Source: Malachius bipustulatus (lineage: Eukaryota > Arthropoda > Insecta > Coleoptera > Melyridae). From it: a DNA stretch of 64,000 bases. Under the pieces are notes generated by a model that worked only from the letters and a program-made list of their open reading frames with translations, had not been told where the DNA came from and did not search any database. The DNA lies in contig OU342630.1 in the NCBI GenBank assembly GCA_910589415.1, forward strand, positions 71,544,186 to 71,608,185, in the 5' to 3' direction. Positions 1-64,000 of this stretch are shown piece by piece. Position 1 is the first letter of the stretch; each line of letters opens with the position of its first letter. Made by a program: the position numbers and the translations under genes.

Positions 1-860
1 GAAGCGGTCTCTGTAGGCCAAACGATGGATTTTTTCCAAAAAAATTTTGCACATTCAAGTACAGGATCACAATGGCCATAATTTAAAATTATTTTGGGGT
101 ATACAGAGTGTCCCATATGACAGTGGCATATCAAAGTTATGTTTTTTTTAAATGGAATGCTCCTAGGTTATTGCATTTTTAGATTGTCTGAAAAGAGAAA
201 ATAAGATTGGCTTTTACAGTTGGTGTTTAAATTCAGAAGTTTTTGAGTTATAAACAAGTGAAAATCGTCATTTTTCAAGTTCAAGGCCCTGTACAACGAA
301 AACGGTTCAAGATATAGAAAAACGGCTTACATGTCCCTATTTTAACTTTTCATGTACTATCCTATGATGTAGATGAAATGTTTATACAGGGTGATAAAAA
401 ATTTGAAAAATCTGAGATTTCTCCACGCTTTGCCAAATAAAAAAATCAAAGAAAATACAAATGTTTCTATACCATAGGATAGTACATAAAAAGTTAAAAT
501 AGGAACATGTAAGCCGTTTTTCTCTATCTTTAGCCGTTTTCGTTGTACAGGGTCTTGAACTTGAAAAATGACGATTTTCACTTGTTTATAACTCAAAAAC
601 TTCTGAATTTAAACACCAACTGTAAAAGCCAATCTTATTTTCTCTTTTCAGACAATCTAAAAATGCAATAACCTAGGAGCATTCCATTTAAAAAAACATA
701 ACTTTGATATGCCACTCTCATATGGGACACTCTGTATACTCCAAAATAATTTTAAATTATGGCGATTGTGATTCTGTACTTGAATTTTCAAATTTTTTTT
801 TGAAAAAGTCAATCGTTTGGCCTACAAGAGACCGCTTCGAATAAGCTGGGACACCCTGTA
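1..860. mobile_element. Foldback (palindromic) MITE, left end cut by window start
   Basis: The two halves are reverse complements. The window opens with GAAGCGGTCTCTGTAGGCC, and its complement lies at about 819-838. The centre is near 420, where the motif ACATGTCCCTATTTTAAC and its complement flank a short CACCCTGTATAAA-type stretch. The right end reads ...GGGACACCCTGTA at 860, the TACAGGGTG-type terminus shared with many elements here. About 25-30 bases of the left terminus lie outside the window. It encodes no protein. It probably depends on a Tc1/mariner-like transposase such as the one at 49724-50802, but that is inferred from the termini only. Confidence 0.85.
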
Positions 861-862
861 TA

Positions 863-1225
863 ATACAATACAAGATTTCAAAGTTTCGGAAAATAACTTT
901 TGTCTCAAAAACCTTGAAAGGTAATAAATAGAAATGTAGTTTTAAGAAAAAAAAAATCAAAAATATGATTTTCTTCTAAAAATGCAAAAATATACAGGAT
1001 GTTTCTAACTGGAAGTTTTATTGTCGATAATATTTTATTTGATGTTCATTTGCAAATTTCTCCTCAATGAGATGCAACCACAATGGAAATGACCTGGAAA
1101 ATTTTTGTTGGAAACAAAAATTGGGGTAGTTACTTTTCCATCCATCTACAATAAGTAATTTGATCGGGTAACAGTACCTAATACCTAATGTATGATCATT
1201 ATTGGCCCTTCTCACTCTTCGCTTT
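863..1225. other. AT-rich stretch without a gene
   Basis: Nothing coding can be supported. TACAGGATG at about 992 resembles a decayed terminus of the TACAGGGTG transposons. Confidence 0.5.
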
Positions 1226-1415
1226 TTTGGTACTTTGATGATCAACTCTAATTTATACCGCAGTTACTATTAATAACTAATTATGTATTACCAAATTTGA
1301 GAACAGTAAAAACTATGATATTTGGTACTTTGATGATCAACTCTAATTTATACCGCAGTTACTATTAATAACTAATTATGTATTACCAAATTTGAGAACA
1401 GTAAAAACTATGATA
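1226..1415 (+). repeat. Perfect tandem duplication, 2 x 95 bp
   Basis: Copy 1 is 1226-1320 and copy 2 is 1321-1415. Each begins TTTGGTACTTTGATG and ends AAAACTATGATA, and I see no mismatch between them. This is a recent local duplication of non-coding DNA. Confidence 0.95.
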
Positions 1416-1589
1416 GGTACCTATATTGATAAAAAATAATGCTTTCCAGGTCAAGACCAAAATTGTTCTTTTTCCTTCTCTTTCGCATCGCCTTGCAATA
1501 ATAATAACTCAAATTATTTTATTATAGAACATGAATCAAAGTTCTCTACTGCATAGGTAATCGAGCTCATTTAAAATACAATAAGCTTT

Positions 1590-1812
1590 GCGTAGCCCAG
1601 TTCGGTGATGGTTGGAAATCACGCCAACTGGCTGAAGACCGGTATTCTACAGAGAGCTCTGGGGGCTGGAGGCAGCGAGCGGGAAGGACCAAGACAATGG
1701 CAATCCATCGTGCCTCCCAGACAGCGTGGCTTCACCACAGCTCTGATCTCGAGGCTCAAGGCGATGGACATCGGACGGCCAGGTGTGCAGGCTGTCGGTC
1801 CATTTTACATCT
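1590..1812. other. GC-rich island of unknown origin
   Basis: About 220 bases are clearly richer in G+C than the surroundings. One plus-strand frame stays open for 95 codons and the opposite strand is also partly open. I recognise no family. It could be a relic of a coding sequence or retroelement. The flanks 1416-1589 and 1813-2013 show nothing. Confidence 0.35.
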
Positions 1813-2013
1813 TCACGTTTTTTTACCTCGTCCCTAGAGTATATTGTATACCTACCTCTAGAAGAAAAATTGCCCCAACTCCATTTCATTAATTTTTTAT
1901 GTTTTTTAACATTCCATAACATGTTTCAACAAATTAGCCTCGACTAATAACTTATATGAAATTATTGAGAGTAATCATATTCATAATCACAGTCAAATCG
2001 TTCTTATGCACTT

Positions 2014-2312
2014 TTGTTCATGATTTGTCCAACCAAAATTTTAGTTTGTCAAACCTCCAAAAAAAAGTTAAATTTTTTTTTTAATTTCACCGTAGGTAAC
2101 TTTTTTTTGAAAGGTGGACAAACGAAATTTTGGTTGGACAAACATGGACAAACCGTGGAATTTAATTTCAAAATTAATGAAATATGTTTATGGAGATGCT
2201 GATGTAATTTTTTTTTTAATTGTCACGTAACTTTTTTTGAAGAGTGTACGAACAAAGGCCGTGTGCATTTGATAAAAATTCGCTCTTACGGGTGCCAATT
2301 TCACGAAGCCAG
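2014..2312. repeat. Truncated copy of the TTGGCACCCC TIR element
   Basis: It shares with the full element at 53237-54429 the phrase TTGTCCAACCAAAATTTT, the internal TGGACAAACGAAATTTTGG units and the terminus AAAATTCG(C)...GGGTGCCAA (about 2274-2299). Only one terminus and part of the internal repeat array remain. Non-coding. Confidence 0.6.
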
Positions 2313-2319
2313 GCAATGT

Positions 2320-4970
2320 TTTACAATAGTTTCAATCTGAAATGGCTATAGGTAGGTACCATGTATGTATATAGGTTTTAGCGCGAGCTCAACTAGCACA
2401 TACCTACCTAATTGGCGAATTAAACTAAATAACAGATCCAATATCCAATGCAGCTCGTCTCTTCATCAATTTCGCATGAGGAAATCAAGAATCAACCGTG
2501 ACCATAAAAATAGGTCACATTATTTAATGAATGCCAAAATAGGTCGTGCCTATTAAATTATATAAAGAAAAAAGAAATTAGAAACCACAGTAAGCTATTA
2601 ATTTCTTCACAACTTCATGTAACAAATCTTATTGGAGAACATGTTCAGGTTTGCATGCATGCGGAATTAATAGGTGCATGGTAATAAGATATAGGTACAC
2701 ATAAATAGCGTCCAAAATGGAGCAACAACGGGGAACAATTAGCTGATGTTTCCAAAAATTTTCTGCAACATAAAAAAAAGGAAACACTGCAGGAAAATCG
2801 TATAGCAAGAACAAAAGTTCCTTCAGTGTGTGTATGCATTTTGTTGCTCGATCTACACGAAAATAAGAATAAAAAATGCATCCAAAATCTTAGAGTTACC
2901 AGCAAGCTCGAGTTCCACAGCGAATCTTTGCGTCAGCGGAATCGTTCTATATAATGATAAATTGTGTCAAGCGCGAAGTATGATGGAGGTGCCAAAAATT
3001 TTAAATTTGTATCCTACGTACGAATTAATGACACGCACAAAGTTTTGTAGGTGTCACCCATCAGTTAACAGACTTTTCGCTTTTACTTTAAATTACTGCT
3101 TATAAATGCTGCAGCTGTAAGCTATACTTCCGGTGGTAGTCTTTATGATTAGTTTTGCTGGAAACCGCAACAAATATCTAACAATGTGGATAAAACTATA
3201 ATATTACTTGAAATAGTTTTTTCGAATTATTTGCTTTAGAGAAAACTTGAACGAATGGTGTTTATCGTTTACCAGTCTTGTCAAGGGTAATGTCTGAGAA
3301 TTTAGGAAAGTGATTAATTTTAATGGTGTAGGTATTTTTTAATGCTCCTGCATGTCTATTGGACAATTATTGATTGTCCATATTTCCGTAGCAAACCATT
3401 AAACTAATGACCCTTATCCTTGTCGCCGTTAGGTACCTACTCGTTTCCTCTTATACGTATAAATGTCAATTTAACTTAATCGGTTATTCTTGCACCTGTA
3501 CTTAACAAGTTTAAATTTTTTTCCTCAACAGCTGTCACTTGGAACCACTCTGAAAACCATTATTGCATCTTTCATGGGTTGAAACCATAAACGGTCAAAA
3601 AATTGACTACTGCAAGTGCTTTAGAAACAACTTAGTTAAGGTATTTTATATTAACATCATTTACGAATTGATCGTTTGATTTGAAAGACATTCAAGAATC
3701 CAGGCATCAAATCGAGCTGTGTGGAGGTCAATAACAGAAATCAGTGTATAAAGCCATTTGAGTGGAGGTGGAGGTATAACACGTTACTTGCTTATTAGGC
3801 ACATGTGTCAAGGAGTAGATGACTTACAATAACGAGGCTCATAGACCGGAGTCGTTCAACAGGTGTTCATTGCATCCAGTATCGCGCACCTCCTATTGTG
3901 CTCTCACACCTGTGCCCGTGGCGAGCCGATACAAGCATACCTCTAGACGAAGCAGTGGCGGAGATGGATCGCAAGAAGGATTTTATGTACCACATTATTT
4001 TAATAAAACACTCCTTATCCAAGAGCACATCTTTGGATCCGCTACATAAAAAGGAATCATTCCACTTATTGGAATCAAGCGTTCGGTACTGAGCTCGGGT
4101 GCCGTAAACAAGTTTCTCAATGGGTGCTTCGACTGCAAAGTTTTGGAAAACTTTATCGAGCCCAAAAATAATTTTCCCTTATAACCTCTATCTGTATAGT
4201 CTTTAGAAAAGTTTGGGGAGCGGCACCATGTTCGACACACCGCATCCTCGATTCTATATTAACAACGCCCATTCATCTCATCAATGGCCCTATTTTTATT
4301 ATTTGACCGCCGTGTTGTGAAAGACCCTTCAAAAGATGTTCTCCGCTATCTGTGCTGTAAGGCTGAAAGGTGTTTTCGCCTCATGGGCTGCTATCATTTC
4401 TTCCGTTCCTTCATACCAAACCAAGAGTTTCTAATATTCAATCCTTCAAATCTCCAACGAATTTCCACCTTGTCAACCCTAACCTGGACTAGTTTTGCTA
4501 TTAATGTGGCTTAAAGTGGTTCCAAATCAAAAACTTGAATCGATATTACACTGTTGATGCTGATTCCATATTTTAGGGTATTTTTGGAACACTTTCCCAT
4601 TAATCGCAATCTATCGATGTGGTCTGAAACAGTGGCTTAAGAAAGAACTTTGAGCATGCTTCGCCAATGATGAGAAAGAACCCTGGGAGGCAAAAAAAAA
4701 CTTGTTCAGCTCACCGGAATAGAGCAGTTGGGTTTTGCAACAAAACGGTTGATGGATTTTATTTTTACAACGACCAACACCTTCATTGATATAAAATCCA
4801 AATCGTTGAGGCTCTCAAAAGAACACCGACAGTATAAGTGACGAAATCCAGTTACCCACACAGTTTTCCGGTTGTCGAGTCAAAAATCAGACATTTTTTA
4901 TGTTTGATTTTTTTGACATTTTTAAATGTTTTTTGTGAGGTAAAACGCTAACGTGGTAAATTATTTTGCC
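2320..4970. other. Long non-coding or decayed stretch
   Basis: Short open frames occur (for example 3819-4049 plus and 3995-4240 minus). They have no recognisable domain, overlap on opposite strands and lack convincing splice context. Some of 3700-4860 may be very old transposon sequence, but I cannot name it. Confidence 0.4.
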
Positions 4971-4971
4971 A

Positions 4972-4980
4972 CAGCTTGTA
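4972..4980 (+). repeat. Left 9-bp target-site duplication
   Basis: CAGCTTGTA, identical to 5615-5623, immediately outside the 4981-5614 element. Confidence 0.85.
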
Positions 4981-5614
4981 ACCCAAGTCAAGTTAGCCAC
5001 GCTTAAGCCAGCCACACTTTCGGCCAGGAAGAGTGACTTCCAATAATTTTCAACAAATTTTTGTTTTCGTTATTCACGGCTTAAATGGAAAATAATTGGT
5101 TTGTTCACCCAATACAAACCACCGTAAACTGAAAAAATCGTAATTATTGAAACGTCACGGCCGCAGCCACGCTTTCGGTCACGACTTAATAAACTAAAAA
5201 AAAAAACATTTTTGGTCAAGTTTTGTTCAGAAAAGTTCGAGTTTTTATAATAATGGCTAGCCACACTTTCGGCCACGAACATTATAAACTGAGAAAATCA
5301 TTTTTGCTGAAAATTTGATAAAAAAAGTAAGACATTTTATAATCATGGACAGTCACACTTTCAGCCACGAACTTTATAAACTGAGAAAATTATTTTTAGT
5401 GAAAATTGGATAAAAAAGTCAGAAATTTTATAATCATGGACAGCCATATCAGTCATGGACTGAAAAAAACTAATTTTTGCGGGAAATTTGCTTAAAAAAG
5501 TCTGAAATTATATAATAATAAGTCCGTGGCCACACTTTCGGCCACTGACTTAATCGAAGCCCTCTTCCTGGCCGAAAGCGTGGCTGGCCGAAGCGTGGCT
5601 AACTTGACTTGAGT
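4981..5614. mobile_element. Non-autonomous TIR element with 9-bp TSD (Mutator-like by TSD size)
   Basis: The left end begins ACCCAAGTCAAGTTAGCCAC; the reverse complement of the right end begins ACTCAAGTCAAGTTAGCCAC. The inverted repeats run about 55 bp. Flanking 9-bp duplications (CAGCTTGTA) prove transposition. The interior is built from imperfect copies of about 90 bp containing GCCACACTTTCGGCCACGAA followed by a TATAAACTGA-type stretch. It has no transposase. A 9-bp TSD with long TIRs is typical of Mutator-like elements; that assignment is inference. Confidence 0.85.
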
Positions 5615-5623
5615 CAGCTTGTA
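5615..5623 (+). repeat. Right 9-bp target-site duplication
   Basis: CAGCTTGTA, matching 4972-4980. Confidence 0.85.
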
Positions 5624-6345
5624 TAAGGGTGGATATGATATTCCAAGTCAGGTTGAACTTTAGCCCAGTATAAAATTGGTAAATACTGTCTAGTTCGACA
5701 CTGTCAAACTCGGTGAGGCAGTTGAAAAGATGTTGGTGACGTTCTCATCAAAAGGAGGTTGTTCAAGCTAGCAATGAGAACTATCTCTAAATTAAATGTC
5801 CAACCAATTTAAAAGGTAAGACCATTACTAAGACATATTATGTATAGTATTAACAATAGCCTTAAAACCTGCACATTGCTGATGAACTTGCTGCACATTT
5901 GATTTAAACGTGCTGCCAACGAAAACAATTAAAAAGGCATGTTTTGTTCGAATGGGAGCGATGGACTTGTTCTATGAACATTTATTTTCTTAGTAGAATA
6001 CATTTCTAGGAACTGTTTTTCAACCAAGTTATGAGTGCGAATAATCACGATTTTTATGATGACAAGTAGAAAATGTGGGACAATTAAGAGGCACGTTTCA
6101 TTCATAATTTTTTTTCTGTTCTGGACATGGTACCGATGATGGCAAACCTCCACGATAATCTATTGGCCTTAGTAGCCCAGCAAAATGTTATTCCAGGAGT
6201 TCCTGGTAGCTGGATTATTATTTCTGGAGTTATTTAAACAAAACTTTATCTTAGCTAATTAAAAAATCCGTTTTATATGAACTCACTACTAAACTTCTCT
6301 TATTGTTCAACTTTACAAATCGCATTTTACTAACAGGCTGCAATA
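5624..6345. other. Non-coding, possibly 5' part of a decayed LINE
   Basis: No open frame is convincing. It lies just upstream of a reverse-transcriptase relic on the plus strand and may belong to the same element. Confidence 0.35.
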
Positions 6346-6760
6346 CATTGAGATCAATGGAGTGAGTGTCTCGCAGTCACTCAATTCTTTCAGGTGTACC
6401 TCAGGGATGCATTCTTGGAACTTTGTTTTTCATTGTCTGTTACCGAATTCCTCGCCGAATTCACATCTGATCTCACCAGTTGATGTATTCCGAATGATGA
6501 CGATATGAAACTTTTTTGCCCTCTTAAGTCATAGAAGGAGTGTCGTTTGTCCTTCTCCTGACGCAATCGAAATTTCTTGGTCTCAAAATTATCAGTCATG
6601 TCTTTCCATAGAATTATTAGAATCCAAATATCATACTATGAACGATCACATAGTTCAATTAGACTTGGAGACCTGCTACATAATATTCGCTCCGGCAGAT
6701 CTAAATATTTCAGATTAAAAATGAGGGTAGGGTTTTTTATAAGCTTACACCCTTACTGCG
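6346..6760 (+). pseudogene. Decayed non-LTR reverse transcriptase fragment
   Basis: Plus-strand translation around 6376-6435 reads SGVPQGCILGTLFFI, the conserved SGVPQGSxLGPLLF block of non-LTR reverse transcriptases. About 60 bases on, after an in-frame stop and frame changes, comes DDDMKLF (about 6498-6520), a relic of the FADD(x)K(x)F catalytic motif. Further frameshifts and stops follow. This is an old LINE fragment of the Jockey/CR1/RTE sort. The clade cannot be told, and its frame is unrelated to the LINE at 14314-18718. Confidence 0.6.
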
Positions 6761-7094
6761 GAGATTAGCTATCCGCAGGAGGTATTCTTCATCGTAATGG
6801 TACCTTTATTCTCTTTAAAGTAACCTACTAATAATGCCTATAGTAATTAGTTTTTTTTTTTTGAAAATCAAGAGACAAATTGCCAAAAAAAAATCAACTG
6901 TCAACTTATTCTGGAAAATATTTTCAAATTTTCTGAACTAAAATAGAATGATGCCAGAATAAGGTTTTAATTTATTTTTCTATTTCTTACAAAAAATTAA
7001 TTAATTATTCGTACAATTTAGCGAATTTAGTTAGTATGTTTATGTTTAATTTCGTGACTACCTATAGGGTTTTTTTTCCATTTAAATTTTTGAT

Positions 7095-7355
7095 CTTTTT
7101 GTTCCAACGATAGAGGATACCTACACCGAGTCACCCCTGGGTCGAGGTGGTCTGATCGGCCGTTTTGTGATCACGTCACGGCTTGCCAACTCGCGAGTAT
7201 TTATAGCCAGCGGCTCGAGGTATTCATTTACAAATCACCGCAAAACCAATCGGCCACACGGTCACTTTGACTTCTCAGATGCATCCCCAACAATAGGAAC
7301 GCCCACTGAACTGATATCGTGGGAATGCGACCCCGAGATCTTGATGCTTGATGGC
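7095..7355. other. GC-richer island, unrecognised
   Basis: A 260-bp block of higher G+C contains a TATTTATAGCC stretch (about 7198) that could be a TATA-like element or chance. The plus strand is open for 63 codons (7167-7358) without any recognisable motif. 6761-7094 shows nothing. Confidence 0.3.
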
Positions 7356-7359
7356 TAAA

Positions 7360-10300
7360 AAAAACATATAAATTCTAAACTGGTTTAACTAACAGAAATT
7401 CAGATTTTCTAAAAACAACCGCAAATATCTGCTTAGGAATTTTGGGTGGACCCGACCAGACGGGACACATTTAGCGATACTGGAAACTAAAACAATAATT
7501 TGCGAGGATGCGACCATGCACCTGACGGTTTGTGTTTTTATAAGGAAAAATATATCTAATGTATGCAAAACGCAGGTCTTCTACATGAGGTGCATTAATA
7601 TATCTTCGAAGAAACTGTAAAAGTCACACGGATTCCCAGAACACTAAGCAACTAATTTTCTTCTGATTTTACCTACTCATGTTGAATACCTATATGGATA
7701 AAACAAAAGAGCTACATGGAAAGAGAAAATAGATCCTTGAGAGAAAAATAATTCGCAATGAAGCATCTCACAAGTTAGAAGCTAATAAAATTGTATCACA
7801 GTGCCGTACTTAGTACTTATTTTTAATTTTTTTTTTCATGACATGATTAAAAAATATCCTTAAAAATTAGAAATTCCTGGATATACAGGGTGATCAGTAA
7901 CTCACGCACTCGCAGCATGCTGTGATAAACTTCACTTTTTAAGAGTCGTAATTTTTTTTCCGCAATACTTAAGTTATTTTTTTAAAAAGATAAATTTTTT
8001 TTAAGTAAAAGTGGCAACCCTGCATGGAACATGTGACTAAGTTCGAGTTAAAGATAATTTTCATTATTTTTATTTCCATGCCAATGAAGGTTGTATTTTA
8101 ATATTTTATATTGAAAGTTGAGTTTGGGAGGTTGCCAAACTTCAAATTTCTTACAGATTTAGGTATGTTATCAATTTTCAACATTTTCAATTCCTCTGCT
8201 TTCTGAAAAACAGGAGGGTTTTTGAAAAAAAATACGAGTCATATGGTATCCGTTCCAGAAAGTATTTATAGTAGACTGAATTATTCAATTATTTTTCTGA
8301 GAGTTATTAATGGGATTTCAAGGGAATTTTCATGCTTAATTTGAATCCACAACGATACAACCTGAGTAGAAATAAAAAAGTTGAATAACAGCAAACTTGC
8401 TCGAATTTACTTACTCTCCAGTTCCAAAGCGTAATCCTTATTGGCAATTTCAGAACGACTTTCTCCTTTCTCTAATCTTTCAAGGACATCAAGCTTATCT
8501 TATGCTTGGCAGTTTGAATAATAAGCTCCTTTTAGCGACCTTAATGTCGTTGCCAAATTAAATTATACCGAACGAAATATTATATTCTTGCAAGCTGAAA
8601 CTTGGAGAATAGTTTTACACTTAGAAACTCTATACCGAGCTCTATACTATAGCCGCCAATTACCCGGCCAAGCCAGTTATTATCGAACTGCAAATTATCG
8701 AGTTTCTTTATCTGAATTATGGCTTTTTTATATTTTTTTTACTTTAATAATACTTCCAAGTTTTCAATAATAGATTTATTATATTTTTAAAAAATAAAAA
8801 TTAGTAGGTAATACCTAGGTACCTAGGTAATAATAAGTGTGTTTTGTTATCATGCTATAGGGGGCTTTTTTAATTTTTAATAATGAAAAATAATCCAGAA
8901 AATCACGTATAGGATAAGTCGGGAGGAATGCGCCAAACTCCAGGACTGTATTTTACACGTGAAAATGCCGTAAAGAAACTCATGTTAGCGAATTTAATTT
9001 GTTTTCAAGTTAAGAGTCGTAACAATTTTTTTTTCAACTACATACTTAATATTTTTTTTAGTTACTTATACAGAGTGCCAGTAATATAAACAGATTGTTT
9101 ACGGTTTTTTGCGTTTACGGGTTATTCGTCATTTCAAGATTTTTGAAAAAAATATTACATTCGATAGGAAAAAATTAAAAAAACATTTTTTTTTTGTAAA
9201 TAAACTTCTACGCTATACATCTTTCAGAACAACAAGCATAATCTTTGCGTAAAATTCAAAATTATAAGCCAGGACAGCACTGGTGTATTTACCGTCCCTT
9301 CTCCTACTACCCCTCCCCGTTTTCACGAAGAAAAGCGTTCACGCGTCTGGACGCGAGACGCGACACAGGATAGACTCTTGCTTACCAGGTTCGAAGAAGT
9401 CAAGATCGGTAATGAAATTTCGCTCATTCAAGTCGGTGTCCACTATGGCCCTTCGTGCATATTACTCAACTCAAACTCAAACTAAATTACTCCAACTCTT
9501 ATTTCATTAACCGGTAATTAAAATGATTAGCCTTCATCGATTGCAGCAACATCTCAAGCAGCGATTTCAAGCGATTGGCACTCTCTCCAAGGTGATTGCA
9601 TTATTTTATATTGCCTTGCTTTGGTCTCATTCATCATTTTTAAACATCAAAACCATAACAAAACCCATTTCGTATGTATTTCGTATGTTCATGTTACCAT
9701 AGGACGATAATTATTTTCAAAATTGAACATTTTCAACCAACTTTGTAAAATTTTAATTTTGAGTGGTTACAATCTAATAAACAATTGGACAATAAAGTCA
9801 CTCAATACCTAATTACCACGATGAATTTTTTAAAACAATAAAACCGAAGAAAAATGGTCTATAATTTTTATTATAGACCATAATTCTTCATATTCTCAAT
9901 AATATACCTAGACATAATTCTAACCATTTTTTGAAAAAATCGTAAAATGGTGAATAGGTAACTCGAAAACCATAAGCAATCGGACCACTGCTTATGGTTT
10001 TTTTTGTGTCAAATGACCCCCCCTTCCACTGGGTTTCGTTTGATCCATGCTTTCTGGGACACCTGTATAACAAAATTCACAAAAGTGAATTTGAACCTTC
10101 TACTTTTTGGAGAATGTCATCGAATACTAGATCGAAATTGCCTAGTTTTTCCAAATTATACAGGGTGAACTCGCGTACTCTGAATACAGGGTGTTAAAGA
10201 GTTCATTAAAACTAAGGGTAATCTAAAAAAAAATTTAATCCGGTGGTTAGTTTTCGTGTGACAGAGTTTCCCTCATCCAAATTTGAATAAGCTAGTTATC

Positions 10301-10560
10301 ATTCAGCAGACCCACGTTAAGACAAAAAATCTTATGTCGATAAAAATTCACCCCAATATTGACCAGCTCTTTTCCGAATAAACCTGAAAAGCGGCGAGCT
10401 GAAAGGATAAAACTGGGATAAACTTAAAATTGAGACCAATCAGAAACTTGGTAATAAAATTAGTGAACCATATCGTAATAGTTATTTTTTCCAATCGTTT
10501 CATAAAGTTGCCTTTTTAATTGTTATTTTAGTTTCGAAATTACATTCTTTTAGGCTTCTG
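7360..10560. other. AT-rich non-coding stretch with transposon ends
   Basis: No gene is supported. TACAGGGTG-type termini occur at about 7884, 10158 and 10187 (plus sense) and CACCTGTA at about 10057, without convincing partners. Two strong hairpins are visible: ATGGTCTATAAT/ATTATAGACCAT at 9854-9881 and AAAACCATAAGCA/TGCTTATGGTTTT at about 9966-10001. Confidence 0.5.
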
Positions 10561-10574
10561 CTTCTTATAGTCCC

Positions 10575-10803
10575 ATACCCACAATTGGGTGTAGGCTACT
10601 TTTCGCATGTCTGTGGTGCGCGAGCTATCAGTTCCAGACATAATAGGACCTCCCTTTTTATCGCCGGAGTCCGAACGGTTCTATTTGAGAGGTTGTACTA
10701 GACAAAGTAGTAGCGGTGGTTTGCCATTGCTTTCCGTAAGGTGGATCCAAGGTCTACCGACTGGTGGACCAATGCGCTATCCACTACACCACGGGACCCA
10801 CAT
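10575..10803 (-). mobile_element. Probable tRNA-derived SINE
   Basis: Read on the minus strand it begins GGTCCCGTGGTGTAGTGGAT, which resembles a tRNA 5' half with a box A (TAGTGGATAGCGC). A weak box-B-like CCTTGGATCCA lies about 40 bases on. The body contains AGCAATGGCAAACCACC, a central phrase seen in other animal SINEs. No poly(A) tail or target duplication was found, so it may be truncated. Box B is too degenerate for a functional tRNA. Confidence 0.5.
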
Positions 10804-10882
10804 TTAGGCACTTGTGTCTAAAAATTACATATCTGTTAATTATTTAACTACATACTGTAATTAATTACAAGTGATATACATG

Positions 10883-11795
10883 CATGTAAATGACAATTAA
10901 AAGAAAGTTTTCACGAATCTTCATCAAGCCTGTCCCTTTGACAATATAAAAAATATCGAGTAAAATACCAATCTCTAAAGTTCATAAATTTATATTTTTT
11001 GACTAATTGAGAATTCTTAAATTGTAGTTTCTTGACGATTTAAGAAAAAAAACGGAAAATCTTGTGTGACACGTTACAAACGATTGTTTAATCACTCTGA
11101 TGATTGTCAAACTCGGCCTTCGGCTTCGCTTGCCAATTTTCATTAATGTATTTTGTGATACCTACACGTTGAAAATGGGAGTGTTTTAAGCCCGGACTAA
11201 AATTGCCAAACGAAGACGAAGACCGAGTTTGATATTCGTCAAAGTACTCAAACACATCAATTGCAACGTGTGTTCCACAAGATTTTTTAAATCGCCAAGA
11301 AACAACAATTTATGCGAGAATTTATGAATTCGCGACACTCAATAACTATGAAGTCGACACGAAATATAAATTTATGAACTCTAGATATTGCTATTTTATT
11401 ATTGACACGAGGGGTAGAACACTCTGTGGAAATGTCTGTACACAGCTTTGGAAATGTTTGGAGATGCTTGGAATTGGAAATATTTGGAAATATTTTGAAA
11501 TATTTGGCAATGTTTGGAAATGTTTGGAAATATTTGGAAATATTTGGAAATGTTTGGAAATTTGGCAATGTTTGGAAATGTTTGGAAATATTTGGAAATA
11601 TTTGGAAATGTTTGTAAATATTTGGAAATGTTTGGAAATTTGGCAATGTTTGGAAATGAAAATGTTTTGGAAATATTTGACAGTGTTTGGCAGTGTTGTA
11701 CACATTCATTGCCAGTGTCTTACCCCTCGTATTGACAAATTGACAGGTTTGATGAAGATTCATGAAAATTTCCTTTTTTAATTGTCATTCATGTC
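10883..11795. mobile_element. Foldback MITE interrupted by a minisatellite element
   Basis: The left arm (10883-11170) and right arm (11175-11795) are imperfect reverse complements centred near 11172. Paired blocks include TCATCAAGCCTGTC with its partner at about 11742-11756, TTCATAAATTTATATTT (10981) with 11363-11379, and CTCGGCCTTCGGCTTCG (11111) with CGAAGACGAAGACCGAG (about 11211). The right arm is longer only because it holds the 322-bp insertion 11408-11729. Non-coding. Confidence 0.8.
11408..11729. mobile_element. 322-bp TIR element with minisatellite core, TSD TATTGACA
   Basis: Its ends are CGAGGGGTA...TACCCCTCG, flanked by 8-bp duplications TATTGACA at 11400-11407 and 11730-11737. 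The interior (about 11450-11690) is an array of TTTGGAAATG/TTTGGAAATA units. The array is free of stops in several frames on both strands, so it yields long but meaningless open frames of FGNVWKYLEI type. An 8-bp TSD suggests a hAT or similar DDE transposase in trans; the TIR is not a classic hAT one. Confidence 0.85.
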
Positions 11796-12221
11796 ACTTT
11801 TACGCAAAAAGTATGTCACTTTTAGGCACTTTTGTCTACAAAAACGTCCTCGTACTATGCTAATTCGAAACAAAATGACAATCAAAATGGCAACTTTAGG
11901 GAACGATTTAACAAAAAAAACTGTTAAATTTTTCAGATTGTCAAATTCATTGAATTCACAAATTCGTTGAATGGACACCTCCGCCTAAGGCGTGTGCTTA
12001 GTTTATTGGGATGTCCTTGGGGTTTTTCTGGTGCTGGTGGTGTATAGGTATGTGCAAAATGGTGTCACGAACATTTGCAGATGGAGGTAGCGGGATGGGC
12101 GCAAATATTGATCACAATCCATCAAAAAACGAACCAGTTGGACAACCCAAATGAAAGTTTGGCGGTACTCAAAACGATATCAAAGAGAATTTTTGCATCC
12201 TTTCATAAATGTAGATAAAAC
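11796..12221. other. Non-coding stretch
   Basis: Nothing supported. It may be the intron following the candidate exon at 12222-12352 (minus). Confidence 0.3.
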
Positions 12222-12352
12222 CTGCATTCACCAGACAGGCATAAAGTGTCAAGGTACAGTCGTAACATTGAACTTGTACTGGAAAATCTATTCCGAAGAT
12301 GTCTAAGGCAGTCTTATCAGCCAACAAGGTCATGGTCACAGTATTTTGGAAC
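12222..12352 (-). CDS. Candidate internal coding exon, unrecognised protein
   Basis: On the minus strand a 131-nt stretch is bounded by an acceptor (TTTTATTATAG, ending at 12353) and a donor (GCAG|GTTTTA, at 12221). It holds 43 uninterrupted codons with one base hanging at each end. The peptide includes TMTLLADKTALDIFGIDF and a Cys pair QCYDCTL. Its composition looks protein-like and unlike the neighbouring AT-rich noise. I do not recognise the family and found no joining exon nearby, so it may be a lone exon with large introns, a gene relic or chance. Confidence 0.33.
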
Positions 12353-13624
12353 CTATAATAAAAGCACATCGATTACCTGAAAACGTGTAAAAATATCAAA
12401 TCTGAGCTTCCCTCCAGCTATGATTTAAACAAGTTGCAAACTAAACAAAAACGATCGTCTTTGGTGAAGAAAAAAAAATTTGCACAACACTAGTGTGATC
12501 AAGATCTGGCCCCCTCTGAGGCTATTTCTCGTTCCAAACATGGAAAAGTGGTTGGTCAGTGGGTGGAAAAAAATTGTCTCTAGTGAGGAGATCTCGGAGG
12601 AGACCATGTGACGAAGTATTTTATTATTTTAAAGGGATGGAGGTCCAATTATTCGGAAGTGATCAAAAAATTCTAAAAATTGAGAATGAAATATAGCTAA
12701 AAAGGGATTTTGTTGAAAAAAAAAGATTTTTGACTAAAAAAAATTTTCCTAGTTATTTTTTTTTACTCGTGTTTTGACCAGACTATATACCAAACAGGCG
12801 AACATGTTTCATAAGACCTTCGTGATCTTAATAATCATATACGTAATTTGTACGATTTTATTATTTTTTGTAAGAACTCTAATAATTAGAATTGAAACTT
12901 ACTGTGTAATAGATCATTTAAATATGTCGTAAGTGAATAAGACAATAATTAGAATATGACTTTCATCGTACGCTTTGGTGATGACGGACGATATTTTGAT
13001 AAGCACGTCCTGTTTCTCTAACGGGATGGCGGGATGTAGGTGGACACCAGTTTAAACCTTCAAATTAAATTACGCTATTTATCTTATTAATTAATTTACC
13101 ACGCATATTTACACCGATTTACCAATGGTAGATATCTGTATGCTGCACTTAGGTGCTTACATTGGCGCTTACATGGAATACCTAGTTATTAAGACTGAAC
13201 GAAAAAGCGCCGTATCTTCTATTCTAATTATTCCTTTTATGCTTTTAATAACATGCAATTACGGCAATATAGGTGACTAGGTAAGATTTAATTGGCTAGA
13301 GATTATTATTTAACATTATATACATGGCGTAGTAATTACCCTAAGTTTAAACGATCTATCCGCGGACAGGAAATTATATTGTTGATAATTGCTTCAAATA
13401 ATAGGGATACGTTGAGTTGAATAATACTTAACTTATTTCAAGATAAATAATTAATATTATGCCTTTTGAATTAAAGAGGAAATTATTGTTATTAACGACC
13501 CATATTAGAACTTTTCTCTCAATGATTTTTCATAAAGATAATAAAATTGATATGCTTGGTAACTGCCTCTCCCTCAGGAATTTTTATACACTTCGTCGTG
13601 ACTGGATTTAGGTATGTACCTACA
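12353..13624. other. Non-coding AT-rich stretch
   Basis: A 60-codon minus-strand open frame at 12425-12607 has no recognisable motif. Nothing else is supported. Confidence 0.4.
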
Positions 13625-13941
13625 CAGTGCCCGCTAAAAAATTCGTACCTATACCACATGGGAATTTGTTTTTTTTTTATTGTCACGAGTTTATGCTTTT
13701 CAAAAGATTAAATTTGTGCACGCACTAGATCCATGGTGTGACTTTTAGTTTAAGAGAAAATGTCGTTTTTCTAAACTTCAAAATTACAAAAAAATTATAT
13801 TTCGAAAACTAAAAGTGTTTTGCAAGAAATTTGACAAAATTCGTTAGAAATTCCCTAAATGTAGGGAATTTAAATAGTCGTACCCTAGCGGATACCTATG
13901 TGGTAACTCGGAGCAAGTTTAAATTTTTTTCCTGGGTTAGT

Positions 13942-13966
13942 ATAATAATAATAATAATAATAATAA
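13942..13966 (+). repeat. (ATA)n microsatellite, 3' tail of the LINE
   Basis: About eight trinucleotide units form the 3' end (minus sense) of the LINE, replacing a poly(A) tail. TAA/ATT-type tails are known for several non-LTR clades. Confidence 0.75.
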
Positions 13967-14313
13967 TTTATTTGTCCAAAGTAATACATTTTCTTTGTAA
14001 TAGTTGATTGTTAAATCGTACATAGTAATTATCACGAACAAACAAACCAAAAATATAACTTCGATGTCTTGTGTGGGTAAGTGCAAAAAAAAACAATTTA
14101 GTGATTTTAGCTGACTCAGGCCCCGCTTCGAAAGCGTATAGCTTGTGTGAAGCGGTACCTAAGTTTCAATAAGAGAACAATTCAGCATTTTTGTGTCTAA
14201 GTCTATTGTAACTATCTTTACTCCAAAGCAGTTAAAGGACTCGGTAAACAGCATCAAAGTGTTGAATGATATGGAAACAAATACAAAATGAACAAACAGA
14301 AATATTTAAATTT
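13967..14313 (-). other. 3' untranslated region of the LINE
   Basis: It lies between the stop codon of the reverse-transcriptase frame and the ATA microsatellite tail. No open frame or other feature is seen. Confidence 0.6.
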
Positions 14314-17300
14314 TTAATCCATGCCTAGGAGTTCGCGGGTTTGTTTGCGGGTTTCTCTAGATATATATTTTTTTATGAGCCTGCTAAAAACTCGCCCAGT
14401 CGATGACGCCCGCAAACTCATTGGTATTCCATTATATACTCTAGGGGCTATGGCTAGATGACATCTCGTTCCTATATCCCTGTTTGACTTAGGGTGTCTC
14501 GAAATCCCACTCTGTTTATTTCTAGTTTCATAGTCATGATCAAATCTATCTAAAAGTTGCCGAGTCTTGAATTGGTAGTTAAGTAAAGTAATAGCGAACA
14601 GTTGACGTATGTCAAACAGTCCAGACTCAGAATACAAGCTATCACTAGGATGTAGTCTGTCTTTATTATACATGATTTTTATGATGCTTCTCTGTAACGA
14701 CTCCAACGGCCGCAGGTATTTTGCCCTTACTCCTCCCCAGGCCAGCACACCGTAGCTCAAATGCGACTCGACCAAAGCATGATACAATATCTTCAGGTGG
14801 GGAATATCCAGAATCATCTTGAACTGTTTAAACTTATAAATTAACCCTCTCAGTTTTGATTTTAAAAATTCAATATGAAAATTCCACCTCAAGTGCGAGT
14901 CAATGACTATGCCAAGGTATTTTACCTTTAAGGATCCGGCTATTGAGAAATTGTTTTCACCATCTGCACAAACAATCTCATGATATGTTGGTAGGTGATT
15001 TTTATAACATGCAAAAGGTACAAAAGTTGTTTTATTCCAGTTTACAGTTAGTGATCTGCTATTGTACCAACATTTAATTTTTTGTAGATCCTCAGTCACC
15101 ATTTTTTTTAAATCTACCCACGAATCTGACTCAAAAAATACAACAGTGTCATCCGCAAACGCAGTGATGGTTCCACTCACCTTAAGATTAAATATATCAT
15201 TTATGAACATATTAAACAGTAGTGGCCCCAACACTGTACCCTGCGGTATGCCACAGGTGACCAATTCAGAAGTACTAAAGCTGTTTCCAATTTTCACCTG
15301 TTGTGTTCTGTTAGATAAATAGCTTTTCATGAGTTTCAGTGCCACTCCTCTGATACCGTATTTTTCTAGAACGTCTAAAAGTAATGAATGGTTAACAGTA
15401 TCAAAGGCTTTAGCTAGGTCTATAAAGACCGCCATTGAACATCTGTTGTTATCCAGCGCATTATAAATTTTACCTGTCAAATCAGTTACTGCGTCTTGAG
15501 TAGATTTGCCTCTTATGAAACCAAATTGACACTGTGACAGAACTTTATTTTTGTTCATGAACTTTATGATCCTAGTGTATATACATTTTTCGTATATCTT
15601 TGCAACATTGCTTATTAATGATATGGGTCTATAATTTGACATGACCTTTTTATCCCCTTGTTTGTATATAGGCGTTACTATACTGTTTTTAAACGATGTC
15701 GGACATACCCCTCTAATCATGGCAAGGTTTATAATGTAGCAAAGAGGTTTTGCTATATAATCGCTAACAACTTTAAGATGTTCAGATTTTATGTTATCAT
15801 TCCCAACTGATTTCCCTGACTTTAGTTCTTGTATATATTTCCTAACCTCTCTCTCATCAACTGGAACCATGTAAACCGATTCTGGCAGTCTTCCCTCTTC
15901 ATCTACGCGGAACTCGCTAGTGGCGAACTCATCTGTCATGGTTCTGCTTATATTTACAAAAAATTCGTTAAAACACCCAGCCATATCCGATCTGTTGGTT
16001 ATTTGTAAGTTGTTCTGTGTTATTATACTCCCTATACTGATTCCCTCTCTTTTCTTCCTGCCGCTAAGTCGATTTGTTACGTCCCACAAGGTCTTAGAGT
16101 TGCGCTCTTTATTTAGTTTTTCTGTATAGTAATTCTTTTTAGCAGTTCTTAGTAGTAATGTTAACCTATTCCGATACTTTTTATAATTTTCGAACAACTC
16201 CAAGTCCTGTGGTTTTCTTTTTACTTCCCTATATAATTTATTTTTCTGTATAACCGACCTAATTTGACCGTTAGTGATCCAGTCTTTTCTTTTTTCAGTG
16301 AATTTTGTTACAATTTTTTTGAAGGAGTTTTCCTTTATAAACTGTTTAATAATTTCTATAGAATTCTCACATGCGATTTCAATATCATCCTCATAAATAA
16401 CACAATGCCAAGTTTCTTTTTTTATTGATTCCACAAATCTGTCCTCGTTAAAGCAATTAATGGCTTTTTTTTCAGGTGATGCCAGTCTAATATTTCCCAA
16501 GTACATCCAAGCCATCACAGAGAAATGATCTGTTATATTGTTTTTAATAATATAAGGTTTACATTTTAACGATGTAGGATCTCCTATATATCTGACAAAT
16601 ATATGATCAATACAAGATTTTTGATCTCTAAACACCCTTGTTTCCCTATTTATAAGTGACAGGAATCCGTTCGAACTCATGATATCAAGATATTCACTTT
16701 TTTCGTCTGTTTCTGATAAGAGATCAATATTTATATCTCCCATCATATACACCACATCGATATTTCTAGGGATACCCTCCAAATAAATATTCAATTGAGT
16801 AATAAACTCGTCAGTATTCAGCGCCGGATTACCCACAAGGCTACCTAGGCTGTAGCCTAGGGGCGCAAAGCTTGGTGGGGCGCCGGAGGCGCCCTTAAAA
16901 TTTGTAAATGTGTAAATGCATAAATACTTAGGTACTAAAAATAATGAAATATACATTTCCGAGTTAGGATAATATAATACCTACCTACTGCCCGCACGTA
17001 GGCGACAAGTTCATATAGGGGCGGCGGGCGGGAGAAAAAAACATCTTAATTCATAACAATAACAAAAATTATCAAAATATCATGATAAAATTAATTACTG
17101 GGTGGGTAGTATAGCCAAGGAGGCGGGGGGGCGCGTGCAGGATCCTGGACAACTTTTCACAATATTACATAATCAGGGCCTTTCTAACCACAGAATTAAT
17201 AGGGCTGTGTAGGCCAGGGGCGCAAGCCTTTTGGTGGCGGATGTTTTTATTGAACTATAATATTTTTTGTGATTATTTATTAGTCATTTAGTTATTATAG

Positions 17301-18718
17301 TTTTCACATCTCAGTAGATACCTACATGTTTACCTAAGTAGTGGGAAATTGCATAACTTTTAACATTGAAAATAATTTCGCTTGCTGCGCATTTTCTTTG
17401 GAGCCGGACATACATAACTAGTGTTAAATTATTTAGAATTCATACTGCACTAACTTATTTGTAATCCATCAGTCGTCATTGGCTTATTCCCAGCGTTAGC
17501 TATCCTTTACGCATTTCATCTGAGAAAAGGGCGCATTACTTTCAGTGGCCCATAGGCCCCAAATATCTTAGAACGGCTCTGGCCTGTATAGACTACCCGC
17601 GGAACGCCGAACCTGATTCATGTTCTTCTATAATAAAAGTAGGTACCTAGAGTTCTATACTATTTTCCTTTTCTTGAAAAATTCGTGATACATATTATGC
17701 ATGTCTTGGTTCTTGAATTGACGATATCGAACAACGAAGGCTTTGGCCATATTAAAACCAGATGGTGGCTCTAACCCAACTTCTATTCAACTCTATATAT
17801 TATCCGGCGGACCTTTCCAATGCTTGAACGTAATGCGAAAATGTATAGCTAACAGTATAAATGCAGTTATTCCTTATAGTGTGATTAACATTTTCGCACT
17901 TGTTTTTTCAAAAATTTTCTCGGGGGAGAACCCCCGAACCCCCCTCATTACTGGGGGATACTCCGTACCCCCCAGACCCCCCGGTTGGACTCTACAATGC
18001 TAGCATATCTTTGACATAATTCACTCACAAAAAGCCCTGCAGAATTTACCTATAGAAATACCTATACATTTCTTTCTATTAATGTCTAATTTTACATAAA
18101 AAAAATTGCTCTTTGCCATTCCTTAGATAGAGATTTTTCCATAAAAGGGGAGACAGGGCGACAATTACTAAAATTCAACTAAAAAGGGGCGCTGTTATTT
18201 AATTAGCCTAGGGCGCTGCAAATCTATAATCCGGCGCTGTCAGTATTAGTTGATGGCGGTCTATATATAGCAATTATCAACATGACTTTTTTATCAACAT
18301 ATATTTTAGCTTGAACTATTGTTACTTCCCCTAAGTTTATGATGTTTTCGTCATATTTGTAGCAACCTTTTATGTAAACAATTACTCCATCATTCTGATT
18401 CCAATTTCCGTAGTTATACACTTGATTATAGTCGGGTATTTCAAAAAACCCCGGTTCCTGTAAATACCATGTTTCTGAAAAAACTATGACATCTATATCA
18501 CTCTCTCTTATATAGACATTAAATTCATCCAAATTTTTATTCATGCTTCTAACGTTTGCATGGAATACAACAAACTCGCCATTTCCCCTATGTTTAGATA
18601 TATTACACTGAGCAATTTCATCGACCACAGCTGTTTCCACAGGCTCATTTGTATAGTCTCTAATGTATGCATCCATAACAATATCACCACGACTCACAAA
18701 AAAGAGAATTGAGCTCAA
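14314..18718 (-). CDS. LINE endonuclease-reverse transcriptase (CR1/L2-like), split by a hAT insertion
   Basis: This is the ORF2-type protein of a non-LTR retrotransposon, which nicks target DNA and reverse-transcribes its own RNA there. It lies in two parts: 18718-18240 and 16810-14314. The first part carries the start of the exonuclease/endonuclease/phosphatase domain (FHANVRSMNKN, IVFSETW, AIYRPPS). The second completes it (MGDINIDLL, SCIDHIFVRY), then has the reverse transcriptase with FIDLAKAFDTVNH, CGIPQGTVLGPLLFN and the catalytic AFADDTVVFF, and a C-terminal domain. Removing the hAT element and one copy of its 8-bp duplication leaves 2976 nt, exactly 992 codons with the stop, in one frame. 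So the LINE looks intact apart from the insertion. The first Met is at 18718; an internal Met (MDAYIRD) 14 codons later is an alternative start. I saw no ORF1 upstream, so the element may be 5'-truncated. Confidence 0.9.
16811..16818 (+). repeat. Left 8-bp TSD of the hAT element
   Basis: TCAGTATT, identical to 18240-18247. Confidence 0.95.
16819..18239. mobile_element. Non-autonomous hAT element, 1421 bp
   Basis: Its termini are CAGCGCCGGATTA...TAATCCGGCGCTG with exact 8-bp duplications TCAGTATT, the hallmark of hAT transposons. Next to the left end is a GCCTAGGGGCGC-type block common in insect hAT MITEs. The interior has no transposase. It contains a GC-rich stretch of runs of five to six G/C (about 17918-17985), and possibly a second nested element (CAGGGCC at 17174, GGCTCTG at 17581; no duplication seen). 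It interrupts the LINE endonuclease domain. Confidence 0.93.
18240..18247 (+). repeat. Right 8-bp TSD of the hAT element
   Basis: TCAGTATT, identical to 16811-16818. Confidence 0.95.
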
Positions 18719-19155
18719 ACTTACAATTAAAAATAGTACAAGTATATAACACTTGCTATACTTATTCCCACGAATTTAAACAACCGCTAGATACAACACA
18801 ATAATAGTATAAAATTAAAAAACTAAAAACAGAACAATAATAATAACCCCGTTAATAATTATTATTGATCAACACACCAATGCCGTACCCCCCTCAAACT
18901 CTATTTATCTCTTTTCTTTTTTTCCCTTTATTTATAAGTTTTTCTGATGTATTCTTGTAAAAATCACAAAAATTTCTCCTCTCAATTAAAATAAATCTAG
19001 CACTTAATATCTATCCTATAAAGTTGAACAATAATAGCAACAAACAAAATATCAGAGAAAAATATAACTTTTGTGTTTCCGCCATTCCGTGAGTTAAAGC
19101 TGTACAACGATTTTTAACCTCCACTTAGTCATCGTTTTCATTTTACAGCCACGTA
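18719..19155 (-). other. 5' region of the LINE
   Basis: About 430 bases upstream of the endonuclease start codon, before the inverted arm of the host element resumes at 19156. No open frame is seen. Presumed 5' untranslated and promoter region. Confidence 0.45.
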
Positions 19156-19204
19156 AACTTGCACCGAATTACCACATAGCTATCCGCTAGGGTACGACTT
19201 ATTT

Positions 19205-19490
19205 ATTCCATAACTTTTTTTCTGGAGGTGGCAAAACAAAATGAGTTGGTGGTAAAACGTGGTCCTACGATGGGCAATCGAATGGTACGTTTTACCACCC
19301 GGTCCGCGTTTTTTTCGGGCTTGTGAAGTTGGCCCGAAAATAAAAAAAATCGCATAAAAAAAACCAAAGGTGGTAAAACGAAAATAATTTGTGGTAAAAC
19401 GTGGTCAAACGTTTATCGTAAACGACAATCGATTAGGACGTTTTACCATCCGGCCCGAATTTTTTTCGGGCCAACTTCACGTACCTTGGT
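19205..19490. repeat. Small foldback rich in GGTAAAACG
   Basis: GGTGGTAAAACGTGG at about 19239 pairs with ACGTTTTACCA at about 19437, and GGCCCGAA at about 19332 pairs with TTCGGGCC at about 19463. It sits in the right arm of the 13625-20080 element at a point where the left arm has nothing, so it is a separate insertion. Confidence 0.6.
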
Positions 19491-20080
19491 ACAAAGTGTA
19501 TACGACAAGAAAAACCCATCTTACAAGTTCAAGTTTATTTTATATTTAACAAGAAAATAAAGTAGAAATTTTATAAGAAAAAACTTGTAAGATGCTATCT
19601 TCGTGTTGAATCTTGGTACCAAAAACACGAGCAAAAACACAAGAAAATTTGACCTTTTATTAAATTCGAAAATATCGCTCCTAGTATTAGTTTTTATTAC
19701 TCCTGTTAGTTTTTCTAATTATTTTGAACAATATTATTAACAAATATTGCAGTCGAAATATTTAAAATTCAAAATTACACTGAGAAAAATAAACAAAATT
19801 TGAAATTGAAAAGTTACCACTTTTGGTCACCTTTATACACACCTACATTTCTTTCATAATAATTGACGTCACATTTGGTGAATACGAATGAATTTTGTCG
19901 AAATTTTCCGAAACATCACTTCGAAATATCATGTTTTTTTGTATTTCTCTTAGACTAGAACTCACACCATGGATCTAGTTAACTCATATTTTATCTTTCG
20001 AAAAGCACAAACTTTTATGACAAAAAAAGATGGAAAACAAAAAAAATCCCATATGGTGCGAACTTTTTGGCGGACACTTT

Positions 20081-20802
20081 ATATTTTCAAAACAAATCTA
20101 TTTTTAAGATGTTAATGTTACCTATGAAAATTAATAAGCTCGTTAATAAGGTTATCATAAGAAGTATTATGAGCTGTGACATATTTTGATATTCTAGTGG
20201 TAGATAAAAAAATAAACAGATGATTAAAAGTAATGGTGTAATAATTTGTAATCCACAGTGTGAAAGTGGTTCTTTCTGATTATACGTGATTAAGATATCA
20301 TAAAGACAAAATTTTTTAAGTTGGCTGCTATGCTGAATCGTAAAAAAACTCTCAAATCTATACTTGAGTAGGATCTATACTTAAGGACTCGTTGAAGGAT
20401 AATTGCGACCACGATAAGTTTTAAGCGAGGTTTTAAGGTTTTCGAAAATTGCGAGGAAAATTTATTTAAACACACCAAGAGCTAAAATCGTACTTTTTTC
20501 TTATATACAACAAGCATTTTCTTCTGCAACAAGAAAAAAAATTTTCAGGTAAAAAAGCGAGTAAAAAAGTACACATTTTTCACCTGCTCACTTTTTCTCC
20601 TCAAAAAAAGTTTCATAAAAGTGACATTTTTATACCTGTCATACCTAGTGGAAAAATGTCAAACTTTTTTCCAGTCACAGAAAAAATATCAAGGCACTGA
20701 CAATGACAAGTAACAAGAAGTGTTAATGTACTAACACTAAGTTATTCTTAGTGTTTTTTATATAGTGGCATTCTCAGTTTGGCATTCAAATAACTGCGAC
20801 TA
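20081..20802. other. Non-coding AT-rich stretch
   Basis: A 62-codon minus-strand open frame (20290-20478) has no motif. Nothing else is supported. Confidence 0.4.
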
Positions 20803-20806
20803 TTAT

Positions 20807-21590
20807 CCCTCCTTTCCACGGGTGGGGTCTACCAGTCCACTGTAAAGTTAAAAACTATGATATTTCTTTCAATTTTTTTTTCCTGTTTTCGCGCTTTAAT
20901 GTAGCTTCATGAATTTAAAAAACCTACATACAACTCAAATTTCAGGACTTTATTTTAACAAATTATAAAGTTGTAGTGGAAAATGTCCTAATAGACCCCA
21001 CCCGTGGGTTGATGTAGCTGTTTATTTTATGAGGTGCTGCGTATATAGCTTGCACTAATACAAATAAATACATGATTCGAGCTCACTTTTATGGTTATTG
21101 ATGATAGTGTTATTGATGATAGTGATTGAAGATATTTTTGTCATTTGTGCAAAAACTGGCTATGTATGGATCATATATTAGCATGCTGCAGGGAATGTAT
21201 GGAAAATAAAGCAACTTGATCACCCTGTATAGTTTGTGGAGAAAATTTTTTATTCAATTATTTTTATGTTATGCATGTTAAGTTATATGTTATTTTTAAG
21301 AATCTATATTGAAAGTTGTGTTTTTCTATTTAAAATACAATAATAATTTTAATTTTTGAAAAAGTGATCAAAAATACACTAAGGGTTATTAAATTTTAAT
21401 TTTGTTGAATTTACCATTTTTTCTTACTTTTTTATGTATTAGTATCATTTTCAATGTTGTGTTAGATCATATATTATTTTGCAATATATATAAATAAAAT
21501 GCACTATTCATTTTGCTGTTTTGAAAATTGGTCCTGGTAGACCCCACCCGTGGGTTAGTGTAATTTTCAACCCACCCGTGGGAAGGAGGG
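20807..21590. mobile_element. TIR element, piggyBac-like candidate
   Basis: The left end CCCTCCTTTCCACGGGTGGG and the complement of the right end CCCTCCTTCCCACGGGTGGG match closely. The right flank is TTAA (21591-21594) and the left flank is TTAT (20803-20806), suggesting a TTAA target with one mutation, as used by piggyBac. The motif ACCCGTGGG/CCACGGGTGGG occurs four times (about 20815, 20999, 21542, 21570). It has no transposase. Confidence 0.65.
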
Positions 21591-21594
21591 TTAA

Positions 21595-22076
21595 AGGGTT
21601 AGATAAGAACTGTTCAAAAATTAAATTCAATTGCAATATCCGGCTCGAAGGACCAAAATGTTGCGCCTTTTTGTCAAAAGTGGACTACAAGTGACATAAT
21701 TCATATTTATTTATTTGACGTTGAATAAAACGAAAACTAAATCTTCTATGTTAAATTTTTTTTAAGAAAATAAGAAATAAGCAATAATTATTATTTCTCT
21801 TCGAGGTTATTGATCAGGGTTACAATGACTTAATAAATATAAAGTTATTAAAAGAAAAAAGTAGATAATATAAGTTTTGCGGCGACTACTCAACAGTGCG
21901 AATAAATCATTGGTGCGGCTCTATTTTTGCTTATAATATACTGGAAAAGTTGCTGTATGTCGTGTCATTAGGTATAGATAGAAACAATTATATTGAGGTA
22001 CCTAAATGGCTTTATAAAACAAAACAAAACAAATTAGCTGTAATAAATTATAAATAAATAAAATTTGATAACTCAC
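21595..22076. other. Non-coding; possible intron of the signal-peptide exon
   Basis: No second exon is recognisable downstream (minus sense) of 22077. Confidence 0.35.
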
Positions 22077-22145
22077 CGACTTAGCAAAAGATATAAAAAA
22101 TAACACCAGAACAAAAACCAATTGTCTTGCTGTTGTCGAGGACAT
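22077..22145 (-). CDS. Candidate first exon encoding a signal peptide
   Basis: On the minus strand an ATG at 22145 opens 23 codons. They read a short polar start (MSSTTARQ), a hydrophobic core (LVFVLVLFFISF) and AKS, and stop exactly at a GTGAGT donor (22076-22071). This is the classic layout of a first coding exon of a secreted or membrane protein. An in-frame Met at 22190 would add 15 residues but weaken the signal peptide. The 250 bases upstream are richer in G+C, as expected for a 5' UTR. No further exon was found on the minus side before 20803, so the intron would be long or the gene broken. Confidence 0.42.
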
Positions 22146-22937
22146 CTCTGAAGGAACCAGGTCTGGGGTACCCGATAAACACCAGGTCAACCACCGTCAT
22201 CAGCGAGACTCTTCACAGGACACAGACATCACTTATTAAAATCAGCCTTATCCTTGTGCGATCCTTGCCGATTTCTTTCAGTGTTCACAATTCTTCAAAG
22301 GAAAAAATCACTCTGCAGCAGGATGGGCACCTAGATCCTAGATCGGCCAATTGGAGGTGCTCAACACCAGCACCAAACACCTGAAGTGGACTTCACGAGC
22401 GACGAGCAGTTCTTCTTGTACCTACGCGAGTTTTATTCTTATTAATGAAGTGAGAAATGAGAATCGTGGACAACTCTCGCAGAGTGGCAAAGCGTAGCTG
22501 AACCTGAGCTTGAGCCTCACAGTGTTAGTGTTATAACTGGAGTGTGGAGTCTGGATCGGCGAGGTAGCAACCAACGGCTGCTGCCGCTAACCAAGACATA
22601 ATTAAAGTCAACAAGGATGGATTGGATGCGTATGCTCAAACCTTAGATCACTTCGTTAAAGCAAACGGAGTGACTTAAAGATGGATATAATTCTTCCTCG
22701 TCATCAACTTGCTCAATTTATCGTATTTCTAGGTAATCAGGTATCTTACATTTATTTTTTATAATAATTACATAATTAATTTTTATTTAATTAAAAAAAT
22801 TATAATAATAATTAATATTCGAGGCTATTATTACCTATGTATCGTTTCTGTAAAAAATTACATTATTTATGTAATTTTTAAAATGCATTTACAAGATTGC
22901 ATATTACGTAATTTTGCTTATGCATTTTTCATTTTAC
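22146..22937. other. Possible 5' UTR/promoter of the signal-peptide exon, then AT-rich DNA
   Basis: 22150-22640 is moderately GC-rich and could be the promoter side of the candidate minus-strand gene. No core promoter element is certain. 22740-22937 is plain AT-rich sequence. Confidence 0.3.
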
Positions 22938-22941
22938 GTAC
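22938..22941 (+). repeat. Left 4-bp TSD of the LTR element
   Basis: GTAC, matching 31051-31054 outside the right LTR. Confidence 0.75.
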
Positions 22942-24385
22942 TGTAACTACGAGACCCCGGGTCGCAGGATCTTTCGCGAAAAGCCACCGTGTGATCTGGT
23001 CGTCTAGTTTCCCTAATTTCTCCTAATGGGACCGCTGTGTTTTCCTACGTTGTGTTTACCGTCGTCTTTACCGTAGTCGCCCCTGCTCTTTGATTGAGGT
23101 ATGCCAGGATTAGTATGGCCGAAACGGATGCGCAAAGAACCTACTGGGATTTTTCTTTTGTTGGAAAAGTGGGGAATTTAACTGAGACTTGTTGTCAACT
23201 GTTGGCTTCCTATCAGATGTTTAAAAGCGAGTGATGAGCGAGAGAATTCGTTTGTAAGGGCGTAAAGTGATGAAGGGCGAGATGGGCTGTGATTTTGCAT
23301 AGAGAGTACAAAAAAATGGAAAGCGAAGAGGGATCCCTTTCATCCATCTTTCAAACTATAATCCATTTCGGATTCCACTCTTTTGCACACCTGTGCTTTC
23401 TTTCTGTTTTTGTTTCGTTTACAGACTACCCGGTATATGCGGGAATGTCTCATTATTTCGTTTCGCTTTTATTTCGGTTACAGACTATCCGGTATATGCG
23501 GGAATGTCTGTGTGGTTAACTATTCAACGATTTTCCTTGCCTAATTTCCTTTTTCTAGTTTCTTTATTTCATTTCAAGCATCTGCTTGAATTAATTAAAG
23601 AAGACAACCATGTTGTTTTCAGACGACCCGGTATATGCGGGAATGTCTGTCTATTACCTATTCAATTTCTCTTACGAAATTATCGTGTATTTTCAACCGG
23701 GAGAAACACCCTGTATGTCTAGCTGCGTCGCCTGTAAGTCTAACGTGAGTTAGACATCGCACCTGCACGGCTGTTGGCATTTCGGTTGCCTATCTATAAT
23801 AGCGGTTCTTGTTCTCGGGGGTGGAGACTCGGGCTGTTTAAGTTGGTTTTTAACTAGCGAGTGGATTCTAGTACGGGGTTGCCATTTCTCTTGAATGTTG
23901 AGTTAGTATCTTTATGAAATCGTTCTTTCCGATTCTCTTTTATTTAATGATTTTATTTTCACAGTTGATTTACCTGGGAGAGGGAATGGTTTCGCCTCTG
24001 TTTATTTTAACTGGGGGAGGGAATTATTTCTCCTCCGTTTATTTTTACTCGTGACCTGCTTGATAACTCATTATTGTTATTTGGTAAACCTTATTTGTTT
24101 ACTTTGGTTTACCCTTTTGATTACCTTTTTGCCCCTGTGGGCTACCTGGCGAAGAATTGAAATGTTGGAATTTTTAGTTTGGTACCTCCTGGAACCGGCA
24201 TATTTGCGGACATCGAGACCAACCATCGATTCCACCGTGTTCCTGGTTTCTACCCCTAACTAGTCAGTACTGATAAAAATGCTGGAATTTGTAATTGGTA
24301 CCTACTGGTGCCGGCTTGGTTTCGGGAATACAATTGTAACGAGACCAGCAATCGCCCCCACCGTGCACAGTATTGCCCTATATAC

Positions 24386-24393
24386 CTGTTGAC
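24386..24393 (+). repeat. Left 8-bp TSD of the nested hAT
   Basis: CTGTTGAC, repeated at 24951-24958; the other LTR has one copy only, at 28800-28807. Confidence 0.93.
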
Positions 24394-24950
24394 TAGGGTT
24401 GCCAACTTTTTTTACAAAATATAAAGTATATTGAGGTCGAAGAAGGGAAATAAACAGTATTTTAGAAAAATGAACAGTATTTTATTTTTTTAATGTTTTG
24501 AACATATATTTCTTAGTGCTTCTCGCACAACTTATCAATTTTGTGTCATTTTTGAAAGCTTCGTAAGCCTCATTACAATTAAATTCAAAATTAAAATAAA
24601 TTAGAAGCTCATTCTTTATTAAATTTATTGATGCTCTATTTCTGTCGTCCCGCCACTTTGCATTCATTACAGAAAAAACTCTTTCTGTAAATGCTGAGGT
24701 GGCGGGAACAGAAAGTAGGTATGAGACAATTAATAGTGATATTTTAAAATTCTTCTGAAGTGTTTACTAACAAATGTCTCCACTTTTGGCCAGTACTCAT
24801 TTCCAGAAAATTTTTGTCTTCAGATAGTTTACTCTAGTGATGTTTGCTGAAAACAGTATTTTGCATACTTTATTTTTGTTCAACAGTAAAAAGTATTATA
24901 TCGTGAAAAACAGTATAATACTGTTTTTAACAGTATAGTTGGGAACCCTA
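24394..24950. mobile_element. hAT deletion derivative, 557 bp, inside one LTR
   Basis: TIRs TAGGGTTGCCAAC...GTTGGGAACCCTA and an 8-bp TSD CTGTTGAC. The uninterrupted second LTR provides the empty site. It retains the 3' end of a transposase gene (24482 to about 24740, minus). Confidence 0.93.
24482..24740 (-). pseudogene. C-terminal fragment of a hAT transposase
   Basis: The minus-strand frame reads SYLLSVPATSAFTERVFSV and then MNAKWRDDRNRASINLIKNE. This is the hAT dimerisation region: (S/T)xAxxERVFS followed by an MN...W.D.RNR stretch. It ends at a stop at 24482. The catalytic DDE domain is missing, so it cannot be active. It shows the nested element descends from an autonomous hAT by internal deletion. 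Confidence 0.85.
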
Positions 24951-26082
24951 CTGTTGACAGTACTGATTGTTATTCTATTGGTTGCAACCTGTTTGTTTTA
25001 CCTTGCCTCTCGAGGCAATGAGTTATTTGATTGGTCATTTGAGTTATTATATTGTCGCTTTGATCAACTGTGAATGTGAAGAGTTTGCTGAATACCTGGT
25101 TTGATTGCACAGGACAATTTTGTCTCTGTTTAAATAGAAGAGCCTCGGAAAAACGATCTTACAATGATACTTTGGTTGCTTGACTTTCTTTCTTGGCTTT
25201 CCCATACTCGAGATTAATTTGAGGTGTTTTGGGTCTTTATTTGTGAATTGCCTATCATGATACTAACTTTATTTTGGTTATTGGATTTCCTGATATGTGA
25301 GGGCGGTTATTACACCTGACAACCTTGCTTTGATTACGCTGTCCTACTCTGAGGGTGCTTTTACCCTGTTGCGATCTATGATTTCCACTTTAAAGAGTTA
25401 TACTCTTGTATTGGTACAACGGAGGTCTTCACCTGGACATCGAGGCGAATCCCTCCCCCAACGTTTGGAAATAGAGTACGTATTCTAACTCCTAATTGGG
25501 TGTTGTAATGGAATTAGTATTTCCTGATAATATTTGCGAATTAACAGAGGCTACATCTGACAACGCTGCCTCGTTCTATCTAGACCTGTACTAACCGGGG
25601 GTGCTCTGCTATGTGATCTTTATTTATGGTGTCATATAATGGCGAGAAACTCCTTTCACTTTCTAAATCGTTTTTAAAGGGACTGCTTCCTGCCTAACCA
25701 TCTGCGCTATTTAAAAACTCGGACTCTTCGAAGAATAGGATGATTGAATCATGGGCCGTTTAGTTTACATTTTAATTCCTGACCTGGGTCTATTTTCGCT
25801 CCTAGCTCTATCTCAATTTCCTATGCGTGAATATGTAATTATTTATTCCTGTTTCCTGCCTAACTTGGTTTATTTCTAATTATTGACGTGATCTCGTAGG
25901 TACCTACTGTGGTGCCGCCTAATACCTAGTTGATTATTGTGTCTGATTTAAAATGGGACCTGCACTCATGGATTGGGCGAATCTGTCTAATTATTTATCG
26001 ATGTGGATTTTGTTGTGAAGAGAGTTTGCCAACTGCGAAGTTTGAGTTGTTTAGAGGAGAGATACAAATTGATATGGGTAAA

Positions 26083-26362
26083 GTTTAGATAAGAATTGGG
26101 CGACCGAGAGTTCACTAAACGCCTTCTCGTCGGGTTTACGTCCAAAGGGTTGGGTTTAGATAAGGATTGGGCGACCGAGAGTTCACTAAACGCCTTCTCG
26201 TCGGGTTTACGTCCAAAGGGTTTGGTTTAGATAAGGATTGGGCGACCGAGAGTTCACTAAACGCCTTCTCGTCGGGTTTACGCCAAAGGGTTTGGTTTAG
26301 ATAAGGATTGGGCGACCGAGAGTTCACTAAACGCCTTCTCGTCGGGTTTACGCCAAAGGGTT
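26083..26362 (+). repeat. Tandem array, 4 x 70-71 bp, in the left LTR
   Basis: Units start at 26083, 26154, 26225 and 26295. Each contains TTGGGCGACCGAGAGTTCAC and GCCTTCTCGTCGGGTTTACG. An open minus-strand frame through it is a by-product of the periodicity. Confidence 0.92.
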
Positions 26363-27201
26363 ATGGAGTCAGACGTGACCTGCTCGAAAGCTGATCTCAT
26401 CTGCCTGGAGCAGCGGCAGGACGTCTGCTTTTATAGAAGCAGTCGCCCGATTTCTAAACACCGCGCAATAATGAACCTTATTGACTCTTCTCTGCTGCCG
26501 TGATTTAGTCCTTAATCGTATTTTCCTGATTACTGGACTTAGCGATTTGACCTCGCGGCTATCTCACTGAATTTTCCTAAACCTGCACTATCTAAATTTT
26601 CCTTCAAATCGGCCGACGCGTTAAGGTACTTCTCATTGTGTCTAGTTATTTTAATTACACCGACACAACTTTCACTTCGCGTTTTCCTTTAATGGCCGTT
26701 TAGGTACCGGGGTGCTTTTCCGGCTATTGGGGTTTATTAATTCGCCCTATCGATTGGTGAACTTTTCATTGTCGTAGGTGTAATAACTACTGAGTTACTT
26801 TTGTCTTTGCGAAGGCTTATTGTTTAAATTCTGATTTCACATTCCTTCACACGGTCTGTTTCTTTCCATCCGTTCTTGTATGTAGGTCACCTATTATTTC
26901 ATCACGCGGACCGACAGTGTCTGCCCTAACATCTGGCAAAGGTTTGCCCTCGCCGTTGCCGCTTTCTCGAAGGACTGAATTGTGGCTAGCTGGAGCGATT
27001 TTGTTTTATGAATATTTAATGTGCTGGCGGGATCATTTACTTGATGTAACGGCGGGTGGCTGCGCTTTGAATTTTCTAACAATTTTACCTTCAGGTATTT
27101 ACGTACCTAATCTCGCACTATTTGCTTTTTCGGTTTGAGCTGATTTAATGAGGCGAAGGAAATAATTTCCTTATAATCCTACCTAGGTGCGATCCATTTC
27201 A

Positions 27202-27355
27202 CCGCCCCCTCGTCTTCAGGCTATCAGAGGGTACCCTGATAGACGGAAGACGCCCCCTAACTCTCCTACTTGGTTTTCGTGTTTTTGGTTTTGGGTTTTC
27301 CTTCTCGGCCAATTTATTCCCGCGTATTAGCCCTCAATCCTGGTCACGGCACCAA
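27202..27355 (-). other. Internal region of the LTR element: PBS, hairpin, PPT
   Basis: In element sense it runs from the primer-binding site (complement of 27338-27355) to the polypurine tract (complement of 27202-27214). Near the latter, GTCTTC...CTATCAG (27211-27231) can pair with CTGATAG...GAAGAC (27235-27251) around GGGTACCC, and CGCCCCCT is repeated directly on both sides. No open frame. Confidence 0.75.
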
Positions 27356-30300
27356 TGTAACTACGAGACCCCGGGTCGCAGGATCTTTCGCGAAAAGCCA
27401 CCGTGTGATCTGGTCGTCTAGTTTCCCTAATTTCTCCTAATGGGACCGCTGTGTTTTCCTACGTTGTGTTTACCGTCGTCTTTACCGTAGTCGCCCCTGC
27501 TCTTTGATTGAGGTATGCCAGGATTAGTATGGCCGAAACGGATGCGCAAAGAACCTACTGGGATTTTTCTTTTGTTGGAAAAGTGGGGAATTTAACTGAG
27601 ACTTGTTGTCAACTGTTGGCTTCCTATCAGATGTTTAAAAGCGAGTGATGAGCGAGAGAATTCGTTTGTAAGGGCGTAAAGTGATGAAGGGCGAGATGGG
27701 CTGTGATTTTGCATAGAGAGTACAAAAAAATGGAAAGCGAAGAGGGATCCCTTTCATCCATCTTTCAAACTATAATCCATTTCGGATTCCACTCTTTTGC
27801 ACACCTGTGCTTTCTTTCTGTTTTTGTTTCGTTTACAGACTACCCGGTATATGCGGGAATGTCTCATTATTTCGTTTCGCTTTTATTTCGGTTACAGACT
27901 ATCCGGTATATGCGGGAATGTCTGTGTGGTTAACTATTCAACGATTTTCCTTGCCTAATTTCCTTTTTCTAGTTTCTTTATTTCATTTCAAGCATCTGCT
28001 TGAATTAATTAAAGAAGACAACCATGTTGTTTTCAGACGACCCGGTATATGCGGGAATGTCTGTCTATTACCTATTCAATTTCTCTTACGAAATTATCGT
28101 GTATTTTCAACCGGGAGAAACACCCTGTATGTCTAGCTGCGTCGCCTGTAAGTCTAACGTGAGTTAGACATCGCACCTGCACGGCTGTTGGCATTTCGGT
28201 TGCCTATCTATAATAGCGGTTCTTGTTCTCGGGGGTGGAGACTCGGGCTGTTTAAGTTGGTTTTTAACTAGCGAGTGGATTCTAGTACGGGGTTGCCATT
28301 TCTCTTGAATGTTGAGTTAGTATCTTTATGAAATCGTTCTTTCCGATTCTCTTTTATTTAATGATTTTATTTTCACAGTTGATTTACCTGGGAGAGGGAA
28401 TGGTTTCGCCTCTGTTTATTTTAACTGGGGGAGGGAATTATTTCTCCTCCGTTTATTTTTACTCGTGACCTGCTTGATAACTCATTATTGTTATTTGGTA
28501 AACCTTATTTGTTTACTTTGGTTTACCCTTTTGATTACCTTTTTGCCCCTGTGGGCTACCTGGCGAAGAATTGAAATGTTGGAATTTTTAGTTTGGTACC
28601 TCCTGGAACCGGCATATTTGCGGACATCGAGACCAACCATCGATTCCACCGTGTTCCTGGTTTCTACCCCTAACTAGTCAGTACTGATAAAAATGCTGGA
28701 ATTTGTAATTGGTACCTACTGGTGCCGGCTTGGTTTCGGGAATACAATTGTAACGAGACCAGCAATCGCCCCCACCGTGCACAGTATTGCCCTATATACC
28801 TGTTGACAGTACTGATTGTTATTCTATTGGTTGCAACCTGTTTGTTTTACCTTGCCTCTCGAGGCAATGAGTTATTTGATTGGTCATTTGAGTTATTATA
28901 TTGTCGCTTTGATCAACTGTGAATGTGAAGAGTTTGCTGAATACCTGGTTTGATTGCACAGGACAATTTTGTCTCTGTTTAAATAGAAGAGCCTCGGAAA
29001 AACGATCTTACAATGATACTTTGGTTGCTTGACTTTCTTTCTTGGCTTTCCCATACTCGAGATTAATTTGAGGTGTTTTGGGTCTTTATTTGTGAATTGC
29101 CTATCATGATACTAACTTTATTTTGGTTATTGGATTTCCTGATATGTGAGGGCGGTTATTACACCTGACAACCTTGCTTTGATTACGCTGTCCTACTCTG
29201 AGGGTGCTTTTACCCTGTTGCGATCTATGATTTCCACTTTAAAGAGTTATACTCTTGTATTGGTACAACGGAGGTCTTCACCTGGACATCGAGGCGAATC
29301 CCTCCCCCAACGTTTGGAAATAGAGTACGTATTCTAACTCCTAATTGGGTGTTGTAATGGAATTAGTATTTCCTGATAATATTTGCGAATTAACAGAGGC
29401 TACATCTGACAACGCTGCCTCGTTCTATCTAGACCTGTACTAACCGGGGGTGCTCTGCTATGTGATCTTTATTTATGGTGTCATATAATGGCGAGAAACT
29501 CCTTTCACTTTCTAAATCGTTTTTAAAGGGACTGCTTCCTGCCTAACCATCTGCGCTATTTAAAAACTCGGACTCTTCGAAGAATAGGATGATTGAATCA
29601 TGGGCCGTTTAGTTTACATTTTAATTCCTGACCTGGGTCTATTTTCGCTCCTAGCTCTATCTCAATTTCCTATGCGTGAATATGTAATTATTTATTCCTG
29701 TTTCCTGCCTAACTTGGTTTATTTCTAATTATTGACGTGATCTCGTAGGTACCTACTGTGGTGCCGCCTAATACCTAGTTGATTATTGTGTCTGATTTAA
29801 AATGGGACCTGCACTCATGGATTGGGCGAATCTGTCTAATTATTTATCGATGTGGATTTTGTTGTGAAGAGAGTTTGCCAACTGCGAAGTTTGAGTTGTT
29901 TAGAGGAGAGATACAAATTGATATGGGTAAAGTTTAGATAAGAATTGGGCGACCGAGAGTTCACTAAACGCCTTCTCGTCGGGTTTACGTCCAAAGGGTT
30001 GGGTTTAGATAAGGATTGGGCGACCGAGAGTTCACTAAACGCCTTCTCGTCGGGTTTACGTCCAAAGGGTTTGGTTTAGATAAGGATTGGGCGACCGAGA
30101 GTTCACTAAACGCCTTCTCGTCGGGTTTACGCCAAAGGGTTTGGTTTAGATAAGGATTGGGCGACCGAGAGTTCACTAAACGCCTTCTCGTCGGGTTTAC
30201 GCCAAAGGGTTATGGAGTCAGACGTGACCTGCTCGAAAGCTGATCTCATCTGCCTGGAGCAGCGGCAGGACGTCTGCTTTTATAGAAGCAGTCGCCCGAT

Positions 30301-31050
30301 TTCTAAACACCGCGCAATAATGAACCTTATTGACTCTTCTCTGCTGCCGTGATTTAGTCCTTAATCGTATTTTCCTGATTACTGGACTTAGCGATTTGAC
30401 CTCGCGGCTATCTCACTGAATTTTCCTAAACCTGCACTATCTAAATTTTCCTTCAAATCGGCCGACGCGTTAAGGTACTTCTCATTGTGTCTAGTTATTT
30501 TAATTACACCGACACAACTTTCACTTCGCGTTTTCCTTTAATGGCCGTTTAGGTACCGGGGTGCTTTTCCGGCTATTGGGGTTTATTAATTCGCCCTATC
30601 GATTGGTGAACTTTTCATTGTCGTAGGTGTAATAACTACTGAGTTACTTTTGTCTTTGCGAAGGCTTATTGTTTAAATTCTGATTTCACATTCCTTCACA
30701 CGGTCTGTTTCTTTCCATCCGTTCTTGTATGTAGGTCACCTATTATTTCATCACGCGGACCGACAGTGTCTGCCCTAACATCTGGCAAAGGTTTGCCCTC
30801 GCCGTTGCCGCTTTCTCGAAGGACTGAATTGTGGCTAGCTGGAGCGATTTTGTTTTATGAATATTTAATGTGCTGGCGGGATCATTTACTTGATGTAACG
30901 GCGGGTGGCTGCGCTTTGAATTTTCTAACAATTTTACCTTCAGGTATTTACGTACCTAATCTCGCACTATTTGCTTTTTCGGTTTGAGCTGATTTAATGA
31001 GGCGAAGGAAATAATTTCCTTATAATCCTACCTAGGTGCGATCCATTTCA
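27356..31050 (-). repeat. LTR, plus-right copy (5' LTR in element sense), 3695 bp
   Basis: Uninterrupted copy. It carries the same three hairpins (27837-27864, 27896-27923, 28035-28062). In element sense it reads TGAAATGGATCG...GTAGTTACA. Promoter and poly(A) signals could not be fixed. Confidence 0.88.
29932..30211 (+). repeat. Tandem array, 4 x 70-71 bp, in the right LTR
   Basis: Counterpart of 26083-26362, same unit number and lengths. Confidence 0.92.
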
Positions 31051-31054
31051 GTAC

Positions 31055-31429
31055 CTAAGTGCAATTTTTTACATAAAAGATATATCATACCGATTATCAT
31101 GCAAATTTAAACTACATTTTTTGTTCTTATACTCTGATTGTTACGCAGGTGAAATAGTTATTTACGTTCCAAGAGTATCTTCCGTATTTTCCTAGAATTT
31201 TCCTAGAAATTTCCTAGAACAAAAAGTTGTGAAAGTATAACCAATTTTGACGAACAGCTTCCGGGGGATCTGGGGGCATACGGAGTACCTCCTAGAGAAA
31301 AGGAGGGGTCCGGGGGAGGACGTTCTTATCCGGATTTTTTTCAGAAAAATTGTGTAAAATAGTATAGGTACTGCGTATTCGTATTTTTAATAAGGTATTT
31401 CGGTTTCTTTCGCATCAGCTGCCCTTTTC
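31055..31429. other. Non-coding with a G-rich block
   Basis: 31258-31325 has runs CCGGGGGATCTGGGGGC and CCGGGGGAGG around ATACGGAGTA. It is homologous, in inverse orientation, to about 17918-17990 inside the hAT element. Confidence 0.55.
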
Positions 31430-31513
31430 TTTATTTTTTTCTGCTTTATTGGATTTAGACTAAAAAACCTGCAAAAAAAATCTCACAGGTTGATATGTGA
31501 GAAGGAGTGCAAA
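31430..31513 (+). repeat. Half copy of the CTGC(C/T)TTA-TTGGAT repeat
   Basis: CTGCTTTATTGGATTTAGAC and the ACAGGTTGATATGTGA-type stretch match 32980-33050 directly and 33145-33234 inversely. Confidence 0.6.
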
Positions 31514-32971
31514 TTACTCAATTGTTTCGATCTCCCAATTTCACAAATAAATTTTTCTTGTGTGTTTTGATGAGAAAAATTTGAAGCTTGAAGTCTCACG
31601 GTCTCACCTCGAGATGGTTGTTAAATTTTCGGTTTAACACATCAGGTATTTACGGGATGATTTCGAAAAATCAACTGTTTGCTCTTGAAGTGATAACTTT
31701 TTTCCTCGCCGGCAGATTTTTGAAATTTTAGCCTCATATTGAATAAGCTAAAACTTCAGGACAGAAAATCCAGGAACGAAAATTGACCAAAGATAAACAA
31801 AAAAAAAACAAAAGATTCCACAAAAATTACTTAAATTTAAATTTCTTCTGGAAACAATAAGTTTTGGGAGTCAAATTTAATGAAAATCAACTTGTCTCCA
31901 TACAGAATTGCAATTATTGTGAACCCTTCAAGAAATGTTGATAACAGCAGCAGTTACCTACATCTGCCCATTGGAATCAATCTCTCAATTAATCCGTCCA
32001 GAAGGAATCAGCTCTCTTTCTTATCTGAAAATGATTTGTTGCAATAATTTACAAATAAAAATACTGCAGCTGCCCCCTACCCCGCCCTTCAAGAAAATAT
32101 TCCTTCAAAGAAAAAAAATCACAAGGGGTGCGGTAAAAACTATAAATTAAAATTTCGGTTATCAAAAAAAAATCCACAATATCTAACTTGTTCAAAATAA
32201 TTGTCGTTGGAAGAGATCTATTACCTTTTAATTATTGTTAATTGCCTTTTTATTCTTTTGGTTAAAACCTTTTTCAAAACTTCGACTTAAAAACGCCAAT
32301 TTTGGAGTTTGAAAAATATCAACATTGCCAAAGGTCCTCCGTCTGATTTTTCTTAATAGCTAGCTACTCTCAATACTAAATAAGAAGACAAGCGAAACTT
32401 ATTGACCCTTCCAAGAAACTTCAAAACAGAATTTTAAAAATTCCAATGTTACCAACCTATTATTAGAGTTCTAATTATTATTCTAAATCAGTACCACGAA
32501 AGGTTTGGAAAATTGTCATTTTCCCTGAATTTTCAAATAATCTAAATTACCTACACTTACCTTAAACACTTATTCAACACATACCTCATACCTTCCTATA
32601 TCTTATAGACAAGCTCCACAACAGAAATTCTAATGAGTATTTCAAAAACTACCAAATTAAGTGGTAAATTAAGTAGGTAATTTATAATACTTAGATGTGC
32701 GATGCGAATTTGATGTTGTGATGCTTAATACATTATGCATTACTGGAATTCTTTTAGTTGAGGACGATTTAATGGGCGTCTAAGTTCAGCGCAGTTCCTA
32801 ATTTGTAAATGTCTCGCCTAAAATAATAATTGGTAGCCACAGCCTGGACTGGCCTGGTGCATCGTTCTCGAGAAATTCTACTATTTAAAACGGTCGAAAA
32901 TAGACCAAAAATTTAAGGTGTTTTTCCCAAGGTGATTTCCATTTTGTTTTTGCATGTCAGCAGCCATATCC
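31514..32971. other. AT-rich non-coding stretch
   Basis: Open frames up to 71 codons (31935-32150) lack motifs or splice context. Nothing else is seen. Confidence 0.45.
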
Positions 32972-33234
32972 TTTGTTTTTCTGCCTTACTGGATCTAAAC
33001 TCAAAAAAACCGTCAACAAATTTTCTACAGGTTGATATATGAAGGCGTGCAATCCAGGATTTGAAAATCGTCTCGAGGTAAGCAGCAATAAGCTTCAAAA
33101 TTTGATAATTAAATTTTTTTTTGAAAAACGGTGGTACGAAAACTATGTAGTGATTTTGCACGTCTTCATATCACCCTGTAGAAAATTTGTTGATGTTTTT
33201 TTTTAGTTTAGATCCAATAAAGCAGAAAAATTAA
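32972..33234. mobile_element. Foldback MITE, about 260 bp
   Basis: Arms pair: CTTACTGGATCTAAAC (32985) with GTTTAGATCCAATAAAG (about 33207), and CAACAAATTTTCTACAGG with its complement around 33175-33190, whose CACCCTGTAG resembles the TACAGGGTG termini. Non-coding. Confidence 0.65.
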
Positions 33235-33965
33235 AAAAAAAATCCCTTGGGAATATCCCCAATCAAAATCAGGCAAATTTTTGGGGTGCGACACTTTCAT
33301 TTTTGCGTAGTATGTTTAGGGTAGGTACAGATACAGAAAAATTTACAAGAACAAAAAGTTTAATTCTTATTGATCTGAAGTGATTAGAAAAGATGATTTT
33401 TTTAAGAGACTAATTTTGTTGGGCCTTATTTCAGAAATGCAAAACTAGCTAATAGCCATCCACTTCTCTGGATTTGACAAGAAAGCAGTAGATCCGTTTA
33501 TCTAGCATGCGGGGGGTGAGATACAATCCATATAAGTTTGGACTTCTTAATCTGCATGTCAGTTTAAATGGATTTATTATGGGAATCTCTTGGCAGGTAG
33601 CGGAGGTATTTTCTACTGTAAAATGGTCTGATTTACCCACTAAAACAGGTAGGTACCTACTTCATGGAATTTACTTTCCTTTTGTCATTTTTTGTCATTA
33701 GGATCTGCTATTTATTTATCTTATGCTAATGTATGGTTTTAGGTATTGATAATAATGTTGCTACTAGTGTTGCTAACACTATCGTCATTTGTTGTAGCTT
33801 GTAGCTAATTACTGTGCCTTGTAGCTCCAATATTTTCTGTATACTATTATTGACCTGGGAGAAACTTATGCATGGATGGAATTAGACACGTGGAGAGTCC
33901 TGGAGCTGTAATTTGCCTTCCTTGATTTTCGTAGATCTGTAGTTATTTATTAATTTTTTTTTTTA
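33235..33965. other. Non-coding stretch
   Basis: Opposed 63-64 codon frames at 33449-33701 overlap on both strands and lack motifs. Confidence 0.4.
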
Positions 33966-34712
33966 TAAAACTTGATGAACTGTATCCTTGAAGCCATAAG
34001 CGCCTCATTTCTACAAAGTCCAAGGGAATTACATCCAAGAGTGTTTCTTAGTAAAATTTTAAGAATTAATATTGGACATGTTTTAAGAAAAAAACTGGAC
34101 ACTCCACTGGATTACTATCCTTCAAAACGACTATACTAAATTTTCGAAACCTGTGGATTAATAACGGTTTTATAGCCAAATAATAACTTCACGGTAGCGA
34201 TTAATTCAGCGGCATGCCCAGATTAAAAAAAAAACCGCTACGAATTCTTGAAATTTTTATTTGGCTACAAAATTGTGAATACTTGATGGGTTTCTTTATT
34301 GGGGTGCGTTTATTTTTAATCGTTGATAGGAATTCCTGAAATTATAATTTGCCTATAACTTTAACTTAACTTTAACACTTGACATAGCAGGTTTCACAGA
34401 ATTTAGTATAGTGTCATTTTGAGAAATGAATAATTAAGTAGCGCGCTATTTTTTTCAAAAAAATCGTAAATTTCAACTCTTCAATTCGCCAAAAAAAGTA
34501 AATTCATGTTTAGGTAAATACAAGTTTTGATAAATTTAGTTTTTAGTGCCATTTTGAGAGATGGTGAATGCAGTGGCAAGCCCAGATATTTTCTTTAAAA
34601 AAAGCTAATAGGAATTATTATTGATGTTATTAATAAACAACACTGAAGTAGGCATTGGATTTTGTAGAAATAAGACCTTTTTTGCTCCAAAAACAAAGTT
34701 CATCAAGCTCTA
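33966..34712. mobile_element. Degenerate foldback element
   Basis: AAAACTTGATGAACT...CATTTCTACAAAGTCCAAG (33967-34024) is the inverse of CATTGGATTTTGTAGAAAT...AGTTCATCAAGCTC (34653-34710). TIRs of about 60 bp with several mismatches; non-coding interior. Confidence 0.6.
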
Positions 34713-36258
34713 AAAAATCCGGGTTAAAATCGCACAATATATAAATAAAGATAATACAGGGCGACAGAAAAACAAATGTGTCACAAATATAACCCTATTA
34801 TTCCGTCAGTTATTTTTTTTAATGTAACTTCATAAATATTAGCAGATATAACAATAATTAATTGTAACATTTCATTAATCCTCTAAAAAATAAAATGGAT
34901 TGACTTTGGTTATAAATCATGATTAACTAAATAGCCATTAATTAATGTGCAGCTCTTAAAACCACTTGTATCGAATTAATTGCAATTTTTGGCTAAACAA
35001 AAACATTGAACAATAACAAAGCACTTTTATAATGTTGATTTCAGTAAATCATTGACTTATTTTTATATTTAAATTATTATAAATTAATAATAATTAATGA
35101 TTGCGATAAGGTTTATGAATAAACGAAATACTTATTTGTGTTTGTATAACATTTACATGTAAATATTATAGTTAATTTGCGCCATATTATTAGCCTAGAG
35201 TAGCTCACAGACGCCACTCATGATGCCCTTTGACATGAGGTCGCCTGTGAATTAAGTAAAGACATTTCAATTTCAATAGACGCAGAAATAGCTCGATTTT
35301 TGCCCAAGATAATATTATATTGTCTATTATGTAGAATTTTTATTTAATTCTTTTCTAAAATTTACTCCATTATTGAGCTTGCATAAGATTTATAAATAGA
35401 TGAAATCCTACATTTATTTTTATGACATTATGTAACAAAATTCAATATTTTTCTTTTACTCTCAGTTTTAAAAAATAATATAAATTGAGTAAGAGTTGGT
35501 AAATAAAAAATATAAATTATTTGCCGACTTGGTTTTATTTATTTAGGTACCTAACTCATTATAAATTAAAGCTAGTTTTACTCATCATCAAATCTATGAA
35601 AGTTTAGCATTTCATGAGATTTGGCCCTTAATTTCCAAAGAAACTTACCTATAACACTTTTTTGCAAAATAACTATCCAAGGAAACAGTTCTTTTCACTG
35701 TAATCTAATAAAGTAATTTTCCTGTTAGTTCTACCAGTGTTAGTGTTAGATGGTGTTTATGTTGTTGCATACATTTTAATTCTAACTTATTATAACATTC
35801 AAGAATTTTTGTAACTTTGTTAAGAAAACTCACCCACATAACAAGTTGGAGAATCTACCAAAAATCACTACTTGCACGATTACAATATTTTGAAGTTTCA
35901 GTTTCCATTTTAATAATGAGGAAGATTATTTGCACCAGCATTACCAGCAACCCATAACAGAATTACCAAAATTGGAGAAAACTTCTCATCTGATAGGTCT
36001 AAAGAATAAGAATAACTGAAACAATATTTAAAATAATATAAATATCAAAGTGACAATAACCAGGAAGAATTTTTTATATCCAGAGGAAAGTATTACTAAG
36101 TCACTCATCCAAATAAAACAAGATGGGAAGAAACTCTCCAAGCCGAAGAAACCAAAAGGACCCCGAACGGATCGTATGGAAATCAGGCCTCGGTTAAAAT
36201 CGCTGAAATTGAAATATGTTATTCAACTGTTTGTAGTGATCAAAAGTCTCCATGGGCA
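34713..36258. other. AT-rich non-coding stretch
   Basis: A 72-codon Lys-rich plus-strand frame at 36050-36268 runs into the neighbouring MITE and has no motif; I do not call it. A TACAGGGCGA terminus-like site lies at about 34755 without a partner. Confidence 0.45.
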
Positions 36259-37132
36259 TAAAGCGTGATAAAATATGGACGTTTCTTTGTTGTTGCTATT
36301 AACCATGGCTAACTTCGTTATTATTAGAGCTATGAAGTCAGTTCAATTCGCAAGAGTGAAGAATTTTTGCTGCATATTAAAGTGGTGAAAGCAGATAAAC
36401 AATAGAAAGTCGACCTTGTGAGATTATTCCAATAAAAGTAATTTTTAAAATGTGAAATCCTGTATGTATATCATTACATTTTCAAATTGTCTGGAGATAA
36501 TCAAATTAAAATGGCCCAAACAGTGTGCTTTTAAAGTGAATAGCTTATGAGTTACAAAACAAGCGAAAATTTAAATTTTTCAATATTCAAAGCCATTTAC
36601 AAAGAAACCTGCTCAAGAAATCAAAAAATGGCTTACATGTCCCTATCTTAACTTTTCATGTACTTACTATTGAAATATTTAAAAAAATTATTTATGTCGT
36701 TTTTAAATTGTAGTAGTTTTTTTATCATCCTGTATAAACATTTAAACTAGGTAGGTACACAAAAAGGTACCACATGAAAAGTTAGGATAGGGACATGTAA
36801 ACAATTTTTCAATTTCTTGAATAGTTTTCATTGTAAATGGCTTCGAACATTGAAAAATATCAATTTTCACTTGTTTTTAACTCATAAGCTACTCACTATA
36901 AAAGCAAACTCAACATGTGTATAATGTATAATGTAACATTATACAGGGTTTCATATTTTAAAAATTACTTTTTTTTTAATAATTCACAAAGACAATTGTT
37001 CTTCTGTTTTTACCACTATAATGCACGGCGAAAATTCTTCTCTTTTGCTAATTTAACTGACTTAAAGTAGCTTCAATAATAACAAAGTTAGCAATGGTTA
37101 ACAGAAAATAGCAGATATTTCATCACCCTGTA
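36259..37132. mobile_element. Foldback MITE sharing the ACATGTCCCTAT core
   Basis: Its ends are TAAAGCGTGATAAAATATGG (left) and the complement TACAGGGTGATGAAATAT (right end 37132). Arms of about 400 bp pair throughout, e.g. CCATGGCTAACTTCGTTATT (36303) with its complement near 37080-37100. The core repeats the ACATGTCCCTAT(C/T)TTAAC motif of 1-860. Non-coding. Confidence 0.8.
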
Positions 37133-37195
37133 TATATATATTCACTTTGTGCCCATGGAGATTCAGAAATTTTAACCGAGGGCTTATTTGTGCTG

Positions 37196-38015
37196 TACAG
37201 GGTGATTCATTATAATGTCGCCCCCCTTTAACTTTGTTATTTCATGTGTCCAAAAAAAAATTAAAAGTGGGGTTATGTAGGTGCTAAAAAAGACTTTTTT
37301 ATACGTGTAACAAAAATTTGAAAGTAGATCAGTATACAGGGAAAACCAAAAATTTAATTTTTTTTTCAATGGATCACCCTATATATGAATTTATTTTTCG
37401 ATTCCTCGTAAAATTCTAAGCATAACTTATATAACATACCGTATACCTAAATTCAAAGGCTTCTGAAATATTCGCATTTGAAACATCATCAAATATTTTA
37501 TAAAACACCTGTTGCAAATCAAGAAATCTAACAATAAAATGCTCTACTGGGCCTCCATTTTTTTCAACACATTTTATAAGGGTTTATAAGGGTTGTTCGC
37601 ATTTTCTCCAATGAATCTGTTATGAATTCTGGGTTATTTTAATTTAAATTATTAATTTTAATCCGTATCAAATCTTTTAGATGATCGAGGTTTTCAATTT
37701 GGTAGTTATACACACGGCTTTTTGAATAGTTTCAAATGCGAATATTTCAGAAACTATTGAATTTAGGTATACGGTATGTTATATAAATTATGCTTAGAAT
37801 TTTACGAGGAATCGAAAAATAAATTCATATATAGGGTGTTCCATTGAAAAAAAATTAAATTTTTGGTTTTCCCTGTATACTGATCTATTTTCAAATTTTT
37901 GTTATACATATAAAAAAGTCTTTTTTAGCACCTACATAACCCTACTTTTAATTTTTTTGAGACACATGAAATAACAAAGTTAAAGGGGGGCGACATTATA
38001 ATGAATCACCCTGTA
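37196..38015. mobile_element. Foldback MITE, TACAGGGTGATTCATT family
   Basis: TACAGGGTGATTCATTATAA at the left is exactly complementary to TTATAATGAATCACCCTGTA at the right. Arms of about 280-300 bp are near identical and the loop is about 37480-37720. Non-coding. Confidence 0.88.
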
Positions 38016-38707
38016 CATACTTCATTTAATTGTCCGTATGGGTTTTAAAAGCTGCTTAATATCACTCTTACTGTGAAGAATAAATTGATTTCTTAAGGTG
38101 CTTTTGACTACCAGTTATTATATGTATTATTCTTAACCAATGAACAAAAAGTACATAATTTATCATCTACTTGATGTTTCTCACTTTAAAAAGAGCCGTT
38201 TAGAAATTAATTAATGATAATTATTATTCTCGAAACAACAGAAATGTAATTTTGTTATAAGGGTATTCACGAGATGTTTCCTACTTTTGTACATTTACAA
38301 AATCATGATAGTTCACAGTTTTATACAAAATTTAACAAACTGGATTGGTTTTTTTAAGTGTCTGAAGTGTCAGGCAGGAAATGTCTGATTTGTGTAAAAG
38401 TACAAAAGTACGAAGCACCTCCTGAGCCATGAACAGAGGCTATTTTTCCACGGAACTTTTTGGCATATCGTAAAGAGTGAGAAACAAATAATACACTGGT
38501 GGTGTGGAAGAGTGAGACAGAAGATAAGGCATGTATCCTCTAAATTAATTTTTATAATTTATCCTGACAGTAGTTAAAAAAATAATCTGAAATTTAAATT
38601 AAGGGCACTCTTTTATTGGATATTGCAAAGCAGGAGTTTATTGCATTTCCAACAGTGGAAAAAAATAAATTTCAACAAAATAATAATAACATTAGTCCAT
38701 TTTGATA
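38016..38707. other. Non-coding stretch
   Basis: Only a weak local inverted repeat around CTACTTTTGTACATTT (38281) and AAAGTACAAAAGTACG (about 38397). Confidence 0.4.
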
Positions 38708-39546
38708 ATACCGAGTGACAAGTTTCAAAGCAGAACATAGGCAAATAGCACGGGAAATCACATATTTGCAGTTTATTTCTCACCACTTTTTTCTACAAGA
38801 ATAGTAATGGTGTCTATCGAAAGAGTATTATTTTCTGAACATGCTGATACCAAAATACCTACAAATTAACAGTTTTATATCATCACAGAATATTTTAAAC
38901 ATTTTCAAAATTAAAAGATGAGCAGCCATGACATGCTAAATTCGGACAACTTTTTCACTGTCAAAGCAAATATTTTCAATTATTTAATTTATTTTTTTGA
39001 AATTAATGATCCCATCCTTTTATAAAATTGCGCTTCGAACTTGTCCAAGTTGTTGGTTATTAACGAGTGCACATTCGGCCACCACGAGCTCTGTAAATTT
39101 TATTTTTAAGGTAACCCCAAGATCTCAAGAAAAGTCACAACAAGGATAAGGTGCTAAATCGGGAGATCTGGCCGGCCAGTTAATAGTACCACGGCGATAA
39201 ACACGCGTCCGGCATTAGAATAGCTATTATTATTATTATTCATTGACAATCTTTGCAGGGAAACGTGTATCAGTAATTAAAAATATTTGTTTTGACAGTA
39301 ACAAAATTATTCGAATTAGGCATGTCATAGCCGCTCACACTTTTAATTTTGAAAATGTTTAAGTTATTCTGTTACCATAAAGAAACTGTTAATTGTTAAG
39401 TATTTGGTATCAGCATGCTCAGAAAACAATTCTCTTTCGATAGACACCATTACCATTCTTGTAGATAAAAGTGGTGAGAAATAAACCACAAATATGTGAT
39501 TTCCAATGCTATTCGCCTATGTTCTGCTTTGAAACTTGTCATACGG
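38708..39546. mobile_element. Foldback derived from a Tc1/mariner-like transposon
   Basis: TGACAAGTTTCAAAGCAGAA (38715) pairs with TTCTGCTTTGAAACTTGTCA (39522), and arms extend about 180 bp (GGTGTCTATCGAAAGAG with its partner near 39437-39453). Between the arms lies a transposase fragment (39130-39222, minus), so this is an internally deleted copy of a once coding element. Confidence 0.75.
39130..39222 (-). pseudogene. Transposase fragment with WPARSPDLAP motif
   Basis: Minus-strand translation reads RRGTINWPARSPDLAPY, the third-aspartate block of Tc1/mariner-like transposases (compare ISWPPRSPDLNPLD in the 49724-50802 gene). An in-frame stop follows within about 10 residues. The rest of the gene is gone. 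Confidence 0.7.
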
Positions 39547-39831
39547 TATATTTATCATTTATTTTGTATCACAGCCCAAAAATGTACTATAGTTTATTTC
39601 AAACGGATAGTTCTAAGATGTATGGTACATGTTTATTCCACCATTCATTTAGTGTGAATAGTATATAGACCAAGCAAATAGAGGTTTTTCTTGACAAAAA
39701 TAGTATGCGGAATAGCCTCCAGATCCTAACCGCACAGTTTTCTACTCGAGTTTACCATTTTCTTTTTTTAAATTAACAATTTAGTGCAAATATCTAATAA
39801 AAAAGCAATAATGCTTTCTGAATGACGCATT

Positions 39832-40362
39832 TGCCCTAATGGTATGGTGAAGACAGAGACATCGATGTTTTAATGGTCATTTCCATCTCATCAGTCTGTC
39901 ACATCACATCTTGTTTACTTTTCAGTCGTCAGATGGCATTTGCCTTGCAACTCACTATACTTCCGACAAATCATTTGCTTATATGCTTTGATTTTCTTTC
40001 CAATCGGCACACTCCTCTGGCGGTGGTGAACTGATGAGCTAAATAAATAAATATTGTATGGCTGTGGTAAAGCCCAAGTGTCAGAAGTTTTCAAGTAGCC
40101 TCAAGGGCCTCTGACGTAACTTAACGACTGCTGTGAAGCAGCCCGGACCCCCTTTTTAACGTACCTCCCGGAGCACGATCGGTCACGGAATTTTTTTATT
40201 TACCACTATCAAGTTTGGTCACCCATCCAAGTACTGACCAAACAAAGCCGTGCTGCACTTTAGAGATCGTTTGACCGAATTGGTGGCATACAAAAAACTG
40301 ATGAGATGGAAATGACCATTGAAACATCGATGTCTGTCTTCACCATACCATTAGGGCAAAAA
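39832..40362. mobile_element. Inserted TIR element carrying a 5S-derived SINE
   Basis: GCCCTAATGGTATGGTGAAG at 39832 is complementary to CTTCACCATACCATTAGGGC at 40339. The TIRs run about 70 bp, through CATCGATGT and CATTTCCATCTCATCAG. The loop contains the SINE at 40036-40285. Confidence 0.75.
40036..40285 (-). mobile_element. 5S rRNA-derived SINE (SINE3-like)
   Basis: On the minus strand it contains AGTGCAGCACGGCTTTG, then GGTCAGTACTTGGATGGGTG and ACC (40217-40262). This matches the internal control region of 5S rRNA (AAGCAGGGTCGGGCC...GGTTAGTACTTGGATGGG). The 5' third of 5S is degenerate, and an unrelated body and an (ATTT)n-like tail near 40038-40052 follow. So this is a 5S-promoted SINE rather than a 5S gene. 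Confidence 0.7.
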
Positions 40363-41223
40363 ATCTATTTTTTGTGTTTTTGCTTATAAAAGAAAAACTG
40401 ATGGGACAATCTATGGTCGCAATGGACGAATTGTAGAGAATGGAAATATGAAGTAAACATAAGAGATGAAACAACTAGATCGGTTCATTATTAAGAGAGA
40501 AAAAAATAAATAGCATTTCTTTTTTTAAATTTTAAACAAAACCATTTTATGAGTTGTAGTGCAGGCTCTTTGTGTGATAGTCGATATTGATAGGTACTCC
40601 CTGTAGGCAACATTCCTGATGCTGTCGGATAATTAATTTTCGCGTAATTGCAATCAGAAGTTTTACATATCATATTTTGCAGCGAGGCTGGATGCTCTGG
40701 AAGCCGTCTGATTCGAATTTATCAAACTGATTTGGAAAATAGAATTGTTCAGCTGTACCTAAACCGTCAATCTTCGTTTTGCATTTAAATTCTGAAAATA
40801 AATAAGTAAAAATTGGGCGCAAGCATTAGCAAAAAAGAGTGAACTCACAAGGGTGGGGGAGAACAGCAGTTGAGGGGAGGGCTGTCGTACGTTTGATAAA
40901 TTCGGATCCGATGACCTCAAGAGTATCCAGTTCCGCCCAGCTTCGCTGCAAAATATAGCATGAAGAACTTCTGATTGTAATTACGCAAAAAATAGTGATC
41001 TGACAGCATCTGGGTTTTGCCCACAGGAAATACCTATAAATATCGACTATCTCGCAAAGAGCCTACACTACAACTCAAAAAATGACGACGTTATGAATTT
41101 TTGAAAAACCGCTATTTTTTCCGGTTTTTCTGCCTCAATAATGAACCAATCAGGTTTATCAGTTCTTACTTTCTCTGTATTTCTCTACAATTCGCCCATT
41201 GAGACCATTTAGATTGCCCCATC

Positions 41224-41230
41224 AGTTTTT
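41224..41230 (-). promoter_or_regulatory. Possible poly(A) signal for DUS1L
   Basis: AATAAA on the minus strand about 230 nt past the stop codon. It lies in the arm of a transposon, so it is a guess; no closer AATAAA was seen. Confidence 0.25.
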
Positions 41231-41460
41231 ATTTTACAAGCAAAAAACACAAAACATGCGAATTTTTGAATAAAAAAAGAAAATGGTAAACTCGAGTAGA
41301 TAATTGGCACTGACGGTATTCTATTACTATTTTTGTCAGAAGCTGGTGATTTTAGAGCTCTATTCCTTGGTCTAATATTTTTATGTCTAGCCTACATACC
41401 TATACATGAAATTATTACAACTAAACGTTTGGAATAAACTACAGGTACCATAATGTTTCA

Positions 41461-44400
41461 TCATAATGACATATCTTCACGGGCTTCATTATCAGATTTT
41501 TTAGCACTAGCAAATGTTCGTGCCATTTGTCTGCGAGTTTTCACTAAAATCCTATGTCCTGGACAGTCCAAGTCTTCAATATAACACTTATCTTTACAAC
41601 ACTTTTTGCAAAGCTTGTACAAACATTTAGAACCCTGCAAGAAATCACTTTTATTACAAAAATTAAATACATTTTCAGGTATCTCACCAAAGGATTTTCA
41701 CATTGGGTACATTTTTCCGAACTACGAGCCAGTCTAACACCGGGCCTTCTATTAAGACGACGAAGTTTTTTCATCTTTTTTCTACTTATAGGGTTTCCTT
41801 TATCATCTTCATACAGTCTTTTTGACGTCTCCGACTAAAAAGATATTTTAATAAATACGAATCAATCTACACATTTATTTAATTCTGACCTCCCCAGAGC
41901 CCCTATTTTCTTCAACTTTTTTTAAATGCTGATCTGGTGGTTCCCTGACATAAGGCTGGCATAACCATGGCGGAAGGATTAAATTTTGTGTGCCAGCTTC
42001 TGTTGTTTGATGCCAGATGGCTCTACCTTCATGGAAATCTCCATACATGTCTTTAATCTCGGTAATTATGGACTCAAATATTTCCATAGTATTTGCTGCT
42101 CCTAACTTTATTCTAAGGTCATTATTTGAAGGTATGGATAATCTAGAAAATACAGTAATATAATTAGAAAGAAAAGAAAATACACCATAGAATTGTTGAA
42201 ATTTAAAGAAAATATTTTGAAAAAGATGAAGAGTTGTGTTGAAGGGGAATTCTATATTATTGAACGTTTTAACCCTCTTATTCTATAATCAGTTATAAAA
42301 ATTACATTACACATAATGTATTAGTATAATAATAATTATTATGGAACTCTGTAAAACTACATTAATGTTATATTACATGAGTTACATATCGAGGGGATTA
42401 ATTTACAAAACAGCAAATTTTACATTATAACTTCACCTTCCTTTGCCAGTCAGCTTGATCAAAGCAAATTATCTCTTCCAAGATTTTTTCCCATGAAACA
42501 TATCTCTCCACAAAATAGTTGAATTTCACTTACATGTGATGGAATAATTTGAACAAGTGTCCTCTAACATAAGAAATAGGTGCTGGATAGATATTGACAA
42601 GTTTCAAATATTCAAATCCAGGCTCCCATGCAGGTGGATTACGATAAGTAAATATGGCCGGATTGTAGAGGTTTCCTTCTGCCGTCATTACGCCTACAGC
42701 CCTTGTCTCAGCCAAACATCTTTCAATATCCTGCATAGAATGGATATTCCCATTTGAAATTACAGGAATATTTACAGCATCCCTGAAAAAACATGTTATC
42801 AGCACATGTCCTATTTCAATGTTATCTGTTGTTATGATTGAAAGCACTTCAAACATGACAGATCTTACCTGACAGCTTTTACATATTTCCAATCTGCTAA
42901 GCCAGTCAACGGGCCTTTTTGGTCTCTTGTTCGTCCATGCACTGTCAACATTTTACAGCCAGCGGTTTCCAACATTTTGGCATATTCTATAGTTTTCTGC
43001 ATGCTCTCAAATACACGAATTTTGCATGTTACAGGAACTTTTAAATTTGTGCTGAGTGTGCTCACTGAAATTCCTTGAGTTCAGAGTTTTTGACAAACAC
43101 ATTATAAATTTTGCTGCATGAAAAATAACTGGAATTGATCACTGTTGGATGTTATAATTTGATTGTTTGGCAGCTGGAAGGGGCTACTTATTTATTTTTC
43201 AAAATCTAACTCACCAATTTCATTTAACAAAGACCACTCATCTTGCAGAAAAGCTCCATAGTGACCTCGTTTAGCAATTGCTTGTGGACAGCCAAGATTA
43301 ATATCAATCGCCGAGCAATAATCTTGAGCTAATAAAGCGGCTTCCAGCATTATTTGAGGATCATTTCCACAGAACTGAAAATATTTTCGTTATAACCTTG
43401 CACAAGACAATTAGGTAAACACAACACATAATTATGTTTGACATTTCCGAGGCTGCCTTTGATGAAGTTATTATGCTCAAAGAGTAGCAAAATCAAAAAA
43501 TTGAGAATTTCACTATACCTGAGTCGGCCAGACAATTCCATACTTATTGGTTGCCTGGTATGGGTAAACCCATAACAACGACATATCTTATATAAATGGT
43601 CTGCCTACCTGGATCATAAACTTTTAGTAGCGTGTGTGAGTCGGAAAAAAACCCGAAAATTGTAAATATTTTGAGCCGGAACAAGATTACTTCCCCCCTC
43701 CGTTTTCGAGGATGCTGAACACGATGACGTTGTCAGAATTTCTCTTTGGGGTTGCGCAACCCCTCAAAACGGCCAAAAACCACCCCCTAGAGAGATAAAC
43801 CGCGCTTCAATCCATTTCCCTGCAAAAAAAACCTTCCCCCCGTTTTCGAGGATGCTGAGCACAATGGAGGTGCTGGACATCGCGTGCGACCCCGACCAAC
43901 CCCTCCACCGGCCAATACTCACCCCCGAAATGGGTGATTTTTTTTTATGTATATGTAGGGGAAACGATGGACTTTTTCGAAAAACTTTTTGAAAATGCAA
44001 GTACAGAATCACAATGGCCATAATTTAAAATTATTTTGGAGTATAAAGAGTGTCCCATATGACAGTGACATATCAAAGTTATGTTTTTTTAAATGGAATG
44101 CTCCTATGTTATTGCATTTTTAGATTGTCTGAGAAGAGGAAATAAGATTGGCTTTTACAGTTGGTGTTTAAATTCAGAAATTTTTGAGTTATAAACAAGT
44201 GAAAATCGTCATTTTTCGAGTTCAAGGCCCTGTACAACGAAATCGGTTCAAGATAGAGAAAAACGGCTTACATGTCCCTATTTTAACTTTTTATGTACTA
44301 TCCTATGGTATAGTTTGTACTTTCTTTGATTTTTTTATTTGGCGACGCGTGGAGGAATCTCAGATTTTTTCAAATTTTTTATCACCCTGTATAAACATTT

Positions 44401-45517
44401 CATCTACATCATAGGATAGTACATGAAAAGTTAAAATAGGGACATGTAAGCCGTTTTTCTCTATCTTTAGCCGTTTTCGTTGTACAGGGCATTGAACTTA
44501 AAAAATGACGATTTTCACTTGTTTATAACTCAAAAACTTCTGAATTTAAACACCAACTGTAAAAGCCAATCTTATTTCCTCTTCTCAGACAATCTAAAAA
44601 TGCTATAACAAAGGAGCATTCCATTTAAAAAAACATAACTTTGATATGTCACTGTCATATGGGACACTATTTATACTCCAAAACAATTTTAAATTATGGC
44701 CATTGTGATTCTGTACTTGAATTTTCAAAAAGTTTTTCGAAAAAGTCCATCGTTTGCCCTACATATACATAAAAAAAAATCACCCATTTCGGGGGTGAGT
44801 ATTGGCCGGTGGAGGGGTTGGTCGGGGTCGCACGCGATGCCCAGCACCTCCATTGTGCTCAGCATCCTCGAAAACGGGGGGAAGGTTTTTTTTGCAGGGA
44901 AATGGATTGAAGCGCGGTTTATCTCTCTAGGGGGTGGTTTTTGGCCGTTTTGAGGGGTTGCGCAACCCCAAAGAGAAATTCTGAGAACGTCATCGTGTTC
45001 AGCATCCTCGAAAACGGAGGGGGGAAGTAATCTTGTTCCGGCTCAAAATATTTACATGTTCGTCCGACTCACACACGCCACTATTTCTGGGCACTTTTAT
45101 TACTATATCTTTTGGCCGACTCAGGTATACTGAAAAAGAAGAACCTTATACTTAGGTAGTAGGGTTCCCAGCCCAGGTTCTGGGACCTTGTCGTGTTAAA
45201 AGTTATGCGAACTTAGGACTGATATCGCAGTAAATGAGTTGACCTATTCATTTGGGACTGATATCGCAGTAAATGTGTTGACCTATTCATAAATGGTTAG
45301 CTACCTGAATAATTAAAGGTTTGTCTTCATCACAGGTCATTAGAGCATCTCTCCTATATTTTGGATCCTTATAAAACATGGCACTGTGCAACATTGGCGT
45401 ATAGCATAGATCTGCTCCATAGCGACGGCTCAACAATCGCCAAGCAAGTTCGCTTGCATCTACCATGGGGGCGACTATTTTCCTGGGGGCTCCAAGAGTA
45501 TGTTCCCAAAATTCCAT
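41461..45517 (-). CDS. DUS1L: tRNA-dihydrouridine synthase, DUS1L/Dus1 family (7 coding exons)
   Basis: FMN-dependent enzyme that reduces specific uridines in the D-loop of tRNA to dihydrouridine; family members use NAD(P)H. Exons (minus): 45517-45305, 43374-43215, 43064-42869, 42782-42534, 42142-41890, 41834-41688, 41634-41461. All introns are GT-AG. The exons sum to 1392 nt (463 aa) with all phases consistent; human DUS1L is about 473 aa. Motifs: FMN-binding start [20 protein letters not shown] with the catalytic Cys; [18 protein letters not shown]; phosphate-binding SNGNI; and [15 protein letters not shown]. The C-terminal exons carry the Cys-rich tail typical of DUS1L ([19 protein letters not shown]), likely zinc-binding. 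The Met at 45517 is chosen because an in-frame TAG lies five codons upstream and the context is A at -3, G at +4. Intron 1 (1930 nt) holds a large palindromic transposon. Confidence 0.95.
43621..45095. mobile_element. 1.46-kb near-perfect palindrome in DUS1L intron 1
   Basis: TAGTAGCGTGTGTGAGTCGG (about 43626) pairs with CCGACTCACACACGCCACTA (about 45065-45085). Arms of about 720 bp mirror each other with few mismatches. The core (44270-44450) is the ACATGTCCCTATTTTAAC motif shared with 1-860. The identical 85-codon frames found on opposite strands of the two arms are a palindrome artefact. No transposase. Confidence 0.88.
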
Positions 45518-45913
45518 ATTTATTCTTAACTACTTAAACAATAGCAACTAATTACTTACACCTTTTTAACTAGGTATGACAAAAAATAAGAGATGGGTAA
45601 TTATAAATACTTTCATAGAGGTAGGTATAAGCCATAAAACACAATAATTCCCTGTGGAATAATCTTTTGGATTTGGAATTTGGATATTGTTGTTCTTGTT
45701 CCTGCACCTGCTGATTCAGTGTAATTATTATTCAACAACATGCAAATTGCATTGCAGTATTGCAGTCTCTCTCCAAACCCCAAGCGAAAAGCGAGGTTAT
45801 GGTTTTTAAGTCTTCTTTTTATTTTTGGTAGTTGGGCTACAACGCTTCCGCTCCATGCCAGCTGCTTCCAAACCTGCGCACTGACAAAACAGAACGATAC
45901 GATACATAAGATA
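45518..45913 (-). promoter_or_regulatory. DUS1L: 5' flank of DUS1L
   Basis: Expected to hold the promoter and 5' UTR. No TATA box or other core element can be named. The open frame over 45613-46110 runs into hAT terminal repeats and is not called. The hAT shell begins only about 400 bp upstream of the start codon. Confidence 0.35.
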
Positions 45914-45921
45914 GAACGAAC
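45914..45921 (+). repeat. Left 8-bp TSD of the 6.66-kb hAT
   Basis: GAACGAAC, identical to 52584-52591. Confidence 0.9.
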
Positions 45922-46919
45922 CAGAGCTGGGCACGAGTACTGAAAAGAGTACTCGTAAATAATTCGAGTACGAGTACTTGGAAAATGTATTCGTAAGTAT
46001 TTACTCGTAAGTATTTTGGCACAAACAGGTGGACGAGTACGAGTAATACTCGTGAAAACACGAGTAACAAGTCGAGTAGTTTTATTCGTGTCGTGCGCAT
46101 GATCCATCATGATACCAATAAATATATCCCATTTCAGACGTTTTTGAATTCAGAGTTGGCTATGGAAAATTCGAATTATGTTGGTACCTTTCCAAAAGCT
46201 GAGTTTTGAACTACCTTTGACAAGCTAAATTTTTTAAGGTTATGGATGTTTCTAATCAAATTTGACTTTGTTTTAAATTTCACCTACGCTGCGTTGCCAA
46301 AACAGGAATATATTATCTAAAGTAGGTACTTATACTAATATTCGGGGAAATATTTATTTTTGTGTAAAATCAGACAAGGAGGATTTATTTCTTGATCGAT
46401 TTTTTTCAACTATATATGAGATTATTAACGATTCCTTTAAATATGTTTTCTGTATTTCAAAACTTTAATTTTTATCCAAAAAAATACGAAATATAAAAAC
46501 TATCATAATTTATTGTTTGTTTTTAGTTTAGTAATAAAAGATAAAAATACAAGTTATGTTCATTGTCATTAAAATTTCTTGTTTAACGGTTAAAATAAGA
46601 TTCATATATTATAAGGTAAGCTATATTATGCTTCTACAGTTCTACACTAATGCTTTTATAGTTGTTGAACAAAAAATATTCAACTAGAAAATTAAGAAAT
46701 GTTATCCAGAGAAGTAATTTAAAGGCTAGCGGTTACAACATTATTTATAAAAATCTACATAATATTATTTCGGATTTTTTTGCTCGCGATACTTCTTGAT
46801 TTTACTCTCAAATTTTATTGAGTTGGTTTAGATTCGAAGATAAAGATTATGCCCTGGAAATTTATAAAAGGCTATTTCAACAAATTTTTTCAACTGACTT
46901 CAATTTTCCAATATCAAAG

Positions 46920-47155
46920 TTTTTTTTTAAGAGGGAGCATTGGTCTTAACCGTGTAGATAAGACCTATATAGTCATTCCAATCTAGTAATTTGGCTCTCA
47001 GAACTAGCTAATTTGGCCAGACACAAATTTTTAATTTATAAATACATAGTTAAATTACCGAGAAATAACCATGCCGAGCTGGGATTTGAACCCAGACGGT
47101 GGCAGCGTCAACGGCTCAATAATAATTATAGTCAGTGACCTAAACCGCCGCGCTC
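46920..47155 (-). mobile_element. tRNA-derived SINE with poly(A) tail
   Basis: In minus sense it starts GAGCGCGGCGGTTTAGGTCA (box-A region) and has a good box B, GGGTTCAAATCCC (47081-47094). A body follows, and it ends in A9 (plus-strand T-run 46920-46928). The anticodon region is expanded, so it is a SINE and not a tRNA gene. RNA polymerase III promoter boxes appear intact. Confidence 0.8.
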
Positions 47156-47390
47156 AAAATAAAAGTTATTTAATAATGATATAATAAAAAACTCAATCAC
47201 ATTTACATTTATGATCTTTGATTTGTTCTTATCGCGTCATGTGGTGAAATTCAGGAACATATATCATATATCATGTCGCCGACTCTTGAAATGCCTAATT
47301 TTCACGAGAACATTTGAAGAATAAGTAGGGGTAGTCTTTATTCCCTTTATCAACTAATTTAATTCAAATTTTGAAGAAAGCAGATGGAAT

Positions 47391-48393
47391 CCCAAACAGC
47401 ACAAAGTAGTCCTATGGACGTCCAATGGACATCCCTCTATGTACCAACGGACGTCCATAGGACGTCCGTTTTTGTCCTATGGACGTCCATGGGACGTCCA
47501 CTCAGTGTCCATTTGTCACAACTTTGGACATCCGCAGGATGTCCGTTACTGGACGTCCATAGGATGTCCGTTATCGGACGTCCATAGGGAGTCCGTTATC
47601 GGACGTCCATAGGGAGTCCGTTATCGGATGTCCATAGAGAGTCCGTTATCGCATGTCCACAAAGCATTTGCTGATAAATATCTTAGTGAGGAACAAAAGA
47701 CAGAAAATATTCGATAAGTCTTGAAATTTAGAGTTTTGAAAAATCCAATAAATGTAGTGATAGGTATAGGGTATATACGGTAATTTTCTGTTTTGAAAAC
47801 AACGTTGATAACGGCTAAAGATACAGGAAAACGACTAGGTACTTACCTACTTACGTGTTTCTATCATTAAGTTTTACGTAAAATCTGGTAATTTTCATTG
47901 AAAAATTGTTAATTATATTAGTTTATGATAATATTGATAAACTTAATGAAAATATTCGTTTTTGGATTTTTCACAAACTCTAAAAATTAAAGATTCATCG
48001 AATTTCTTTCTTTTGTTCACTATATAATGCAGATGTCTTCATCTTCACGCTAGCAGTCTTGAGTTTGATGGGAATGGCGGAAGTCTTTCTCTTTCCTTGG
48101 GACGAATTAATGTATAATGTAGGAATGTGGATTGTATGATAGTGGAAGAATGGAAGATGGGGTGGTTAGCGCGTGCGTGCGCACTTGTGCTGCTATTCTT
48201 TTCCTGTCTGCGACAGCACGTCATGCGCAATAGTCAAAAATAACTCGATGGACGTCCAATGGACGTACTTTTGTGGACGTACATAGGAAGTCCGTGCGGA
48301 GAAGTCCGTAGGACGTCCATTTATTGTCCATGGACCAATGGACGTATAATGGATACTCAACGGACGTCCATAGGACACTCGGTGCTATCTGGG
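47391..48393. mobile_element. TIR element with GGACGTCC repeat arrays
   Basis: CCCAAACAGCACAAAGTAGT at the left and the complement of the right end CCCAGATAGCACCGAGTGTC define TIRs that run into GTCCTATGGACGTCC. Both subterminal zones (47411-47660, 48246-48375) are packed with the palindrome GGACGTCC and a 26-bp unit containing GTCCATAGGGAGTCCGTTAT. No coding. Confidence 0.8.
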
Positions 48394-49194
48394 ATGAGCC
48401 TCATGATCTTTGTAGGTTGCCAATAAGTTTTTCTTCATTTTCAATTTATTGTAGGGAGTTGGAGGATTTTTTTGCTGGTTGAGGAAAGTCTTGCTAACTC
48501 GGTTGAGGATGAGTTATGACAAATTCTTATCTCGTTATTGTCGTTTGATACTGAGGCTGCCTAAAATATATGAATAAAAATGATATATTTGGGAAGAACT
48601 ATAAATTTTCTGAATCCAATCGGTTTAATTTAGGTATGGTTATTGGGGTAAGCATTCATGCATGGTGTAGAGCTCATCTTCTTCGAGGTAGGACTGAGTC
48701 TCACAAATTCGGGAAGCACGATTTACCGGGGTTTGTATTACAGAGCTCGTTTTTGGGCTGGGTGTTGATTGGAGTTCTTGTGTAAATAACGATCTTTTTG
48801 TGTTGGTTTTCGGTAGACACTGTGCCACACATTTCAATTACTTTTGGCATTATAATATAATAATATAGTATTCAAAGAAGATTTAAGTTCTTTTCAATTT
48901 TAAAAGGATTGAAATAAGATGCTGAAAATCTGACAGAACTTTTTGAATGAAGTTACTGAACGTCTAATAATTAAATATTTTTTACTAAAAAATAACAACA
49001 ATCGTATATTATTGAATTATTGTTTTCATACGTCAAACATATTTTTATTAGGTAAGAAATTAATCCTAATGGCATATGAGTAAAGTGGGAAGTCATTTGA
49101 ACTTTTTTAGCTCAAATCGACTGTCCAGGGTACCCAACTTGAAGAAAAAATATCACAGCCAACTTGAATCCAAAAACGTCTGAAATGGGATATA

Positions 49195-49542
49195 CTAAGG
49201 CGCAACCAGCCTATGACGTCAGGCTTGTGATAGCTAAATACGAGTGAGAGCATAGGTATATCCGTTCCGTAGATCGTATCATATTCTAATGTAACCCAGT
49301 GCCGGCTCCTGTGATAATGGCGCCCTGTTCGAGAGTGCTTCATGACGCCCGATGCACGGATGCACCCAAGTGGCGAAGTTAGGCTTTCATTTAGGGGGGG
49401 GGGGGGGGGGGCAGGGGCAAGAGCAATATTTAATCTTCAACATAAATTCAAATGCTTTGTATTTGAAAGAATTTTTTCAATGAAAGAAATTTTATTGTAA
49501 AGAAATTAATAACTTCTTACATGGCGCATATTTGATATGTTA
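49195..49542. other. hAT shell sequence with an 18-base G run
   Basis: A pure G tract lies at 49394-49411. Upstream, CAGTGCCGGCTCCTGTGATA (49299) looks like a hAT terminus fragment without a partner. Confidence 0.55.
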
Positions 49543-51138
49543 TACAGGGTGTTCTACAAGCTCAATGACAAACTTTGACAGATGGTAGGTTGCTTGATTT
49601 TAAACATATTTTTTTTAATAAACATGGGTCCGATTCGTTTTTGTTTAGAAGTTACAAGCATTTAACCTTTATTAACAATCAACAATAAAAATTTAAATTA
49701 AATGATAATCACCAAACTTAAGACTATAAAAATTGTTCGAAATGTCCACCCTCAGCTTGAATGCAAGCCTCACATCGACGAAGTAAAGATTCGGTCACTC
49801 GAAGAATGAGATTTGGATCATTTCTTATTTGGTTAGCTGCATCTTGAATTCTTTCAAGTAACTGCTGATGGGTAGCGATTTCAACATGGTAGACCAGCTG
49901 CTTCATGTGTCCCCATAAATAAAAATCCAGAGGATTCAGATCGGGAGAACGAGGTGGCCATGATATTGGACCTCCTTGACCTATCCATTTATTCGGGAAA
50001 TGTTCATTTAGCCAAGCATCAACTTGTCTTCCTCTATGTGGTGGTGCACCGTCATGCTGATACCACATATTTTGAATAATATTGAGTTGCACGTCATCAA
50101 TAAACTCTAAAAGGTCGTGTTCTAAGGAATGTCTATAAAGATCTGCATTTAAACGATCATTTAGAACATGCACAGGTAATAAATTATTGTTGAAAATGCC
50201 ACCCTAAACGTTGACACTGAATCGTTGCTGAAATCGTCTTGGTCTAATTGCAAGTGGATTTTATTGCAACGCCCATACATGTTCATTATGATTATTATTT
50301 ATGCCATCCCTAGTAAAGCACGCTTCATCAGACCACATGACGAGCGAAATGAATCTATCATTTTGTGCTTGTTGCTGAAGTAACCAGCGACAAAATCCTA
50401 ATCGCTGTGGGGCATCTCCAGCATGCAATGCCTGTACATTTTGGCGATGAAACGGGTGTAACATTTCTCTGTTCAATAAACGCCATACAAAATTCGGTGA
50501 TACATGAAGGTTAAGTACCTACTAAAAATACGCCGAACACTGATTGAAGGGTTATCGAGGACAGCATCTATCACATTTTCTTCATCTTGTACATTTACTT
50601 CAGTAGGGCGAATAGCCTTCTTTGGAGCGGGATTACCTGCTTCTCGAAGTCTACGAAATGATGCACTAAACACCGTGTGGGCAGGTTGATGTCTATTTGG
50701 ATACCTGCGTCGGTATTCTTGAGCAGCTTGTCTGGCGTTACCATTGGAATACCCATATACAAACACAATATCTGCATATTCCTCAGTCGAGAATAAATGC
50801 ATTTTTTATTTATAACTTTCACACGAAATATCTAATAAATAATTAAAATGACACTAACAATTATTATTGTCATAACAACCGATATTTCTATTTATCAGCC
50901 TACGTTTTTCATTGAAGTAAGTGTATATTTTGTAAGTGTACATTGGTTGACATAGTGTCTTAGTGACATAGCGACTCTAGTGTCACTTCCTGGTTGACTG
51001 AAAAATTACGATTCTTTAAATGCTTATAACTTCTAAACAAAAACGAATCGGACCCATGTTTATTAAAAAAAATATGTTTAAAATCAAGCAACCTACCATC
51101 TGTCAAAGTTTGTCATAGAGCTTGTAGAACACCCTGTA
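49543..51138. mobile_element. Tc1/mariner-like transposon with 125-bp TIRs, TSD TA
   Basis: TIRs start TACAGGGTGTTCTACAAGCT, run about 125 bp with near identity, and are flanked by TA on both sides. It is 1596 bp long and carries one transposase gene on the minus strand. This is the only element of the TACAGGGTG group here that still encodes the protein. Confidence 0.93.
49724..50802 (-). pseudogene. Tc1/mariner-like DDD transposase, disrupted
   Basis: Cut-and-paste transposase of about 355 residues. The N-terminus has MHLFSTEEYADIVFVYGYSN and EYRRRYPNR, a helix-turn-helix (DUF4817-like) DNA-binding region. Next comes PTEVNVQDEENVIDAVLDNP, then the catalytic blocks MWSDEACFT (first D), WYQHDGAPPH (second D) and ISWPPRSPDLNPLDFYLWG (third D). 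By my count 36 residues separate the second and third Asp. It is broken by a frameshift near 50505-50515 (after FSRYL) and by two in-frame stops: TAA right after HVWALQ (about 50259) and TAG near 50206. The catalytic residues are present but the copy cannot make a full protein. The Met at 50802 follows the TIR closely, as usual. Confidence 0.9.
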
Positions 51139-51170
51139 TAAAAATATGTAATATAATAAAATGCGGCATT

Positions 51171-52328
51171 ACTATATCTCATTTAATAACTAGGAGGAGT
51201 AAACTGCAAAGTATCATTTACACCACTAAAAGTCACCAGATTAAATCACCAGATTTTTTTTGGCGGCAAATTTGAATTGAAACAATAATTATTAATAAGG
51301 AAGATAGGACTTGTTTTCGGTGTAGGAAGTCTACTTTTCAGGAGAGACTCACAGCAGTATCACAAATCATTGTGATTTGCATAATATATCAGTATTATAG
51401 TGCTGAATGATTTTCTGAATATAAATAGAATGAAATTGAATAATTTATAGATATTTCAAAGAATATTAAGGATAATAATTATTATTAACATTCATCTTAA
51501 ATTGATTGAAATACTATATTGAATACTTTATTTTAGGCAATACTTATGTGACAAATTTAATGTAACATATAAATATATTTTATGTATGTATTATATAACA
51601 CATAACATCGTAGATAAAGTTTTTATTTTACATTAATTTTAATAATATATAATTTGTGGATAAGTCAATTTTTTCAAACGGTATTATAAACAGCATTTTT
51701 CAGTTTTTGTAGGACCAGATTCAAAGTGTGTTGTTGAAACTAACTTTATCACATACAGCAGTCCCTGTTTGGTCTAAATCCGCACCTTGTTCGATTGGAA
51801 TATGTTCTTCAATTATTGGTGAAGTACGCATATAGAGTAGTTTTTCCAAAATCTTGTAGGTGACACTCTTTTCTTCCCGTTTCTTTGGAGGAGACATCCT
51901 CTCACTTGTACTTGATGTAGGATTATCCATAATGGCACTTGAAACCGTTTGCAGGATGAAAATGGAAAGCCAAAAATAATTTAAAAATTCTTAAAAGGAT
52001 GTCTGTTCTCTAAAAAGAACTGAATGGGCTTCAAAAAGAACTTATTTGGTTTTGAAATAGCTTTTAAAGAACTTATTTAGAACAACTTATAGGGTTTTGG
52101 AAATAACTGATTATAAAACTGATGTGTCACATTCAACGCTGACATTGTAAACAATAATGACATAACAATAAAAAAACAAGCGAATATGTAGTGTTGAGCA
52201 TTGCATAGATTCAATTTCCTGTACAAGTTTTGCTGGGTGTAATTTTGCCTATGAATTGACCAATGAGAAGCATCTTTTTTTGGCGGTGTATTTAAATTTA
52301 CTCCTCCTAGTTATTAAATGAAGTATAG
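51171..52328. mobile_element. TIR element around AACTAGGAGGAGTAAA
   Basis: ATTTAATAACTAGGAGGAGT (51181) is complementary to ACTCCTCCTAGTTATTAAAT (52300). The pairing continues outward to CTATA(T/C). The interior has a 69-codon minus-strand frame (51721-51930, start MDNPTSSTSERMSPPKKREE) that is hydrophilic and unrecognised. Confidence 0.6.
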
Positions 52329-52583
52329 TGACAGTGACAGTGCAATTGCGCAGGACGGTGAACTCGTTTTTAGATCGGTTCCCTGCTGACGGCATGACGT
52401 CATTATTATCCGTAAAAATATCCGTATTTCACGAGTAAAATTTCTCGAGTAGTTGTAATTGTACTTATCCGTACGAGTAGTAAGTATTTTGGATGGAAAG
52501 TACTTGTGAGTAAAAAATTACGAGTAGTTTTTTTACTCGTAACAAAAATACGAGTAAAGTACTCGAGTACATGGCCAGCTCTG

Positions 52584-52591
52584 GAACGAAC
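52584..52591 (+). repeat. Right 8-bp TSD of the 6.66-kb hAT
   Basis: GAACGAAC, matching 45914-45921. Confidence 0.9.
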
Positions 52592-52731
52592 CAAACATCA
52601 AATTAACAAATTGAAAATTAAAATGAACTTAAAAGAACTGAAACCTTCAACCCACTCATCCACTTTCTGGCCTACTACTAACTTGATAACAAATAGGTTC
52701 TACATCTGCGAATTAATTGTAATTGTCAAAT

Positions 52732-53068
52732 GTACTTAATTGAGAAAGCGTTAAATGTAATTCAGAATGTTAATGGCAATTGAGAATAGTTAGGTCAAAT
52801 ACATATGAAAGTAGTTAGGTAACTACATTAAAATCTTTGCGAATAAGGAGATATATAGTCTTACAATAATTTTGCTGTGCCAAAAAAAAATCCCTTAAAT
52901 TACCATTTGATGCTTTCTCAATTATTACAGATAACGAATTTTCAATTCCAAATTAACGCATTCTGATTCTGAATGACATTTGACTATTCTCAATTACTTA
53001 GAATTAACGCATTCTGAATTTACATTTGACTATTCTCAATTACATTTAACGCATTCTGAATTAAGTAC
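52732..53068. mobile_element. MITE with GCGTTAAATGTAATT subrepeats
   Basis: The left end GTACTTAATTGAGAAAGCGT and the complement of the right end GTACTTAATTCAGAATGCGT match. ATTCTCAATTAC and AACGCATTCTGAATT units recur in both orientations (52733-52790, 52950-53066). Non-coding, about 337 bp. Confidence 0.7.
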
Positions 53069-53236
53069 AACAATAATTCTCAATAACACTTGATCGTCTC
53101 CCAATTACAACTGGAAAAAGTGTGAGGAGAGTCACCGGCTAATAAGTATATAGGCACCTACTTATACGCTACACACTTACCCGCCAATAAACAAAATTAC
53201 AACAAAACCCAGGAAAACAAATAAACCATATCTTCC

Positions 53237-54429
53237 AACTCAGTGAAGTTGGCACCCCAAAGTGGGAATTTTTATGAAATGCAAACGGTATTCATTTGTC
53301 CACGAATTCTTCCAGGTTTGTCCAACCAAAATTTTCGTTTTTCCACAGTTTTAAAATAAAAGTACGGCAAAACTAAAAAAAAGTCACCATCAGCAGCACC
53401 CCCATCCCCTGAACATATTTCATTAATTTTCAAACAGGATACGATTGTTTACGATTTGTTAATGTTTGTTTTATTTAGATACCCTAAATTTCCGTTTTTG
53501 ACCCCACAAAAAGTTACAACGATAAACATGAACTGACAATTACGTAGAGGTAGCTACTAAACTACCTATACACATGAAAAATAGACAATAAACTACTGTC
53601 CCCATCACTTTCGACTGATGTGTTTTCTTCAATATAATAAGACTCGAGATAAGCCTGGAATGCATATTAAAGTGTCTGTTGCAATAAATATGCCTGTCTA
53701 TTTATTATTCGCACTAAATAAATTGTAATGTGAAAGAGTAATCAACAAAAAAGGATGCTGTTTCGTTGGAATTTTATTAATATTCCTTTATAGTGATGGC
53801 TACTATAATTTTTAAAATTTAGTCATAAATTTTCTTTGAGAGGAAGACGAATAAAAATTTCGGGTGGACAAAAATCGTAGATTTGTGGACTTCCTGTTTG
53901 AAAATTAATGCAATATGTTCATGGGGGTTTGGTGTAAAATTAATTTTGCCGAAACTGTTTTGAAGGGTGGATAAAGGAAAATCTCAGTTGGACAAACTTG
54001 GATGGACAAGTCGTCGACAAAAGAATGCCGTTTGTATTTAAAAAGAATCTCATTTGATGCTGCTGTCAATTTTTTAAATTTAGTCCTAACTTTTTTTTTG
54101 AGGGCTAACAAACGAAAAGTTTGCTTGGACAATAATTAATGTAGACAAACGAATGCTGTTTATATTTTATAAAAAATTCGCATTTGGTGCTGCTGTAAAT
54201 TTTTTAATTTGGTCTTAACTTTTCTTTGAGGGAAAAAATAAAATTCTTGGTGAACGAAAATTTTGGGTGGAACAAACGTGGACAAATCGTTGACAAACGT
54301 ATCCCGTTTGAAAATTCATGAAACTAATGGGGGGTTGGTTGGACAAACCTAGACAAATCGTGGACTAACGAATGCCGTTTGAACTTTATAAAAATTCGCA
54401 CTTAGGGGTGCCAACTTATTCACTGAGTT
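53237..54429. mobile_element. TIR element with tandem GGTTGGACAAAC array
   Basis: The left end AACTCAGTGAAGTTGGCACC pairs with GGTGCCAACTTATTCACTGA near 54404-54425. TIRs of about 100 bp include CAAACGGCATTCGTT-type sequence. The interior has degenerate units of 100-130 bp with TGGACAAAC and GAATGCCGTTTG. It is related to 2014-2312. Confidence 0.75.
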
Positions 54430-54436
54430 CACTGTG

Positions 54437-54442
54437 ATTTAT
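54437..54442 (-). promoter_or_regulatory. Possible poly(A) signal
   Basis: AATAAA in minus sense, 45 nt past the final stop of the coding remnant at 54487-54774 and just before the neighbouring transposon. Confidence 0.3.
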
Positions 54443-54486
54443 TTTCCTCACTGCATCGTCTACGCGTTCGACGTCTCGCGCTTATC

Positions 54487-54774
54487 CTACCTTTCAAGTG
54501 GATTTTCAATTCTGGCAAATAGGCTGTTTGGTAAATCCACAGTATTCACAGCTTTATTATTGGAAATGATTTCGAATGGAATTTTGTCGAAAACTTGGAA
54601 AAATAGATCTACTTACGAAGAAGCTTTGTTCATAAAATTCTTCATTCTTTTTGTACCTACTTTTCGAATCAGATGCAGTTTGTCAATTTTCTGTAAAAAT
54701 GGAAACAGTTGCGGAAAGTTCTTTTCAAGTACCTGGGTATGGCCATCGAGAAGAGCCTCGATCAGTAATAAACT
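54487..54774 (-). pseudogene. Coding remnant of an unrecognised protein
   Basis: The minus-strand frame from 54774 reads SLLLIEALLDGHTQVLEKNF, continues through PFLQKIDKLHLIRKVGTKRM, and meets one in-frame TAA (54613-54615). It resumes in the same frame with VDLFFQVFDKIPFEIISNN and ENPLER to a TAG at 54487. Amphipathic, ordinary composition on both sides of the stop suggests a real protein with one nonsense mutation, or a true C-terminus at the TAA. A possible acceptor (CTATAGTATAG) precedes 54774. The overlapping plus-strand 120-codon frame is its antisense shadow. Family unknown. Confidence 0.45.
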
Positions 54775-55015
54775 CTATACTATAGTTTTACTATAGTATA
54801 CTATTATAAACTATAGAGGAGCTTTGCTAAATTTTGTTGGATTTGAACAAATGGTTTGTATGAAGATATTGTCATTTAACATCTAAGCCGAAACATGGAA
54901 CACATGTACCTATTTAATTACCTCTAACATTTGAAAAAAAAGTCACAAAATTAGCTTTGCCTTGCCGTCTTCTACTTACCTGTCTTTTAACTATGTAACA
55001 TTTAGTTATGGGTTC

Positions 55016-55355
55016 TACAGGGTGTTAAGAAAACGACGGATAAACTCTTTAGTACATTGGAGGGGACACTCAGTAAAGTACGGGAAAAATAATTTAAAAA
55101 ATCCAGAGCTACATTTTAAAAGATATAAGCAAAATAATATTGAACAGTAAATATGGCAACGTTTAACACGGTAAATGTTGGTAAGTATTTGGTAATTTCG
55201 ACCAATTTCTAACAATGTAGGTAGTCAAGGTATCAAAACCGTTGTTGCCAAATGCTTTTTTTCAGCATCTTGGAAAAGAAAAAAAATCTTATTAAATTTC
55301 CCAAGCCAGTAATACATCTTAAGCAATTTTTTCAATTGATATATAACGATTAAAG

Positions 55356-55401
<46 letters not shown>

Positions 55402-55616
55402 GTAAAATCATCTAGTTTTTGGAGAATGCCGGAAAACCAAGATAGTAAAATGTTAACTTTGGCATTTTTTATCTCATCAAATTGAAGACCAGAATTATTT
55501 TATTGAAGAAGAATAAATTGAAGACCAGAATTAAATTATTTTTCCCGTACTCTACTGAGTGCCCCCTATAATGTACTAAAGAGTTTATCCGTCATTTTCT
55601 TAACACCCCCCCTGTA
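55016..55616. mobile_element. TACAGGGTGTTAAGAAAA foldback element
   Basis: The left end TACAGGGTGTTAAGAAAACG and the complement of the right end TACAGGGGGGGTGTTAAGAA match, and the arms pair over about 95 bp (TTTAGTACATTGGAGGGGAC with 55560-55582). It contains a (TA)n tract at 55361-55399. Non-coding. Confidence 0.85.
55361..55399 (+). repeat. (TA)n microsatellite
   Basis: About 19 dinucleotide units. Confidence 0.97.
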
Positions 55617-58011
55617 TAGAGGGTCACTTGAACAATACCCCACCACTTAAACAATGCATTTGCTCATCGCTTCTTCCCGTTCTGGACAACGTTGTAGAGG
55701 AGTGAAAATGGTAGACAAATGAAAAACAAGATAATTTTGGATATTAAATTTTTTCTGTTTAAAATTTTTTGCAGTATGTACCAATTTATTTTGCATATTT
55801 AATACAAACAATGTGTTGTGTTCCCATATCTAAGATCAGATCACATCATGTTTTCTATATAGGTGCAGATGACCCTCACCTCTGACTTCTAGGTACCTAC
55901 CTAACTGGAAAATGATTGAAGATGCAACAAAAAACCGGTTTAGGTACATCTTTCTATAGCTAATTTTCCGAATTCTGTTACATGGAAAAGAAAAATTACT
56001 AATAACTTGTGTTTAATTATTGTACTTAGATATTATTTTTTTATAGGTAGGTACAGGATAGGTAAACTTAAGAAAAGATATTATCAATCAAATTGAAACA
56101 TAATAAATTTATTCATTTAACAAATAATTTGATGATAAAGTGAAACATTTTTACATGATGATATACAATATAATATTTTGAAAAATATTGACTAACTAAC
56201 TTTTCATTATTTCAAAATCCAATTTTTCCTACCTACATAAATAAGCAATTATGTACAATCATTAATGTTTATATAAATGCTATATTGTTTTAATAATATA
56301 TTATACCTAATCTTAGCATTTATTGAAGGTTTTGATTTAGAATATAAATCTTACAATATGTAGTGCGATGTTTTTTTTTTTTTTTAAAAAGGATTTATTT
56401 TTATTATTAGACTGATATAGTGATAACAATCATAAGTTATGATCATGTAATAATGAGAATGAGAATAACTTTAAAAAATTAAAAAATTACTGTAGCAGCT
56501 AGAAAAACTTAAAGCAATACAGGTAAATATACCTACCTATATTTCATATTAAAAAAAACATGAAAAATAATAATAAGTCTCATTTTATTCAATAAAAAGG
56601 TAGGTAAGTCTTTTTATTTTGCAGGGTAGACAATATCACAAAATTTTCAGTAGTTTTAATTGAAGTAGAGTTTAAATAGTATTTTTTTAAATTATAAATA
56701 AATAATTACGTGGACCTCTCACCGTAAATAGGTATACATTTACTTTCTATCTTACATGCATATATTTGTAAGTGAATTAATTATTTCAGAATTAGGGGCA
56801 CCATCCTGATCGCAAAAATGAGTGGACTATTTTTTAACTCTAATAAATATTTATTGTTAAAGGCTTGCGGAACAAATTATTAGACTTGATTAAGCCTATT
56901 TTCAAGGTAGGTATGCAATTAATAAGATTTTTTGAAACCAAGAAGCGGACCGCTGTCTAGAATTTATCGTTATTCTACTACAGGCACTCTTAAACAGGGA
57001 ACAAAATTAGAAACCACTCAATCTTGGCACGAAAGTCTAGATCTATATTGTCTTCCAATTAAATAGTCCATCATAATTAGCTGCTCACTTTTTTTGTAGT
57101 CTTTCAACTTTCAACACAATTTTTGCCACTTTATCTACGACTCTTGACATTTTTTTATTATAAATTGTGATTTAATTATTATAAATTGTGATTAATTATT
57201 ATAAATTCTGATTTAACAACCTCCCATAGGTATATTATTTCCTTGATAAGGAATCACGGAAATAAGCTTCGTCCTGGGAATTAAATGCTACTGTCTCAAT
57301 ATGAGTCATATCGAGGGACAAAAAGTGATAAAGTCAATAATCTTCGTATTCTGTTTTAGGTATTATTTTGACTGCAGAGTGTAGAAATTTTCGGTTTAAT
57401 TGGCAAAATCATGGTGATTGCAAATATAAGTACGTTTTTTCTATACCTACTTTCTAGTGCTCAAAAGAATTTATTTTATTGCATAACGAGAAAGCGCGTC
57501 AAACTTTCTAAAAGAACTTATAGTGAAATGACTCATGAAAGAAGTTTATAAACAATTATTTTCTATTTGTACCTTTTATATCGTATTTTAGGTAAAAATC
57601 GCAGCTTGATACGTCATAGAGATTCAAATCAGCTTCAAAAAGCACATATCTGGATGCTTCTTTTTAGCTTATGATACTTACTTGCAAAATATGAAAATAA
57701 ATTATGATATTTATTAAATGCTCAATACAATTTAATAACAAATAACTATACACAAGTAGTAGGTATGTATAAAACCATATTTTATTGATAATATCTAAGG
57801 ACCCAATCACTTTTATTGTGATCAAGAATTCGAACACAAAATTTACAATTTTGTATCATCGTTATTCTCTAAACTTATACCATATTTATAACAGGTATAA
57901 AATTAGTAATTATATTATACAATATTTTTAACAACAAATTTGATACACACAAGTACATGTAAGGTAAATGTAAATAATTATTTTTTTAATGATACAAATT
58001 AAATATTTGAA
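55617..58011. other. Very AT-rich non-coding stretch
   Basis: No supported gene. Three tandem copies of TATTATAAATTGTGATTAA-like units lie at about 57156-57212, and a T-run is at about 56370-56383. Confidence 0.5.
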
Positions 58012-59198
58012 TACACGCGGTGTCAGAAATTGGTAGCAAGCTTTTGACCACAGATTATTTCACCAAGAATAATGGGACTTTCCGCATGCAATTTTTCACA
58101 TTGGCGTCCTTCTTTAAAGATACAGGGTAGGGTGTCAAAGTCAAATTTTAAAAGAAGTTTTTTTTATATTTCCGTTTCTTTTCAATTCTGTTGAAATTTT
58201 GCGCAAATTTCTTTCTCACGACGGCACACATTTTGCTAGTTCATAGAGAATCGAAGCGCGAGCGGAGGGAACAGGGGTTGGGGAGCACTGTGACCCCCTA
58301 ACTTTTTTCTGCATACGCCTCTGGTTGGAAGGTTTATGTTTTAGACCAAGCATTTATTTCTATAATTTTTTTTTACTCTTGGGATATTGTGATACAGAGC
58401 TTGGTTTACTAGATATTGCAACTTATTTGCCTGTTTCATCGATAAATTCTGTAATAAGAGTCAAAGCAGAGACATTGGACATTTTCTCTTTAACCGATGT
58501 GAATGAGTCCATTAGTGACATTGGTTTAGAAAAATACTTTTATGGATCTGTTATTGGTTGACTTTGACATTGGGAGCTTTAGCATAATAAAAGAGAACAA
58601 AAAAATTAATACAATGCGATGATTAGATCAAAATAGCAAAATACTGACATTGGCCATTTTTGCATTAAGCCACTAAATTTTGGTAAGAGTTTTCGTTAAA
58701 CATACATTTTATTATACCTCGTAACTACTTAAACTTATAATTTTTGTTTGATAATGCCAAGTACTCATTGTCAAATCAGTTGCAATATCTCTTAAGCCAA
58801 GCCCTCTATCAAAATTTTACAAGAATGAAAAAAATAACTTATAGAAATAAATGCTTGTTTTAAAAAACAATACCTTCCAACCAAAGGCGTACGTAGGAAA
58901 AAGTTGGGGGCTCAACCTGTTCTGCAGCCCCCGTTCCCTCCGCTCGCGGTTCATTCTCTATGAACAAAATTTAATAAAAAATGTGTCGCCATGAGAAAGA
59001 AATTTGTGAAAATTTCAACTGAATATCTTGAAAAGCAACGGAGTAATCGATAAAAAACACTTTTTATAAAATTTAACTTTGACACCTTGACCATCTTGAA
59101 ACAGAGACGCCTATGTGAAAAATGACACGAAGTCCCATTACTTTTGGCCCAATAATCTGTGGCCAAGAGCTTCATTTACTAATTTTCGACACCCTGTA
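58012..59198. mobile_element. Foldback element, 1.19 kb, decayed TACAGGGTGTCG ends
   Basis: The right end is CGACACCCTGTA (59198); the left counterpart TACACGCGGTGTC is mutated. Arms of several hundred bases pair, e.g. GCGAGCGGAGGGAACAGGGG (58258) with the complement around 58927-58946, and CCACAGATTATT with AATAATCTGTGG (about 59151). Non-coding; the centre is near 58605. Confidence 0.8.
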
Positions 59199-59881
59199 TA
59201 ACGAGTTAAAAATTTGTAAGAAATTAAATATTTAATTCTTGTGAACGGATGGCTTTTTATGATATGGTTAAGTAAAGTAAAAGAAAGGCGATAATAAAAC
59301 AGAAGCATTTAAAGCTTCACTTGTCGTCATATTAATGATAATAATGTATTATAAAAATTTTAATTTTAACAAAAATAAAGACAATCGTTAAATTTGTGCA
59401 ACAGCATAATAAGGCACGCAAAATAACTTTTTCGGCAATGTCAATGCGATGTTGATGAAGAGAGAATTTTGACACTCATGAATTTTTCGTGAAGAGACAA
59501 AGTGCAGAACAAAGATTCGTGATTTGATTATTATTAATTGTCCTATGGGAAACATATCAATCTTTAATATTTGTTTAACTCCTGAACGATAAATTGATTT
59601 TAGAATAATCAGAAAGACGTAGGTATGTAATAAGTATCCATATTCGTTTTACAATAATTATTCTTTAGGTACAACACGTATCAGAGGTTATTGAGCTTTC
59701 AATACAAACAAACCGCATGAAGCCGCGTAATGGCATAATGGTAAATGAGGGACAATTTGAACACTCACATTCGATATTTTTTGTTTCTTATAGTTTTATT
59801 TTTTCCTAGAAATTTCAAATTAATTTAGCGGTCAAGGAGATCTATAACAATATAAGAAAAAAATTGGGGTTGTAAGCTATA
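59199..59881. other. AT-rich non-coding stretch
   Basis: Nothing supported. Confidence 0.5.
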
Positions 59882-60118
59882 GGGCCGGTTGCACAAACAC
59901 AGATTAAAAATTTTGAGATAATTACTGATTTTAAATTGTAAATTTTGAAAATATGGCGAATATATTTAATGATTTTTAATTTTTTATCAGTAATTAACTC
60001 TTCTTAAAAGGAGTAAAACTTATTTTCAGCAATATTAGACCAATATTCTCATAATACAGGGCATTTTAAAATCAGTAATTATCTGAAAATGCTTAATTTA
60101 CGTTTGTGCAACCGGCCC
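59882..60118. mobile_element. 237-bp MITE with GGGCCGGTTGCACAAA termini
   Basis: GGGCCGGTTGCACAAACACA at the left and the complement GGGCCGGTTGCACAAACGTA at the right give near-perfect TIRs. AT-rich interior with AATCAGTAATTA repeats in both orientations. This terminus type is widespread in insect genomes. No clear TSD was seen. Confidence 0.85.
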
Positions 60119-62408
60119 ACAATGAGGCAAATATGTTAAAAAGTATTATAAAAAATAGTTATTTAAATAATTTTTTTAAATATTTTGTACCTACCACGTT
60201 ACGTTTTTAACACCAACTATAAATTATAAAAAAATATTTTTAATAGCTCTGATAATACTTTGAAAAAAGATTAAAACGATAAAGTACGCAACTATAACAC
60301 AGCAAAGTGTGTAGAGAGTAGGTAGAGTTGATATCAACTATACTCGTATGTATAGGAAGTCGCCTTTCCACCTTAAAACGTACGTGTAAACTTTTCATGA
60401 ATCAATAATAATAATTATCTATTGCATGCTCCTCAAGTTTAGCGTTTTAAATTTGATAATTTAATATTTCCATAGCTATAAAAATTATTTTATTCTTTCA
60501 AGTTCGTGTTAAAACATGTAATACTTGAAAAAAATCAAATATTTTATTGTCTGCGTTTTAGTATTGTCTGTCTGTGAAATGATGAGATTATGACAACACG
60601 CGCTCTCTCATCGGCTCTAGGGATTTTCATAAATTTTTACCAAACAGAAAAATAAACAGATAAGAAAGTTTCAAGTCTCTAGCTCATCGGAAAAGATCGA
60701 TTTCAAGATTGGTGCGCAGACAGACAGACAGACAGGACCCAAAAGTGAAAACGAGTTAATAAAAACGTGGTCAAATTACCTCTTTTTTAATCTCCAGCGT
60801 TTAATCCTAGCATTTAATCTCCACATTCTATTTATATACATTACTTACATGGCAACATTTTTGCAAACAGTTTTAATCTGCCAAATCGCGAACAACTGTT
60901 CCTGGATGTAAGCTTCGAGTGAATCTGACTGATGATAAGTATCAAATTATTTATTATACCACAAGATTAAAAGTCAACAAGACTATAACACAAATCAACG
61001 AAAAAATTTGCCTTCAGTGAACTTTAACTCATGCTCTTTTATTACAACTTTTGATATGACAATATAGCACTTTGCTTAGTTTCATTATAAATAATATTTT
61101 TATCGGTTTGGGGACTTTTGATTGGCTAACTAAAAACGAGTTGGATTAATTAATTAATTAATCAATTAACAACAGAATGATAAGTTTTTTGACCTAGTCA
61201 GAAAGTGTCAAACAAATGAATTATTACAGTTAAGATCAGGATTTGGATTTTGGACGGATCAAAATGGACGAATGCAAATGGACAATGGTGGAATTATTTA
61301 TGTTAAACAATCAAGAAAAAATAACGTTTACCTTTTGAGCGTAAAAAATTATAATATACTTATTTCTAGCTGCAAATATAATTTACAGGAACCAATGGCG
61401 ATGTCAATCTCTTCATCTCTGCATATAATTTTGGGTATCTCTGCATCTTTCTTTACAGGAGAGAGATTCGTGGACAATGATTTATACCTACTTATAGTTT
61501 GTTTTACTACATAGCACCAACATCTTCTCTATTTTACGGTCATTCTCAGGGAGTGAAGAAGTCATTCTAATAGCAATATTTACACATAATTGCAAAATTT
61601 GGTAGAATATAAAGTTCAACGTTTACACCGCGGGGCAGTATATATTTTTTGGCATATATTTGGCAATTAGATAACTTTCAGATAATTCCAAAAATGGAGA
61701 ATTGAGATTTGGTCAAGATTTTCATTACGTTCAAGTAATAATTTTTTTGCGGATTGTTGTGACGCATACACTTCTAAAACCGACATTAACAATTTCGCAT
61801 TATCGTAGGTATTAGAAATTTGTATTTTGGTTTTATTTTCAAATATCATGCTCAACGTTAATCGAAACTTACAGTTTGTAACCAATCAGGCCAGTTGATG
61901 ACCAAAGCGTTTTGACATTTACGTATTACCTATCCTGATATCTGCAACACTAATTATTATATTTTTACCGAACAGTATTGTTTTTTTTTTCTTTGTTTGG
62001 TGTGGGTCTCTCCGCTTTTATACATATAAACGATTTTAAGATTTAAAATAATGTCATTCAACTAATTTACCAGAGTCTTACTGTTATCTTAAGAATACCA
62101 ATGAGCGACTAAGAACAAAATTATCCTGCCATGTTAAATGCTAAACCAGCGAGACCTGCGTATCTTACGAGTATTTAAAAAATACTCTATTAAAAAAAAA
62201 AACTTTCATGACATAATGTAGGTACACATTGCATCTTTTATATCATATAATTTTGTCAACAGGTACATTAATCTTCTCTTCTTACAACACAATGATTCTT
62301 ATTTTTTCATTTAGTTGTTGTTGTATGAGAAAGAAGCAAAGTAGCTTAATATTTTCTTACACACATCATATAATCATGTTTCAACGGAACGGATTTACTG
62401 GGATTCCC
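60119..62408. other. AT-rich non-coding stretch
   Basis: Short frames (61272-61514 plus, 61667-61885 minus) lack motifs. 60600-60740 resembles a common insect repeat ending in CAGACAGACAGACAGACAGG. 62230-62408 may be the 3' UTR of the minus-strand gene. Confidence 0.45.
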
Positions 62409-63475
62409 CTAGAGCTGTCTGGGTGAGCAAGTGAGCGGTACTCCGCAAGTCTGTCTGGACGGTGACGCGGGATTCGAGAGGCCACTTTCTCGAATTGGCG
62501 ACAGCGTGGGAGATTTGGTTCTATGAGTCGCGCTCCTCCGACGGCTCCTCCTGTTGACGACTCGGCGGCGGTCCAGGGACGGCCGAAGTGGCTGCTGCTG
62601 TTGCAGAATCGAAAGAGCCGCCGCTAGCTCGGCTTCGCTCACTAATCGACGCCGAGGCGGCGGCAATGATGGCATCGGCACTATGCTGTGGACGGTTGGG
62701 ATGGACGTCGTGTCGGGGGCTACTGTTGGGGTAACACTGGGAACCACCTGGTTAGTCTTCACCGAAGCTGGAGCTTGGGAGAGGTGCGTCTGACTTCTAC
62801 GACGGTGATGACCTAAGTAACCTGACGAATTTTTTTTTTTTTAATGTCTCATGAAATGTTGGAGTCCATTAAAACAGTGGAGTTTACTATTAAGACTTGT
62901 TAAATTACTATCAGATTTCAGATACAGCAACAGTTGTGTCTGTTGAAGAAAATATGAAGTGATAGAAGCAATTAAACAGGAAAAATTGGCAGGAGACGGC
63001 TCAAAATGAGACCCATCTCGAGGGAGGTAAGGTAGTATAGTATAAATGATATGGTCCAAGGTCTATGCGGCTTAATACCTACTACGATAAAAAAAATCTT
63101 ACCTAATACCCTAAACAGCACCCTCAACTTCACCCTAGACCAATGTCCGTGCGTCCTGGGCGTTCTCCCGTCTATAGGCGAGGTTGGTTTGGGCTTGGGT
63201 TTGGCCTTGGTTTTGTGCCTGCAAAGTGACATCAGGCAGCGTGGATCTACGTCGTCAGGACTGTCTGGCACCGACATGCAGCAGTTCCATCGTCGCTTCA
63301 CCTTCCTTGGAGTCTGATGAGTAGGGGCTCCGTTCGCCTTTGATGGTAGTTCAGGTGCAACTTCATTCTTACAAGCGTTGCACCCAGTTGGTGTGCACGG
63401 TGGTGTTGCTGTAGGCCTGCTGCAGATGTTTTCTTCCTGACGAAAGAGGTAATTTATTAACTCTGATTTCAATTT
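62409..63475 (-). CDS. Last two exons of an unrecognised, basic, low-complexity protein
   Basis: Exon A (about 63475-63103) ends in ...VLFRVLG with donor G|GTAAGA. Exon B (62821-62409) follows an acceptor TTCGTCAG and starts ...YLGHHRRRSQ. The split Gly codon fits phase 1 exactly, and B ends ...TCSPRQL-stop. About 260 residues are visible: a helical start (KSELINYLFRQEEN), a Cys cluster (CTPTGCNACKNE), KAKPKPKPT, Pro-rich segments, LQQQQP and Arg-rich RRRVVNRRSRRRS. The composition suggests a disordered nuclear or nucleic-acid-binding region, which is inference. The acceptor has a purine-rich rather than pyrimidine-rich upstream. The true start of exon A is uncertain: candidates are AATCAG|AG at about 63464 and a site inside the MITE at 63496. 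The 5' part lies beyond the window. Confidence 0.6.
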
Positions 63476-63495
63476 TGCTCGTAAATCATGCGTAT

Positions 63496-64000
63496 ACAGG
63501 GTGAGTCCTCTAAAATGGAAAGCTCGATTACACCTATACCATTAAAGATATCGAAATGAACCAAAAAGTGCTGTAAATGGGAGGGTAAAGTGCAGTTTGT
63601 AAAATTATTTTCAGATACACAGGATGGCCCAATATTGCTGTACGCCATACAACTTTGTTATTTTAAATAGGACACCCTCTATATTATTACATCTTCAGAT
63701 TATTTGAGAAAAGTGAAAAAGAATGGTTTGTAAAGTTGAGGTTTCTAATGAGCAATTTATGAGTTATAAACAAATGAAAATCGCGATTTTCCATTTTCAA
63801 AGCAGCTTATATTGAAAACGGCTCGAAATATGGAAAAACGGCTTACATGTCCCTATATTAATTTTTCATTTGGTATCCTATCATGTAGCTGAAATTTTTA
63901 TACCGGGTGATGAAAATAATCAAATTTTTTACCACTCTGTATAAAAATTTCATCCATCCAATAGGATACCGCTTGAAAAGTTAAGATAGGGACATGTAAG
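63496..64000. mobile_element. Foldback MITE cut by the window end
   Basis: Begins TACAGGGTGAGTCCTC. The left arm runs to the core near 63925, where the ACATGTCCCTAT(A/C)TTAA motif appears at 63847 and inversely at 63987. The rest of the right arm lies outside. It belongs with 1-860, 36259-37132 and 43621-45095. Confidence 0.8.

Follow-up and report, generated by a model that had tools for sequence, protein, structure and literature searches.

A gene-less retrotransposon family with giant LTRs and a 154-bp interior in Malachius bipustulatus, probably mobilised in trans

The window, a 64,000-nucleotide stretch of contig OU342630.1 of the beetle Malachius bipustulatus, contains an element in which two direct LTRs with TG...CA borders enclose a short interior (Table 1). 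Together with the target-site duplication (TSD), a primer binding site (PBS) by the 5' LTR and a purine tract by the 3' LTR, this is the anatomy of an LTR retrotransposon. The first-pass annotation had described 3.7-kb LTRs around 154 bp, TG...CA borders and a 4-bp TSD, and each of these is borne out by the sequence, with GTAC on either side, and by BLAST of both repeats (22942-27201 vs 27356-31050; 0 mismatches over 1,452 and 2,251 bp). Apart from an insert of 557 extra bp, bounded by two copies of CTGTTGAC and ending in TAGGGTTGCCAAC and GTTGGGAACCCTA, the two 3,695-bp LTRs are identical, and the length identity proposed earlier (4260 - 557 - 8 = 3695) is exact. We take the insert to be hAT-like from its 8-bp TSD and short TIRs, which are traits of that family. 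Without it the element measures ~7.5 kb. The longest listed open reading frame (ORF) that overlaps the element encodes 109 aa on the opposite strand, and gag-pol (PR-RT-RH-IN) is absent from the listed ORFs; with respect to Ty3/Gypsy, the element can only be a derivative. An Rfam scan of the element returned three matches, every one below its cut-off, and no tRNA or 5S match at E values up to 0.5.

Table 1 Features of the element and its surroundings, in positions of the window.
Feature	Position	Strand	Remarks
Whole LTR element	22942-31050	-	Two direct LTRs around short interior
TSD GTAC, left	22938-22941		From sequence
TSD GTAC, right	31051-31054		From sequence
3' LTR (minus-strand sense)	22942-27201	-	3,695 bp plus later 565-bp insertion (557 bp + 8-bp TSD)
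5' LTR (minus-strand sense)	27356-31050	-	3,695 bp
Conserved LTR start TGAAATGGATCGCACCTAGGTA, 3' LTR	27180-27201	-	987 exact sites genome-wide
Conserved LTR start, 5' LTR	31029-31050	-	Exact-site count in genome
Four 71-bp tandem repeats, 3' LTR copy	26083-26362
Four 71-bp tandem repeats, 5' LTR copy	29932-30211
Noncoding interior, 154 bp	27202-27355	-	Sequence, ORF list, other copies
PBS complementary to tRNA-His 3' end	27337-27354	-	Comparison with tRNA gene
Short polypurine-like tract GAGGGGGCGG adjoining 3' LTR	27202-27211	-	Sequence
Hairpin-forming stretch, 56 nt, with palindrome GGTACC	27202-27257	-	Fold z -1.81; 20/32 copies identical
27-nt tract of 3' LTR, hypervariable among copies	22949-22975	-
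27-nt tract of 5' LTR, hypervariable among copies	27363-27389	-	7 nt from LTR end
Nested insert, 557 bp, hAT-like MITE	24394-24950		TAGGGTTGCCAAC ... GTTGGGAACCCTA
8-bp TSD CTGTTGAC of nested insert, left	24386-24393
8-bp TSD CTGTTGAC of nested insert, right	24951-24958

The PBS TGGTGCCGTGACCAGGAT (27354-27337) lies one base away from the LTR and is complementary to the 3' end of a tRNA-His(GTG) gene plus CCA, in agreement with the tRNA-complementary site proposed near 27338-27355. The polypurine tract proposed earlier is also present, but it is weaker than claimed, consisting only of GAGGGGGCGG with one interrupting C. A variant PBS ending in CAGCGACCAGGAT occurs at 24 sites, and the one site read is a further interior of the same family. 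Interior length is 153-156 bp in 32/32 copies read. The interior is also much more conserved than the LTRs in this family. From its predicted fold, the 56-nt GGTACC stretch is perhaps a candidate dimerisation or packaging signal, dimerisation being only a lead. Two competing folds of this stretch reach -24.8 and -22.8 kcal/mol, and GGTACC as the tip of a single hairpin was rejected, as the fold that is 2 kcal/mol better places it elsewhere. As a whole, the interior has a fold no more stable than that of shuffled sequences (z +0.21), its last 56-61 nt are mildly more stable than shuffles (z -1.6 to -1.8), and one pair of the CTATCAG/CTGATAG stem is broken by a change in 4/32 copies.

The first-pass annotation had considered that this might be an isolated locus, or that other copies might lack TSDs; instead, full and solo copies occur elsewhere in the genome. 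The exact LTR start is found 987 times in the 544-Mb genome against 0 for its reversed control, which excludes a chance origin and rules out a single-locus curiosity, and 14 of the first 100 listed starts form same-strand pairs 3.7-5.0 kb apart. Genome-wide, 45 interiors were confirmed (40 scored, four more divergent and one further), and all 40 scored interiors, the window copy included, are full length at 97-100% identity (64 candidates). Among the 46 loci of the family that were read, most of them partially, the 3' LTR spans 3,616-4,260 bp in 7/7 full copies measured when the window copy is taken with its insert, and family LTRs are 3.6-4.2 kb when the insert is deducted. Alignment of LTR pairs, proposed earlier as a gauge of divergence, gives 99.79-100% identity in 7/7 full copies compared, with L009, L010, L011 and L013 overlapped only partially; because of this near-identity the family is, on sequence grounds, recently active. 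An exact 4-bp TSD flanks 13 of 14 single-LTR loci (one solo matches at 3/4 positions) and 3/3 full copies with both ends readable, and TSDs are TA-centred in 13/16 cases (p about 8e-12; L023, without an exact TSD, omitted).

Near the end of the LTR, the hypervariable 27-nt tail stands apart from the near-constant core. Its diversity may be kept by selection, for example because it lets copies evade small RNAs or repressors that target the primer region, or may come from an old variant pool reshuffled by recombination, an explanation that we hold to be plausible at somewhat less than even odds. Such an origin would accommodate the invariant positions that are scattered among saturated ones, the constant length of 49/51 tails and the identical tails of L009, L012 and L028 despite their different LTRs, but it sits less easily with L014, whose two tails differ at 12/27 positions and whose LTRs outside the tail show 7 mismatches and one gap in 3,733. 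It is also strained by L034, the only locus in which tRNA-His sequence was seen, where nucleotides 1-30 of tRNA-His replace the tail tract, by the predominance of transversions among tail substitutions (203/276, vs half, 188/374, upstream), and by the near-constant tails read in the gene-bearing L050 family described below. Alternatively, and tentatively, first-strand priming by tRNA-His could be error-prone, whether by design or circumstance, so that a tract of ~27 nt at the LTR end, 7 nt from the edge and beside the primer site, is rewritten at or near many rounds of retrotransposition by template switching and miscopying, the 154-bp core stays near-constant and insertions are often self-tagged. 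Under rewriting at priming, the template switch may be to the RNAs of other elements or to the primer tRNA itself, in its 5' half.

The autonomous partner expected by the first-pass annotation was found in part: the L050 family of the same genome joins gag-pol to giant LTRs, but the same LTR was not found, only the first 40 bp being alike above chance. It is a Ty3/Gypsy element of ~12.5 kb with LTRs of 2.8-3.9 kb, an interior of ~5.45 kb assembled at 6 loci, a gag-like ORF and an open pol of 1,174 codons. In one copy, pol carries RVP (98-201), RVT_1 (350-510), RNaseH (598-702), H2C2 (810-867) and rve (886-977), which is the Ty3/Gypsy order of PR, RT, RNase H and integrase, and the named relatives listed for it include two T. 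castaneum proteins that are 59-60% identical over the RT region. Both families share the LTR start (alignment score 46 over the first 40 bp vs a shuffled maximum of 22) and the TSD type, TSDs of the L050 family being exact 4-bp repeats in 8/8 cases and TA-centred in 5/8 (p about 2e-4). Beyond the first 40 bp, the parts of the LTRs that were compared gave no match, the LTR 3' regions beyond the last bases are no more alike than shuffled sequences, and the middle of the interior shows no similarity between the two; a likeness of the LTR ends that was good by eye was rejected, its score of 22 over the last 100 bp falling below the shuffled maximum of 29. The tRNA-His PBS is present in 2/6 full L050-family copies (L050 and L052), and because the other four (L073, L075, L079, L081) read differently beyond TTGGTGCCGT at this site, the L050 family does not rely uniformly on tRNA-His. 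On these sequence comparisons, the L050 family is the best candidate helper, and the window family probably borrows the enzymes of a gene-bearing relative of this kind.

An element of the same kind could instead be mobilised by another tRNA-His-primed Gypsy family of this genome, which we consider unlikely. The 91 exact TACA-N-PBS sites in the genome cover several further families, examined in part only, an open frame of 215 codons in L064 is gag-like by eye but without Pfam match, and the LTR bodies of the window and L050 families are unlike. Yet among the families read, L050 alone has an open pol and giant LTRs together with the TGAAATGGA LTR start and 4-bp TSDs centred on TA. L055 shows no gag-pol in 4 kb from about 0.9 kb past the PBS, and at C1:12.39-12.40 Mb, where two LTRs might lie far apart as a pair, 2 kb of sequence revealed neither an LTR nor a PBS nor a large ORF.

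The exact repeat identity in the window could also stem from a duplication, segmental or tandem, or from an assembly that collapsed a longer interior. Of these, the first-pass annotation had raised segmental duplication and collapse, but all are refuted by empty sites and dispersed copies and have next to no probability: copies carry TSDs, 800-bp flanks taken from 21 loci (21 on the right, 17 on the left) show no matches among themselves, interiors at dispersed loci measure 153-156 bp in 32/32 cases, the much longer interiors of the related family were assembled, and the repeat struck by the window element is found uninterrupted at its other copies, where the joined flanks with a single GTAC match across the junction at 46/50 places reported (37 distinct loci). 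A scatter of copies, solo LTRs among them, together with empty sites is what characterises an LTR retrotransposon, and it is seen here.

We favour, with a probability of about 0.85, a gene-less, parasitic giant-LTR family that is moved in trans by a related autonomous element. A full-length transcript would be driven by the 5' LTR and its first strand primed by tRNA-His at the PBS, and the RNA would be packaged by the Gag of the related element via the core, perhaps the hairpin, and possibly LTR sequence. The reverse transcriptase and integrase of that element would then recognise the common LTR start and end, copy and insert. Insertion generates a 4-bp TSD and falls mostly on NTAN targets, after which the 3.7-kb repeats, 154 bp apart, would recombine to solo LTRs, as suggested by the surplus of single LTRs whose TSDs are intact.

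Woot, reportedly a Ty3/Gypsy element of Tribolium castaneum described by Beeman et al. in 1996, with 3.6-kb LTRs, a 5.0-kb interior and gag-pol, resembles the L050 family on these sizes as a beetle Gypsy element with giant LTRs, whereas the window element is gene-less. The first-pass view, in which the LTR element is non-autonomous and its size class unusual, is supported, the window element being neither a TRIM (too large) nor a LARD (interior too short). According to PMC3532108, TRIMs stay below about 1 kb in total and have LTRs of 100-350 bp, and PbTRIM of the harvester ant has two LTRs, a PBS, a purine tract, a noncoding interior and a 4-bp TSD, all of which recur in the window element; its LTRs and total length are nevertheless far from TRIM size. 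LARDs, as defined in PMC3532108, have LTRs of about 4.4 kb around an interior of about 3.5 kb without protein-coding capacity, and the window family, likewise non-coding and with LTRs of the same order, has an interior about 23 times shorter. The genome also contains an L051-type TRIM, with an LTR of about 100 bp and a 127-bp interior. It shares with the window element the tRNA-His PBS one base from the LTR, the LTR end GTTACA, GACGATCA in the LTR and a G-rich inverted repeat ahead of the 3' LTR, which does not fold with significant stability in the L051 type (z -0.95 and -0.72), but its LTR is shorter by a factor of about 35 and begins with the unrelated TGTAATATTCTAC. TRIMp3 elements (Helenus, Ajax, Cassandra), as described in PMC10886601, characteristically have LTRs with sequence derived from tRNA or 5S, a trait which the window family lacks by the Rfam scan and by the restriction of tRNA-His sequence to L034. 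Among the literature matches listed, in titles and abstract openings and with most subscription papers outside, no element was seen that joins giant LTRs to a similarly short interior.

If tail hypervariability arises at priming, natural insertions would form a record of tRNA-primed initiation errors, and this step would be testable from genomes. With 3.7-kb stretches of homology spaced 154 bp apart, the element is a natural extreme for the formation of solo LTRs. A gene-less core need not mean short LTRs, and the LTRs are thus worth searching for the remaining cis signals. An animal lineage of Gypsy type can make do with ~150 bp between its LTRs, which shows how little may separate the ends of a mobile element.

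In the family of the window element a conserved 154-bp core stands beside mosaic LTRs, which suggests that the core carries cis signals for priming, packaging and the start of the second strand, and that the LTRs would be swapped between co-copied RNAs. Mean pairwise identity among 27 copies is 98.7% in the interior, 90.3% in the last 230 bp of the LTR and 65.0%, with large indels, in its first 230 bp. The interior measures 153-156 bp in all 32 copies read. Twenty of these copies have the same final 56 nt; in the others four positions vary, with CTATCAG showing C for T in 4 copies, GGTACC showing G for A in 3, the T right after GGTACCC replaced by G in 5, and the first G replaced by A in 1 copy, which also has the T-to-G change. 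These 56 nt fold mildly better than shuffles (z -1.81) and can form two competing hairpins (-24.8 and -22.8 kcal/mol), while folding of the whole interior is no better than that of shuffles (z +0.21). Alternatively, the uniformity could reflect recent common descent of the cores, which would look similar to constraint on cis signals.

Near the LTR end, 7 nt from its edge and beside the primer-binding site (PBS), lies a hypervariable 27-nt tract. The last 34 nt of the LTR, here called the tail, have a fixed length in 49 of the 51 ends read via an anchor motif (L054 and L061, with a differing anchor, dropped out). With one tail taken per locus, and L024 and L034 set aside, 41 of 43 loci remain; all 41 tails are 34 nt long, and their 27-nt tracts come in 36 different versions. 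The tract has a diversity of 0.332, compared with 0.068 for the 7 nt that end the LTR and 0.077 for the 200 columns before the tract, where the highest 27-column window reaches 0.117; changes in the tail are mostly transversions (203/276; upstream 188/374). Fifteen locus pairs less than 0.5% apart upstream still differ at a mean of 5.5 of 27 tail positions (range 0 to 13). In the full copy L014, the 5' and 3' LTR tails (LTRs ending at 4061 and 7961 in sense coordinates) differ at 12 of 27 positions and the rest is 99.8% identical; both tails agree in each of the other six full copies. At the inner LTR end of L034, the one end read at this locus, the tail matches nt 1-30 of tRNA-His exactly in sense orientation, adjoining the tRNA-His PBS and lying within the last 44 nt of the LTR.

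Template switching and miscopying as tRNA-primed synthesis begins could account for this diversity, a reading that is doubtful at roughly three chances in ten. More weight is given to selection for variety or the shuffling of an old variant pool, itself a tentative explanation short of even odds, because identical tails come back in copies with different LTRs. Tails are also inherited or exchanged, since some copies have common tails. All four combinations occur in 130 of 136 site pairs of the tail. Hardly any tail variation is seen in the copies read of the L050 family, a gene-bearing Ty3/Gypsy relative.

In the window element itself, BLAST of the two repeats finds no differences between the LTRs once the nested hAT-like MITE, which is younger than the element's own insertion, is set aside, and the sequence has a duplicated GTAC at both borders. 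The tRNA-complementary primer site proposed in the first-pass annotation is borne out: 18 nt, one base inward of the 5' LTR, pair with the 3' end of tRNA-His(GTG). This tRNA 3' end (22 nt) has nine exact copies in the genome, and in the single copy retrieved with its locus ARAGORN predicts a tRNA-His. The tract preceding the 3' LTR is GAGGGGGCGG. Among the ORFs listed, the longest to overlap the element has 109 aa and lies on the opposite strand.

Coordinates of the window element, neighbouring features and related loci
Feature	Position or locus	Strand	Basis or remark
5' LTR	window 27356-31050	minus	sequence and BLAST of the two repeats
Interior	window 27202-27355	minus	sequence
3' LTR	window 22942-27201	minus	made longer by nested 557-bp insert
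hAT-like MITE	window 24394-24950		557 bp; nested in one LTR only; 8-bp TSD
Palindromic repeat at landing site	window about 22870-22941 and 31055-31100		~110 bp; many genome copies
Imperfect inverted repeats downstream of element	window 32976-33230 and 31425-31467		
ORF with reverse transcriptase domain	window 14314-16956	minus	880 aa; RVT_1
L051-type TRIM loci	L051, L059, C3:54800692, C3:33684584, C3:50195628		tRNA-His PBS; G-rich inverted repeat before 3' LTR
tRNA-His PBS clusters	L068; C7:35204987-35206354; C4:43985555-43986016		spacing about 145-530 bp

A search for other copies, proposed in the same annotation, returned many from the 544,256,285 bases (52 contigs) of the genome. The COX1 of this assembly has 96% identity to 'Malachiinae sp.', further cleroid beetles following among the matches listed, which points to a beetle host. 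The interior query gave 64 candidates, and the 40 that were scored, including the window copy, match at 97-100% over practically the full length, ten of them at 100% identity. With four more divergent interiors (L053, L054, L057 and L061) and one more (L091), confirmed interiors total 45. The genome has 987 places with an exact match to the 22-nt LTR start and 0 with its reversed control. Among the first 100 of these places, seven same-strand pairs lie 3.7-5.0 kb apart and 86 places are unpaired, the latter including at least one, beside L054, from a copy with an interior. Twenty loci fetched at 10 kb, picked non-randomly from the best LTR matches with pairs first, comprise six full copies and 14 without interior.

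TSDs are exact in all three full copies with both ends in view (window, L012 and L014), the outer 5' ends of L009, L010, L011 and L013 lying beyond the fetched stretch and hence outside this count. Thirteen of 14 single LTRs have an exact TSD, including L020 with one deleted base allowed in its LTR start; the remaining one, L023, agrees at 3 of 4 bases. Alignment of the LTRs for divergence, likewise proposed, gave pairs 99.79-100% identical in all seven full copies compared: window 100%, L009 100% (1,280 bp overlap), L010 99.93% (3,010), L011 99.87% (3,133), L012 99.97% (3,801), L013 100% (3,426) and L014 99.79% (3,733). No similarity was found between 800-bp flanks among 21 right and 17 left. 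When the window flanks are joined with one GTAC removed and the best 40 of 92 candidates are scored, 50 places are reported, and at 46 of them the match runs through the junction, with 73-89% identity. The remaining four comprise the two flanks themselves, the left flank matching itself in inverted orientation, and a match that ends too early. The 46 matches represent 37 distinct loci, nine being counted twice because the repeat is palindromic. The window copy is thus inserted in a repeat that is uninterrupted at its other copies.

An autonomous partner with the same LTR, which the first-pass annotation had envisaged, was found in part: the L050 family, the candidate helper, is a gag-like/pol element with LTRs of similar size and a matching first 40 bp, but the LTR body is unlike. 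This differs from the plant TRIMs of Gao et al. (PMC4717578), for which larger relatives with similar LTR size and 79-98% LTR identity are reported. Exact tRNA-His PBS sites number 91 in the genome; among the 20 loci read, L050 and L052 have a gag-like ORF after the site, and Pfam matches of this ORF in L050, the one tested, fell under the cut-off (E 0.02-0.03). Clustered tRNA-His PBS sites are possibly tandem short elements. The locus L070 continues the L050 element with an open pol of 1,174 codons (G-patch, protease, RT, RNase H, integrase), and the RT region of the family's pol has 59-60% identity to two Tribolium castaneum proteins. On the minus strand L070 also has a 258-codon proline-rich open frame downstream of pol and a 91-codon hydrophobic one at the giant-LTR start.

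Paired matches give six full L050-family copies, with LTRs of ~2.76-3.87 kb and interiors of ~5.45 kb by match coordinates, and 4-bp TSDs are exact in all eight loci with both ends fetched (six full, two solo). The family's LTR starts with TGAAATGGACCACACCCAGG; over its first 40 bp the alignment with the window LTR scores far above shuffles, over its last 100 bp it does not. TSDs are TA-centred in 13 of 16 window-family loci (L023 left out) and five of eight L050-family loci, TA standing at 8.8% in the window. The shared LTR start and the 4-bp TA-centred TSDs argue that both families probably rely on a single integrase or on two that are very much alike. In four of the six full copies (L073, L075, L079 and L081), other sequence follows TTGGTGCCGT at the PBS and the primer site is TTGGTGCCGTTGACGTGCGGAT, unlike L050 and L052. 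A second PBS form, TGGTGCCAGCGACCAGGAT, occurs at 24 genome places, including L013, L047 and L048, 16 of the places being known window-family interiors; a check of one further site turned up no tRNA gene to match this form. Both the deviating PBS and this second form speak against a simple helper story.

The 880-aa ORF elsewhere in the window has relatives in Callosobruchus and elsewhere and probably belongs to a non-LTR element, because several of these relatives have an endonuclease domain.

Among beetle elements, the Gypsy element Woot reportedly has 3.6-kb LTRs. In its way of working the window element resembles a TRIM or LARD, yet it lies outside the size definition of the former and the interior definition of the latter as given in PMC3532108. 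The L051-type TRIM of the same genome has an LTR of ~100 bp by eye, an interior of 127 bp and five complete copies. Because this TRIM has its PBS, LTR end and G-rich inverted repeat in common with the window family, a small core of similar kind may move about with LTRs as different in length as 0.1 and 3.7 kb.
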